Origin: Nitzschia sp. pyKryTriq1
Lineage: Eukaryota; Bacillariophyta; Bacillariophyceae; Bacillariales; Bacillariaceae
Assembly: GCA_956465555.1 (NCBI GenBank)
Contig: OY101125.1
Coordinates: 250,501 to 314,500, forward strand
Direction of reading: 5' to 3'
DNA: 64,000 nucleotides
The notes below the pieces were generated by a model, which saw nothing but the letters and a program-made list of their open reading frames with translations, was not told the origin of the DNA and ran no database searches. Of the stretch, positions 1 to 64,000 are shown in pieces. Numbering within the stretch: position 1 is the stretch's first letter; every line of letters starts with the position of its first letter. The translations under genes were made by a program, and so were the position numbers.

Positions 1-576
1 ACAGTCTCAGTTGCTGAATTTCTAACGCAAACACCGACTGCGCTGATTGTACCGCCGTGTTACGTAAAGTCTACTAGTACGAGAAAGAAAAGAAAGACTG
101 GCGATTGAATCGTCACAACAACAAATACAGGGGCAACAAGTGAGTTGGCGCCGAATCAAGGCAGTACTGTTGATTCTCGATTTCAATATCTGGTGAATGG
201 AACGAATGACACGGCGAACGGATTTGAACGCACAACATTAATTACAATTGTCGCGACGCTTGTTCGGCCATGGTCTCACACATTCGCAGGTCATTCAATA
301 ATGATGTAAAAAAGTTGTTCTACTACGAAGAAGTAGCATCCATTCCCTTTTCTAGGTTACCAAGTTTGTCTAGCTCAAAGGGTCCATTCACTCCTTCACG
401 TCTGGACTTGGACGAACTGAGACATTGCGTTATCCAAGTTTCTTCACTGAACCGGACTCCTTCCTGCAGACGATAATTGATCGCAGCGATCACAAAGACA
501 GGCGTTGGGATTAGACTGGTGAGAATGGTCACATATATTCAGGTGCATATTCGTGCATTCGTACGACGACGACTCC
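1..576. other. window edge and possible downstream exon, no confident gene
   Basis: I see no confident gene in this stretch. On the minus strand an open frame ending at 323 could be a second exon of the small basic ORF at 577-717: the donor at 581/580 and an acceptor before 515 are in compatible phase. The resulting 64-residue tail has no family that I recognise. Confidence 0.3.
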
Positions 577-717
577 TCACCTGCGTTCACGCTTGGCGTC
601 GGACTTTTCCTTCTTGGCTGCGGCCTTTTCTGGGTTCGCCTTGGCTTTGTTTTCCTGCTTGATTTTCTTCTTTTCTCCCTGTGTGAGGGAGGCGTTGGTG
701 GATGGCTTGGGCGGCAT
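577..717 (-). CDS. small lysine-rich basic protein, unknown
   Basis: This is a 46-residue ATG-started frame, very rich in Lys, Ala and Glu, with an N-terminal MPPKPSTNASL segment followed by a charged KKK/EKAAAKKEK helix. I do not recognise a family; the composition resembles small nucleolar or ribosome-associated basic proteins, but no motif proves it. The stop codon TGA is part of a good donor (CGCAG then GTGAGG at 581/580). Splicing to an acceptor at 516/515 (65-nt intron) keeps the frame and would add about 64 residues up to a stop at 323. So the gene may really span 323-717. Either model is tentative. Confidence 0.4.
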   Translation of the reverse strand: MPPKPSTNASLTQGEKKKIKQENKAKANPEKAAAKKEKSDAKRERR

Positions 718-1434
718 GTTGTTGTTGGATGAAAGTAGATTACGATGAAAGCAATGAAGATGACATTTTAATGACAAGAATGACGGCCTGATGTTTGGAG
801 GAGAAGGAAGTCAAAGAAGGCTGACGGCGAAACGTGTGGCTACTGTACCGGGACGGAGTAACGGCTAGAAAGGAACAACTCCCGTCGCTAGCCGATAGTC
901 GATCGTACAGGGACAGTAGACTACTGTACCGGTACCGGTACGTTTTTGTTCGCCTCGTCATTGGAGGTACAATAAGTACAGGTGCTGTACGCACCCCAGC
1001 ATCTGCCGCAGGCTGCTTCTTTGGGGTCTCCGTCATCGTCGTTCGTCTCGGTCGGTGTCGAGTTTTCGTCTTTTTTTGATGATGGATTCTTCTCCATTCG
1101 TGTGTACTTCGTCGGCACCTTCGTAGCTTGCGCATGCGCGGGATCTTTTTTCGAATTCCGAGCGTGATCTTTTCTCCATCATGGCTGGCGATCTAATTGG
1201 GGTTGGGGTTGGGCTGGCGATCAAATATCATAGTAGCATTGCATTGCTAATGGTATGTGTGTATTCTACAGTACGACCAAGAATGAAAGTATAAACTAGA
1301 GTACTACTAGCTAGAGAGCAAAATATCCATTACGCCAAGCACACAGCCGCGCATGATGTTTGACCCATTTAAATACCAAAAGATCCTCCTGCACCAGCAG
1401 CTAGCAGCGCATCCTGCGTTTTTGTTATAATTTA
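718..1434. other. intergenic stretch with a weak small ORF
   Basis: No confident gene lies here. The stretch holds two overlapping TACCGGTA palindromes at 927-940 and GTAC-rich sequence. One weak minus-strand frame (921-1097) is listed separately. Confidence 0.4.
921..1097 (-). CDS. weak small ORF with CxxC-x6-CxxC motif
   Basis: A 58-residue ATG frame has an acidic N-terminal half and a C-terminal segment with Cys spaced C-x2-C-x6-C-x2-C (CGRCWGAYSTCTYC), which could bind zinc. Its 3' end runs into GTAC/TACCGGTA repeat sequence, which argues against coding there. No homologue comes to mind. It may be part of a spliced gene or chance. Confidence 0.2.
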   Translation of the reverse strand: MEKNPSSKKDENSTPTETNDDDGDPKEAACGRCWGAYSTCTYCTSNDEANKNVPVPVQ

Positions 1435-4158
1435 TTATTTGGCCTCCACCACGGGTTTTGACGACGACGACGAGGAAAAGAAAAAGTTATCCAAGGTTCC
1501 TTGTCCCATTTTGGGTGTGGCCGGTGGCGTTTCCAATCGGGGAAATTGTTTCCAACACACGAGATAATAATTGAATCGCATCCAATTGGAATCCGTCAAG
1601 ACCCAGGACTTGCTCCGATCGGCCAAATCATTCGTAATGAGCGACAAATCTTCCATGGCCAATCGAATCGGTTCCAAAAGGATTTTTCGTTTGTTTAGTA
1701 GTTTGTTTTGGGTGTGGTTGTTGCTGGTGCTGGCGATCCTGTGTTGTTTATGGATGAGTGCCTCCAGCGCGGTATGCCAACAGGTCATGGAGAGTTGTAG
1801 GACTGCCAAACAAAGTGGCCCCTCTTCTCCATTGGTAACGATAGGACGCAACTTTTGGAGTGCCAGATAGGAATCCGCAAGAGCCTGAAAGGCGCAAGCG
1901 GTGACGGTGACGGTGACGGTAACGGTAACGGCGACGGCACCTGATGATGATTCTTGTTGAGGTTCATCCCAGGAAGACGAAGAAGAAGAAGAAGAAGAAG
2001 GCACCTTCCAACGTTCTTGGAGTGCAATCGAAGCATCCGCAGCATCCGCGGCAGTAGTACTGGTATTAGTCGTCCCCCCAAGAAGGGACTCGAGCAATCG
2101 TTGACAAAGCTGCATTCGTAAAGTATTGGAAACCGTACATGTAGTAGCAGTACCAGTACCGGTAGTGAGAGGAGGTGCCGTGGCCAAGTGCAAGACACCT
2201 GGAGCATACTTCATCCACTTCTGCGCGTTTGCTTTCTTGCCACTACCGGTACTACTACTACTACTACTTTGATCATCATTCCCTACTACTGGTACCAATC
2301 GCGTCTCCAACAAATCCTGAATCATCTTGGCCACCACGACGCTGGGAGAGGAGGAGGAGGAGGAGGAGGAGGAATGATGATCCAGCAACACCGAAGCATT
2401 ATTATCAGGATGATGACGATGATGAGCATTGTTATTTTGACCGGCGGCAGCAGCCTGTTGCTCGGCCATGGCCAACAAGTGCATCAAGTTGCGTTGTAGA
2501 TACGTCTTAATGTCGGGACTGCCAGTTGAAAAGAAAATAGAATAGAATAGAATAGAATAGATGATGAGAAACCCAATCAACGAACAATCCAACGACGAAT
2601 GAACAAAAAATTCAAAATGTACTGTACTGTACTGTACTGTGCCTGTACTGTACTGTACTTGCCTTTCTTCCAAAATCGGATCCGATCCGGCCACCACCAA
2701 TGCCACAATACACTCTCCTACTAGTTGTAGTTGTTTTTGTAGTAGTAGTACCTCATCCTCTTGGTCTTGGCGGCGTTCTACTACTACTACTAGTGGTGTT
2801 GTTGTTGTTGTTGTTGTTGTCGTTGCGGTTGTCGACTTGGACGAAAAGGCTGCATCCCAAAGTTTTAAAAAGCGAGAAAATGCCACGGCACCACCACCAC
2901 CACCACCACCACCGTTGGTGAGATACAAAGACCGAATCATCATCCTGCTGCTGCTACTGCTGCTGCTGGGGAAACGACGACGACGACTCGCACCACTGTC
3001 CTCCTGGGATCCTCCTTGCTCGTTTGTTTCATCGTTCTCAGATGATGCTGCTGCTGATGATGATGATGATGATCCTACCGTTGCCAATCCAAAATAATGA
3101 TGCAACTGGCGTTTCATATCAACCAGATTCAGCGACACAATATTGTGAGAGGAGGAGGACGATGATGATGACGACGGCGATGACGACGACGATGATGCCT
3201 GCATGGCTTCCGAGAGAAGCAAAAAGGCACCCATCGAGAGTCGCGCCAGGGCCGCCCGTTCCTGAGAGTCGTCCTCGTCATTGTCATGAGGAGTATTGTT
3301 TCCCGAATGGCATGCCATGACGAATAGCCATTGAACAAACGCTTGTGGCCAGGGGCGACGACGACGACGACGACAAGCACGGCGACCCACTTCAATCAAC
3401 TGACGCCGCAAAGACTTGCGCAACAAAAACAATGTTGTATTGTTGGTGGAAGAAGAAGCAGAAGAAGCAGCAGCAGCAGCATCTTTTGCCAAACTGTCCA
3501 GTTGGGACTCCAACAATTCTACCAGTTCGGGATGATCCGTCTTCACTACATCCTGTCGTAGCATTCGATCCAAACAGTCCAACGCTTGTCCACTCGTCTT
3601 GGGAACTGCAGGCGGCGGCGGCGGTACTGGTACTGGTACTGGTACTGGTACTGGTACTGGTACTGTTGTTGTTGTTGTTGGAACAAAGAGCGTCGGATGG
3701 GTGTTCCACAAGGACGAAGATCGTTGAAAGGCGTTTTCTTCTTCTTCTTCTTCTTCCTCGTCGTCATTATAGTCCTCGTTAGTCCTCTTGCTGGGAGATA
3801 AAATCTCTTGCCGCGCCGAAAACGGAGTGTGCTGCTGCTGCTGCTGCTGCTGCTTTTCCTTTTTCTCCAACTGTAGTAGTAGTGCTTGCACATTGGCAGC
3901 CGTCGTTTCCGCAGAGTTCTGGGCGGTACGTTCGAGACGTTGCAAGAGAAGGGATTGTTCCATTTCCGCTTGACGGGATTGGACGAGTCGTTCCAAATAT
4001 CCATCGCGCTCCGCCTTTTTCTTTTCGGCGGATGTATTACTACTAGTAGTAGTCTTGCGTTTCTTGCTGCTGTTGTTGTTGTATTGCTTCAAGAGCAGTT
4101 CATCCTCGCCATCGTCATCGGATGAGGAATCATCATGGCCATTGTCGCTCAGCGTCAT
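1435..4158 (-). CDS. PIP-box protein with GC-AG intron, function unknown
   Basis: Two exons are proposed: 4158-2663 and 2518-1435, giving 859 aa. The upstream ATG at 4263 would add 35 residues. The intron (2662-2519, 144 nt) starts at AG|GCAAGT, the consensus for rare GC donors, and ends at CAG; the phase-2 join gives LEE-S-PDIK. The C-terminus carries QGTLDNFF, a good PIP box (Q-x2-L-x2-F-F), which in known proteins binds the PCNA clamp. The N-terminal third is acidic and coiled-coil-like with Gln and Lys runs. The middle has conserved-looking helices (around GQALDCLDRMLRQD and FVQWLFVMACHSG) broken by Ser, Gly and Thr runs coded by microsatellites. A nuclear replication or repair role is inferred from the PIP box and the divergent RecQ neighbour. 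The family is not recognised; similarity to SLF2/CANIN-type proteins is only a weak impression. Confidence 0.75.
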   Translation of the reverse strand: MTLSDNGHDDSSSDDDGEDELLLKQYNNNSSKKRKTTTSSNTSAEKKKAERDGYLERLVQSRQAEMEQSLLLQRLERTAQNSAETTAANVQALLLQLEKKEKQQQQQQQHTPFSARQEILSPSKRTNEDYNDDEEEEEEEENAFQRSSSLWNTHPTLFVPTTTTTVPVPVPVPVPVPVPPPPPAVPKTSGQALDCLDRMLRQDVVKTDHPELVELLESQLDSLAKDAAAAASSASSSTNNTTLFLLRKSLRRQLIEVGRRACRRRRRRPWPQAFVQWLFVMACHSGNNTPHDNDEDDSQERAALARLSMGAFLLLSEAMQASSSSSSPSSSSSSSSSHNIVSLNLVDMKRQLHHYFGLATVGSSSSSSAAASSENDETNEQGGSQEDSGASRRRRFPSSSSSSSRMMIRSLYLTNGGGGGGGGAVAFSRFLKLWDAAFSSKSTTATTTTTTTTTPLVVVVERRQDQEDEVLLLQKQLQLVGECIVALVVAGSDPILEERQVQYSTGTVQYSTVHFEFFVHSSLDCSLIGFLIIYSILFYSIFFSTGSPDIKTYLQRNLMHLLAMAEQQAAAAGQNNNAHHRHHPDNNASVLLDHHSSSSSSSSSPSVVVAKMIQDLLETRLVPVVGNDDQSSSSSSTGSGKKANAQKWMKYAPGVLHLATAPPLTTGTGTATTCTVSNTLRMQLCQRLLESLLGGTTNTSTTAADAADASIALQERWKVPSSSSSSSSSWDEPQQESSSGAVAVTVTVTVTVTACAFQALADSYLALQKLRPIVTNGEEGPLCLAVLQLSMTCWHTALEALIHKQHRIASTSNNHTQNKLLNKRKILLEPIRLAMEDLSLITNDLADRSKSWVLTDSNWMRFNYYLVCWKQFPRLETPPATPKMGQGTLDNFFFSSSSSSKPVVEAK
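2519..2662 (-). other. GC-AG intron with (GTACT)n and (AATAG)n repeats
   Basis: This 144-nt intron of the PIP-box gene begins with GC instead of GT and contains two pentanucleotide microsatellites, GTACT-type at about 2618-2660 and AATAG-type at about 2533-2565. It is a multiple of three and has no stop in the host frame. Confidence 0.65.
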
Positions 4159-4755
4159 TTTGATTGTTTTTGTTGTTGTTGTTATACAACGTAAGGAACT
4201 AGTGACGAGAGAAGTAGTCGAGAGAGTTGATGCGAGGGTATGGTGCGGTGGTCGAGATCGCATTGGTGATGTTGGGTCACAGTCTACCGGTATAGCGGGG
4301 ATCACCGCTGGTGGTGGATGGTGGTCGTTTTTTGTCTACGTACCAGGTACTGTACTGTACTACGGTACCGGTAGACCCTGCCTCTGGTAGGATTTCAACG
4401 CACTCCGCCGTGGAACAACGGAACACGGAGAACCCTCCGAAACTTCGCGCCAATTACAAAAGGGGGAAAATAATTCGACAACGGGAAAAAACAAAGTAGA
4501 AGTAACTTATTGTATATACGGAAACAGCATCGATCATTGACCCCTCCCCCCTTTTATCGACCTGCTGCCTCTGCAGTGCTAGTACTGCGCGATGATGCCG
4601 GCTGTCGACAATGACGACATATTATGCATGATGCGATGCTCCGTCGCAAATAATAATAATATCATTACCGAGTCCTTCGCGATATTATGAGAATACTACT
4701 GATGAACTACTACTGTCTCTTCTCGTCTTGGTAGATTTGGATTGCTTGCCTTATT

Positions 4756-4820
<65 letters not shown>

Positions 4821-5013
4821 GCCACAGCAAACCGCAGCAATACCAGCACTGCTAAAAAGCAGTTCTCCGTGAGTATACAACTCCAACAGCAACAACAACA
4901 ACAAGAAGAAGAATCATCATCCTCTCTCACCGCACCCACCCTACTACTACTACTACTACCACCACTACTACGGCTCATACTCGCACAATACAAACAGGAA
5001 AAGAATAAATAGA
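4159..5013. promoter_or_regulatory. divergent promoter region, PIP-box gene / RecQ helicase
   Basis: This 855-bp interval separates two head-to-head genes. It holds two TACCGGTA sites (4285 and 4366), the hexanucleotide repeat (CAACAG)n at 4757-4820, and short trinucleotide runs. No ORF looks real. Shared regulation is an inference from the geometry alone. Confidence 0.45.
4757..4820 (+). repeat. (CAACAG)n hexanucleotide microsatellite
   Basis: About ten uninterrupted copies of CAACAG lie roughly 195 bp upstream of the RecQ start codon. Confidence 0.9.
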
Positions 5014-5241
5014 ATGGCTCACCATAATAATAATATTGTGACGGATGAGTTCGGAGGTGACGATGATGACGCCTTTTGGGACGACTTTGATGTCGATGCC
5101 GTAGTCGCTACGGCTGCTACTAGTACTGCTACGGCTACTGCTGCTTCCAACACTAGTAGTAGTAGTAGTAGGAGTTTCGTTGCTGCCAACACGTCCGTCC
5201 CGCCGCCACCTTCCAAACGTGCCAAGGTGTCTTTGTCTCCC

Positions 5242-5275
<34 letters not shown>

Positions 5276-8200
5276 GCAGCAGCACTGGTACTGGTTCTGG
5301 CACTGGCACTGGCACTGGCACTGGTACTGGTACTGGTACGAATACTGGTACTGATGGTGGTCAAAACAACAACAACAAGAACAAGAACAACAGTAACAAC
5401 AATAATAACTCGCTTCACGACTGTTTGGAACGTTATTTTGGATTTCGTCAGTTCCGACCGGGACAAGAAGAGGCGATTCGGGCCGTATTGCGAGGACAAG
5501 ATGTCGCCATTTTTTGGGCGACGGGATCGGGAAAATCCTTGGCCTTTTGTCTTCCGGCCTTGTACGACGACGACGACAACAACAACAACAACAACGGCGG
5601 CGACGACGACACTACGACGACGACGACGACACCGACACCGACACCGACAAGAATGGCGCTTGTGGTGAGTCCTCTTATTTCACTCATGCAAGATCAAGTT
5701 CATAAATTGAACGGACTGGTACCATCATCATCATCATTATCATCATCATCATCATCGAGCAGTAGTAGTAGAAGTAGTAGTAATGCCAAGAACGAACAAC
5801 AACCACAACCTCAGTTGTTGGCAACGTATTTGGGTTCGGCCCAAATGGACGCTAGTATGGAACGAAGAGTGTTACAGGGAGAATTTCGAATCGTCTTTTG
5901 TACTCCAGAAAAGCTGCAATCGGCAGGATTTTTGGATTCGTTGGCGGCCCATTCGAATAATAAGCAGCAGCAGCATTTGAAATTGTGTTTGATTGCCATT
6001 GATGAAAGTCATTGTGTGAGGTAAGTATATATGTTACTACACCAAGTGCATACTGTATGAGTATTATACGGAGTGTGGAGGAATGGGTATTGCTTTGCTT
6101 CTCTCTCTCTCTCTTCTGACTGGCTGTCTTCTCACTATATACTACTCTTCTATCCATTACACTACTACTGCATAATACTACATACTCGTACGTATTATAT
6201 AGTGATTGGGGCCACGACTTTCGTCCGGAATATCGCCAGGCCGGCAAGACGTTACGATCCCATCCGCAACTGCACAAGGTCCCGCTCATGGCATTGACTG
6301 CCACAGCCGTTCCACGTATTCAAAACGATATTATCGAAACGTTGCAAATGCGCAATGTCTTTATATCGAAAAAATCCTTCGATCGACCCAATCTATCCAT
6401 TCGGGTCGTGCCCAAAGAAGGAGGCAGCAGTGGGGCCAGTGGGGGTGGTGGTGGTGCCCTCAGATCGGCCATGGAACCATTGGTACAGACGCTCTTGCGA
6501 GAAGAAAAACAACAACAACAACTCCAAAAAGTCGCTTCGACGATTGTCTATGCATCGACCAAAGCTCAAGTCGAAGAAATTGCATCCTTCCTACAACAAC
6601 GATTGCAAGCGAGTCAAAGCAAGGTTCAAGTCCAGTATTATCATGGCGATTTATCGTCGACGACTCGCCATGCCACGCACATTTCCTTCTTGACGGGACA
6701 AACGGCCGTCGTCGTCGCTACCATTGCCTTTGGGATGGGGATTGACAAACCCGATACGCGTCGGGTCATTCATTTCGGGCCGCCCCAAACGGTCGAAGAA
6801 TATTATCAGCAAATTGGTCGAGCCGGTCGGGATGGATTGCCGGCCGAATGCATCTTGTACGCCTCTCGCTCTGATTTTGACAAGTACCATTCCGACTTTT
6901 ATATCGGACAGCTTAGTAACAAGCCGCAAGCCCGAGATGCGGTTTTGAAAAGTACCCAAGCCTTGAAAGACTTTGCCATGAACAAGGAAAAGTGCCGTCG
7001 CCGAGCCTTGTTGGAATTCTTTGATGAAGTACCGACCTATGAACATTGTGGGACGTGCGATGTGTGTCAAGCACGGCAAGAGTTTGGAGACGATACGCGT
7101 CGGGATTTTGGACCCGTGGCTCGACTCTTGCTGGAATGTGTGGCAGGATTGAGAGACCAAGGCATGACGACAGTACTGCAAGTATTGGGAGGCAAGATCG
7201 TCGAGGATTTTCGATACTCCAAAATCAACACTCCAACTACATTGAAAGCATCGTTGGGAGCGAAAATGGCGGCGCTGGATAAAAAGGTGACTCAACAGCA
7301 AATCAAAGAGCTCCTCACGGCGCTCATTCAAGCAAAGTACTTGGCCGAAGTGACCAAAAAAGCGGAAACAGGAGGCTACACCCGCACTTGGACTGTCTTT
7401 CAAGTCTCAAAGTCGGGTTTCGCAGCGTTGAGTAATCCCAACAACTCGCCCATCATGCTTCCCGTTCCCGATTCTATTCGAGAAGCGGAACGGCAAGACG
7501 AAGCCCGTCGGCAACGTGTTCTGGCTCATCTGCAAGACATTGGTATTGCCTTGGAGAAGCTTCCTCAAAAGGAAGTCGAAAAAGGCGATGGCGAAGTCAT
7601 TCAAGCATACCTTACTTGGAATCGACGTATCGATTCGTTGCAAAAGAACGAAAAGCACGAACGACTCTCGCAGGTTCAAGAATTGTTGCAGCTGCTGGAA
7701 GAGTGGCGCTCCGATGCCGCCACGAGACTGCAAATGGCACCCGCATCTGTCTTGGCAGAACATGTCTTGTATTCGGTCGCCTATACTGCCCAGAGTTTGC
7801 CAAGTGGGATCAAAATGACGTCCAAGGATCTGGAACAGTCGGGTGCCCGTAGTCGTGAGATTCAGTCTCTCGCGGATGTGATCAACTCTTGGCTGGATCG
7901 CTATCAACAACAGCAGCAACCAGCACCCGCATCCTCGTCGTCTGGCGCATTGTCATCCTCAGGGGATCCCGTCCTTTGCTTGCCAGCTGGCTCTCGCCAC
8001 GCCCCGAATGGAAAATGGGAGTTTGCCGTTTACAAGCCCCAGAAAAAGACGGGTTTGGCATCTTGGGAATCGTCTTACATTCGGTTCACCAAGGGCGAAT
8101 CTCCGACGACAATCGCCATGTCTCCGGACAAGGGGCGACCTTTGGCCGTCACGACCGTATTGGGCCACATCCAGGAAGCCTTTCTACAGGGCCGACCAGT

Positions 8201-8525
8201 CGATTTGCAAAAATTGGGCAGCTATTACCCAAGTCTTCTTACCCAGTCACAATGGATGCGTTTGGGAGAAGCCGAAGCGGAAATGGGGATGAATGTGGCC
8301 GGAGACCCGACCGTTTCTGGAACGAATGGTGGAAATTACACCATGACGGATCTGTTGCAACCGATCATGGGTATTGAATTTGTTGAGACACCCTATGATC
8401 AGCGAAGCGAAGCTGAAAAGCAACGCTTTAGTCAGTGGTGCGAAGCACTCAAATGGTACCAGTTGTTGAAACGTGGTGGCATTACTCCTCAATTTGAACA
8501 GGAAGCGAGGAAAGTCGATGTCTAA
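5014..8525 (+). CDS. RecQ-family ATP-dependent DNA helicase
   Basis: The exons are 5014-6020 and 6203-8525, joined in phase 2 (CHCV-S-DWGHDFRPEY), giving 1,109 aa. RecQ helicases unwind DNA 3' to 5' in recombination and fork repair in the nucleus. Motif 0 is RQFRPGQEEAI. Walker A is ATGSGKS (K174), with Gly-Ser where many family members have Gly-Gly. The DExH box is DESH (330-333); most RecQs have DEAH or DECH. Later come YHGDL, FGMGIDKPD and QQIGRAGRDG. The zinc-binding domain has KCRRRALLEFF ... CGTCDVC, followed by a winged-helix RQC region and a C-terminal TVLGHIQEAFLQGRPVDL segment like the RQC-associated helix-turn-helix. The first 125 residues are acidic and low complexity, with Asn and Gly-Thr runs. 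Two further low-complexity inserts (Asp/Asn/Thr and Ser runs) sit inside the helicase core between motif I and the DESH box. Confidence 0.95.
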
Positions 8526-9162
8526 GAACTACAGTATCATATTTCTACTTCCACTACTCTACTACTAGAACGATAGTCAATCTTTACTTTTTACGTACCG
8601 GTAGAGAATTATCTGTCAGCCATCGCATGTACTTCTTTTGTCATACTGTAATATAGTCTGCTACGAATGAAGTGCGATGCAAATGCAGCAAGATCGTATC
8701 GATGTAAAGCTTTCGTCGTCTTCTCCGCGGTCCGCCATCACAACTCCTATTCCCACGAATGAAACTAGGCCCTATTTAAATCCAGCTTCAAGCTTCAAGG
8801 CCTGTAGAATATGCCCTATTCTCCTTTTGATTGGAGAATACCATAAACGGAAAATCGTCACCGCGCATCGCCGACCACACGAAAATACACCGACCGTTCG
8901 CACGGCGGGAATGCACGTCGGAGATTTCCGATTTTTTCGAGTGTCAGATACGTTGATGTGATGCTACGAAGCTGATGTGTTGCGTGGTGTTGACACCCCG
9001 CACCACATAACCACGCCGCGTTGACGACTCGATGCTTCTTTCGAAGTCATTCATTATCCAAAGCGATTCACTTTGAATTCCTTTGAGTATACTCTCACTG
9101 CTATTTAAAAGTAGTACATCATTGAATATCAACAAGAACAAGATCGACAACAACAACGAACG
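8526..9162. other. intergenic stretch with kinase-gene promoter
   Basis: No gene is seen. A TATTTAAAA box lies at 9102-9110, about 53 bp before the kinase start codon, and a TACCGGTA site lies at 8596. Confidence 0.45.
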
Positions 9163-10461
9163 ATGATGAAGGGTGTGGTGAAGAAAGAACGTGCGAGTTT
9201 CGCCTCGTTGGCATCTTCCAATGCCGTTTCGATGGAATGGGAACAATACGATGGCCTTACCACCGGCATCATTGACAATGATGAACATGATGATGATAGT
9301 TCTGATAATATTATTCGACGAAGCTGGTTCGAGTTACAACGCATCTCCCTCCTCGGCCAAGGCGTCTACTCCAGTGTCTATCTGGTAGTAGACCCCGAGA
9401 CACGTACTCAATATGCTTTGAAGTGTTTGGACGCCTCGCGCATTGGCAGCTCCGAAGCGTTTCTCGATGCCGCCAGCGATCTGGCACGGGAAACTTCGCT
9501 TTTGACACGCCTGGATCATGAGAATGTTATTCAAATTCGCGGCGTCTGCTCGACTCCTCTATCGGAATCCTATCAGGAAGATGGAAACGGATTCTTTTTC
9601 CTCATGGATGTCTTGCAAGAGACATTGAAAGATAGACTCGATCGATGGCGATCAGACAGGACATTATATCATCAAAAGAAGAAGAAGATGGCAGCCTTCA
9701 GTTTTCCTTCAATTCGACGACTTGGAGGAGGAGGAGGAGGAGGCGTGGACGCCGAACGAATGTATGGACGTATCGAAACGGTGGTTCTTGGAATAGTCCG
9801 CGGCATGCGGTACTTGCATGAAGAACAAAGCATTGTCCTGCGTGATCTCAAGCCTGCAAACATTGGTTTTGACGCCAATACGGGTCAGGTTCGACTGTTC
9901 GACTTTGGAATGTCTCGACATTTAAAAGAGTGTGTCTTGGAAACACAAGATGTGGTTGGAACGCCTCGATACATGGCTCCCGAAGTCATGCTCGCGCAAG
10001 GAACATCGTTTGCTTCCGATGTGTATTCGTTTGGAGTGTTACTGTATGAGATTTGTTCTCTCCAGATTGCCTTTAGCAAACAACGGAGCTTGGAAGACTT
10101 TCAAAAACACGTGGTGGATGCTCAAGCTCGACCGAACGTCAATGTCATTCCCTGCTTGGCGCTCCGAGATCTCATTGTAAGTTGCTGGGCCCATAATCCC
10201 AAAGATCGTCCGACGTTTGCCGAAATTCAACCACAACTACTCGAGATTCTTCTTCTACGAGGAGAGGAGCCTACTGCTGCTCGTGCTCCTGAGAAAAAGT
10301 ATTTACGATCACAACAAGATCAAGTCGCGGAAAAGCACCAACACCAATCTTCGTCCTCGGCTACGGCGGCGCGGCTCGTACGAAATCGATCGTCCTCATC
10401 CTTGATGACAAGAACCGTTCGGACGGATCAATGTGAATCATTTGCGGAGGAAGAAGAATAA
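9163..10461 (+). CDS. serine/threonine protein kinase (TKL-like)
   Basis: This single-exon gene codes for 432 aa. The kinase domain spans about residues 60-365. The glycine loop is GQGVYSSVY (65-73), the ATP-binding lysine is K87 in YALKCLD, the catalytic loop is LRDLKPANIG (D228; Leu replaces the usual His before Arg-Asp), the magnesium motif is DFG (247-249), and the activation segment ends in GTPRYMAPEV. The long segment between the hinge and catalytic loop has a Gly run. The tail after residue 365 is basic, Ser-rich and probably disordered. The overall pattern (RYMAPEV, DVYSFGVLLYEI) fits tyrosine-kinase-like or RIPK/DRK-type kinases common in stramenopiles. The substrate is unknown. No membrane segment is visible, so it is probably cytosolic. 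Confidence 0.93.
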   Translation: MMKGVVKKERASFASLASSNAVSMEWEQYDGLTTGIIDNDEHDDDSSDNIIRRSWFELQRISLLGQGVYSSVYLVVDPETRTQYALKCLDASRIGSSEAFLDAASDLARETSLLTRLDHENVIQIRGVCSTPLSESYQEDGNGFFFLMDVLQETLKDRLDRWRSDRTLYHQKKKKMAAFSFPSIRRLGGGGGGGVDAERMYGRIETVVLGIVRGMRYLHEEQSIVLRDLKPANIGFDANTGQVRLFDFGMSRHLKECVLETQDVVGTPRYMAPEVMLAQGTSFASDVYSFGVLLYEICSLQIAFSKQRSLEDFQKHVVDAQARPNVNVIPCLALRDLIVSCWAHNPKDRPTFAEIQPQLLEILLLRGEEPTAARAPEKKYLRSQQDQVAEKHQHQSSSSATAARLVRNRSSSSLMTRTVRTDQCESFAEEEE

Positions 10462-10680
10462 GAGCAGTAGTAATAATACTATGGTGATGCAAAAGCTACT
10501 GAACACATTTTCCACTAGCTCTGATACTAGTAGCTTGTCCTTCACTTTATTATAATAACATACAATGATTCTTCCACATAATAATTATGATGGTTGTTGA
10601 TTGATCGCTCCGTAGTCTCCATGCTGCTGCTGATTCTGCTGCTGATTCTGCTGCTGTCGACCAAACAACAAAGCCGCCAT

Positions 10681-12617
10681 TCATGCGAACTGCCCTGATG
10701 GTGATGATGGTGGTGGTGGTGGTGTAGTACTTATTGTAGTAAGAGGGAGAGGATTGGAAAGGGCCGAAATATCCGATCGAGTATGCATATCATTATTGAT
10801 ATTACCCTTTTGAAGTTCGATTTCTCGATTACGAGCGGCCAATTGTTCCAAGGTTTGTCCCGTCGTTTCCGGTAGGCTCGTAAAATAAAAGGGAAGCGAG
10901 GCCAATCCGACCATACCATACAGGGCAAACAATCCACCACTTCCCAACCATTCGTACAAACTAACGGCCGTCAAGGCTACGGTACCGCTCGTACAACGAT
11001 TGACGGCGGCACACAAGGTCATACCGGTCGCACGTTCGGAAAGTCCGAGACTTTCGGACGCTACCAAAAAGGTAAAGGGGCCCAATCCGATACTGAAACT
11101 GGCCATGATCAGACACAAGAAAATGACGATAAAGAGTGGATGCCAATCTCCATAAAAGGCCCAACTCAACAGTAGCGTCGATAACATCAAGGAAATGGCG
11201 GATCCCAACATGAGTGGTCGTCGACCAATCTTATCGACCCATTGCATGACAATGAGTTCGGGTATCAATTTGCACAGTCCGACAAAGCAATTCCCCAATA
11301 AACGTTGGGTAGGTGATTCCAATCCAGCATGTAACAAAAAGTCGGCACTGTAATACAAGACTGCTTCCGTACCCGTAATTTGTTGCCAAAATCCCAAGGC
11401 CATGGAAAGTTTCATTCCATGAGTAAATCGGCATTGCGTAATAGCTTCAATAGGACTCAAACGTGCCGCCGAAAGCGTACCCGCGCAGGAAGAAGCTTCT
11501 TCCTGTTGGAGTTCCTCTTCAATCGAAGACACGGCTTTGAAAATTTGTCGTGGATTGCTACCCAAACTTTCCATGACCCGACTGGCTGCCTCCGGTTGTT
11601 GTTTCATGACTAACCATCGTGGCGATTCGGGCAAATGGACCAAATTATACAGTACCATAATCGGCAATAGAATTCCCAAACCTAGCATGATGCGCCATTT
11701 GATAGAATCGGGTACGTTGGGTATCAGTTCGACAAGAAATCCGAGTACATATCCCAACAGAATTCCTCCATTAATCGCCACATCAAAGACGGTATTGAGT
11801 TTTCCCCGCAAATGTGTGGGTGCGACTTCGGACAAGTAAACGGGTGCAACGACAAAGGAAACACCGACGCCCATACCCGTGACGATTCTTCCGCACAACA
11901 ATAGATAGTATCCTGGAGCACACGCCATGAGAAGCGTCCCCACGACAAAGATCCACGAGCATACCTTGACGGTATATTTTCGGCCATGTTCATTGGCAAT
12001 TTTACCACCCAACACGGCTCCCTATGATATATATGTGATATAATAATATTATTAACCAACAAACCAAGACAAAAGAGTGAGATATACCGGTATTCGTCAA
12101 TGGACATGAAAATGAACATGAACAAAATATTATGACGTACAATAGCTGCGACAAAGTTGAGACTGCCCATGGCCAATTCCTTTTGAATACTATTCAATTC
12201 CATCGTTTCTTCCATCGGTTGAATGGCAGCTGCCATGATTCCGACATCGTATCCCAACGTGGCTGCCGTAGCCGCCGCTACCAAGACTAAGCGCTGCAGT
12301 CCTTGATGCAACGGTGATGATTCGTCATTCTCATTCTCATCCTCTTCGTTGTCGTCGCCTTCGTCGTCGGCTGCGTTGGCTTCTTCCATGGAAGAGTGAG
12401 GTGTATGGTAGGGTTGATAGGTTTCGCCGTCATTATCATCGTCGGTACTACTGCTGGTAGGTATTCCAAAATTATGGTTGTGCTTATCGCTCTTTATCGG
12501 TGGTCGTTGTTGTGATGGTTCCGCCGGTGGAGGGGATGAGGTGATAGCATCCGCCTGATGATGGCCGCGGATGCTGATGCTGCTAGGTAGCAGCATTTTC
12601 GTTTCATTCTTGGCCAT
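10681..12617 (-). CDS. MFS sugar-porter family transporter
   Basis: The exons are 12617-12141 and 12021-10681 with a phase-0 intron (119 nt, GTACGT...ATAG), giving 605 aa. It is a 12-helix proton-linked or facilitative hexose/polyol carrier of the major facilitator superfamily. Family signatures visible are GYDVGIMAAA in helix 1, GGKIANEHGRK after helix 2, PESPRWLV after helix 6, QQITGTEAVLYYS in helix 7, DKIGRRPLM, and PETTGQTLEQL at the end of helix 12. The first 95 residues are an acidic, Asp/Glu/Asn-rich cytosolic tail, much longer than in most sugar porters. It is transcribed away from two mannitol dehydrogenase genes, so mannitol, fructose or a related hexose is the best substrate guess. 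That is inference; the transport specificity cannot be read from the sequence. Confidence 0.93.
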
Positions 12618-13196
12618 CTTCTAAGAGAAGAGCTTATTTTGAATACTGTATTGATTTTATGAATGATGGACGACTCCTCCTCCTCTTTATCGATCGGAAC
12701 AATCAATGCGTTCCAAACCAAAAGGCAAAGAAGTAGTGATATATTATTATGAGACAACAAAAGAAAAAAGAAGCACTAAACAAACATAAACATCGACCTC
12801 GCTCGCGCTTTGCAAAAAAGGAGCTGTCGAAGTCCGATGTGATTGGTGCATAATCCTCATCCGGTCGCTAAATACGATAACGGTAAGTTCTTATTTAACC
12901 GTCATCAGACACGTGGTCCAATGAGAACCCTGAAGAATCCTCAATCATTGTACATATCATAGTGCGGATCCAAAAAAATCCATAACTCCCCTTCTCCCAT
13001 TTCGCGTTTCTGGTGTCGGATGTGTACCACTGAGCGTCTGTCATCCCCCGCCCGCCATGCCAGCTGATGAGAAAGCCAATAAACTATTACAAAGGCACTC
13101 CATCTTCTCGCATCGTCACTTTTTTTCCTTTCGACCGCGTTCGCATCTTGCCTTTTGACCTTCTACTTTTCATCAACAAAATCAACAACATCAACA
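12618..13196. promoter_or_regulatory. divergent promoter region, sugar porter / mannitol dehydrogenase 1
   Basis: This 579-bp head-to-head interval has a G-box core CACGTG at 12910-12915, a nearby CCAAT at 12918, a reverse CCAAT (ATTGG) near 12841, and an AT-rich TTATTTAA near 12890. None is proven. The geometry suggests shared control of the carrier and enzyme genes. Confidence 0.45.
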
Positions 13197-14714
13197 ATGA
13201 AGCTATCTACAGCAAATCTCTCTTCGATTGCCTCTAAAGGTGTCGTCCAAGTCCCCCAATATGATCGTTCCTTGGTCAAGCCTGGAATTTTGCATGTCGG
13301 AATTGGCAATTTTCATCGCGCCCACATGGCCGCGTATTTGGACGATTTGTTGGAACAAGATTTTGAACACGCCCACAATTGGGGCATTGTCGGTGCCGGA
13401 ATGTTGCATTTTGATCAAGCCAAGCGCGATTTGTTGGAACCACAAGATTGGTTGCAAACAGTCGTCGAACACGATGCGACCGTGACCCGGCCTCGGATTT
13501 TGGGTAGCATGATTGATTTCTTACCCATTGATCCTCAAGCCATTGCAACGGCCTTGCAAAATCCTCAAATCAAAATCGTGTCTCTCACTGTGACCGAAGG
13601 AGGATACTTTTTAAAGGATGGTGGAAAGTTTGATGTGAATCATCCTCACATCCAACAGGATATTGCCCATCCCGACACAACCCAAACGATATTTGGAGTT
13701 TTGTGTCAAGCGGCCAAATTTCGAAAGGAAAACAATCTTCCCTTGTTTACCATTTTGTCGTGCGACAATATTCCCCACAATGGGGACGTTACGAAAAGTG
13801 TCGTCATTGGCTTGGCCAAGGCACAAGATGCATTGCATGCTACCTCCTTTGCCGAATGGTTGGAGGACAAGATGGGATTTCCCAATTCCATGGTCGATCG
13901 TATCACTCCGGCTACTACCGACGAACAAAAGAAGTTTATTCAAGAACAATATGGCTATGAAGAGGCATGTCCGGTCTTTTGTGAACCCTTTCGTCAATGG
14001 GTATTGGAAGATGCCTTTTCCGAGAGTGGTCGTCCTCCATTGGACATGCTGGAAAATGTCAAGTTTGTCCCCGATGTCACACCGTACGAATTCATGAAGA
14101 TTCGCATTTTGAATGGAGGACACGCCAGTCTCTGCTATCCCAGCGCTCTATTGGATATCCCATATGTGCATGAAAGTATGCAACATCCGACGATTGCCGC
14201 CTTTTTGGATTGTTTGGAACATTCCGAAATTATTCCCACTGTTCCTCCCGTTCCCGATACCGTATTGGTAGAGTATTGGGATACGATTGCCAAACGCTTT
14301 TCCAATCCAACCCTCAAGGATACGATTGGTCGGAATTGTTATGATGGGGCCAGTCGTCAACCCAAATTCATTGTTCCGGCCATCCAAGACAATTTGGCAG
14401 CTGGACGCAGCGTCGATGGCATGGCGTTGGTATCGGCACTATGGTGTCGGTATTGTCAAGGCAAAACCGAATCGGGCAAGGAGATCCTACCCAATGATCC
14501 TCAATGGGATCGTCTCCATGCATTGGCCACCAGCACCACCAAGGAAACCTCTGTTTCGCCCAAGGCGTGGTTGGAAGGATTACCCGACGTCTATGGTAGT
14601 ACCGTGGCGACCTCGCCCGTCTTTATCCAAGCCTTTGACAAGGCCTTGACTCGTATTCAAAAAGACGGAGTCGAATCGGCCATGAAACAATACGTGGCCG
14701 ATTGTAAGAAATGA
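13197..14714 (+). CDS. mannitol 2-dehydrogenase-type long-chain dehydrogenase, copy 1
   Basis: This is a single-exon gene of 505 aa starting at MKLSTANLSS. It belongs to the polyol-specific long-chain dehydrogenase/reductase family (mannitol 2-dehydrogenase, fructuronate and altronate reductases), which interconverts mannitol and fructose with NAD(P). The N-terminal nucleotide fold shows HVGIGNFHRAHMAAY. The catalytic triplet K-x4-N-x2-H is intact as KIRILNGGH (K301, N306, H309), matching the Lys-Asn-His of the Pseudomonas enzyme. DNIPHNG and RITPATT are further family blocks. There is no targeting peptide, so it is probably cytosolic. A close tandem paralogue follows at 15519. Substrate specificity (mannitol versus other polyols or uronates) is inferred from overall resemblance, not proven. 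Confidence 0.93.
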   Translation: MKLSTANLSSIASKGVVQVPQYDRSLVKPGILHVGIGNFHRAHMAAYLDDLLEQDFEHAHNWGIVGAGMLHFDQAKRDLLEPQDWLQTVVEHDATVTRPRILGSMIDFLPIDPQAIATALQNPQIKIVSLTVTEGGYFLKDGGKFDVNHPHIQQDIAHPDTTQTIFGVLCQAAKFRKENNLPLFTILSCDNIPHNGDVTKSVVIGLAKAQDALHATSFAEWLEDKMGFPNSMVDRITPATTDEQKKFIQEQYGYEEACPVFCEPFRQWVLEDAFSESGRPPLDMLENVKFVPDVTPYEFMKIRILNGGHASLCYPSALLDIPYVHESMQHPTIAAFLDCLEHSEIIPTVPPVPDTVLVEYWDTIAKRFSNPTLKDTIGRNCYDGASRQPKFIVPAIQDNLAAGRSVDGMALVSALWCRYCQGKTESGKEILPNDPQWDRLHALATSTTKETSVSPKAWLEGLPDVYGSTVATSPVFIQAFDKALTRIQKDGVESAMKQYVADCKK

Positions 14715-15518
14715 GTAGTAGACGAGCTAAGTAAAAGAAGAGAAATGAGAATGGGAAGGAAAGATGATCCGTGAATTTCCTATGAGAATTATCTGCTAGT
14801 AGTAGAGACTAGTATGGCCTTTCAAAACCAAAACGGAAACACCAGCACTTTGTTCCTACATCTCGTACTAGTAGTAGTTTACAGTGCAGTCCTCTCAACT
14901 ATCTATTAGTACTAGAGAATAATAGTGAATAGAAGTGAGTATGTGCTAGGTCTGTCGTGGGTTCTATCCATTGAAGCGACGACAGTAGTAGTGTACTCTA
15001 TGTAGCACACAGCGAACTTGGCTTTGGTGATAACGTTTGAGCTGTGAAAGAGAATATGCTGAAAGATACCGGTACTACGACCATCCGAAGATGATGCTGG
15101 TGCCGACAGCAAGAACCGCTGTGTTTGGGACCTCTCGCCGGGTGCCGTGAGACGAAGAAGAAGAAGAGAATCATCCTTGGAAGAAAATAAAAAGTATCCA
15201 GCAATGTAGCTTTTATCATGTTAGATACCTTTCGCTTTGTTCCGATTCCAAGCCAATCAGATTGCCGTATTTTACGCACGCGTGGAAGTACCGGGTGTGA
15301 CGTAGCGGATGCGAACACTTCGTTTTCTATATGCTGTTTCGACTTCTTCTCTCGTTTTCGTGTTTTCTTTTCTCGTCACTCACTCAAATCGTCATCGGTC
15401 GTCGTTCTTCACAACAAACTCTTCATTGTTTCCTTTCCTTCTTCATTCAATGGACGTCTCCTGGACGCAATCTAGTACAATTAACATTCCGACGTAAAGC
15501 CCCAACGATTCCACCATC
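14715..15518. other. intergenic stretch between tandem mannitol dehydrogenase genes
   Basis: No gene is seen in this 804-bp stretch. It holds a TACCGGTA site at 15067, several CTAGTAG tracts, a CCAAT near 15251, and a CRE-like TGACGT near 15298. The last two may belong to the promoter of copy 2. Confidence 0.4.
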
Positions 15519-17003
15519 ATGCGCCTATCAACTTCTATGCTCACGTCTTTGGCCAAAAAGGGCGTTTCGGTGCCCAAATTCGATCGAGCGTCGATCAAGC
15601 CAGGCATCGTGCACGTCGGAGTAGGAAATTTTCACCGCTCTCATATGGCAGCATATGTCAACGACATGATGCTGACTAACTTTGACGTTGGTAAAAACTG
15701 GGGTATCATTGGATGTGGAACCCTTCATTTTGATCAAGCCAAACGGGATTTGTTGGAACCCCAAGATTGGCTCCAAACCTTGGTGGAGCGCGATAGCGAT
15801 AGCACGAACGCTCAAGTGTTGGGATGCATGACGGACTTTTTGCCGATTGATATCCAGGCGATCCAAAAGACCTTGGAGAATCCAGACATTAAAATCGTAT
15901 CGCTGACGGTCACGGAAGGTGGATACTATCTCAAGGATGGCAAGTTCGACCTGCAAAATGAGCACGTCAAGCATGATATTGCCCATCCGGACGATCCGAA
16001 GACCATCTTTGGTGTCCTGTGCAAGGCAGCTCGATTCCGAAAACAAAACGATATGCCACTTTTCACGGTTCTGTCTTGTGACAATATTCCTCACAATGGC
16101 AACGTTTGCCAAAGGGCGGTCATCAGCCTGGCCAAGGCGCAGGACGAGCATTTTGCCAACTGGATGCTGGACCACGTGGCGTTTCCCAATTCCATGGTGG
16201 ACCGAATCACACCCGCCACTACCGACGAGCAAAAGAAGTTCATTAAAGACAAGTTTGGTTATGATGATGCCAGTCCTGTTTTCTGTGAACCGTATCGACA
16301 GTGGGTTCTGGAAGATACCTTTTCAGCGGCCGGGCGGCCACCACTGGACATGCTCGAAAATGTCAAATTTGTTCCCGATGTCATGCCGTATGAATTCATG
16401 AAGCTCCGCATTCTCAATGGTGGTCATGCTAGTCTTTGCTATCCGAGCGCCTTGTTAGATCTCGAGTTTGTTCATGAAAGTATGGAACATACGACTATTT
16501 CGGCCTTTTTGGATACTCTCGAACGTCACGAGATCATTCCTACAGTGCCACCCGTCCCAGACACGGTCTTGAACGACTATTGGACGACCATTGCCAACCG
16601 ATTCACGAATCCAACGCTCAGCGATAAAATTGCACGCAATTGCTACGATGGTCTGAGTCGTCAACCTCAATTCATAGTCCCTACCATGCAGGACAACATG
16701 AAAGCAGGTCGATCGGTAGATGGTATGGCGCTGGTTTCCGCCATGTGGTGCCGATACTGCCAAGGGACTACCGAATCGGGCAAGGAGATTCCACCCAACG
16801 ATCCGCAATGGGACCGCCTTCATACATTGGCTCTACAAGCCAAGGATGACCCAAAGATTTGGCTTCAAGAATTGTCCGAGGTCTACGGATCCAACGTCTC
16901 TCCCGAATTTGTGTCGGCATTTGAAAAGGCCCTCTTCAGCATCCAAACAGATGGTGTCGAAGCTGCCATGAAGAAGTATGTGGCAGCCAACAACAAGAAA
17001 TAA
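15519..17003 (+). CDS. mannitol 2-dehydrogenase-type long-chain dehydrogenase, copy 2
   Basis: This single-exon gene codes for 494 aa and is colinear with copy 1 along its whole length; long blocks are identical, such as FDQAKRDLLEPQDWLQT and SLTVTEGGYYLKDG-type segments. The catalytic Lys-Asn-His are at 295, 300 and 303 (KLRILNGGH). It starts MRLSTSMLTSLAKKG, parallel to the start of copy 1, so both starts support each other. Differences concentrate in surface segments (for example a shorter loop after SLAKAQDE), which suggests an old duplication with both copies kept functional. The likely role is mannitol/fructose interconversion, perhaps with different cofactor preference or expression from copy 1. 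Confidence 0.93.
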   Translation: MRLSTSMLTSLAKKGVSVPKFDRASIKPGIVHVGVGNFHRSHMAAYVNDMMLTNFDVGKNWGIIGCGTLHFDQAKRDLLEPQDWLQTLVERDSDSTNAQVLGCMTDFLPIDIQAIQKTLENPDIKIVSLTVTEGGYYLKDGKFDLQNEHVKHDIAHPDDPKTIFGVLCKAARFRKQNDMPLFTVLSCDNIPHNGNVCQRAVISLAKAQDEHFANWMLDHVAFPNSMVDRITPATTDEQKKFIKDKFGYDDASPVFCEPYRQWVLEDTFSAAGRPPLDMLENVKFVPDVMPYEFMKLRILNGGHASLCYPSALLDLEFVHESMEHTTISAFLDTLERHEIIPTVPPVPDTVLNDYWTTIANRFTNPTLSDKIARNCYDGLSRQPQFIVPTMQDNMKAGRSVDGMALVSAMWCRYCQGTTESGKEIPPNDPQWDRLHTLALQAKDDPKIWLQELSEVYGSNVSPEFVSAFEKALFSIQTDGVEAAMKKYVAANNKK

Positions 17004-17316
17004 TCAATATGATATCGCTAAGTCAAAATCTAGCCCATTAGTTTCTTTCATGCTGTACTTCCATGCTGCCTGCATAATGTTTCGTCATGAGCTGCTGCTG
17101 GTACCAGTAGTGTCGTTCGGTGGGTCCGCCCTGTGATTGATAGCGGTCGATGGATGATGGATTCTTCATTCAGCCCTTGAATCCGATATTTCGAGTAGGA
17201 GAACGCTGGAAATGGGTTTTGCGTTCACAGTGGTAGCATTATCTACTGAAGCGATGAAGAATGTTCTCGGTCAAGGAACATAATATGTCCTTGGCGGGCT
17301 CCCTACTGGATTTGCA
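17004..17316. other. convergent 3' region, no gene seen
   Basis: This is a short tail-to-tail interval between mannitol dehydrogenase 2 and the prolyl 4-hydroxylase gene. I see nothing coding in it. Confidence 0.4.
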
Positions 17317-19632
17317 TTATACGCATCGTTTCTCTGATTGTGTCAGGAAATCTACAGAAAAACAATATCACGTGAGTTGTCTTCCTTTTGCAGTATAGTA
17401 ACCTCCTCGGGTCCGTTTTTTAAACCAGCTTACCTCGAAGGTGAATCCATGCGTTGGTTCCGTATTTCATACCCTGGAAGAAAGAATCAATATAGTCAGT
17501 CAAAGTAAACTACTATAATATCACTGTCTGTTTCCAGTTGTACATATCGCACACGTACCTTGGTTACTGGCAATGCTTCATGATGCGTCCGTTCGTCCAA
17601 CTCTTCTGGATCCTCATCCAATACACTCGGCCAAATGACGACCTTTCCCTTCTTGGGCTGAACCGTGATGCCCAAGCGTCCAAAGTGGGTTCCACCCCCC
17701 TCTTCCACATCGTTCAGATACATAAACACGGTCAGTATCCGAGGACCGTGTGGGCGATCCCATTCGGACACAATATAATCATGGCTATTATAATAAATAT
17801 ATGGACGAAAACAATACCGGTAGAAATGGGTTAGCAAAGAAATTCAATTCAATATCACATGTGGGTATCGTAGCATCACTTACTGCTCTTCATAGAATTG
17901 CCCGGTCTCGTATTTCAGAATCTGATAGTCTATACGAGTATTAAACAAGGAAAAATAATACGAATTGAGTCCCCGTGGTATTGTACAGTATCTCAACACC
18001 GCACTGCGCACTCTGCATTCCTCACAAATAAAACTTACATTCCGAGTGATTCCTGTGGATGCCAGTCAAAGTGTCGATCCGCTCATGGACAGGCCCCGTG
18101 ATGGGATCGGTCCGGCACTCCTCGTAGCACCAAGCGTTGGTCGAAGTTCGCCACTCCACAGAGGTCGAACCCAATGTTCCATCAAATTCATCCTCGGCCG
18201 CAACATCCTCCGACCGTTCATATCCTCCTTCATATCCAAATTTAATAAACCGGGCACATTCCTCAGCACTGACAAAGGTATCCAGTGTGACAATCCAGGG
18301 CCCACCGGTGGTTTCGGGACTCGATACGATTTCCATAGGTCCGTAGTTTTCGGCCCATTGCGGATCGGAAATGATTCGTTGGAACATAGAATTGAGGTCT
18401 CCCGTCTTGGAAAAGGCTGCCTTGGCATTTGGATCTTTCGGACATCGCTTGTTATAATCCAACTGATCACAGCTATGACACGCGGGGGCACAGTATACAT
18501 GCATATACGTCGGATCGTCTTGACAATATCCCTGTGCCGCCCAGTAGGTACAATCCGGATGCTTATTTTCACATTCGTGCATGACCTTGGCATACTGCTC
18601 GGGATCCGACAAGACCGATTCCGTCATGTACTTGTGAGTCGCGTCGAGTAGCTCCTGAAGGGTCTCCATCGGTACTGTTTCGCCCATATGTTGGGGAACA
18701 CCCCAAGGAATGAGTTGAATCTTTCCTTTCTCTTTTTGCGCATCGGGCTGATCCTCATCCTCGTCCACATCCTCTTCCTCGCCTTCGGCCTCTGCTGGTT
18801 TGTAATAGAGTTTGATATACTCGTCGCATGTTTGACAGGCCGGGGAACAATTTTCCACCACTGAAAAAATAATGACACAAAAACAATAACAAAACAAAAA
18901 CAACAGGAAACGACAAGGAGCTTTTTCATGAGCGCCACGATCGCGTTGTTCTTGATGATTTCTTGATTGGAGTACGTATCGGTAAAAGTAATGTCGGAAC
19001 TTACTGTACTCCCGATCCGTCTCACAACTGCCACCCAACGCCCACACGACACAGTCGTTTTGGTAATTTCGGCATTCGTACTTTCCCTCGGAAAATTCCG
19101 GATCCCCACCAAAGACAACCTCGTTCATATACCGTGTCATTTTCTCCAATATTGGCACGATTTCATCCTCGTCGACTAGTTCCACCAGTTGTGGTCTGCC
19201 CCAATGGTTCAAGTCCCAATAGTATCCCTCACCAGCGCCATGCTGATCCTCCTCCTCCTCATCATCATCATCGTCGTCGTCGTCGTCGTCGTCGTTCCCA
19301 TTCTGCGGTGCACTACTCTCCGTTATAATATTGTTCCGACAAGTCTCATTTCCATCTTCGCCGCCACCACTACTAGAAGCGACTGCTGCTTCCACGATAT
19401 CTTCTTCTTTCACGGAGGACCCTCCTGCCGTGGTAGTCTCGGTGACACCACCACTGCTGCTGCTGCTGCTGCTGGTGGTTGTGGTGGTACTTTCATGCTC
19501 AGCTCCTTGCTGTTGCACGACCGAAGAGGTGCTACTCGTACCCGAACAAATACTCGTAGTGAGCAGCACTGTACTGCTGCAACAGCAGAACAAGAATATC
19601 GTCCACCGATGGTACTGGGCGACGACTCGCAT
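17317..19632 (-). CDS. secreted prolyl 4-hydroxylase with two ShK domains
   Basis: Six exons are proposed: 19632-19005, 18860-18039, 17929-17884, 17784-17559, 17473-17434 and 17351-17317. All phases agree and the product is 598 aa. An N-terminal hydrophobic segment (WTIFLFCCCSSTVLL) is a signal peptide or anchor. A long acidic Ser/Asp stretch follows, then two six-Cys ShK modules (ending CSPACQTC and CAPACHSC). The C-terminal 2-oxoglutarate/iron dioxygenase domain has QILKYETGQFYEEHHDY (iron His and Asp), a Gly-rich EEGGGTHFG strand, and HHEALPVTKGMK, with the second His and the oxoglutarate-binding Lys. It should hydroxylate proline in secreted proteins in the ER. The exon-3 to exon-4 junction rebuilds the EEHHDY motif, which supports the model. 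Low-complexity Asp/Ser runs in the first 130 residues come from GTC/GTC-type repeats. Confidence 0.92.
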
Positions 19633-20806
19633 GCTGCTGCTGCTATTACTTGCTGCTTTTTTGATGTCGTGTTGTCAACTACCTACTAACTGCCAACTTT
19701 CTTGGTTGTGTGGAGTGGTGTTAGGGTGACTCTACTGCGCTGGTAGACTACTCGTACTTTAGTAAAGGAATATTAGGATGGCAAAGATGTAACCATCGTC
19801 TCTCTATCGTACAAGTACAAGTATTAGCTTGATGCGAACATCGCATCAATCGATATCATTATCATCACTCGAGATATATCATCATCGATCATCGCGCACA
19901 TCATCGCAAAGGTTCGGTTTCTGGCGGGAAATATTGAGGTGAGTATTCTATCATGTGTTACAGTATCCATTTTTATACAGCACTGAAGCTATGCATTGAC
20001 CAATGCGAGCGCGGCGCTCTACAATTCAACCGTTATGGCATGCAGGCTGCTTGCTTGCATGCTCGGCATGCGGAATGAAAATATCATACATAGCTCGAAG
20101 CAAGCTCAAAGTCGCAAAAGTAGTATCTATGTTTCGGATTACTTTTTGGTTATTGTCGGCTGGCAGTTTTTTGAAATCCCTGAGACTATAGTCTACTATG
20201 GAGTCAAGATTCGAGAAGCAGTCCAGCAAGCACCGACATTATTTTTGATCAACATCGTCAAGCTCTCATCATTGAGACAACGCAGCATTGTCGTCTGAAA
20301 ATGGAACAATACTCGGACGACTCCTCCTCTGTATCCTTCCAAATTGCTGTTTGTTGTCTTTTGCTCACGGGGCAAATCCCAGCGAAGCGAAGCTTGCAAC
20401 GATTGTAGAGCAAATCTGCCTACTACTGTAGTAGGAGCCACTCGATAGAGCACGTGTTTGCTAGTAGCAGGGCAAGACGACGCATCGAGTTTTGGTTTGG
20501 GTGTCGATCGTGGGACCATCGTATGTGTCGAATCAATCAAGAGACGAACATACCACGACCACCTTGGCCCTTTAAACCGATTTGAAAGATAGTTCTTGTA
20601 CTGTAGGTACTAGTAGTAGAGCCATTTTATCATCTTATCTTGTGCTGCGGTTTACGGGTGATGCCCTCTTTTTCGTTCAATAAAAAATACATCTAGATGA
20701 AAAAGTGTGCAAGTAGTACAGTACTTCTCAATATTATAAACTCCAGCGAGTGTTATGGGATGATTCCATTGTTCCAATAAAACACGTCGCGACGACGTTG
20801 TTTTAA
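19633..20806. other. 1.2-kb intergenic stretch, no gene seen
   Basis: I see no convincing gene. Open frames here lack ATG starts or family features. The part nearest 19633 should hold the promoter of the prolyl 4-hydroxylase gene. Confidence 0.4.
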
Positions 20807-22126
20807 TTAATTGTTCTTCAAAAAGTCATAGATGAGCTTAAAGTCGTCGTCATCGTAATTGACGTCGTCCTCATTCTTTCTTCCCAAAATGTCATCCATA
20901 CAAATGGACAAGCTTTCGAATAGACTAGCATCTTCTTCCTTGCTGTTTGGCGCTGAAGCTACTATATTGTTGTTGTTTTTGTCTTCTGTTGAAGGAGCCG
21001 CAGTAGCAGAACAAGCGATGAATTCTGTCAATCCAACAGAGTGGTCCAGAGCTAGAATACGTAAACACCAAAGCTGGTCCATCCTTCGGATGATTTTTGT
21101 GTTGTTGTTGTTGTTGTTGCTGTTGTTGTTTTTAGTGAGAACGTCCACATTTAGCAGCCTTGTGGGCTTTGTAATGACACCAGGCTTGTTGTGAAGGGAG
21201 ACTTGATGAGCAAATCCAAAAATAGAGTCGCGTACGGGGCTGTTCCTGCTGTTGGTCGATGATGATGATGATGATCCTTGTTGTCGGTTGGCAAGATACA
21301 AGTCGGCAACATCTTTCTGGTTGCGCTTGTATGTTTCTTCAATCATTTCTCTCGAAACAACATTTCGCTCAAAGGCAGGCGATGCATAAAATCTAGAAAC
21401 GCCCTTGTGGACGTCTCGAATGAATATCCATCGATGCTCCATGGCATCTGACACCAAGGAGTCGTCACCACCATCGGATGCTGTTGTTATCCCAATGGAC
21501 CTCCAGAGAGAGGTTGGGACTTGGTGGATTTCCAGTGGTCGACCCAGCACCTTTTGTTCCTCGCCCGGTGTCAGTAGAAACGAGTGGAGGAATTCCATCC
21601 CTTGTTGTTGCTGTTGACCACTACCACTACTACAGAGAACATCATCCATAGACATGCCACAGCGAAGGGCCAAGGCCCCCGCTTTTACCCATAAATCAAA
21701 CGAGCGACGCTTGAGCGACAAGGTGACCCACTGTCGTACCATGAATTGTAAACCAAAATGCGTCTTATCGGAAATAACGGTAGGATCATCCATCATGTGA
21801 CTGGCAATCGCCGCAGCTTCGCCCTTGGTATTAATACACATGCTGGACGTACTACTAGTGGCGGGGGTTCTTGCTGTCTCCACCACCTCATCTGCTGCTT
21901 GCTCATCCTCATTATTTACGCTCGACATCACCCGCTGGCGCTTGTGGCTGCCGTCGCTACTGCTGCTGTGGCGAGTGCTGCGGCTGCGGCTGCTGCTGCG
22001 CCTTCCCTGTCGGGATTCGTGAGGAAGGCAGTCGTTTTCTGGACGACCCAGTCGAAGGCATCGTTGACACGGGAAACCACCGATACATTTTACTTTCGCA
22101 GCTTTACAGGCGACACAAGCACCCAT
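20807..22126 (-). CDS. Zn2Cys6 (Gal4-type) zinc-cluster regulator
   Basis: This single-exon gene codes for 439 aa. The extreme N-terminus is a binuclear zinc cluster: Cys at 4, 7, 14, 20, 23 and 33 in the pattern C-x2-C-x6-C-x5-C-x2-C-x9-C, with basic residues between the second and third Cys (KAAKVKC). In fungi such domains bind CGG triplets as dimers. A basic Arg/Ser-rich linker and KRQR follow (likely nuclear signal). The rest has no domain that I can name and contains Asn and Ser runs. It lies head to head with the NmrA-like gene, and a palindrome rich in CGG triplets lies between them. A self- or neighbour-regulating role is inferred. Zn2Cys6 proteins are uncommon outside fungi, so the family call rests on Cys spacing. 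Confidence 0.85.
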   Translation of the reverse strand: MGACVACKAAKVKCIGGFPCQRCLRLGRPENDCLPHESRQGRRSSSRSRSTRHSSSSDGSHKRQRVMSSVNNEDEQAADEVVETARTPATSSTSSMCINTKGEAAAIASHMMDDPTVISDKTHFGLQFMVRQWVTLSLKRRSFDLWVKAGALALRCGMSMDDVLCSSGSGQQQQQGMEFLHSFLLTPGEEQKVLGRPLEIHQVPTSLWRSIGITTASDGGDDSLVSDAMEHRWIFIRDVHKGVSRFYASPAFERNVVSREMIEETYKRNQKDVADLYLANRQQGSSSSSSTNSRNSPVRDSIFGFAHQVSLHNKPGVITKPTRLLNVDVLTKNNNSNNNNNNTKIIRRMDQLWCLRILALDHSVGLTEFIACSATAAPSTEDKNNNNIVASAPNSKEEDASLFESLSICMDDILGRKNEDDVNYDDDDFKLIYDFLKNN

Positions 22127-22577
22127 AATATGACATATATTAGTAGTAGGTCTTCGTACAGTATAATATGGAAGGAGTCAGTCGTCCGGGTGCGCTGATT
22201 GCTATCTACTACAGTAGGCGTATTTTATTTGTTGGGAAAGACAAAAGATGCAGAGCAGGTGCTGGTGCGATGGTTTTGGCGGGAAAACGGCGCAAAAGCT
22301 ACGGTACCAGTAGTAGCAAGTGAAGATGCGTCAACAAAGATCTCATTCGTTCGTAAGTGCTGTCACTACAAGTTCTGTACATTATTTCATTATTATTTAG
22401 TCTACCGGAACGAGTACCGGTAGGGCTACAGTACAGTGCCGGTACAGTACAGTAGCTGTAGTGAATGACGAGGGAATATGCGCCCGTTATTTGTACATAT
22501 TCATATCCGTCGTAAACTTAATGTTGAGGAGGCATCATCTACAGTCGTATCAATCATCTTCTCTGTTGTTCTTCGAT

Positions 22578-22637
22578 CTTCACCGACCTCGCCGAGATCT
22601 CGGCGAGGTCGGCGAAGTTCGGTGAAGTGCGGTGAAG
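22578..22637. promoter_or_regulatory. palindromic CGG-triplet array, candidate zinc-cluster binding site
   Basis: Positions 22583-22612 form a perfect 30-bp palindrome centred on GAGATCTC. Its triplets are CCG at 22583 and 22592 and CGG at 22601 and 22610, all separated by exactly six bases. Two more CGG follow at 22620 and 22630 in a tandem CGGTGAAGTG repeat. The left flank CTTCACCG is the reverse complement of CGGTGAAG. Such CGG symmetry is what Gal4-type dimers bind, and the nearest gene on the left codes for one. The binding itself is inference. Confidence 0.6.
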
Positions 22638-22711
22638 TGGGGCACATCATGACGCTTCGCAATCCGGTATCTTTGCTCACAAAATCAAAAACTCAACAAA
22701 ACAAAACAGAT

Positions 22712-22735
22712 ATCAATCAATCAATCAATCAATCA
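22712..22735 (+). repeat. (ATCA)n tetranucleotide repeat
   Basis: About five to six copies lie immediately before the start codon of the NmrA-like gene, so in its 5' leader. Confidence 0.85.
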
Positions 22736-22745
22736 TTTTATCATC

Positions 22746-23681
22746 ATGTCTACCATTGTCATTATTGGAGCTACCGGCGCCCAAGGTGGAGGAGTGGCCC
22801 GTGCCATTGTCGCCGACATTGACAAGTGTGGGTTTGCCACCACCATCAAGTTGGCGTCTCGCTCGTCGCCGGACTCGGAATCCAGCCAAGCCTTGATCGC
22901 GTCGTTGCCGGGTACCAAGGCGGTACAGATCGATCTCAACGACAAGGAATCCGTGTTGGCCGCCTTCCAAGGTGCCGATGCTGTGTTTGGTACCTTCAAC
23001 TACTGGGCCACCTTGGCGACGGTCGGATACGATGAAACCAAAGCGGTCGAGATTGAGATCCAGCAAGGAAAGAATGTGGTGGATGCTGCCAAAGAAGCAG
23101 GAGTCAAACACGTGGTTTTGTCCACCCTGGAAGACGTTGAAACGAATACCAAGGGCAAGCTCCATAGCTGGCACTTTACCGCCAAAGGTCGCATCGAAAC
23201 ATACGCCAAAGAACAAGGCATTCCCTACACTTTTGTTCGCTACGCCTTTTACTTTCAAAACTTTGGAACATTCTTCAATGCCGACGAGGAGGGTAACTTT
23301 CACTTGCCCATGAGAGATCATGTTTTGGATGCGGTGGATACCGAAGATGCCGGCAAGGCCATTGCCAAGATTTTCCAACAAGGCCCGAGTGTCTGGGCTG
23401 GCAAGGAAATCGGGCTGGCCAGTGATTCGCGTCCCGTGCAAGAATATTTGGATATCTTGAATGAGGTGAAAAAGGATGGTGTCAAGCGCAAGTACGTTGC
23501 CATTGATTGGGCCGAAATGGCCAAGAACCCTGCCGCCAAGGATTTGGCCGAAATGTTCAATTATTACACCGACTACGATGAGGTCTGTGTTCGAGACGTG
23601 GCGGCCACCAAGGCTCTCCACCCGGGCCTTCGCGATTTTCGCGAGTACGCCATTGCGGCCATGGAGGCTGGAAAGCTCTAA
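22746..23681 (+). CDS. NmrA-like NAD(P)-binding protein
   Basis: This single-exon gene codes for 311 aa. The N-terminal Rossmann motif is IIGATGAQGGGVA, of the atypical short-chain dehydrogenase NmrA/HSCARG group, and the rest (DLNDKESVLAAFQGADAVFG, then VVLSTLEDVE) fits that family. NmrA-like proteins bind NAD(P) and act either as redox-sensing regulators or as reductases. There is no Tyr-x3-Lys catalytic pair in the usual place, which favours the sensor type. No targeting signal is visible. A decayed, inverted copy of the last 110 or so bases lies at 35464-35690. Function beyond nucleotide binding is not decided by the sequence. Confidence 0.9.
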   Translation: MSTIVIIGATGAQGGGVARAIVADIDKCGFATTIKLASRSSPDSESSQALIASLPGTKAVQIDLNDKESVLAAFQGADAVFGTFNYWATLATVGYDETKAVEIEIQQGKNVVDAAKEAGVKHVVLSTLEDVETNTKGKLHSWHFTAKGRIETYAKEQGIPYTFVRYAFYFQNFGTFFNADEEGNFHLPMRDHVLDAVDTEDAGKAIAKIFQQGPSVWAGKEIGLASDSRPVQEYLDILNEVKKDGVKRKYVAIDWAEMAKNPAAKDLAEMFNYYTDYDEVCVRDVAATKALHPGLRDFREYAIAAMEAGKL

Positions 23682-24278
23682 ACTGGAATATATATATATA
23701 CACATACATTCTCGGAACGTTTTGCGTAAAGTAGCAAGAAGAATATGTAGAAGAAACTGAGTGAGTGGTGAGAGTACTGCTGTAGTATGTCTCGTCGTAT
23801 GATGTTGCTTGCCTTCTACTACAGTCACTAGTACGTACCAAAATTTTTCTTCTCGATCAGGAAGGACATATATCCAGAGTCGAATCGAATTGAATTGAAT
23901 ATTGAATATTGAATTGAATTGCAGTGAAATAACAAGGGGAAAATAGTAGAGGATAGAGGATAAAGAAACTAGTAGTACGCGAGAGTTCTTCGTACGTGTT
24001 ATTCTCCGCGAAGTACGAACTTCGTAGTCTACCGTACATCATCACGCGCCGCCCCACGCACGCACCTCCACCGTGCGTCTAATAAATACCACGAAAAGGG
24101 GGCGGTTGCGCGTGGTATTATTATGCACGCGGACCGTGCGTTGAGATCTTATTCCGCGATTTTGTCGCTTTTATTGACGCCATATATGAGACGCCGCAGC
24201 GCATAAAAGCATTTGTCCTATCGTTTTCCCTATTTCTTATTATTCAGTCTTCAACAAACATTCATCCATCCATCCATC
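23682..24278. other. intergenic stretch with C69 gene promoter
   Basis: No gene is seen. It holds a TATA dinucleotide run after the NmrA stop, an AATTG/AATATTG-type tract at about 23884-23922, and an ATAAAA box at 24203-24208, about 72 bp before the next start codon. Confidence 0.4.
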
Positions 24279-26330
24279 ATGCTTTCTTTCAGCCACAGAC
24301 CCTGCTGGTCGACTCTGAGAGTTGTACTATTTCTTATCATCATCAGCTGTTCTTGGAAGAACAACGACCATCATGTTGTTGTTGTGGTGGTGGACGCTTG
24401 TACGGTATTTATCGTCGGCAAAGATGCTTCCGTCGATGGTTCCGTCATGGTGAGTCATTCCAACGATGGTGAATTTGAAACGGATCCTCGTTTGGTCAAA
24501 GTTCCCGCCCGTGACTTTACTACTACTACTACTACTACGGGTGCACAAGAACGGCCCGTCTATTTCAGTCCGGAAAGTTATCCACGTTATGTCGGAACGG
24601 AACGGGGCGTCCCCGAATACTATCCCAAGAATGATATTGATGATGATGATGATGATGATGATGAAAATAAGAGTTTTGAACCCATTGGATATATCCCTCA
24701 AGTGCCACATACATACGCCTATTTGGAAGAAACGTACGGCGCGGTCAATGAAATGCAAGTCGGAATTGGAGAATCGACGTGTTCGGGAGTTTTTGGAGCC
24801 GTACCGCTCGGTGCACCGAATGGAACCGCCTTGTGGAGCATTGATGAACTGACGCATGTCGCCATGGAACGAGCGGCGTCGGCCCGGGAGGCCATTCAAC
24901 TCATGGGAGATTTGGCCGTGCACCATGGTGGGTTTTATGGAGCGGGAGAATTTGAAGGAACGGCCGAATCGTTGGCTGTCAGTGATCCTTCCGAGGCCTG
25001 GATCTTTCATATTCTTCCCGATCCTACGGGCAAGTCCGCGATTTGGGCGGCCCAAAAAGTTCCGTCCGATAGTTTTGCCGTCTTGGCCAACATGTTTGTC
25101 ATTCGACAAGTCGATCCGAATGATACAGACAATTTCTTAATGAGCGAGAGTGTCCATACAGTCGCTCAAGAGTATGGATGGTGGAATAAGGATGATGGAG
25201 AATTGTTGGATTTTACCAAAGTTTACAGTGACGGAGAGTACGCTCACAAGTATTATTCGGGCCGTCGCATGTGGGGAGCGTATCATTTAGCCGCCGAAAG
25301 TCGTCAATTTCCAGCCGGCTATGTGGATCTGCAATCCGATCCAGTCTATCCGGTCCACGTTCCACCGGATACATTGTTGAGTGTGCAAGATTTGTTTCGC
25401 TTTCATCGCTACACCTATCAAGGTACACCTTACGATTTGGGAGCTGCCGGAAACTTGGCCGCTGGTCCCTTTGGAAGTCCCGATCGATGGAAGGGCGGAG
25501 ATGGTGAACGTATGGTTCCTGGAAACTGGGAAAGAGCGATTGGATTGTATCGAACGAGCGACACATACATTGTTCAATCCAAGAACGAGAAGACGAAGAC
25601 GAAGACGAAGAAACAACAAGCTCTTGATGGTCCATCATCATCATCATCCAGCGACGAGGAGGCTGTTCTATGGTTTGGACCAGCGTCAGCCTTGGGGACC
25701 GTTTTTACTCCATTTGTCGTTAGCATGTCGGATATCCCTACCTCGTTTCGAAGTGGTCATCAGCTTGTCTTTGATCGGACTTCTGCCTTTTGGGCGGCCT
25801 GTGTCGTGCACAACATTGCCAATCTCAAGTGGTCCTACATGATTCAAGACATTCAAAATCTCCAAAATCAACTGGAATCCGACTCGGTCGCATTGATCTC
25901 GCAACTCTTTGAAAGTAGTAGTAGCACCGACGATGAAGTAGTACCAACAACAACGGCAGCGAAAGAAGCCGCCTTGGTACAAAACGCCGACAAGATTGTC
26001 AATGCCTTGTGGAAGTTGCAAGACCAGCTCTTGTTCAAATATGCCAGTGGGTTTGTGAATGAGCCGCCGGATGGCATGTCGCAAATGAAGGGATATCCCG
26101 CATGGTGGTTGCAAGCCGTTGGATACCCTGATGGCCCACCTCCACCACCCACCAAACCCAAATGCTGCCACCCCTCTTCCTCTACCAAACCAACAGTATA
26201 TTCGGTCAATCTTTCCACAACAACTGTCGCAGACACCAACAGTACCTTGACTGGCAAGGCCGCCATGCGCCAATTTCTTCGAACAGGAGGAGCCTCTACC
26301 ACTTCTTCTCACTATGAGCAAAGAGACTAG
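24279..26330 (+). CDS. secreted C69-family dipeptidase (Ntn hydrolase)
   Basis: This single-exon gene codes for 683 aa from the ATG at 24279. A signal-like hydrophobic stretch (VVLFLIIISC) is followed by a Val run and then DACTVFIVGKDASVDGS. Cys41 is the expected catalytic nucleophile, exposed as the new N-terminus after processing, as in PepD-type dipeptidases and secernins; the following SHSNDGE block also fits the family. The central domain (GIGESTCSGVF, ALWSIDELTHVAMERAASA) is typical. Interruptions by Asp, Lys/Thr and Ser runs (for example near residues 125 and 450) are microsatellite-coded. The protein is probably secreted or vacuolar and cuts dipeptides. The C-terminal 60 residues are Thr/Ser-rich and of unknown role. 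Confidence 0.92.
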   Translation: MLSFSHRPCWSTLRVVLFLIIISCSWKNNDHHVVVVVVDACTVFIVGKDASVDGSVMVSHSNDGEFETDPRLVKVPARDFTTTTTTTGAQERPVYFSPESYPRYVGTERGVPEYYPKNDIDDDDDDDDENKSFEPIGYIPQVPHTYAYLEETYGAVNEMQVGIGESTCSGVFGAVPLGAPNGTALWSIDELTHVAMERAASAREAIQLMGDLAVHHGGFYGAGEFEGTAESLAVSDPSEAWIFHILPDPTGKSAIWAAQKVPSDSFAVLANMFVIRQVDPNDTDNFLMSESVHTVAQEYGWWNKDDGELLDFTKVYSDGEYAHKYYSGRRMWGAYHLAAESRQFPAGYVDLQSDPVYPVHVPPDTLLSVQDLFRFHRYTYQGTPYDLGAAGNLAAGPFGSPDRWKGGDGERMVPGNWERAIGLYRTSDTYIVQSKNEKTKTKTKKQQALDGPSSSSSSDEEAVLWFGPASALGTVFTPFVVSMSDIPTSFRSGHQLVFDRTSAFWAACVVHNIANLKWSYMIQDIQNLQNQLESDSVALISQLFESSSSTDDEVVPTTTAAKEAALVQNADKIVNALWKLQDQLLFKYASGFVNEPPDGMSQMKGYPAWWLQAVGYPDGPPPPPTKPKCCHPSSSTKPTVYSVNLSTTTVADTNSTLTGKAAMRQFLRTGGASTTSSHYEQRD

Positions 26331-27015
26331 TAGAGTAGCTACTCTAGCTAGAGTACTATATCGTAGAGACTAAAGCAGCGAAAAAAGTGCACTGGTAGAG
26401 AGATCGATACAAGTATAACAATGTCATGATGGAAGATGGGAACTCAAGAAACCGTAAGAGCCTGTGACTGCTCGTGTTGTTGTTGTTATTTGTCAACATC
26501 ACATTGCATAATCACCACCCAAAATAGACACTAGTAGCTAGTTCGGCAAGTTGCTTCACAATCGGCAGCGTGTCTGGCACGCTGGTGTAATCGTCTGAAT
26601 CTAACCCCTTTGCTTCTTTGTTAAAATTCATGACTGTGCGGTACAAAAAAATGATTGGATAATCTACCGGTACTACATGTAGTACAGTACTGTAGGGCGG
26701 TGAAAAATAGAGCTGTTGCAGTGACCGTAATAACTATTAAAACTATTACTCCATAAAGACCAAAGTCGATAACTTGCTAGAAGAGCGTACCAAGATTTTG
26801 CGTTTTGCTCGCAACTCGATTGATTGTCGCAGTATGCCTAATAATCAAATGATGGCTAGTATGAGGATGAACCAAGATGTTCCCTAAATGTTCAAATACT
26901 TTCGAAAGTATGCGACAATATATATCGAAACTGCGGAAAAGCATCACCCCATGCGCTGCACTACCTGCTGGTGCTTTCATGCGTGTTCTCCCTCCTGCCG
27001 CCAGCATGCACAAAC
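26331..27015. other. intergenic stretch, no gene seen
   Basis: It contains GTAC-rich sequence and a TACCGGTA site at 26665, but I see no coding frame. Confidence 0.4.
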
Positions 27016-27276
27016 ATGTTTGATTATCATCAATGCTCCATGGCCACAACATCTCAACCAGCCAAAATTCTCGAGATCCGCAAAGAAGCACGGTTGTATT
27101 TGGGCATGGATGTGGATCCTACTAATACTACCACTTCCAAAAAGAAGAGCGTCAAGAAACAAAAATGCCAGTTTTGTCAGACACGCGTAGAGAATCCACC
27201 CGAAGGCCGAGTAGACATGTTGCGGCGTGGTGCTTGCAAGGCGGCTTGGTATTATTCCAAGGACTGCCAACGATGA
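27016..27276 (+). pseudogene. MYND-finger-like protein interrupted by a TGA codon
   Basis: The frame from ATG 27016 (or 27040) gives 86 residues ending CQFCQ...ACKAAWYYSKDCQR and then TGA. Right after this TGA the same frame reads DWIDGGHKSDEQQ before a second stop. Together this resembles the MYND finger pattern (YCSxxCQxxDWxxGGHK), so the first stop falls inside the domain. One zinc ligand also seems lost, since YYS stands where MYND has YCS, and the final Cys is missing. A basic KKKSVKKQK patch precedes the finger. Either this is a decaying copy of a diatom MYND protein or a short truncated product. Host gene, no sign of a mobile element. Confidence 0.5.
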
Positions 27277-27479
27277 GATTGGATCGATGGGGGACACAAG
27301 AGCGACGAACAACAATAATTGACAACAGGAAGACAGACGATGCCAAGAAAAGAGGGCGAGACCTTTAGATCGGGACAGATGTTTCTTTTTGTAGACAAAA
27401 GATAAGAAGTACACTACTAGACTCTCTACTAAGGGACGAGTCGTCATCGTGAAAGGTCATACGATGCATGACTGCATTC

Positions 27480-27508
27480 TCCACTCTACTCTACTCTACT
27501 CTACTCTA
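27480..27508 (+). repeat. (CTACT)n pentanucleotide repeat at ABCA stop
   Basis: About five copies overlap the 3' end of the ABCA gene; the TAG stop (minus strand, 27508-27506) is formed by the edge of the repeat. Confidence 0.8.
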
Positions 27509-30500
27509 GTCCCCCAATGCAATGAATACATCCTCAAGGGAGGATTGGGACAGCAGGAATTGATTGATTCCACCCTCGGTGGTTCGCTCCTGGCTGTAGA
27601 GAGCCTTGAAAACCTTTTCGAGACTCACACCTCGTGGAAGATTCACATGCAAAGTCTTGGCCTGACGAATTCCCAGACGAGCGTCCGGATGAAGCCGCTT
27701 GCGAACAAAATCCATGGCTCGTTCCTGGTACTCGGGCGAGCTGTGCACGAGATTCAATTGCAAGACATATCCGTCTCCAAACTTGTTTTTCAAGTGTTGC
27801 TGAGTGCCGACCACCACCAGCTTGCCATGTGCCACAATGGCGATGCGATTGCACAACGTGTCCGCTTCAATCATCATGTGAGTCGTGATGATCATGCTCC
27901 GTTCCTTGGAGGCGAAGGAATTGATCAAAGACCAGATGGTTGATCGGGTCGACGGGTCTAGTCTATAACAGATCGGTGGGAAAAGCAAGCCATAACGTGA
28001 GATATTGCAGCCACAACAACAAAAAGCAAAAGTTGACAACGTACCCTGTTGTAGGCTCATCCAAGATGACAACAGAAGGAGAGCCAATCAATGCCATACC
28101 GATGGATAGACGGCGTCTCATACCACCCGACAGCGAGCCGGCATTCCGAGCGTACACAGCGTCCGATCCAAGACCCACTGCGTCCGCGATTGCTTTGGCG
28201 AGCGGTTTGATCTCCTTCCTCGGTAGCCCCTTGAGAGCGGCGAAAAATTCGAGATGACGCTGCACAGTCTGGCCCTTCCAAACAACATCGAACTGAGCAC
28301 AATTTCCAAGCCGCTCAAATACACTAATCTTTTCCAGGTCACAATCGTAACCACTGACAAGACCAATCCCTCCAGAAGAGTCATGAGCACCCGCTAGAAT
28401 CTTCAGTGCCGTGGTTTTGCCGGCTCCATTCTTGCCAAGTAGACCTAGCACTTCGCCCTTGGGCACATGCAAGTCTAGCGACTCGAGTGCGATCTTGGGC
28501 GGCCGACCACCCAGTGCCGGGTAGACTTTGCGGAGTTTGTGCGTGACAACCGGAGCAATCCCACTTCGTGGAATTAGGGCGTGGTCCAGGGACGGATATT
28601 GTTCGTCAATGTCAACTCCATCATTCAGGATCGGCTTCATGATTCCGTGCACTACATCTCTCTCTTCGCCGACTTCGGGCAACTCTTCTCCCTCTTCCAT
28701 TTCTTCCGATGCGGACTTGCTGGGTCGTCGGGAGTAAGAACAGCTTCCAAAGTATCTTCCGATCGTTTGGCGTAGGCGAAGGAATGGTCCAACGGGGAAT
28801 ACCAAAACGTAGGCCATGAGAATGCCAAGGCCAATCAAGATTACGCCACCGATGATGGTAAACAAAAAGTTCAGACCATACAAGCGGTTGGCAAAGGGGA
28901 AGGAGCACGTGTCGTTTTTGCATTTGACACCATCTAAAGAAGGAATAAGAATATCCTCAACGTAACCCGCCGGTTCAGATATGAAGGTGACCTTCGACAT
29001 GTATGACATGGAAAGCATTTGGAAGATACCGAACTGAGAGAGCAAAGCTGCCGATGGCGCGGCGCAGAAATAGTTGTAAGCGTAAGAATTCACTTCGAAA
29101 CCAACACAGTTGACAAAATCCTCAGTGACGTTCTCTCCCGAGAACGTGCCGTCGCAAATAAAATCAGGGTTTGTCGTGTTTGAGCACTCATAGAAGCCTT
29201 CTTCGGACTTGCCAAGCAATACAGGAAGAAGAGGAAGGACGCTGACAGTGACGGTCAGAAACATTATCATTACCAAAGGGAGTCGATAGCCAGGGAAGAA
29301 TGCTGTTGTCAACGTTTGTCCGACCGTAGCAATTGCTGCCGCTAGTGCAACTCCAAAAACCATGCCATAGCCTCCTGGTGCCCGAATCGCCTGCAACTTG
29401 ACGGGCTCCCCTTTGTAAGTATCTTGGAAGTTCCAAATCGCGGTAGGATTCGTAACCTTTTGGCGTTCGCCAAAACCCGACCAGTTGCAGTCATTACTAC
29501 TACTGGTGGAATTGCACAGCTCCGAGTCACGGAAAAATGGAGTCGCGAAGATACCAGTGAGCGTCAATAGATTGTATGCAAATTGCACCGCGAAAGCGTG
29601 AAGACTCAATCCCGCTATGTAGGCAAATGGCAGTAGCCCCTGTGATCGCATAAGATAGAATTGGCCTGATGATAAAGAATACACAGCAAATCAGAAGGAA
29701 GTGAGAAGCGTTGCAGTCATCACCCACACAGCATGCCCATCCAAACGAAAAGTGAGCATACCTTCGAATCTGTCAGCATAGACAGGCCCGATGATTGCAA
29801 TCAGCAAGATTGAAATGAAGAAGACAACTAGAGATAGAGCAGGGAGTGGGTATTCATTCCATGCAACGCCGAGCATCAACACAATACTACCGAGAAGAAA
29901 GGTCCCATACACGCAATAGTTTCCGATCGATCCACGGCCCGTCCAACCTCTTCGCAAAAGTGATGCCGTGATTACGGACATCTGTGTGATGATCGACAAA
30001 TTGGCGGTGAAGCTGCTCAATTTGTCAAAATTCGAGCTCTCCGCGGCCTCGACATCGTCTTCGTCGACGAACACCGTGTCGTAGTCGTTACCACCCGTGC
30101 CTTCTTGATTCTCATCTTCGTCGCCTTCGGTCACTTTCAAGAAAACTTCTTCCAAGGAGCTGTTGGAGAAGCCATATTCAGAAACTGGAGATTCTTCGCT
30201 GTCAAGCCACGACACAAATGAGGTAAGGGCCGACACTTCGACCCCTTCACCTCCGGCATGGTCCTTGAGTGCCGAGATTTTGACAACGATATTTCCAGCA
30301 TCAGAGGGCTCGATAACGACAAACTTTTCGTAACTGGAAAAGAAATCTTCAATGTATTCCGTGGCTTCTCCGACGCGAGCTTTATCGACCAGGATCGAAA
30401 ACTGGAGGGCGGTCCCATGCTCGGTTTTGAGCTGCAGCGGTGATCCAAAGGCCGCCAGTTCTCCCTTCCTCATTATTGCCACCTCGTCGGCCAACAGATC

Positions 30501-33218
30501 GGCTTCTTCCATCGCATGGGTCGTCAAGAGAATGACGCGCCCTTCCTTAATTGCGTCAATATGCCTCCAGACAAAGCGACGACTATGAGGAAAAATATTG
30601 GGTTAGAAGAATGATGTGGGGAAAGCAATGTCAAGATGGAACAATAGTGGAGCTTACCTGACGGGATCCATTCCTGCGACCCAATTAAAGCATGGCACAA
30701 GAAAAATGTAGGGTGAGAGCCGCATCGGTGGATATGGAACAATGAATCAAGAATAGGTAGTAGCATCTAAGAAGTCCGTGACTCTTACCAGTGGTGGGCT
30801 CATCCAATACAATCAGTGGGCGGTCTCCAATAGTCGCCAGGGCTACCGAAAGACGCCTCTTCATTCCTCCCGAGAATCCGCTCGAATACTGAAACTGTAC
30901 GTCTTCCAAGTCCACGCTCTCGAGCCATTTTTGAACCGTGGTTGCTAGCTCGGTGCTTGCCACACCCCGCAGGCCGGCAAATAATTCCAAGTGTTCCTTT
31001 GCCGAAAGATTGGGCCACAAATAGTCGTCCTGCTTACACAACCCCACCATTCCACGCACGGTATGGGCATCTTGAAAAACGGAGCGACCAAAGACGCGGA
31101 TTTCACCTTCTGTCCCGGGAATTTCACAGCAGAGAATATTGCTGAGGGTCGTTTTTCCTGTAGTAAGCACGTACAAGCAATTTTATGGTGTGAGACGATG
31201 ATGAATTGCTGAATAGTTCTCTTCAACGCTTCAAGGAGATCTCTCGTACGTACCTGCCCCATTGTGTCCTGTTGAACGTGAGAAAGAAGAAGAAGAAGAA
31301 GAAGAAAGGGAAATAAACACGTGGTGGATAAGTCGTGATCGTGGTCGTCTGAAGAAGCACTCGTGGTATGGTGATGATGATAGAAACATTTCTTACCGAG
31401 CAGCGCCGTGACCTCACCGGCATTCATTTTGAAAGACACAGACTTGACGGCATCGAAGTTGCCGTACGATTTCTTCAATCCCTGGATTGTGACTCCCTCC
31501 AAAGAAGACTGATGGTCGGGCTGATGGTGATCACCCCCACCGCCACTGCCACCACAACGCCAATAGCTTGGAAGTACCACAAAGTAGAATTTCTCTCCAT
31601 TTCCATTGCCTCTGCAAAATACAGTCGCCCAGTAGCCAGCCAGTAGCAAATACATGATGGACAAGGCAAAGAGCATTCCTATGGAATCCGCAACCGACGG
31701 TGCGCCGTATTGGGCTCCGGGATTTTCCGCATATCCACAGTCGGTACTGTAGGGACACACGTTGGCTTCGGTACGATTGCCTTCGAGCGGGCAAGTACTA
31801 TAGGATGTCCAACCATCCCAAGAACTACCGTAGGAGTAGTAATCGTACCAAAACCTTGCAGTGATAAAGGTGGAGCCTTGTGGTGACATGGTGCCAATAT
31901 CGTCATAATTGAGAGGATTGGGAGGAGGTGGCATGGGCAGAGCCTCAATGGCAAGTTCATCGGCCGACAGGGTAGCTTGATAGGAACCAAATTCACGGTT
32001 TGGCATGGCCGTATATCCTACAAAGTTTCCCCAAATATTTTGAAAATGAAAGTAAGGAAAAAAGAACATGAAGAATCGTTGCGCAACCTTGGTTTGTTTC
32101 CAAACAACAGTAGGATACGAAGCTTTCATGTAACATCCAATAAAGTATTCATCACTTTGAATTTCCGCACGTTCTTCTTCAGTCTTGTACCATGTTCCTT
32201 GTTGTTCATTCATGACCGGTTGGTTGCAAGAAATGGTCGTGTAGGTGGAATTTCCAGTCACTTCATCGTAGTAATATTCACTGTAGGAAGAATAAGTGGC
32301 CGTATTTTGCCAAAAGAGACCAGGGGGGTACTCGTTAAAGTAACTCAAATTGGAAGGGTAGGGTACGGAAGACGAAATCGCCAAGACCATGGCGGGAATA
32401 AAGGCGGCCAATATCAGAATCAAAATGGTGAAATTGGTGCACACTTTACTTCGGCCCATGCCACAAAAGGCTACCAAGAACAGAGACGCCGATACCAAGG
32501 AAAGGTTCAAAAAGAGGAGTGACGCAAAGACTCCTCCAAAAAAAACCGTCTCGTAGACATGCCCTGTTCCTTGTAGGGTTTGGGCCGTAATGGCCCCCAA
32601 TAGCGCATTCAGCAAGGCAACCTTGGCAAATGGAATGTACCAAGAGAGCCAATAGACGCTGTCTCGTAGGCCCAGAGCGCGAAGAACACCGAGTAGCTGA
32701 GCATTGAGTTCTCCCTGGACCATGGTGAAGACCCAAATAGCCAGAAACAAGGGTCCGAGACCCATCATGGCTACGGGAAGTCCCCCTCTCCAATTCTCGT
32801 TGAGCGTCAGTTGGACCTTATCTTGATCGTTATAGTCCAAACTCTCAATGTATGTCTGGTTCACGGATCCGCAGTCGGTAAAGGCACTTTCAGGCGGATA
32901 AATCACATCTCCAGCTTCTGGATCTCTCCCACCCGCCGCCCAAGAAATAATCATGGAGACGACACTGCTCAATAATACCAAGACGAGCATGATCGGTCGA
33001 CGCAAGAGAAGCAACGAGTTCTTCCACAAGCACCAGTAAAACTGATCAAACCATGACACTCGTTTAAAGTTGGGCAAGTTGCTGCTGTTGTTAGTCGCAC
33101 CAGTAGCAGTAGCACCAGCAGCATCGTTCGTATTCACGCGTGTTGTCGACACCGGTACTTGCTCGGGAGGAGCCGCAGCCGCCTCATCGTCGCTCTCCAC
33201 ATCGTTTCGTTTCGTCAT
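27506..33218 (-). CDS. full-size ABCA-type ABC transporter, seven exons with two micro-exons
   Basis: The exons are 33218-31397, 31268-31254 (15 nt), 31157-30789, 30673-30658 (16 nt), 30582-29762, 29665-28045 and 27962-27506. All phases agree and the product is 1,706 aa. Order: membrane domain 1 beginning WKNSLLLLRRP, with a large Tyr/Ser/Cys-containing loop; nucleotide-binding domain 1 (GHNGAGKTT, signature FSGGM, Walker B LIVLDEPTTG); membrane domain 2; nucleotide-binding domain 2 (GKNGAGKTT, LSGGM, VVILDEPTTG). Both ATP sites look intact. The 15-nt exon codes for HNGA of the first Walker A, and the 16-nt exon for MDPV after Walker B. ABCA proteins move lipids or related amphiphiles across membranes; the substrate here is unknown. 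Introns after the two EPTTG motifs lie at nearly the same place in both halves. Confidence 0.93.
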
Positions 33219-33979
33219 GATTGTACAATGTTATGCTGTTTTCGGGAAACAGTATTCGTGTGCAAAATGGAACTACTAGCGTCGAATAAGACGTGCCACA
33301 AAAAGAATAACCGAAAACGGAATGGATGATGATTCGAGTCGGTTGCCGTCGTCAGTCAGGATCATCTAATCGATGGTACTGTCTGTGGTTGCTTCCTTGC
33401 TTGTGTGTTGTTTACTCTGAATAGACTAAAGCGCTGTGACGGGTCTGAAGAATGTCATGACTGATACGGAAGCAAGATATACCGGTGCGGTAGGCCAAGG
33501 ATATGTACCGGTATCCAAAAAATCATAAATGAATCGTACGTAATTACTACTAATAGTAGAGCTAGTCGCAGTCTAGTCGCAGCAGAGATTGTTTTCATGT
33601 GTTACAGTTGGGCGCGATAATCGCTTTCTAATCCCATCAAAACAACAGTTGGCTGGCGGCGACTACTGCACCGACTAAAATGACCAAAATTTGAATCTTG
33701 GATTCTTCTTCGTCGCGCTTCGTCCGTTGTCCTATCATCTACGGGGAAATACAGTGAGTCTACCAGTACAGTACGGTATTCATACAAGTACAGTACAAAA
33801 TTGGTGATGGGAATGAAGAGAAGATGGAGAATTTGATGTCTCGCAATTTTAAAAAAATTTGAAAAATTGGCTCATCCGCACGGCACACCCGCCATACCGC
33901 ACGGTATTACCTCTTGTACGGCACCACTTCTGTCCTTCCTTGCCTTCGCCATACAAAAAAATACATCATCAGTATCATC
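33219..33979. other. divergent intergenic stretch, ABCA / ABHD14-like
   Basis: No gene is seen. It holds a TACCGGTA site at 33506, GTAC repeats around 33760-33795, and should include both promoters. Confidence 0.4.
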
Positions 33980-35293
33980 ATGTCAGCATCAGCATCCTCC
34001 CTTCCTACTACTACCAATGCTGCTGCTACGGCAAGCAGCAGCAAGAGTCGTCGTCGCTCGGTGTACATTGCCGTCGTTGCGTTGTTGATTTTTGGCGCCG
34101 TCTTGGGAATCACGCTGGGCGTGACGCTGGGAGGAAATAATAAGAATGGCAATACGAATACGAGTCTCACTGCCAGTGCTGCAGAAGCATCTGACAATGG
34201 AAACGAGGAAAACCAAGATGATAACGAAAGTCCTTCGGCCGCTGTGGATGATACTGCTTCGCCTGCTCCAGAGCCAACCCCCAGCCTGACTTCTGATAGT
34301 GATGGCGATAGTGAAGGTGATAGTGATAATATGACGCTTGAGCCTTCCCCATCACCAGAGTCCTCGGAATCTGCCAGTACTGCAGCTGCTGAAACTGAAA
34401 CGTTACCTCCCACTTCTTCTGATCCTCCTGCTAGCAGTGGTTCCGCGGCTCTTACCACTGCTCCTACCGCAGGTCCTACCACAGGACCCACCACGGCCCC
34501 TTCCATCTCTTCTCTGCCTACTCCTTCTCCGACCACACCGGAGCCAACGCCTACTCCTTCTCCGACCACACAGGAGCCAACCGTCCAAGAACCGCAAGAT
34601 GAGGAATTTGGCGAAATTGTCCTGGACACTATCGCCATTGCGAATGGTAAAATCGATGTGGACTATTACCGTTGTCACACCACCACTATTCCTAACCGTC
34701 AAGGCGATTTTCGAAACGTTTCCATCGTTTTGCTCCATGGGGGTTCCTTTTCCAAGGAAGATTGGCTCAAGGCGGGCATTTTGGAAGAGCTTTGCGCCAA
34801 TGCTCGCACCGTGATAGCATTGGATTTGTCGACCAGTGCCAATCGAGAGGAACTCAAGGATGTCTTGACTGAACTATCTGAAACCTCCTCGCCCACCGCC
34901 AACAACAACAAGAACGACGACAATAAGTTGTTGAATTTGCCTATTGACTTTTTGGTCACACCGTCAGCGTCGGGATATGCCATTGTCGATTGGATGATGA
35001 ATGGAAATGTCACGGAGATGGCCGATTATTTCCGTACTTGGGTCCCCGTTGCCACAGGTTCCCTCACCATGGCATCGGACGATGAAATTCTGGCCCTTTC
35101 AAACGTCCCCGGCCTTGACATTTTGGCAATCAATGGCAATGAAGATACTGCCGGAGGAAGGTATTCGAATCGGTTGGGAGACTTGGCCGGGGCGACCGTG
35201 GTGGAATTGGAAGGGCGTCACGCGGTCTATTTGCAATCGTCGAAGGATTTTGCACAAACGATTTTGGACTACCTGTACAATAGTCCTGCGTAA
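33980..35293 (+). CDS. membrane-anchored ABHD14-like alpha/beta hydrolase with Pro-Thr stalk
   Basis: This single-exon gene codes for 437 aa from ATG 33980. Residues 1-26 are Ser/Arg-rich, 27-50 form one membrane helix (type II anchor), and 51-210 are an acidic then Pro/Thr/Ser-rich stalk. The C-terminal domain has VLLHGGSFSKEDW (oxyanion region, H253), a nucleophile elbow TPSASG (S329/S331) instead of the usual G-x-S-x-G, an acidic residue in NGNEDTAGG (D389) and H414 in GRHAVYLQ. The Pro-Ser-x-Ser-Gly elbow and the PVAxG segment recall ABHD14 (CIB) proteins, whose ABHD14B member is a reported lysine deacetylase. The stalk suggests that the catalytic domain is outside the cell or in a secretory compartment. 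Substrate unknown. Confidence 0.85.
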   Translation: MSASASSLPTTTNAAATASSSKSRRRSVYIAVVALLIFGAVLGITLGVTLGGNNKNGNTNTSLTASAAEASDNGNEENQDDNESPSAAVDDTASPAPEPTPSLTSDSDGDSEGDSDNMTLEPSPSPESSESASTAAAETETLPPTSSDPPASSGSAALTTAPTAGPTTGPTTAPSISSLPTPSPTTPEPTPTPSPTTQEPTVQEPQDEEFGEIVLDTIAIANGKIDVDYYRCHTTTIPNRQGDFRNVSIVLLHGGSFSKEDWLKAGILEELCANARTVIALDLSTSANREELKDVLTELSETSSPTANNNKNDDNKLLNLPIDFLVTPSASGYAIVDWMMNGNVTEMADYFRTWVPVATGSLTMASDDEILALSNVPGLDILAINGNEDTAGGRYSNRLGDLAGATVVELEGRHAVYLQSSKDFAQTILDYLYNSPA

Positions 35294-35463
35294 CCAAGAA
35301 GTACTCTTGATACGGACGCGGCGAACAAACAAGTCGTCGTGTGTACTACGAGTAGAGTTGTCCCTACTAGCTAGAGTAGAGGAGGAGCATACCGGTATGG
35401 ATTGATTGATTCATTGATCCATCATGGTGTATTTTACCTGACTACTAGTACTGCATCATCGTG

Positions 35464-35690
35464 TTAGAGCTCTTTCCAGCCTCCATCATCATGGCCGCAA
35501 TGGCATACCGGTACAGTACTATAGTACGTAGCTACACGCGAAAATTGCGAAGGCGGACGTCCCACCAGCAGCAGGGTAGGCAGAGCGTCTTGGTGGCCGC
35601 CACGTCTCGAGTCTCGAACACAGACCTGATTGTATCGTACAGTAGTAGTCAAGAACAACGGCCGAATCAATCATGATGGCAATAACACCA
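35464..35690 (-). pseudogene. decayed inverted copy of the NmrA-like gene 3' end
   Basis: Read on the minus strand, this shows islands identical to 23580-23681, including GGTCTGTGTTCGAGA, CGTGGCGGCCACCAAG, GCCATTGCGGCCATG and GAGGCTGGAAAG, ending in the same CTCTAA. The islands are separated by insertions, several of which duplicate the adjacent bases (extra CTCGAGA, ATGATG, AG). Weaker similarity continues to about 35690. It no longer has an open frame matching the parent. It is a fragment of a host gene, copied about 12 kb away in the opposite orientation. Confidence 0.75.
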
Positions 35691-35770
35691 GCAAGAACCA
35701 GCACACTTGCTGCGATTCACTCCGTCCTTTTGGACCCCTTCTTCATTCAGGACGAGGATATCCAAATATC

Positions 35771-35800
35771 ATTGATTGATTGATTGATTGATTGATTGAT
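35771..35800 (+). repeat. (ATTG)n tetranucleotide repeat
   Basis: About seven uninterrupted copies lie in an intergenic region. Confidence 0.9.
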
Positions 35801-36282
35801 CTGTGTTTGTTTGTGATTCATCTATCGACTGATATCACTTGTCTACTAGTAGTAGTCTTTGGTTGAGTTTTTGATTTTGTGGGCAAAGATACCCGTATTC
35901 TATTATTCTACAGTAGTAGCTACTACAACAACCTTGTAGTAGCACAGTAGTATCCGCCGACTTTTACCGTATCCCGATGTAGCAAACTTCACCGAGCTCG
36001 CCCAGCCCATCCATCACGCAGCGCGCAGCTCGAATGTAAATAAGATCTCGAAAATATAGCACAAGCGCCTATGACTATATGATGCATGATGATTCATTCG
36101 ATCGCCCGCCCCCGATCGGCCCGCGTACCGCGTAATCTGCGTTACGAAAAAGCAAACAGAGCGCATCATGGGTTAATTGCTTTTGTGCTTTTGTGGACGA
36201 TCGATCGACCATGGTATGATCACATATTATTTCTGTCTCTGACCATACAGTATATATCATCAGGTATATTAGTAGTGGTAGC

Positions 36283-37830
36283 ATGGCGATACGGAGGACT
36301 CTATGGAATGCCTTTACGGCCGCCATTGCTAGCAGCAGCAGCAGAAGCAGTAGTATTAGTATTGGGGTTAGTTCCCGAGGACCTGTTGGTCGTGTTGCGG
36401 ATGATGGTGTGACCCTCCAAGAACTCCGCTTGGGTTGTTCCGACGGCACGATGCTAGCCGCCCAGTGTTGGAGGACGGCAGCATCCCCATCATCCCCATC
36501 CTCGTCATCCTCGTCATCATTATCCTCATCATCATCATCCTCGTCATCATCTTCGGTGACTGGTGATGTCAGTGCCAGCACCAGCATCACGCCGGAACAG
36601 CAGCAGCAACAGCAACAACGAACTATTGTTTGTATTCATGGATGGATGGACAATTGCCGTTCCTTTTATCAGTTGGCTCCGGGTCTCGTTAGGGGAAATA
36701 ATCAAAGAAGAAAGAATGCGACAAATTGTAAAAATGATGTTGATGTTGATATTGATATTGATATTGTGGTGATTGCCTTGGATTTACCTGGTCATGGACG
36801 ATCATCTCATAAATCCATCGATGCTCCACCCATGGTTCAAAGTGAAATGGCGTATTATGTTTCAGAAGCCATTGACTGTTTATTACAAAAGGATGGATGG
36901 ATGAACAATAACAAAAACAACACCACCAACAACAACAACAAGATAACATTGGTGGGGCATTCCTTGGGAGCTGGGATTGCTTCCCTGTATGCTTCTTGTT
37001 TTCCCGAACAAATCGATCAATTGATCTTATTGGATGGGGCTGGATTCTTGGCACGAGACGCTCAAGATACTTCGAAACATGTCCGAAATCACATACTCAA
37101 ACGTCAAAAATATCAGGAGCATCAAACGAAGAAGAAGAAAAAGAACAACCAAAGAAGAACAACCGAACAACAACAAAGACGAGGATTTCCCTCTTTGGAA
37201 TCGGCCATTGCTAGACGACTTCAATCGATCCAAGCCATGCCGGGGAATCAAACTCTTTCGAAAGATACGGCACGGGAACTGGTGTTGCGGGCAACTCATT
37301 TGGACGATCCGCAGCAGCAGCAGCAGCAGTATGATGATGATGATGATGATGATACAGACAAAGAATCATCATCAGAATCACCAGAACCATCATCATCGTC
37401 GTCATCCACATCACCTGCTGTCATTCAGTTTCGTCACGATGCACGATTTGCTTGGCCAAGTATTCAATACATGACCCAAGAACAAAATGAAGGAATCTTT
37501 CAAGCTCTGGGAGCCGGGATGAGAATAGGTGGCCATGATGATGATGGACATGGACATGGACCTGATGATGATCAGCATCAGCATCATAAAGTCGATGTTG
37601 GCATCTTATTGGCGGAGAATGGATGGCCGTTTCGTCCAGATCACATGGATCGAGCGCTGGAATTGATACAACCCCGAATGCTCAAAACATTGCCCGGAAG
37701 TCACTACTTTCATGCCGATCCCGAAACCAGTCCCAACGTGGTCGATGCCATTTTGGAATTTCTAGCTACATCATCATCATCATCACCATCATCATCACGA
37801 TCATCAGTACATGATACTTTTTCAGAGTGA
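36283..37830 (+). CDS. SERHL-like alpha/beta hydrolase
   Basis: This single-exon gene codes for 515 aa. The hydrolase fold shows VCIHGWMDNCRSF (H119 by the oxyanion hole), ALDLPGHGRSSH, the nucleophile elbow GHSLGAG (S227), LILLDGAGF, and the catalytic His in LPGSHYFHAD (H474). The HGWMDN and LPGHG blocks match serine hydrolase-like (SERHL/MEST-type) proteins. The first 30 residues are Arg/Ser-rich without acid residues and may be an organelle presequence. Ser, Gln, Asn, Asp and His runs interrupt the fold at several loops, which makes the protein longer than the usual ~310 aa. Its stop is only 55 bp from the stop of the kinase gene on the other strand. Substrate unknown. Confidence 0.9.
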   Translation: MAIRRTLWNAFTAAIASSSSRSSSISIGVSSRGPVGRVADDGVTLQELRLGCSDGTMLAAQCWRTAASPSSPSSSSSSSLSSSSSSSSSSSVTGDVSASTSITPEQQQQQQQRTIVCIHGWMDNCRSFYQLAPGLVRGNNQRRKNATNCKNDVDVDIDIDIVVIALDLPGHGRSSHKSIDAPPMVQSEMAYYVSEAIDCLLQKDGWMNNNKNNTTNNNNKITLVGHSLGAGIASLYASCFPEQIDQLILLDGAGFLARDAQDTSKHVRNHILKRQKYQEHQTKKKKKNNQRRTTEQQQRRGFPSLESAIARRLQSIQAMPGNQTLSKDTARELVLRATHLDDPQQQQQQYDDDDDDDTDKESSSESPEPSSSSSSTSPAVIQFRHDARFAWPSIQYMTQEQNEGIFQALGAGMRIGGHDDDGHGHGPDDDQHQHHKVDVGILLAENGWPFRPDHMDRALELIQPRMLKTLPGSHYFHADPETSPNVVDAILEFLATSSSSSPSSSRSSVHDTFSE

Positions 37831-37885
37831 ATAATACTATAGTAGAATTGTTGTTGTTTGACTTTTGATTATTTTACTCGAGTAT

Positions 37886-40800
37886 TTACAATTTGGGTAG
37901 GAATGGCGCTTTTACTTTCTTTTCTCTCGCCAATTGTAAATCCAAATCATCAAACCACGGATGGGTTTTGATTTCTTGTCCCCCCTTGGCCATGGATCCG
38001 ATGCGTTGGGTAGGATCCTTGACCAACAGTCGATCGATCAAATCGCGGGCTTCGTCCGAAGCGATTCGATCTTCGGGCAGGGGATAGGGTGCTTCATTGA
38101 CAATGTCATTAAACAAGGACAAGTTGTCGACTCCTTCGTAGTAAAACGGATTTTCTCCTCCGATCATTTCATAAATGATACATCCCAGAGCCTGAAAAAA
38201 CAAAATAGTAATAGTATAATATAATATAATATAGCAGCAGATCAGATGCGACAAATAATGTACGTATGTGTGAGAAAAGAACTACAGTACCGATCGAACG
38301 ATGAACGATCAATAGATCATTGTGTACTCGTATGCGTATGGTGTTCTACTTACCCAATGATCCACGGCAAAGCCATGCCCCGTGTTGGCACAAATCTCGG
38401 GAGCCAGGTATTGGGGTGTACCGCAAAACGTGTACGTTACTCCATCTTTGAGGCACTTGGCAAATCCAAAATCGACAATGATGGGGTATCCATCTTCATC
38501 GACCATGACGTTTTCAAGTTTGAGATCTCGAAACACAATCTTTCGTCTATGCATGTAATCCTACGAATGAATGAACGAAGAATAATATATCCGACAGTAT
38601 TAGCAAGAGACGAGATAAGTGTGCGTGTCAGAAGAAAGATGACAAGGAAAGGGAGGCGAAGAACGCCAATATTCGGTCGAACCATGATGTAACAGGTAAT
38701 GCTGTACATACCAACGTATCTGCAATAATCAACGCGTAAAACTTGGCATGACTCTCGGGAACACCGGAATACCATTCTCCGTCAGCTTGTTCGCTGTGGA
38801 CTACGCCCCAAAGGTCCCCACCTCGGATGAGTCCCATGACCATGTAAATGTTTTCCTAAGAAGCAGTGTAGTGAGGAACAATAATATACGCAATAATAGA
38901 GCAAACACCAGACCAAACTAAAATTTCCCTTACATCATCCTCGTAGTGGTGAACCAAATCTACGATGAAAGGATGGTCCATACTCCCAAGGAGTTGACAT
39001 TCCCGTTTGATAGCCTCTATGGCCGAACACGAAGCTCTCGAGGTGTCCTTCTTCGACTGGATCTTCAGTGCGAATTTCGACGAGTCGCTGAACTCGGCCA
39101 AATCTGTTTCGACCTCCCAAACTAGTAGCACAATGAACAATCGGAGAGCCAAGATGAAAGCCACGTTAGGACTGCAAGCGTTTAAACTTTTGCGGAGTAA
39201 AAAGCAACAAGTGGTCTTACCTTCTCCAAACTGCCCTTCGCCCAAGACGGAAGTGCGAACGAGACTGTCTCGGAGTACGTCCATATTGACGGACGACCTT
39301 CGAGAAGAACGACGCCCAACAAAACCCTTGAACTCCTCGTCCTCTTTGACTGCAATGCCACTATACTCTTCGTCCTCCAATTCATCAGAAAGCTCCATGT
39401 TTTTCGTGTCAAAAACCTTTCGACAGTCTCTCAAGGTAAGAATAGCACAAATCGAATTGTGCTCCACAGCCGTGGCACTGTACTTTGCCAATATCCGGCC
39501 ATCCTCCAGGAGAATTCCCTTTGCATCGGCCAGAAGATGTTCTTCGCCAAAATATCCTCCCTCCTTGATGATTTTTTCCTCCCCATTCGAATATTTGACT
39601 TGAATCTGTCCTTCCCGAACCATATATAGAGCAGGCTTGGTCTTTTTTCCTTCAAGAAAGATTTCTTTGCCTTCTCGGTACATTTCGTCACCAAGATAAT
39701 GTGTCAATTCCGCCACGGTATCGGTATCCAATTTCGCGGCCTTGACAAACTTGAGGCCTGATAGGCGACTCTTGTCTTGACTCTTGAGGATGAGTCGAAC
39801 AAAGCTTCCACAAACTCGTTCAAACGTCTCTCGGTCAATGGAAAAGAGCGTTCCGGCCGTGACTCCCACAACATTGGCGGCTCTTGGTTCATTCTTGACC
39901 AAGGCTCTTTCTCCAAAGAAGTCTCCTGGACCCAGAGCGACATCGTCATAAGTCGTCTCTCCCACACTAATGTCCGTGACGGTCAATTCTCCCGACTGTA
40001 CCACATAAAAGGCATCCCCATCTTCACCTTTTCGTACAATATATTCTCCCGGCTCGTATTTTCGTGGCGTCATGACGTTGACGCAACGTTGAACGTCCGA
40101 CTTTTCCATTTGTCGGAAAAAGTCAATCTTTTGGAGCAAATCATATTTGATAGCTTTGGATTCTCGGGCTTTACTTTGCAGAACATAGCGAAAGACCGTC
40201 TGCTCTAGACGCCAAAGAGTGGTGGTGGTAGCCGCCTTGACGGTGGCGGCCCGTGGGCAGGTGTAGAGAAGCGCCAATTCTCCAAAGGAGGCGCCATCTT
40301 TGGCAGATCCAACGACGTTGCCATTAACTTCAAACGTCACTTCTCCCGATTCGATGACATAAAAGAAATCCCCTTGATCGCCTTGTTGGATAATGACGTC
40401 GCCCTTCTTGTAGGCATCTGTGGGTTCAAAGGCGTGTATCAACTGGTCGACGGCGGCAGGCACTAGCTTTTCAAACACAAAATTCTTTTTCAATGCGGCT
40501 CGAATTACTTGTTCTGCTGCGGCGGATTTCGGAATGGTGGGGGGAGTGTAGTCGGCCTTGAGTTCTGCGAGCGGTGTGGCTCGAATGGTTTGCGGTCGCA
40601 TCAATCTTCGACTGGAGGGGGTTCCTTGTGTCTTTCGGAGCCGTGATCTGGCGGATTGAAGGGGATGTTTCGAACCAACCGGTGAAAGAAGAGTGCTGGA
40701 GGAGTGTGTGGTTGCCGTCTTTTTGACGACGACGACGGGGGAATCATATTCCTTCTTTATGAAAACCGGTGTAGTTTGTTCTTGTCCTTCTTCTGCTGGT

Positions 40801-41072
40801 GGCTCTGGAACGGAATCTTCTGGAATATCACCGCTCTTGGTCTTGAACAAAGCTCTTCCTCCCGGCCCACCCGAAGTATGGCGATTGATACTGTATCGCT
40901 TCTTGGCTGCCAGCCGTACAAAATCACTACTTTTCCCTATTCGGACGATATCCAGGGTCGTGGCATCGGTACTCTCATCTCGTTCATTCCACTTTGCCAA
41001 TCGATCCTTAAAAGACGAGGTAGTCGCATTAGCCTCCTCGGGCTGTTTATTGTCGCCACCGCTATTACTCAT
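37886..41072 (-). CDS. cGMP-dependent-type protein kinase (PKG-like)
   Basis: The exons are 41072-39221, 39121-38934, 38855-38712, 38560-38354 and 38191-37886, giving 898 aa; an ATG at 41153 would add 27 residues. After a basic, disordered head come three cyclic-nucleotide-binding modules. The first (FGELALLYTCPRAATV) and second (FGERALVKNEPRAANV) keep the phosphate-binding cassette with Glu and Arg. The third is degenerate: FGEEHLL, with no matching Arg. The AGC-type kinase follows: LGEGQFGEVWEVE, FALKIQSK, FRDLKLENVMVD, VDFGFAK and CGTPQYLAPE. The active site looks intact. All four introns lie within the kinase domain; the regulatory half is one exon. The kinase should release when cGMP or cAMP binds; which nucleotide cannot be told from the motif alone. 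Confidence 0.93.
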
Positions 41073-42005
41073 TATTGTTTCGCGTTCTTTCTGTTTTTTT
41101 TCTTTCTGATATTTATTATTAGGGTCGCGGAAGCAGCACATATCACACATCATGCAATCGGTCAAAATAAACGAGTCAGAATAAACACATACAGTAACAA
41201 CAACAACAACAACAACAACAACGGCATATCATTCATTCAATCATTCTTGGTGATTTTCTTTCTTACTTCCCAGCCATCTATCTGGGAGGGGGGTTTCAAA
41301 CCTTCAAAGGGATGAAACGAGGAAGCACTTACATTGCTGAATGAATGAATGAATGAATGAACGAAGAATCTTCTGATGAGCCAGTATGAGTATTATCCTT
41401 CTCTACCTGTAGCACTACTGTGCGATGGCGAAGAAAGAGGCCCATCATCTCCTCGCGGACATCTAATATATTGCGGCAGATAATAATAGACTATCATTGC
41501 ATCCATCTTCCGACGATGATAATGACCTTTTGTCGCTTGTGAAGACGGACAGGCGATGATTTGAGTTCGCCAATAATCACGCGAATGAATTGAGAATAAT
41601 GGAACAACTATTATGATTGGATAACAATGTCGTCTCTTTGTCGTCGGACTTTTACAGTACAGTGGTAGCCGAGGTGCGCGGTCGTCGTGCGTGCGTGCGT
41701 TTTGAACGACGTTCGGGCGCACTTCTTTGTCTTCCTCCTTCGTCTTTCGCGTCTTCGTGTTTTTGTCGTGTGTGATGTTGATCCCGCCAACTACACAGTA
41801 TCATATGGTACGCAGTACGCAGTATTACGTATCTTCATCGCAGAACAAAACACACGCGGTAGTACGGACGCGTTTCCTACTTTCCTTCTTGTCCATTTTG
41901 TTTTCTAGATTATTGGGGCCTCGCGGAACGAACTGCATTGCATTATCATTCATTATCATTATTGTTTACATTCCAACGATAGTATAACACATCCACGAAG
42001 TAACC
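41073..42005. other. divergent intergenic stretch, kinase / SFT2
   Basis: No gene is seen. It holds (AAC)n at about 41192-41222 and (TGAA)n at about 41337-41361. Confidence 0.4.
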
Positions 42006-42680
42006 ATGTCCATGTTTGATACATATCTCAAAGTGGATTATCGACGCTTGATACCAGGAGGAAGTGGCGATGCTGGTGATGCTGGCGGTGGTGCTCCTGG
42101 CGGTGCGGCAGATCCTCTTGCCGTGGATGATTTTGGTTTGTACGAAGACGAAGAGAGTCGCGCTCAACGAAATCCCTATTCGTATTTTGGAGAATCCAGC
42201 TTTACTTGTCCTCCATGGTGTGAAAACATGTTGCCTCAACTATCACTGAAAGAACGATTGTTGGGGTGTGTGACTTGTATGGTGTGCGGCTACTTGTTGG
42301 GCTTTGGAAGTTTCATGAGAATGCGGTCGCTCTTATCGGGTGATCCCGTCCCTTTGGTCGTGACGGTCACGTTTGGGAACTTGTTGAGCTTGACGGGGAC
42401 CTGTTTCTTGACGGGACCTCAGCAACAGGCTCGGCGGATGTTTCATGAATCTCGAAAAGTGGCGAGTATGATGTATTTGGGGGGAATGGGAGTGACCATT
42501 CTATTGCTCATGATGCCGCAATTTAAAAGCCGAGGCTTTTGGTTGTTTATGCTTTTGATTATTCAATATGCGGCCATCACTTGGTACTGTCTATCGTATA
42601 TTCCCTTTGCGAGGGATATTATGAAACGATTTTGTCGACGAATGATAGCGCATTCCGACTCTATGGAAGAAGGATTTTAG
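42006..42680 (+). CDS. SFT2-domain vesicle transport protein
   Basis: This single-exon gene codes for 224 aa. The N-terminal 90 residues are cytosolic, with a Gly/Ala/Asp stretch. Four membrane helices follow from LSLKERLLGCVTCMVCGYLL to the end, with the family marks FGNLLSLTGTCFLTGP and the short loop QQQARRMFH. The tail is basic (KRFCRR). SFT2/Got1-type proteins act in Golgi-endosome vesicle fusion. Length and topology fit the family (about 200 aa, four helices). Confidence 0.88.
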   Translation: MSMFDTYLKVDYRRLIPGGSGDAGDAGGGAPGGAADPLAVDDFGLYEDEESRAQRNPYSYFGESSFTCPPWCENMLPQLSLKERLLGCVTCMVCGYLLGFGSFMRMRSLLSGDPVPLVVTVTFGNLLSLTGTCFLTGPQQQARRMFHESRKVASMMYLGGMGVTILLLMMPQFKSRGFWLFMLLIIQYAAITWYCLSYIPFARDIMKRFCRRMIAHSDSMEEGF

Positions 42681-42894
42681 CAGAGCAGAGAGAGAGAGAG
42701 AGTGGCTAGCTGGTGGCTGGAATCAAGACTTTATATCAAAGTCATACGACGACTATTACTACTTGTAACAATAATATAGCAAAGAAATTCATTTTTTGCA
42801 TGACTACTACTAAAATAAAAAAATGAATGACCATCAAAGCGCTAGAGTAGTAGGAGACTACCGGTACTTGCATTCCAAATTATTATCATCATCC

Positions 42895-45486
42895 TTACAA
42901 GAGTTTCTTTTTGCGCTTCTTCTTGGGTGGTTGGATGATGGGAATTTCGACGTTGTCAAATGCCAATTCCACTTTTTCTTCCTTCATGTCATCGACGTCG
43001 ACAAAGTTGGATGGGCGAGGCGCACGAGGCGCACTATTGGGTGCGGTATTACTGTTGTAGGTGTTGCTGTGGTGGTTGCGCTCTTCGAACAAAGGCCCGT
43101 CCAAATCGGGAGCCGGAGTAAAGCGCTCTTCACGCTCCTTTCGGATTTGATCTTCTTCTCGTTTCCGCTCTTCTTGTCGTCTCCATAGTTCGGGTTCGGG
43201 ATCTTCGGCCAGTGGCACGGCCGCGCCGATGACCGGTGAGGGAACTAACGAAAAGACCCGTCCACAATCGACCAACACGGAAGGTACGGGACGTTGTTCT
43301 TGAGCGTCCCAGGCTTCCATCATGCTTTGATCGTGGCATTTGGCCCGCTCGGCCTTGAGAAATTCCGAATGTTTCTTGATCAAATGTTTCTTCAAAAAGG
43401 TCGAGTCCTTGAAGAGCTTGCGACAGAAATGAAAGCTGCAGCGAGCCCTTCCATCTTCATCAATCACGGCATGATCTTCAATCCAAGCCGGTTCGACTTT
43501 TTGTTCATTTTCCTGAATTTTCTTTGCGGCGGCATCCTTCTCGGGACTACTCAGAATGACTTGACTCCATTGGTCGGGATCGTCCAACCAAGGTTGGACT
43601 TCCTTTAAAGCCTTGTCAATGGACAGCTCATGGCGTTGGACCAACAAGTCCACCTTGGGAGGTTCCTCTGGAGCGCCTTCAACTGCTGCTGCTGCCGCCG
43701 CTGGTACTGTTACTGTATCGTCTTGTGCGGCTTGATTCAAAATCTCATCTGCAATGCCCAACCGCAAATGAATCGTCGATGTGGCATGAGTGCCATTCAA
43801 GACATCTCCCACACGATTCGCACGGGCGCATCCATTGTAAAAGGAAAACAAATGGACTCGCCTCAAATATGCAATCGCTACATCCAAGGCATCTTCGATA
43901 TCTTGAGGATCAGCATCAGCATCAGCAGCGTTGGAGGATAATTCTGCCTTGGCCAAAATGGCTTCGAGTCGAGCCGCTTTGGGAATATTACGGCGAATAT
44001 CATAGGCTTCCGCAATGGTTCGTGCTGCTTTCATGTCTTTAGGGATATGAACTTTGCTCGAGACAGCTGCCGACAAGACGGCGACATGGGGGGAAAGAAG
44101 TTTGGAGGTTTGCGTCGAGACCCATACCGTCACCTTGCGAGGAGGGACTCCTCCTTCGGTACCACCCGCACCTCCCTTGCCATCGGCATCGACTTCGGTG
44201 CGTCCATACGCATCACTACATTCGACTTCGAGCGGAAGGGTCTTGGGAACGAACGTATCTTCTTTGCGTGGCACATGATGGGCAGCGGCTTCGGTACTAC
44301 CAGTACTGACTGCTGCTGCTGCTGCTCGATCGACATGATTGAGTTGTTGAATGATTTCCTTGCGAATCTCTTCGGTACTGCATTGGACGTAAATGGTTCG
44401 AAAAAGATTGCCGTGACCGGGGACAGAACTCGAATAGAGTTGCAAGTCACTCGCTTTCATACCTCCTGCCTTATTTGTGGATGGTGCATGACTCAACAGT
44501 GCTTGAATCAACTGATCGTCCGTGACATGGGGTGGAACTTCTAGAATTGGCAAGACTTGGTGGGCCAGGCTCATCACGTGAGTTCCAGGAACGGGATTGC
44601 TCAAGGATGAATGATGCTGCATGGAGCGTGAAGGACTTATGTTGGATTGGTAGTGTGGGTTGTTGGTGGAACTGGACGACGAAGTTTGTTTGATTCCACC
44701 TCCCAGCCTGGCCTTGAGGATAAAGAAACATGGGCTTTTATTACTGCTGGTTGATGTTTCGGTGGCTTGATTCTTCGCGATGGACGTTTCGAGCTCGCTG
44801 AGAAAGGCTTGTGCTTCCTTGGTGGCCCGTTGTCGTTCTTGTATGGCCAGTCGCTGTTCAGCAAGGGGACTGTACATGGATCGAAACCAAGAATCATCCA
44901 GGTGTTGATTGAAAAACATGCGAATGTAGTTCAAACAGTAGCCCTTGCGATACTCATCGTAAGCAGCAGAATCACTTGTGTTGTCGTCACTGGCAGTAGC
45001 GTCCTCGTCTGGTTTGCTGTCGTCGTCGTCGTTGATATTGTTATTGTCCTGTCCCTTGCTTTCTTTCCAGAGGAACTGACACATCATGGGTTCTTCCGCA
45101 TAAAGCGTGGAAGGATGAGGAGACGAGGACTTGCGGCCGCCCCGAGACGAGGGACCCGGGGAGTCATCCCGATGCTTGCGTTTTCGGCGCTGGTTATCGT
45201 TGTGATGATGATGACTGCTGTTGTGGTTGCTGCTGTAATGTCTTTGCTGTTGCTGCTGGTGGTGGTGATGGTGATGACCTCCGCTGCTGCTTCCCCCGTG
45301 ATGATGGTGGCTATGATGGTGCAGCGGCGGAGCAGTTCCGGCACCGTCATACCGAGAGGTGGGAAGGGCTTCATTCAAAAAGGAAGGATCCTCCGGACCG
45401 TAACGAGAAGGGGACCCGGACCCCCCATCCTCCCGGCGCCCCCCACGCCCAGCAGGGACCTCACGGCCAAACTCATCGACGGCCAT
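42895..45486 (-). CDS. SERRATE/Ars2 homologue (RNA-processing zinc-finger protein)
   Basis: This single-exon gene codes for 863 aa from ATG 45486 (MAVDEFGREV). The head is Gly/Arg/His/Gln-rich with RRKRKHRDDSPGPSS-like RS-type sequence. The SERRATE/Ars2 N-terminal domain follows (FLWKESKG and YDEYRKGYCLNYIRMFFNQH...WFRSMYSP). The central half contains RRVHLFSFYNG and IDKALKEVQ..., and the zinc finger is CSFHFCRKLFKDSTFLKKH with HLIKKH (C-x4-C-x12-H-x4-H). The end is KKKRKKKLL, a nuclear signal. Ars2 links the cap-binding complex to small-RNA and snRNA processing. Its presence as one large exon is unremarkable. The His/Gln tract near the start is microsatellite-coded. Confidence 0.92.
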   Translation of the reverse strand: MAVDEFGREVPAGRGGRREDGGSGSPSRYGPEDPSFLNEALPTSRYDGAGTAPPLHHHSHHHHGGSSSGGHHHHHHQQQQQRHYSSNHNSSHHHHNDNQRRKRKHRDDSPGPSSRGGRKSSSPHPSTLYAEEPMMCQFLWKESKGQDNNNINDDDDSKPDEDATASDDNTSDSAAYDEYRKGYCLNYIRMFFNQHLDDSWFRSMYSPLAEQRLAIQERQRATKEAQAFLSELETSIAKNQATETSTSSNKSPCFFILKARLGGGIKQTSSSSSTNNPHYQSNISPSRSMQHHSSLSNPVPGTHVMSLAHQVLPILEVPPHVTDDQLIQALLSHAPSTNKAGGMKASDLQLYSSSVPGHGNLFRTIYVQCSTEEIRKEIIQQLNHVDRAAAAAVSTGSTEAAAHHVPRKEDTFVPKTLPLEVECSDAYGRTEVDADGKGGAGGTEGGVPPRKVTVWVSTQTSKLLSPHVAVLSAAVSSKVHIPKDMKAARTIAEAYDIRRNIPKAARLEAILAKAELSSNAADADADPQDIEDALDVAIAYLRRVHLFSFYNGCARANRVGDVLNGTHATSTIHLRLGIADEILNQAAQDDTVTVPAAAAAAVEGAPEEPPKVDLLVQRHELSIDKALKEVQPWLDDPDQWSQVILSSPEKDAAAKKIQENEQKVEPAWIEDHAVIDEDGRARCSFHFCRKLFKDSTFLKKHLIKKHSEFLKAERAKCHDQSMMEAWDAQEQRPVPSVLVDCGRVFSLVPSPVIGAAVPLAEDPEPELWRRQEERKREEDQIRKEREERFTPAPDLDGPLFEERNHHSNTYNSNTAPNSAPRAPRPSNFVDVDDMKEEKVELAFDNVEIPIIQPPKKKRKKKLL

Positions 45487-46072
45487 GATGCGATGCGATG
45501 CGATGCGATGAACGAATCCAGCAATCAATCAATCAATAAATCAAAGCAGATGGCGACCGTTGGCAGCAATCCTGCTATTGGCGATGTAGTCTTTCTCTAC
45601 AACGTGAACAAGTGTCAATCTCTTATAGTAGTAGTCAACTCGTCAGAGAGACAGCATAGTAGTCCGGTCCAGAGTCTACCTGATGTACCGGTACGATTCT
45701 TAATACTGGAATGAATCATCATCATTATCATCGTCGCGATCTCGTTGCGTTCGGCTGGCCACACAAAAAAATAATAAAACCCGCGCGCGCACATCATCGG
45801 CGGCCGGCGTGCAGGCGCTTTTTGTCATGTTGTGCAAGAAAATGGGGGCGGAAAGGTTTCAAATAGATCCCTGCCCCCGCCCCCATGCATCCAACCAGGC
45901 ATGCCACACCAGTAGCGCATTGCCTTATTTTGCGCTTTTTTGCATGTCTTTCAACGCAACGTTCAACATCATACTGTTGCGACTATCATTAATCAGAGTA
46001 ACCACACACCACACAACTCTACTATTCGCATAAAGCCTATCAACAACCACCACAACCACCACAACCACCAAC
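45487..46072. promoter_or_regulatory. divergent promoter region, SERRATE / Mpv17
   Basis: This 586-bp head-to-head interval holds (ATGCG)n at about 45487-45510, (AATC)n near 45523-45541, and a TACCGGTA site at 45686. No gene is seen. Confidence 0.45.
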
Positions 46073-46813
46073 ATGTTTTCAAGATTCTTGGTAGCACAGC
46101 GGGCGGCGCATCACAACCAAAACCTGTCGGTACTTCCGGTCACGATGACTCGGCGGCGGTGCTTTACGTCTTCCTCGTCGGACTCCTCGTCGGCTTCCTC
46201 CTCCGCTTCGACTTTGACAACAACGTCTTTATTGCTGGCTTGGTATTCCAAGCGGTTGGAAACCCATCCCTTGACGACCAAGGGAGTCACTAGTGGTCTT
46301 ATTTCCGCAACGGGAGATGTGATTTGTCAATACCTAACGTCTCCCGACGAACCCTGGGACTTGACGAGAACGGCACATTTTCTATTCATGGGCACCTTCT
46401 GGGTGGCGCCCATCACACATGTCTGGTACGATGCCTTGTCGACCCGAATCATTCCAGGTGCTCGATCCCGGACCAAGGTCTTTCAACGTTTGATGTTGGA
46501 TCAGTTCGGCATGGCTCCTCTGTTTGTTCCTAGTTTCATGGCCGGTCTGTGGATCCTCGAAGGACGCGACAAGATCTGGGAGCCACTCCTCGAGGTGGCT
46601 CCAGAGGTGATCCAAGCCAATTGGGCCTTGTGGATTCCGGCGCAAGTGGTCAACTTTTCCTTGATTCCGCTGAACTACCAAGTCCTGTTTTCCAATGTCG
46701 TGGCCTTGGTGTGGACTGTATATTTCAGCTGGGCCAACGCCAACAGCAGCACCTCCCCATCCTCAGCATCACCACCAGGCGCGGATCTAATCGCTGCGGA
46801 CTCTGCTCAGTAA
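46073..46813 (+). CDS. Mpv17/PMP22-family inner-membrane protein
   Basis: This single-exon gene codes for 246 aa. The first 45 residues are Arg/Ser-rich (QRAAHH, TRRRCF) and look like a mitochondrial or plastid presequence. The Mpv17 domain follows: WYSKRLETHPLTTKGVTSG, TGDVICQYL, FWVAPITHVWYD, LDQFGMAPLFV, ANWALWIPAQVVNFSLIP. Four membrane helices are visible. Family members are channel-like proteins of the inner mitochondrial or peroxisomal membrane. Confidence 0.93.
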   Translation: MFSRFLVAQRAAHHNQNLSVLPVTMTRRRCFTSSSSDSSSASSSASTLTTTSLLLAWYSKRLETHPLTTKGVTSGLISATGDVICQYLTSPDEPWDLTRTAHFLFMGTFWVAPITHVWYDALSTRIIPGARSRTKVFQRLMLDQFGMAPLFVPSFMAGLWILEGRDKIWEPLLEVAPEVIQANWALWIPAQVVNFSLIPLNYQVLFSNVVALVWTVYFSWANANSSTSPSSASPPGADLIAADSAQ

Positions 46814-47516
46814 ACTGTCCGACTGAGCGTCTGTGCCTGTCTGAATCTATCGATTGATCGATCGCCCATTTCTCTCAAGTCGTCGTTCAAGACTGATCGT
46901 CGCTTTCAACAAGACTGATCGGAATGGCAGCCACACGCAGTTCATTCAATCAGTTGGATGGTAGCGTGGCACCAGGCACCATATTAGTTCAATATGCGGC
47001 CATCTCTTGCACCCAAGTATCGCTTGGCACCTATGTAATAGGGTTACTTGATAGACGGAGCTGCGTCTACAGAATAGTATGTTACCTTGAAACTGCTCCC
47101 TGACTATCACACCGCTGCAAATGCCGTCCGCTTTGTTCAAGAAAACACATATTGTTCTGGAGAGGAGCTCGCTATAATATTATGTTAACGCCCTGGATTT
47201 GCCCAAAGGCGAACCGGCCCTCGCCATTCGTTGTGGCGGCGATACCTTCCGCGATCCCAAAGGCGAGCCCGTCCAACTGTATCCCACCGCTTGGGCCATA
47301 TTGTGACAGAGAAGCACACAATCGTGTACACCGATGTCAGGTATCAGTATCATGATTATTGTGATTATGACTGGTAGGATGATCATGATGATTGTTGGTG
47401 ATTATGATTATGATTGAAAACACATGTCTTGTGTCGTCGTTTCTTGCGAAAACAGAAAATCCAAACCCTGGAAGTTAATTGAAACAATGGATTGTTATAA
47501 TTTGTTTAAAAAAAAA
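46814..47516. other. intergenic stretch with small coding-like remnants
   Basis: No firm gene lies here. A 59-residue ORF (46924-47103) is listed separately. At about 47190-47305 (plus strand) a frame reads KGEPALAIRCGGDTF then DPKGEPVQLYPTAW before a stop; it has no ATG and may be a fragment of a lost gene. It carries the motif PKGEP twice. Confidence 0.35.
46924..47103 (+). CDS. small hypothetical ORF
   Basis: A 59-residue ATG frame (MAATRSSFNQLDGSV start) has protein-like composition, with no low-complexity runs and a Cys-containing C-terminal half. I recognise no family. The minus strand is also open over most of this span, so chance cannot be excluded. Confidence 0.22.
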   Translation: MAATRSSFNQLDGSVAPGTILVQYAAISCTQVSLGTYVIGLLDRRSCVYRIVCYLETAP

Positions 47517-48748
47517 TCAATTCCAACATCTTCTATTCACCAGAACATCCATCCGAAGACTCAGGATGGCATGGGTCAAGTCCGGTCTCCTTCCGGTTTG
47601 ACCCAATATCAGTGGTACCAAACTGGCTGGAACCGAATCCTCATTATTATTATTATGTAATACTACGGATGCTTCCAATGATACAAAGGATTGGAGTGCC
47701 CGTAATCGTTTCGTCCAAAATTCCATCAACTGGGCCACCTTGTGATATCCCGACCGCCGCGCCAAGGCCAAAGCCTTGCGTCCCGTCAAATTTCCAACCT
47801 CCGCTCCCCCCTGTTCCAACAACAATTTTACTACCTCATAATGGCCCCATTCACAAGCCTCCATCAAGGGTGTCGTACTGTAAATAGTACCATTGTCTAA
47901 ACGATACTCGATTTTGGCACCCGCACCAAGCAAGAATTGGACGATTTCAGAATGTCCTGCCGCGCACGCATACCACAAGGGTGGATCGACTTTGTAATCA
48001 TTGACTCCTGCTTTCGCTGCTGCTGCTAAAGCTGATGATGATGATGATGATGATTCTTTTCGTTGTTGTTGTTGTTGTTGTTCTTTCGCAAAACAAACAA
48101 GATATCGTACGACATCGATTCGATTTTCACTGCAAGCATACATCAAGGCATTCTTGGCCTGTTCATCGTAAATGGACGGATTGGCTCCGTATCGGAGTAG
48201 CAATTTCACAAGATCCAAATGGCCCCGTTTTGCCATTTGAATCAAGGCCGTCTTTCCATCGGCCGACTGAGCGTTGGGATTGGCGCCACCACCGCCGACG
48301 CCGACGCCCCGCTGGTGCTGCTTCTGCTTCTGCTTCTGTAAGAGTAATTCCACAAGAGTCTCGTTTTCCATGTTGCAGGCTGCCATCAAGGGAGTGATTC
48401 CATGAAAGGAATCTCCCATGTCCACGTCCTCGGCATTTCCATAATCGAGCAAGAGTTGCACCATATGTGTATGGACGACCGGAGATGGACCCACGGCCAG
48501 TAACAACAGAGGCGTATTGACATTGGTAGGCGGGACCCTGTCATTCACGTGCGCTGGGCCATCCTCATCATCATGATCCTCCTCATCCTCATCCTCATCC
48601 TCATCCTCACCACCACCACCACCCCCCGTCCTGTTCCGCAGTAACAACAACAAACGTTCTAGCTCGACAACATCTTCTCGAAGAATGGCGGCCGCGAGAG
48701 GGTCTGATAATGTTGGAATAATAATCTTATTATTAGGGAATACTACCG

Positions 48749-48782
<34 letters not shown>

Positions 48783-48809
48783 TCGGACGCCGGCATCGTT
48801 CGTCGACAT
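47517..48809 (-). CDS. ankyrin-repeat protein
   Basis: This single-exon gene codes for 430 aa. After an acidic, Asp-rich head (about 100 residues with Asp/Glu runs) come roughly six to seven ankyrin repeats, marked by TPLMAACNMENETLVELLL, GKTALIQMAKRGHLDLVKLL, NALMYACSENRIDVVRYL, PLWYACAAGHSEIVQFLL and TPLMEACEWGHYEVVKLLL. A Gln/Lys and Ser run splits one repeat boundary (around residues 245-265). The tail has a charged helix (WTKRLRALQ). No other domain is visible; it is probably a protein-binding scaffold in the cytosol or nucleus. Confidence 0.9.
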
Positions 48810-50202
48810 AATATTATGGCCTAACAGTATATACTGTGTATCTAATATCTATACAGTAATAATCCAGAGAGTGAGAGAGTCGTCCTCACAGAGCAGTGAT
48901 CGAATACGTGCTAGTATAGTAGTAGTATGGTAATAGTAGATTGGTTGGCGTCTTATCGCCTGGCCTGGCGCGGCGACGCTTCACAACCTCTACTAGTAGA
49001 GTAGCTACTATAGCTGGATTAGAGTGTAGAATGTCGATCGCCATGGTCCGAACACAACAAAAGAACGAAAAGAAGATTATTATTTTGTATTGCTGTGCTG
49101 GCGGATGAGCGACGATGAGGCGGAACGCAGTGTGTTGCAAGTAGTGGTACTGGTAATGAGCCAGGGGTGTGTTATTCTGTGCGTGTACCTTGCGTGTACT
49201 GCATAGGGGTAAAGATTTCAGTACTCAGTGTACAGATACTCGACTGGTACTGTACGGGTACGTGTACTGTACGGTACCAGGTACGTACTTGTACCTGGTA
49301 CTGTAGATCTGGGCGATCGCTGCCCTGTAGTACCGGTACTAAGTACCAGTGTCGTATCGCGGTACCGGTATGGCTGGCGACTTTCGCCAGCCCGGAGTAG
49401 TAGGACGCGTAGAGCTGGTACAAGACGTCTGGCTGCCCGTCACACCGGTCACAACTTGATTCATCGTTCCCTGATGACGGGCAGACCTTTATCGAGTGTA
49501 TTGCCGCCATGACTTCGATAACAACAACAACAACAAACCCATCATACGGCACCCATTTTGGACACAATACCATTCAGTTCTTGGAGCCTAAAGGTAGTAG
49601 AATCCATCTCAACCCTACTAATAACAACATATCTGCTTGGGGCTTCTTGTTGCCATGTCTGAGCATGCCGGCAATGTGTTAAGCCAGTCCATGTACGCGT
49701 CGAATTCCGGCGGATGCTTGTCCATACCCTTTTGGCGAGAAATGGATACAGCACCAGTTACCATGTGATCGAACATTCGAGGGGCATCGATTTTCAGTTT
49801 CACTGAAGATCTTTGGCGCGCCTCGAGTTCGCTCTCGTTCCTTCATTCCGACCTCTCACCCTTCTACGTCTGTCAGGCGGGCGATAGGAACGGTCCGTCC
49901 TTTGATACGGCTCCTTTCCTCTCAGCTCTAGCGAACCACACGCTTCGGCCATACTGTAATGACCCAGGGCATAGTTTTCTAGTCAATGGGGCATATTTTT
50001 ACTGTTCTCACCAAGATAGTATCACGACTGACAGATGAGGGCTTGCATCATCTTAATAAAAGGTCTACCGGTATGCTGCTGCGAGGTAGGTCCTGGCCTA
50101 AAAAATCTACGACCACGAGTATAATAATACAGCAGCAGAGAGTTATGATGTCCCGCCGGGTAGAAAAAATAATGAGGTCCTACGAGCTTGTGAACCAGCG
50201 AC

Positions 50203-50244
50203 TTATGGCATGAGACACCATAATGATGGAAATATACAACGCCT
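50203..50244 (+). repeat. 42-bp direct repeat, copy 1
   Basis: It matches 50327-50368 at 41 of 42 positions by eye; the two starts are 124 bp apart. Confidence 0.85.
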
Positions 50245-50326
50245 ATGTATGGCTATAATTGCTGACTATTGCTATCTCCTTTCAGTCATTCATGCACGGA
50301 GCAGATAGAGGGACATACAAGACCTT

Positions 50327-50368
50327 TTATGGCATGAGACACCATTATGATGGAAATATACAACGCCT
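50327..50368 (+). repeat. 42-bp direct repeat, copy 2
   Basis: It is the second copy of the repeat at 50203, differing by one base (T for A). Confidence 0.85.
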
Positions 50369-50669
50369 CGAAGGGCCCGAATGTTGGACATGGAACAAGA
50401 ATTCAATAGATAAATTTCCATAAGTGAAGCGAAACATATTGTTATTATTGTGAACTACCGCCGAAGTTCTCCAGAAATCCGGGATAGTACCAGTACTGTA
50501 CCGGTAGTAGCATGCTACGTCCGTGCGAATCTATTACTCCGACCACGTTCATTTTTGGTTTTTCGTTTTACTGTAGCGTTGTTTCTCGAAGACAATCGGC
50601 GGCAGTCTCACAACAAAATTTTTAGGATTTCTGTTGCACCCGAAGAAGAAACACTGCAAAACGTAAACA

Positions 50670-53600
50670 ATGAAGTTTCCACCCATCGCAGCATCTTGCT
50701 TGCTTGTGGCCCAGGCCGGTCTCCTGTTGGTATCAAGTGTGGATGGTGCTGCTGGGTGCTGCTCCCAGGATCACAAGAACTGTATCAACGATTGCACCGG
50801 CGGCGCAAGCAACTGCGAAGGAGGTGCTTGTTGGAACGATAACACTCTCCTCTGGTTACCTGGTGGGGGTTCTGAAAACAACCCCCAGTGCATCCAGCGG
50901 TGGGTGGCAGGTTGTCAAACCACCAATGTCTGGTCGTCTAGTTCTCCAAATAACCCTTCCCTCTTCTATGGTACTGCCGACAACTCGAAGTGTTGCGGTA
51001 CTCTGATTTGTGATGTCAAGAAAAATGACCCAGCATGGTGGCACTGTAACCATCCTCTCGAGATTTGCGATACGTATGGGGCTAACGACTGCCCAACCAA
51101 AAATTGCCAAAAGGTTCAAGGGAAGTGTGTCCCTAAGAACTCGAACTTCTACCACACCGCACTTTCTGGTGCTCAAGCACAAACACCTGCTCCGACCCCG
51201 GGTCCAACTCCAGCTCCTCAAGTACCGCAGCCTACCGCCGCGCCCCTGCCTTGCAACAGTCGCAACGGGTCAAGCAAGTGCGAAGAAGATGGCTTATGCC
51301 TATTCGTGAAGGGCAACTGCCAACCTGTCTATGGCGGCGTAGGGTCCCAGGACGACATTTGCAAGGTCACCCTCACAGAAGACACGGAGAGGGACTTGAT
51401 CTACGCCGATATCCCCGGCCAAGGGTGTTCGGAGGGCTACATCTGCGCTGTGGTCAATGGAACAGGCGTTGAAGGAGAAGAGATAACGGGCTCGTGCCAG
51501 CCAGAACAATGCATGGGCAAAAAGGTCCCTGGCAATTGCAACGGAAACAATCCCAAGGACGACGAGTGCGTGGCCACCACCGAAAGGGTGACGATTTGTC
51601 ACCGCACTTGCTCTGAGACCAACCCTTGGGTTCGAATCACCATTGATGAAGACGCTTGGGACGGACAAGGCTGTGGACATCAGCAGCACGATGTTCGAGA
51701 CGAATGCTCGAACAAGGCCCCCTGGACCGCATGGGGACGGCGCCGCAAGGACTACTTGCTCAAGAGACACGGAACACGTGCCGAAGTAGCAGCGGCTCTT
51801 GGCAACAACAATGCAGCAGAGAAGGCGTACTGGAAGAAGTGGGAGCACGCGTGTCCTTTCGTACGCAATGGAGACTGCTGCAGCATGAACCTTGCAGATG
51901 AGAATCCCTGCTGTGGGGACGATTCGTATGCTCCGGATTCCCTTGTCTCGTGGGCAGACACGACCCCGGATTCCTACTGCCCGGCAGTGAACAATCTCGG
52001 ACAAGGTTACAGTGCAGCCATTGGATACAATGGAACCTTCCCCGTTCTGTCAAGTACAGGTCTCGGCCGAAGAGGAACGGACGATGCAATCACGGTCCTC
52101 ATCGGAGGAAACTACGTCGCACCAGCTGCAGCTGAGATTGAAGGAAAGGTAGTGGTTCTTGGTAACTTCCTGATTGGTAGCAGCGGAACCAATTCTATTG
52201 GTAAGTTCGCAAACAAAATTGAATGGCACCGACTGCTTTATTGTGACTCACTTTGTTCTGAATATTTCAGGCCATGCCGGGGTTGGTAGCGGCATCTTCC
52301 CCAGTGTCCCAGGGGTCCATCTGCAAGTTGGAGGTAACCTCGATGGGGGCAAGAAAGATGGAGAAACCTGGTTTATGAGCGGCGCCAGCGTGGAATACGG
52401 CGGCAGCTGTATCAGCAATCCAAGTAACACCCGCAAAACTTCGTCCTACCCTGATAGCAAGGCTTGCGGATCCATGTTTGTCCCAAACGCGGTTGGTGCA
52501 TCCATTAGCCAGATAGCACTCAACCCAACTCCGTACTTGCAACTCTTCGATGAGCTCAGAGATAAGTCCGACTACTGGTATTCTCTTGTGCCCAATGGAG
52601 TGGTGGAGCAGAACGGGCAAGTGGTCCGGCTGAAGGCCGTGGACAACAACTGTGTTCAAGTCTTTCTTTTGGAGCATTCCCATCTAGCGACCCTCCAACT
52701 AGCCACCTGGGGTGAATTCTACTTCAATGCTAACTTGAGCGGCAAGACTATTCTGATCAACGTATCTCCATACGATGCCACTGGTGCTTTGAAGGACGAG
52801 GTTGTCGTCAATGGCATTTCGCGAATGTCTGACCCAGCTGGAAATTTTGATTATAACTTCTCCCCGGCTTTCAAGTCTTCCATGTTATGGAACTTCAACA
52901 GAGCCCCGAAGGTCGTTCTCGGCCCCGATGGCAATCTCCAATTTCCTGGATCCATCCTCATTCCGTGGGGAGGTTTGGATATGCACTGGGTTGGACAAGA
53001 TGGTCGGACCCTCGTCTACGGTGACGTTTTGCACGACAAGGCTGGCTCCGAATTCCACAACTATCCCTTTGATCCTCCTTGCCCATTGCCCTTGGACCCG
53101 CAAGGGCCAATGCCAGATAGCTGTTACGAGGACATCCCCGCACCGCCCACCACGAAGCCAACAACACCTCCAACGGCTGGACCTACTGCTAAACCTACTG
53201 CTAAACCTACTGCAACTCCCACTTCGAAGCCCACTTCGAAGCCCACGGCCCAGCCCACGGCCCAGCCCACCTCGAAGCCTACCTCGAAGCCTACCTCGCA
53301 GCCTACCTCGCAGCCCACCTCGAAGCCCACCGCCCAGATCACCGCCCAACCCACCTCGAAGCCCACGGCCCAGCCCACCGCCCAGCCCACCGCCCAGCCC
53401 ACCGCTCAGCCCACCGCCCAGCCTACCGCTCAGCCTACCGCTCAGCCCACGGCGCTGCCTACCTCGAAGCCCACCGCCCAGCCTACCGCCCAGCCTACCG
53501 CTCAGCCTACCGCTCAGCCTACGGCGCTGCCTACCTCGAAGCCCACCGCCCAGCCCACGGCGCTGCCTACCTCGAAGCCCACCGCCCAGCCCACCGCCCA

Positions 53601-56600
53601 GCCCACGGCGCTGCCTACCTCGAAGCCTACCTCGCAGCCCACCGCTCAGCCCACCGCTCAGCCCACCGCTCAGCCCACCGCTCAGCCCACCGCTCAGCCC
53701 ACCGCTCAGCCCACCGCTCAGCCCACCGCTCAGCCCACCGCTCAGCCCACGGCCCAGCCCACGGCCCAGCCCACGGCCCAGCCCACGGCCCAGCCCACGG
53801 CCCAGCCCACGGCCCAGCCCACGGCCCAGCCCACGGCCCAGCCCACGGCCCAGCCCACCGCCCAGCCCACCGCCCAGCCCACCGCCCAGCCCACCGCCCA
53901 GCCCACCGCCCAGCCCACCTCGAAGCCCACCTCGAAGCCCACCGCCCAGCCCACCGCTCAGCCCACGGCCCAGCCCACGGCCCAGCCCACGGCCCAGCCC
54001 ACGGCCCAGCCCACCGCCCAGCCCACCGCCCAGCCCACCGCCCAGCCCACCTCGAAGCCCACCTCGAAGCCCACCTCGAAGCCCACTGCCGCTCCAACCA
54101 ATCCTGGCGAATGCCCGTTTGTCACTCTGGACTTCACCGACTTACCCAATCCCATGGCTGATTACTATGGTCAATCTCCTACCTTTCAGGCTGGTGATTA
54201 CCTGTACGATCAGCTCTGGTACAGTTATGGAGTGAAGGTCTCGGCCCGAGTCAGAGCCGACGGTCATAAAGCCTCGAAAATGCCATTCATTCCTCGCTAT
54301 GACCGCGATGCAGGCACTTGGATCTACGAAAGCAACCAAATTATCAATGACCCTTCGTCGGGTGGTGCGGTGCGCCTTTTTGATACCATGAGACCCACTT
54401 GGAACTCCAACCCTGACTATCACCAGCCGCTCTGTAGTAACAAAGCTGGTGAGGGCGATGAGGACTTGGGAGCTCCCAATCATCAATGTGACGGGGGTGG
54501 ACCCGGTAAGTTGAATCAAGGAGGAAGATGCAATAGAAAGAAAGATTTGTGCGTGTATACATATATTCTCAACCGCTCTTTGCTTGTTGCCTTGTCATCT
54601 CATTTCGAAACGCAGGAGAGGGACCGGGAGGCGCGCCCCTTTTGTCCAATGGTACAGTCAATCCGTATGCAAACTGCGTTCCCCTTGGCTTGGTCAGCAT
54701 AATTCAAGAAGCAGACAAAGCCTGTCCCGACGATACTGCCAAAGGTGGCTACATCACTTTCACCTTTCGCGAGCCGGTCGAGCTGTCCTTGACGTCCTTG
54801 CTGGATATTGACGAAGGCGGAAACAGCCCCGTGTTGGTCGTCTCTCAAGGAGCACAGAAGAGCACTCTGAGCACCAAGCCCACTGGCGACAACGGGCTTT
54901 ACCCAGTGGACATTGATGCAAGTGTATACACCGCTGTCACCATGGTGGATGTCCAGTACTGGGGATCTGGCAGCATCAATTCCTTGGTCTACCGCTATTG
55001 CCCCGAGAGTCCCACGCCCGAAATTAAGATTATCAAGTACGCCGGTCCACCAGGAAGCTGTACTGCCGAAGGCGTGAGCAGCCTTCAAGATGACTTGTAC
55101 ATGGTACCCTCCACTTCCGACGACTGGGCATACTGCTACGAGATTAGTATCCCCGAGAGCAGTGGCGAGTGCTTGTATGACGTTCAAATGAATGACCCTG
55201 CTCCAAAAGGCGGCCTTCAAAACCATTCGGTCACCCAACTTTCCGAGCTTCTTTGCCCAGGAGAAACTGTGTACGTTTCGGGAGAGCCAATCTCGGGATC
55301 GGAGGCACCTGAGGGGTCCATCAACGCCACTGTGGTTGGAAAGGGGTATTATTCCGGCCAAGAGGTGAATGACTCCGATCCCGCCGCTGTGGACATCGCC
55401 ACTGCAACACCTACTGCAACTCCCACGGCTCAGCCCACCGCCCAGCCCACCGCCCAGCCCACCGCTCAGCCTACCGCTCAGCCTACCGCTCAGCCCACGG
55501 CGCTCCCCACCTCGAAGCCCACCGCCCAGCCCACCGCCCAGCCTACCGCTCAGCCCACGGCGCTGCCTACCTCAAAACCTACTGCTAAACCTACTGCAAC
55601 TCCCACTTCGAAGCCCACGGCCCAGCCCACCTCGAAGCCCACGGCCCAGCCCACCTCGAAGCCCACGGCCCAGCCCACCTCGAAGCCCACGGCCCAGCCC
55701 ACGGCTCAGCCCACCGCCCAGCCTACCGCTCAGCCCACGGCGCTGCCTACCTCGCAGCCTACCTCGCAGCCCACCGCTCTGCCCACGGCCCAGCCCACGG
55801 ATGGACCCACTTCGGGACCTACCGGCGGACCCACGGCTGGACCCACCTCGGGACCTACCGGCGGACCTACGGCTGAGCCCACCTCGGGACCTACCGGTGG
55901 ACCCACCGCTGGACCCACCTCGGGACCTACCGGCGGACCCACGGCTGGACCCACTTCGGGACCTACCGGCGGACCCACGGCTGGACCTACCGGCGGACCT
56001 ACGGCTGGACCGACCTCGGGACCTACTGGCGGACCTACGGCTGGACCCACCTCGGGACCTACCGGCGGACCCACTTCGGGACCTACCGGCGGACCCACGG
56101 CTGGACCTACTGCTGGACCCACCTCGGGACCTACCGGTGGACCTACGGCTGGACCTACTTCGGGACCTACCGGCGGACCCACTGCTGGACCCACTTCGGG
56201 ACCTACCGGCGGACCCACGGCTGGACCTACTTCGGGACCTACCGGCGGACCTACGGCTGGACCCACTTCGGGACCTACCCGCGGACCAACTGCTGGGCCC
56301 ACCTCGGGACCCACTTCAGGACCTACCTCGGGACCTACTGGCGCACCAACGCCTTCGCCCACTGTTTCACCTGCGCCTAGTGACGCACCATCGAATGCTC
56401 CTTCGGCTAGTTTGTACCCAAGCCAGGATCCTACAGCTGGCCCCACTGGATCCCCAACATCAGGACCTACCTCGGTACCAACCTCTGGACCCACCTCTGG
56501 ACCAACTTCCGGGCCAACTTCCGGGCCAACTTCCGGACCAACCTCTGGACCCACGGCTGGACCCACCTCGGGACCTACCGGCGGACCTACGGCTGGACCC

Positions 56601-58346
56601 ACTTCGGGACCTACCGGCGGACCCACGGCTGGACCTACCGGTGGACCCACGGCTGGACCCACCTCGGGACCTACCGGCGGACCTACGGCTGGACCCACTT
56701 CGGGACCTACCGGCGGACCAACTGCTGGACCCACGGCTGGACCCACTTCGGGACCTACCGGTGGACCTACGGCTGGACCCACTTCGGGACCTACCGGCGG
56801 ACCCACGGCTGGACCTACCGGCGGACCCACGGCTGGACCCACCTCGGGACCTACTGGCGGACCCACTGCTGGACCCACCTCGGGACCTACCGGCGGACCC
56901 ACGGCTGGACCCACCTCGGGACCTACCGGTGGACCCACGGCTGGACCCACCTCGGGACCTACCGGTGGACCCACGGCTGGACCCACCTCGGGACCTACCG
57001 GCGGACCTACGGCTGGACCCACTTCGGGACCTACCGGCGGACCAACTGCTGGACCCACTACTGGACCCACGGCTGGACCCACCTCGGGACCTACCGGCGG
57101 ACCCACGGCTGGACCCACCTCGGGACCTACCCGCGGACCCACGGGTGGACCCACCTCGGGACCCACTGCTGGACCCACCTCGGGACCTACCGGCGGACCC
57201 ACGGCTGGACCCACCTCGGGACCTACCGGTGGACCCACGGCTGGACCCACCTCGGGACCTACCGGCGGACCTACGGCTGGACCCACTTCGGGACCTACCG
57301 GCGGACCAACTGCTGGACCCACTACTGGACCCACGGCTGGACCCACTGCTGGACCCACCTCGGGACCTACCGGCGGACCCACGGCTGGACCCACTTCGGG
57401 ACCTACTGGCGGACCAACGGCTGGACCCACCTCGGGACCTACCGGTGGACCCACTTCGGGACCTACCAGCGGACCCACCGCTGGACCTACCGGCGGACCC
57501 ACTGCTTCACCCTCCTCTGGACCTGACGTTTGCCTCTATCCCCCTCCTGTGGAACCCGAGTGTCCCGAGAACATTGTCGTGAATAACCCTGACGAGAGCA
57601 AGCAGGGCAATTATCCGATCAAGATCATTTCACAAGGCGTTACGACCGTCACTTTTGATTTGTACAATCCTTATAGCGATGAGGCAGCTCTGTACTATCA
57701 GTACGCTGCAAGTACGGATGGTATTACCGTGTGTAATAATGTGCTCGGACTCGCTACTTGCGCGCAACCGACTAGGGTCACGGCTCACTGCATCACGGGT
57801 TCAGCCGCCCACCCGAAGGAACATCCTGTTGCCATTGTCGAATTGTGGTTTACATCCCCGGCTATTAGTACTTCAGTCAATGACACTATTCCAGAGTGCT
57901 GCGTTCCTTCTGATGAGCAGGGAAGTGGTTCCACTGCACTTTACAGTCTCAAGGTGTATTGCCATCCCATGTGTCCTCCTGCTGACGAGGCCGCCCAGGG
58001 TTCCGCTCGTCGTGACCTGGCTATCGAAGCTGCTGCAGACCCAAGCAGCAGCAGCAGCAAGTCTGCTAGTGACTTCGAAACTGTTGCCCAGCAGGAAGGT
58101 GCTGTCTTCGAGCCCAGCAGAGATCATTCGAAGGAACACTTCTGTGCCGCTGAAGACTATCCATGTGGAGATGCCGATGATGGAGACGACGACGACGACC
58201 TTGTGAATATTTGCCACTACTCCTCCAAGGATGGTTACCAGACTTACTGTGTGCCCGAGTCTGACACTGACGTTGTTGCGTACTTCCCCAAGGATTATTG
58301 TGGTCCTTGCGTTGGCGGATACGGCAGTAGCACGTACCGAAACTAA
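50670..58346 (+). CDS. giant secreted adhesin-like protein with choice-of-anchor-A domain and Pro-Thr ladders
   Basis: The exons are 50670-52200, 52271-54505 and 54616-58346, both joins in phase 1, giving 2,498 aa. Signal peptide about 1-27. A Cys-rich region (28-175) and a linker with Pro/Thr follow, then a small ICH-type module (VTICHRTCSETNPW). Residues about 447-777 match the bacterial choice-of-anchor-A adhesin fold: VLIGGNYVAP, VVVLGNFLIG, ILINVS, SSMLWNF, GSILIPWGG and the closing EFHNYPF. The first Pro-Thr ladder (about 804-1121) has PTAQ/PTSK units. A second globular part (1122-1510) holds RLFDTMRPTW, LGAPNHQCDGGGPG and LTSLLDIDEGG. The second ladder (about 1511-2224) has PTAQ/PTSK and then PTSGPTGGPTAG units. 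The C-terminus (2225-2498) is Cys-containing, with NICHYSSKDG. There is no membrane anchor. A cell-surface or adhesive-mucilage role is inferred. Confidence 0.9.
53150..54102 (+). repeat. first Pro-Thr tandem array (12-bp PTAQ/PTSK units)
   Basis: About 79 four-residue units, mostly PTAQ with PTSK and a few PTAL, are coded by CCCACCGCCCAG-like 12-mers. Blocks of identical third-codon bases (CCCACGGCCCAG versus CCCACCGCTCAG) show recent local amplification. Confidence 0.93.
55402..57520 (+). repeat. second Pro-Thr tandem array (12-bp and 36-bp units)
   Basis: It begins with PTAQ/PTSK units (to about 55795) and then changes to PTSG-PTGG-PTAG, a 36-bp higher-order unit repeated dozens of times. 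A short non-repeat island (TPSPTVSPAPSDAPSNAP) near 56345-56440 divides it. The whole array lacks stop codons on the other strand too. Confidence 0.93.
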
Positions 58347-59290
58347 AAGAAGTTGCATACGAGTGTGTATGTATGCATGCTGGGAAACAAGTCCACTACT
58401 ACTCGTACATACATACGAATGATGATGTAATTGTTGAAGGAGAAAAAAAAAGAAGAAAAAAAAATGCATGTCAATGATGACTTCAACCGAAATTACTTTC
58501 ACTACTAATACTACATACGAATACTACTTACCATAAGGAAATAATTACTCCTATACGATGATATGATTTGATATGATTTGATAATATGATATTATGAGTG
58601 TCATATTCCAAAGGGAGTAATATGATGCGTATTAGACTATACTACTCTAGCTAGTAGTTGCCAAAAATAATAACCAAATTATTTTAAAATAAACGCCGCC
58701 GCGGCATGTTGGCAGATACTGCTGTACTCCGGTACTTGTACCGTGCGTGATGTCATAGCCTGTACCGGTACAGTACCGTACGAGTAGCCGTGTGCTGTTT
58801 TGTCTACGAGTTCGTACATACTGGTATGGGAGTACCGGTACTGTACCTGGTACTCGTACAGTACCTGCGTTGTTGTGGCATGCATGCGATGCCGGGAGCC
58901 ACAGCGTGGTAAATGTGTAGTCCGATGGGTCGAAGATGATGATGATGACGCACGACGCACGCACGAACCGTAACGACCCACACACTCAGAGCGTAGAAAA
59001 GAGTCGTCGTCGTCGTTCGTCGTCGTTGTACTCTACAATAATAAGTACCGGTATGTACCTGGTACCTGGTACTGTACCAGTACCGTACCCGGTAGTAACC
59101 GCATCATCCCCGCCTCTACTCTCTCTCTGTACCGGTAGAGCGGTACATAGAGATATTAGAGGGAAGAGGAGAGACGAGGCGAGGAGGAGTATTAGGCGAG
59201 GGGGGGATCCAAATAAGAAGAAGACGAAGAAGAAGAAGAAGAATACTGGCGGAAGAGTGATGATGATGATGATGATGATGCTAAAACTCC

Positions 59291-59322
<32 letters not shown>

Positions 59323-59352
59323 CATGAGGTATTACCAGCATCATCACTCGTG
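58347..59352. other. intergenic stretch rich in GTAC and TACCGGTA
   Basis: No confident gene lies here. TACCGGTA occurs at 58763, 58833, 59046 and 59130. (ATGATATGATTTG)-like sequence lies near 58559-58597. An open frame from 58936 joins the next gene, but its composition follows these repeats, so I treat it as leader. Confidence 0.4.
59290..59322 (+). repeat. (CAG)n trinucleotide repeat
   Basis: About ten copies lie just before the chosen CNNM start; they would code for poly-Gln if an upstream ATG is used. Confidence 0.85.
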
Positions 59353-61861
59353 ATGATGATGATGATGATGAAAAGGATGGTCGTGATGAGGAGGAGTCGT
59401 CTCTTATTCACGATGATGATGATCACGATCATGATGATTCCGACGGTGAAAGCATCATATTCACATTCACATTCACATTCATACCCACCCTCGTCATCTT
59501 TCGCATTAGCATTAGCATCATCATCGTCTTCGGCTTCCACAACAACAACAACAACAACAACAGCGAATGATGCGAATGATGCGGACGATGCGGATGTCGT
59601 GCTGCGAGAGGCGATGGAATTGTTGATTTCGGTAGGAGTGCCGAGAGAGAATCTTTGTACAATTATTACCAACAATAATAATGTCAAGAAGAAGAAGAAG
59701 AACGGAAAGCAACAAGACGGTCATGAGGAGGATGAGGATGAGGATGATGAGTTTCATTCTACTACTACTACTACGTCTACTAGTACTAGTACTAGTATAT
59801 TGCCACCATGTCATGATCCGCCGCCGCCGCCGCCGGAAGCAGCAGCAGCAAGAATGATAATGAACCATTCCGTATTATCACTGCCCAGCACCAGCAGCGG
59901 CTACAACAACAACAACAACATAAGTCCGCATCAGCGTTCTTGGATCCGTTCGAGACGGGAGCGATATCTCTTGGCCGATGATGGGGAAGAAGAACAAGAA
60001 GAAGACGTTGACGAGCATGATCGCATCTTGTGGTTTTATATCACTCATGCCCTGTGTGCCTTGGCGTGTGTCGTCATTGCAGCCTTGGCGGCGGGTTTGA
60101 CCATGGGCTTGTTGTCACTGGATCCCCTGTTGTTGTTGATCAAGGTCCGGGCGGGTGCGACTGCCAAAGAACAAGAGGAGGCCGCTTCGTTGCTACCGAT
60201 TGTCAAACAGCATCATTTATTGTTGGTCACGCTACTATTGTTGAATAGTATGGCCAATGAAGCCTTGCCACTCTTTTTGGAAGTGTTGGTGTCGCCCGTC
60301 GTGGCGGTCATCTTATCGGTCACACTGGTACTCTTTTTTGGAGAAATTATACCCTCGGCCATTTTTACGGGACCCAACAAGGTGAAAATCGCGGCTCGGA
60401 TGGTCCCATTGGTGAAAATCGTCATGGCACTACTATGGCCACTGGCGTATCCGATTGCCAAACTCTTGGATCATGTCTTGCACGAGGGCGATGAAGAAGG
60501 TGGTGGTGGTGGTGACATGTTTGGACGAGGGGAACTGTCCGCGTTGGTACGGATTCAATACGAAGAGCGCATGGCACATAAGAAACGACACAAGGAAGAA
60601 AAGGCCAAGTTACGTCAATCACTACTATTTTTGAGGAATGAAAAGATGGATGGTGCGACCAAGGATGATATTGTGGACAATGTCGGAGCCTTGGACTTTG
60701 CTTCTACCCAATCCATCAAAGCTAGTAAAAAGACGGTCGAGCGTCGGTTCCAATCCCACCGTACCACCTCGGAAGAAAACAACAACAACAACAACAACAG
60801 CAACAACAACAACAACACCAACGATCCAGCAAAATTATTGACGGCAGATCGGGGAGCCGCCACTCGAAGCCCCTCGATTCATCTCGATGAAGTCAGTATG
60901 GTCGAAGGAGCCTTGTCGATGAAAACCAAAATGGCGTTGGATGTCTACACTCCCTTGCATCGCATGATTTCCATCCCCTACGATATGATTTTGAATGAAC
61001 GCAACATGGTCGGTATTTACAGTCGGGGTTTTTCTCGTGTTCCCGTATTCCTACCCAATCCCGAAAAACCAAAGTCCGTCACAGCCATTTGTGGCGTACT
61101 CATGACCAAACAACTCATCGTCGTAAATCCCAAGGATCATCGACCCCTATCGACGTTGCCCCTGGCATGTCCACGTTGTGTTTCGCCCAAGACGAATTTG
61201 GTGGACTTATTGAATCTCTTTCAAACTGGCAAAGTCGGACATTTGGCGTTGGTGTGTGCGCGGCCCAAAACTGCACAAGAGGCCTTGGACGCTGGAAAGG
61301 CCCTGCCGGAAGCGGCCGGTCTCATGGGGTAAGTGAACACAAAACGAGGGTGGAGTTGCATTTATCAAAAAGTCTTCGACGCTAGCTGACTTGCTTCTTT
61401 GTTGTTCACTCACCACTTGTGTTCCCTTCTACGACCTACTACCTACTCGCACGTATAATAGGATCATTACTTTGGAAGATGTGTTGGAAGCTTTGTTGCA
61501 AGAACAGATTTACGATGAATCGGACAAGTACGAACGTGAAGCTCATCGCATTGCTCGATGGGCGACACAAACTTGGAAGGCCCATGTTCGTCGAAAGAAA
61601 CGACTGCGAGAGTCTGGTGCTGGTGCTGCTGCTGCGTCATCATCGTCCTCTGCTGCTGCTGCTGCTATTCGCAATTCCAGCATGGGGACGGTGGTCGAAC
61701 AAGCCATGCGGATGCAAGCAAGTCATAATAATGAACGAACGGGATTGTTGTCCAACGGTAACAACAACAACAATGATAGGGAGGGCTCCAACAATCGAGG
61801 TTTCAATCCTATCGGTGGCATCCTGCAATTCTTTGAAAATTTGGGCAAGAATGACGGATAG
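59353..61861 (+). CDS. CNNM/CorC-family membrane protein (DUF21 plus CBS pair)
   Basis: The exons are 59353-61328 and 61462-61861, joined in phase 2 to rebuild GIITLEDVLEALL of the second CBS motif; 791 aa from ATG 59353. This start puts a signal-like segment (RSRLLFTMMMITIMM) near the N-terminus; ATGs at 59260 and 58936 are alternatives. A low-complexity luminal part follows, then the DUF21 transmembrane domain (ALAAGLTMGLLSLDPL, LLLLNSMANEALPLF, FFGEIIPSAIF), a charged cytosolic segment, and a CBS pair (SRGFSRVPVFLP and GHLALV). CNNM proteins handle magnesium export or its regulation. Poly-Gln, Asn and Thr runs come from CAG and CAA repeats. Confidence 0.88.
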
Positions 61862-62427
61862 TACTACTGTAGTATAAAGCCCTGCTACTAGTAGTAGCAT
61901 AATAATGGGCTTCTGGTGCCTGCCTCACGACTTTTTTCCTATCATTAGACTATTTATTCATAATACAATAGATAGATATGTATGGTGCGATGATGCGGGG
62001 CTTGACGCTCGAGAGCAATGAGAATCTCTCTCTCTGTCTTACGCGTCGAAACAGACAACCCAGAGATTGACTCAGTGGACTCTTTTCACGCGTACGGGAT
62101 TATCAGCGGTAAAGTAGTAGACAAGCTCAAGAGAGTAGAGTAGAGAGTAGCTAGCCCACTTCCGTATTTCCGTAATCTACCAGCTGTAATTAGAGCATAG
62201 AGAGCATCATCCATGCAAGCAAAATGGAAGAGAGGTATAATATCGTACCACTCGTAGATACTCTAGTAGTGGAATAGATGCGGTGGTGCTGTCGGAGTCA
62301 GATGCATGTGACTCACGATGTTAGTAGAAAGACAATCTACTACTACTAGCCTTCAAACCTTTCGAACCGTAACAGCAGCACACGAACGAATCGTGCGAAT
62401 AAACTGCTCGCACTACAGTATGTACTG
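61862..62427. other. convergent intergenic stretch, no gene seen
   Basis: It is a 566-bp tail-to-tail interval. I see nothing coding in it; short CTAGTAG and GAGAGTAG tracts are present. Confidence 0.4.
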
Positions 62428-64000
62428 CTACCAAATGATTTCGTCTTCCGAGACCTCGTCAGCTCGCTTCTTGCCCCGGTTTCCTGGCGAATAGTCGTCC
62501 AACAGACGTTCCACCCGTTTGGTGGATCGTTCTTTCTTCGTCCACGGCAAATAGTCTGCATCTCGGCGACCGTACTCTCCATTCTCCCATTGGTTGTAGC
62601 CGCTCCGAGTTGTCGTGCGTCGCCGTCTTGCCAATCCACTCACTCGGGAGCTATCTCCCATGCTCCGGTCCTTGGAATCCACGGCACTCGAAGCAGGCAT
62701 TCCACGATAATTGCGTTGATCTCCAGTAAAAAAGTGGGTCCGTCCAATGACGACTTGCATGCCTTCATCCCAATCATCGTCATTGTCCAACCACATTTCA
62801 ATATCACTGGCATTGATTTCTTCTTCATCGTCCAAAATCGTATAATCATTGGAAATATCATTCCCGCCCACTTGTCCTTCCTCCAAGAGCAGTTGGATCT
62901 GCTTTGCAATCGAACCCTTGCCATCCTCGCCACCATCATCATCATCATCACCATCCTGCGTATCCTGTTCTTGTCCCATTAACATTATTTTGGCATTGCA
63001 TCCCCAGGGTTGTTCCATCCATTCATTGACTGATTCGGGAGAGAACTTGTAGCCATCAACATTTTCCATGTCCCGAATTTGTTCCAAATCTTCTCCGTAA
63101 TCATCCCGACAGGATAAAATATGCAAATCATTGACTTGGAACGTCAATGGCTCTCCCCACAATCCCTTGAGACGTCGTGCGACTTGCATGGCGGGATGCA
63201 AACTTTCAAAGGAGGCAATCGGAATGAGGGGTCGATATTCATCCGGTTGAAACATGGGTTCCCTAATATAATTCCAACTGTAGATGGAAGACGGCGAGGA
63301 ATAATATCCAGACGTTTTTGTGGTTTGGTCGTCACCGTCACCGTCACCGGCACCATCGCTGTCGTTCTTGCCCAGTAACAAGAGTGCCAATTCTTCACGT
63401 AACTCTTGCAACAGCTGTTTCGATTCGGAATTGGGTTCCAAACACAATAGACACGGTCCACCAAAGTCTTCGAATTGTTGCTGCTGCTCTTCAAACATTC
63501 GAGAAGGATCGGAGGAAGCCGATGGCCTATGATCATAATCGCCATTGTTATCATCCTCAGTATCATCTTTATCTCCGTCGACACTGGAATCATGTTGTTT
63601 TCGAATCTTGGCTGCTGCCTTGGCTGCTTTGGATTGCGCCAATCGTTCTTTTCGGGCTTGTGCCTTTTCCAAACCAATCCTTTCTTCTTCTTCAATCAGT
63701 TTTCGTATTTCGGCATCTTCTTGTCGCTGCGTATCATAATATTCCCAATCCATCGAATTGTCCTCATTGTCATTGTCGTCGTCGATGGGCGTGACCGTTT
63801 CTGAAGTCATCCATGCGGCTTCCACTGCTTCTAGATGGGGCACAATCACCCAGGTATCCAAGGTAATTTCAAAAGGTTCCAATTCTAACTCTTCCACCAC
63901 TTGAGCGACATCCAACGCCGATGCACCTGATCCAGCACCACCATTGGTGGTGCTGGTAGTTGGAAAGGGATGGAATAATCGAATGGCCGGTGGCCACTTA
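62428..64000 (-). CDS. probable 2H (LigT-like) phosphoesterase/RNA ligase family protein, 5' part outside window
   Basis: The frame is open from the right window edge to the stop at 62428, at least 523 codons; the start lies beyond the window. Order: FEITLDTWVIVPHLEAVEAAW; a charged helix (RLAQSKAAKAAAKI); CLLCLEPNSESKQLLQELREEL; EYRPLIPIASFESLHPAMQV; WGEPLTFQVNDLHILSC; then an acidic tail with Asp/Glu runs. The strand-helix order and the paired ...IVPHLEA / LIPIASF segments recall the 2'-5' RNA ligase-like (2H) superfamily seen in diatoms, but the H-x-T/S motifs are not clear (VPHLE, PIASF), so the activity may be lost or the call wrong. It ends in a basic segment with KKRADEVSEDEIIW. Confidence 0.7.
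   Translation of the reverse strand, partial: KWPPAIRLFHPFPTTSTTNGGAGSGASALDVAQVVEELELEPFEITLDTWVIVPHLEAVEAAWMTSETVTPIDDDNDNEDNSMDWEYYDTQRQEDAEIRKLIEEEERIGLEKAQARKERLAQSKAAKAAAKIRKQHDSSVDGDKDDTEDDNNGDYDHRPSASSDPSRMFEEQQQQFEDFGGPCLLCLEPNSESKQLLQELREELALLLLGKNDSDGAGDGDGDDQTTKTSGYYSSPSSIYSWNYIREPMFQPDEYRPLIPIASFESLHPAMQVARRLKGLWGEPLTFQVNDLHILSCRDDYGEDLEQIRDMENVDGYKFSPESVNEWMEQPWGCNAKIMLMGQEQDTQDGDDDDDGGEDGKGSIAKQIQLLLEEGQVGGNDISNDYTILDDEEEINASDIEMWLDNDDDWDEGMQVVIGRTHFFTGDQRNYRGMPASSAVDSKDRSMGDSSRVSGLARRRRTTTRSGYNQWENGEYGRRDADYLPWTKKERSTKRVERLLDDYSPGNRGKKRADEVSEDEIIW

What the first reader, a model, noticed from the sequence alone, without database searches (positions are those of the whole stretch)
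50670..58346. Giant diatom-type secreted protein carrying a bacterial-type choice-of-anchor-A adhesin domain
Residues about 447-777 carry the strand-rich pattern and closing EFHNYPF of choice-of-anchor-A domains, otherwise found mainly in bacterial surface proteins. It is joined to two Pro-Thr ladders, a second globular part, and Cys-rich ends. The lack of a membrane anchor suggests export to the wall or adhesive mucilage. Bacterial-origin domains have been reported in diatom adhesion proteins, so acquisition by gene transfer is plausible.
Basis: partly seen in the sequence, partly recalled or inferred. Interest (0 to 1): 0.72.

Follow-up and report, generated by a model that had tools for sequence, protein, structure and literature searches.

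The report
Diatom adhesin-like protein with bacterial-type domain
A diatom gene encodes a very large secreted protein that carries a sticky-looking domain better known from bacterial surface proteins; related proteins are already known from diatom adhesive trails, so this is a well-supported new example of a known kind, not a new kind.

Summary

It belongs with the ice-binding-fold adhesive-trail proteins of diatoms (Trailins) and the cellulose-binding Jonah lectins of Acanthamoeba. Bacterial origin of the domain is plausible, but my tree finds no donor and excludes no other history.

Outside ladder 1, its part up to 55397 is 93-97% identical to a second CAA gene (contig C4). Its last quarter matches a different gene (contig C12; C-terminus 84% against 27% to C4). 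The change-over lies inside Pro-Thr ladder 2. Only these two CAA genes were found in the assembly. Function is inferred, not shown.

The parts
50670..52200 (+). Exon 1: signal peptide, N-terminal Cys-rich part, ICHRT domain, first part of the CAA domain
   Evidence: splice also supported by the profile score: spliced 123 bits against 88 and 23 for the separate frames
50670..50747 (+). Signal peptide, about residues 1-26 (end judged by eye)
   Evidence: hydrophobic windows starting at residues 3-10
50754..51155 (+). N-terminal Cys-rich part, residues 29-162
   Evidence: 109 of 134 residues shared with the C4 copy, the lowest of six parts compared
51516..51881 (+). 'ICHRT' domain (name given here), residues 283-404: matched at 8 other places in the genome
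52089..52200 (+). CAA domain, exon-1 part (from residue 474)
52201..52270 (+). Intron 1, 70 bp, inside the CAA domain; 70 of 70 bases identical in the C4 copy
52271..54505 (+). Exon 2: rest of CAA, first Pro-Thr ladder, first part of the M1 domain
52271..53073 (+). CAA domain, exon-2 part (to residue 778; ends EFHNYPF); predicted ice-binding-type beta-helix with a long helix
53146..54105 (+). Pro-Thr ladder 1, residues 803-1122 (mainly PTAQ and PTSK)
54109..54505 (+). M1 domain, exon-2 part; unassigned by Pfam and NCBIfam
54506..54615 (+). Intron 2, 110 bp; 109 of 110 identical in the C4 copy and 109 of 110 in C7
54616..58346 (+). Exon 3: rest of M1, M2, Pro-Thr ladder 2, C-terminal domain and Cys-rich tail
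54616..55001 (+). M1 domain, exon-3 part (to residue 1384)
55014..55397 (+). M2 domain, residues 1389-1516; related segments in C12 proteins, one of which touches DUF7507 weakly (E 0.0018, below cut-off)
55410..57509 (+). Pro-Thr ladder 2, residues 1521-2220 (PTAQ zone, then PTSG/PTAG/PTGG zone)
55398..56643 (+). Zone in which similarity changes from the C4-type gene to the C12-type gene (recombination junction, inferred)
57531..57974 (+). C-terminal globular domain (residues 2228-2375)
58140..58325 (+). C-terminal Cys-rich tail (holds DYCGPC); also in one C12 gene and at the end of two giant frames on C14

Best explanation
It is a secreted, modular, mucin-like adhesive or wall-matrix protein of a diatom, of the same kind as the Trailins. 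Shown by sequence or prediction: the CAA domain, its ice-binding-type beta-helix (predicted, exon-2 part), the signal peptide, the absent anchor, the Pro-Thr stalks and Cys-rich ends, and the family of genes that share its modules in other combinations. Inferred: the CAA domain is the ligand-binding head, most likely for an extracellular polysaccharide or a surface; the Pro-Thr ladders are O-glycosylated extended stalks; the Cys-rich ends join molecules into fibres by disulphides; ladder repeats are the sites where recombination gives one head a different tail.
Against: No expression, localisation, glycosylation or binding data. No linear array of aromatics was seen in the Jonah CAA, so its binding site is unknown. 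Foldseek TM-scores are only 0.29-0.52 in its first five rows, with rmsd 6.9-10.9, and the model covers 267 of the 305 domain residues (512-778 of 474-778). The species is unknown, so a link to gliding cannot be made. M1, M2, ICHRT and the C-terminal domain have no assigned function.
Confidence: 0.66

Rival explanations
1. It is an ice-binding (antifreeze) protein or an ice-anchoring adhesin: the CAA beta-helix binds ice.
Against: The window domain matches CAA models and not PF11999 at E up to 1; a CAA protein of Acanthamoeba binds cellulose; identity to the ice-binding rows is only 10-17%.
Confidence: 0.08
2. It is a structural protein of the silica wall or girdle (a cross-linked organic layer), not an adhesive; the CAA domain holds it to wall polysaccharide.
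For: Secreted, Cys-rich and Pro-Thr-rich; the Jonah lectin is a wall protein that binds wall polymer.
Against: The published diatom protein of this fold was found in adhesive trails. Wall and mucilage roles are not exclusive.
Confidence: 0.2
3. It works in cell-cell or gamete recognition, with fast-changing N-terminal parts as the variable surface.
For: Between the C11 and C4 copies dN/dS is 1.34 in the N-terminal Cys-rich part and 1.09 in M1, against 0.27 in ICHRT, 0.38 in M2 and 0.55 in CAA.
Against: Few changes (about 6 synonymous in the first part), patchy synonymous divergence and near-identical introns point to gene conversion, which spoils such ratios. No population data.
Confidence: 0.06

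Closest known systems
Trailins of Craspedostauros australis (CaTrailin_4; Zackova Suchanova et al. [quoted passage not shown] paper not held)
   Same: Large modular secreted diatom protein with an ice-binding-type beta-helix (PMC10713564 passages). From recall of the abstract, not from a call: Trailins carry CAA domains acquired from bacteria.
   Different: No Trailin sequence was available for alignment; whether Trailins have the ICHRT, M1, M2 and tail parts is unknown to me; about 250 kDa here against about 900 kDa for CaTrailin4; gliding in this species is unknown.
Jonah lectins of Acanthamoeba castellanii
   Same: Eukaryotic secreted protein with signal peptide, Thr- and Cys-rich part and a CAA beta-helix thought by the authors to come from bacteria.
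   Different: 44-146 kDa, cyst wall, Thr- or Ser-rich spacers in place of long Pro-Thr ladders; cellulose binding was measured there and is not tested here.
Bacterial choice-of-anchor A proteins (TIGR04215), for example Streptomyces plasmid proteins
   Same: Domain at 26-31% identity over 81% of the 379-residue query in 16 of 16 matching records.
   Different: The two annotated proteins looked at are about 414 and 451 aa and lack room for the diatom parts; the third record has no gene table at the match.
DUF3494 ice-binding proteins (PF11999)
   Same: Predicted fold.
   Different: No profile match of the window domain to PF11999 at E up to 1.
Diatom GDPH-domain trail proteins (Lachnit et al. 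2019; not held; mentioned in PMC7335047 passages)
   Same: Secreted diatom proteins thought to act in adhesion.
   Different: A Gly-Asp-Pro-His tetrad (recalled meaning of the name) is absent at what I take to be the corresponding place by eye (PKEHP); no GDPH profile was available.

Membership tests
Choice-of-anchor A domain (TIGR04215 / PF20597) | Profile score over the curated cut-off across most of the profile | tested here: met
   107 bits against 29, positions 3-254 of 255; 74.6 against 23.8, positions 10-227 of 254
Choice-of-anchor A domain (TIGR04215 / PF20597) | Conserved core residues (AExEG near the start, EFHNYP at the end) | tested here: met
   alignments; AEIEG and EFHNYPF present in the window protein
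Choice-of-anchor A domain (TIGR04215 / PF20597) | Ice-binding-like beta-helix with a long helix | tested here: met
   exon-2 part only, by prediction; no solved CAA structure found by sequence
DUF3494 ice-binding proteins (PF11999) | Profile match to PF11999 | tested here: not met
   Pfam scan of the domain up to E 1 gave PF20597 only; PF11999 in the assembly hits only C4:2558432-2559061
DUF3494 ice-binding proteins (PF11999) | Binds ice | not testable with these tools
   needs purified protein
Trailins (diatom adhesive-trail proteins) | Secreted modular diatom protein with ice-binding-type beta-helix | tested here: met
   fold of CaTrailin_4 from PMC10713564; diatom host
Trailins (diatom adhesive-trail proteins) | Sequence relationship to the Craspedostauros Trailins in shared domains | not testable with these tools
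   New Phytologist paper not held; no Craspedostauros sequence in the collections used
Trailins (diatom adhesive-trail proteins) | Present in adhesive trails | not testable with these tools
   needs proteomics or immunolocalisation
Jonah lectins (Acanthamoeba) | CAA domain with signal peptide and measured cellulose binding | tested here: inconclusive
   domain and signal peptide present; binding untested; sequences not compared
GDPH-domain proteins | Gly-Asp-Pro-His tetrad in the C-terminal domain | tested here: inconclusive
   PKEHP in the window protein, AHGSP in C4, AHGNP in C1 by eye; no alignment to a true GDPH domain could be made

The most novel reading that the evidence does not exclude
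The Pro-Thr ladders act as recombination joints. In this genome they let a bacterial-type binding head (CAA) be joined to alternative C-terminal modules, so that the diatom keeps generating new adhesins by ladder-mediated module swapping plus gene conversion; the window gene would be a young chimera of a C4-type head gene and a C12-type tail gene.
Probability: 0.4. Interest if true: 0.55.

Novelty: new member of a known kind. Interest (0 to 1): 0.38.

Why it matters
It adds a complete gene model of a CAA/ice-binding-fold protein in a compact diatom genome in which only two such genes were found, few enough for removal experiments. The C4/C11/C12 comparison suggests how repetitive mucin-like stalks could shuffle adhesive modules, which bears on how diatom glues and biofouling proteins diversify. 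If the species proves not to be a raphid diatom, the tie between these proteins and gliding would have to be loosened.

Tried and rejected
Bacterial contamination: rejected. Two introns inferred from the frame, neighbouring genes with eukaryotic domains (SERRATE/Ars2, three cNMP-binding stretches, protein kinase, ankyrin, Zn2Cys6) and a second copy with the same two introns on another contig.

Bacterial origin of the M1/M2 part: I recalled similar bacterial domains but found no support. tblastn on 72,556 plasmid records gave no match at E 0.01; the C1 version of M1 at E 10 gave one meaningless match, E 3; Pfam and NCBIfam gave no match over cut-off. ICHRT domain on plasmids at E 1: none. CAA on phages at E 0.01: none. 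CAA on viral contigs: 2 pattern matches, 0 confirmed.

Donor of the CAA domain: not resolved (quick method). The set is biased: one short pattern drawn from an alignment with Streptomyces found the bacterial loci, the tool kept 80 of 170 relatives, and I added 3 of 16 plasmid records. One of the 83 bacterial rows is Bacillota by its title; the rest that carry a title in the tree are Actinomycetota. The tool warned of long branches meeting and of odd letter make-up in both diatom rows. No other eukaryotic CAA could be included. For the profile and the model I used 45 of the 80 loci.

Species: not identified. RF01960 did not complete; 5.8S gave no match; one light-harvesting protein matches several fucoxanthin proteins of solved complexes without a near-identical one, another gave only far matches; none of the 49 assemblies of Table 5 in PMC12159174 (sections 3 part 1, 17, and 18 part 1 seen) has about 40.65 Mb in 20 pieces.

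Structure of the M part from a single sequence: pLDDT 37.5, not used. Solved structures by sequence: nothing below E 0.49 for the domain and E 1 for the alignment. PADLOC: none at E 0.01. Literature: searches gave no paper; one search gave one, on a flagellate, with the domain in a table (one passage seen). PMC6541295 itself says in its text that no other eukaryote had CAA domains, while its S10 legend names others.
Full report
WHAT IS THERE. The window is C11:250501-314500 of a 40.65-Mb, 20-contig assembly. At 50670-58346 (+) three exons, joined over GT..AG introns of 70 and 110 bp, give one frame of 2,498 aa, 250 kDa, pI 4.7. From the N-terminus: signal peptide; Cys-rich part; a domain here called ICHRT after its VTICHRT motif; the CAA domain (residues 474-778); Pro-Thr ladder 1 (803-1122); M1 and M2 (1124-1516); Pro-Thr ladder 2 (1521-2220); a C-terminal domain and a Cys-rich tail. 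Beyond residue 40 no 19-residue window exceeds a Kyte-Doolittle mean of 1.2, and the last 30 residues are not hydrophobic, so neither a membrane anchor nor a GPI signal is apparent.

IS IT REALLY A CAA DOMAIN. TIGR04215 scores 107 bits (cut-off 29) over positions 3-254 of 255, PF20597 74.6 bits (cut-off 23.8). Neither profile rang in any of the 14 control genomes. A profile made only from 45 bacterial rows gives 123 bits for the spliced protein, 88 and 23 for the two separate frames, and nothing at E up to 1 for the other 894 six-frame segments or for 200 shuffles. The better score of the spliced form also supports intron 1. Streptomyces plasmid proteins match at 26-31% identity over 81% of the query in 16 of 16 records with a match.

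HOST. Eight silicic-acid-transporter matches, all over cut-off, best 885 bits, and 72 light-harvesting matches, one of which aligns best with fucoxanthin proteins of solved complexes (that these are diatom complexes is recalled), indicate a diatom. Species and raphid status are open.

THE GENE FAMILY. CAA was found at only two places, C11 (this gene) and C4, by two profiles. The M part occurs at four loci (C11, C4, C7, C1), with M2-like matches on C12 as well; ICHRT at nine places; the Cys-rich tail at four, two of them in giant frames of 7,155 and 6,261 aa on C14. The C7 and C1 relatives gave no CAA match. The C4 copy runs to 1,487 aa and has a short, different Pro-Thr linker in place of ladder 1. 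The tool calls such counts lower bounds.

A CHIMERA THROUGH THE LADDER. Up to 55397, ladder 1 aside, the window gene is 93.5-96.8% identical to the C4 copy in four exon parts and 94.7% over 457 aligned upstream bases. Beyond ladder 2 it is unlike C4 (27% protein identity over 125 columns) but 84% like the C-terminus of a C12 gene (258 columns). On the DNA this similarity spans 56643-58545 at 85%, 199 bases past the stop, to the end of the C12 stretch held. C4's own C-terminus is 66% like that of C1. The simplest reading is that the window gene got its last quarter from a C12-type gene by recombination between Pro-Thr repeats, somewhere in 55398-56643. The direction rests on C4 and C1 sharing a tail type; C7's tail is 27% like both C4's and the window's and does not decide. 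Intron 2 is 109 of 110 identical in C4 and in C7, while exon 3 falls to 85.6% in C7, with 60-base steps between 60/60 and 38/60: gene conversion is likely. dN/dS between C11 and C4 is 1.34 (N-terminal Cys part), 0 (a 60-codon stretch with one change), 0.27 (ICHRT), 0.55 (CAA), 1.09 (M1), 0.38 (M2); with so few changes and conversion likely, these values are only suggestive.

ORIGIN OF THE CAA DOMAIN. In a tree of 85 rows (80 genome loci, 3 plasmid loci, 2 diatom copies) the diatom pair is set apart by a branch of 3.81 plus 0.91 changes per column. This is like the Jonah result, where the authors could not identify the donor either (PMC11423589 passages). It fits an old transfer but does not prove one. 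The bacterial sample is nearly all Actinomycetota and holds no other eukaryote.

HOW IT PROBABLY WORKS. Step 1, secretion: supported by the signal peptide. Step 2, the CAA head binds an extracellular ligand: inferred from the Jonah lectin, whose fusion protein bound microcrystalline cellulose and, less well, chitin (PMC6541295 passages). Step 3, ladders form extended O-glycosylated stalks: inferred from composition (256 Thr and 252 Pro in 996 residues). Step 4, Cys-rich ends link molecules: inferred. Step 5, adhesion or matrix cohesion: inferred from CaTrailin_4 in adhesive trails (PMC10713564 passages; PMC11420354 passages).

KNOWN OR NEW. The New Phytologist 2023 paper on Trailins is not held; its title, seen in four reference lists, says that diatom trail proteins were acquired by transfer from bacteria, and from recall its abstract names CAA as that domain. 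So this is a new member of a known kind. I saw no printed account of ladder-mediated shuffling of these genes, but none of my ten paper searches looked for it specifically.

Noticed in passing
G000:C14:1178962 and 1202528 (outside the window; L148, L149): Two giant open frames (7,155 and 6,261 aa by the tool), about 23.6 kb apart on the same strand, end in the same kind of Cys-rich tail as the window protein. Their last 510 residues look identical by eye, while the two 3,225-base stretches held agree at 2,485 positions.
   Followed up: partly
13155-14714 and 15519-17003 (+): Two neighbouring mannitol-dehydrogenase-like genes (PF01232/PF08125) beside a sugar transporter at 10681-12015 (-); unexpected to me in a diatom.
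   Followed up: no
54506-54615 and 52201-52270: Introns are 179 of 180 identical between C11 and C4 copies although exon parts differ by 3-7%; intron 2 is also 109 of 110 identical in C7.
   Followed up: partly
20807-22126 (-): Protein with a Zn(2)-Cys(6) cluster motif that Pfam calls fungal (PF00172, E 1.7e-5).
   Followed up: no
G000:C1:4283352 and 4323268 against C3:3144038 and 3186600: Light-harvesting matches with equal scores and similar spacing on two contigs, suggesting a recent large duplication or a haplotype left in the assembly.
   Followed up: no
G000:C1:79892-317295 and other contigs: Eight silicic-acid-transporter matches, five of them on contig C1 and three of those within about 10 kb.
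   Followed up: no
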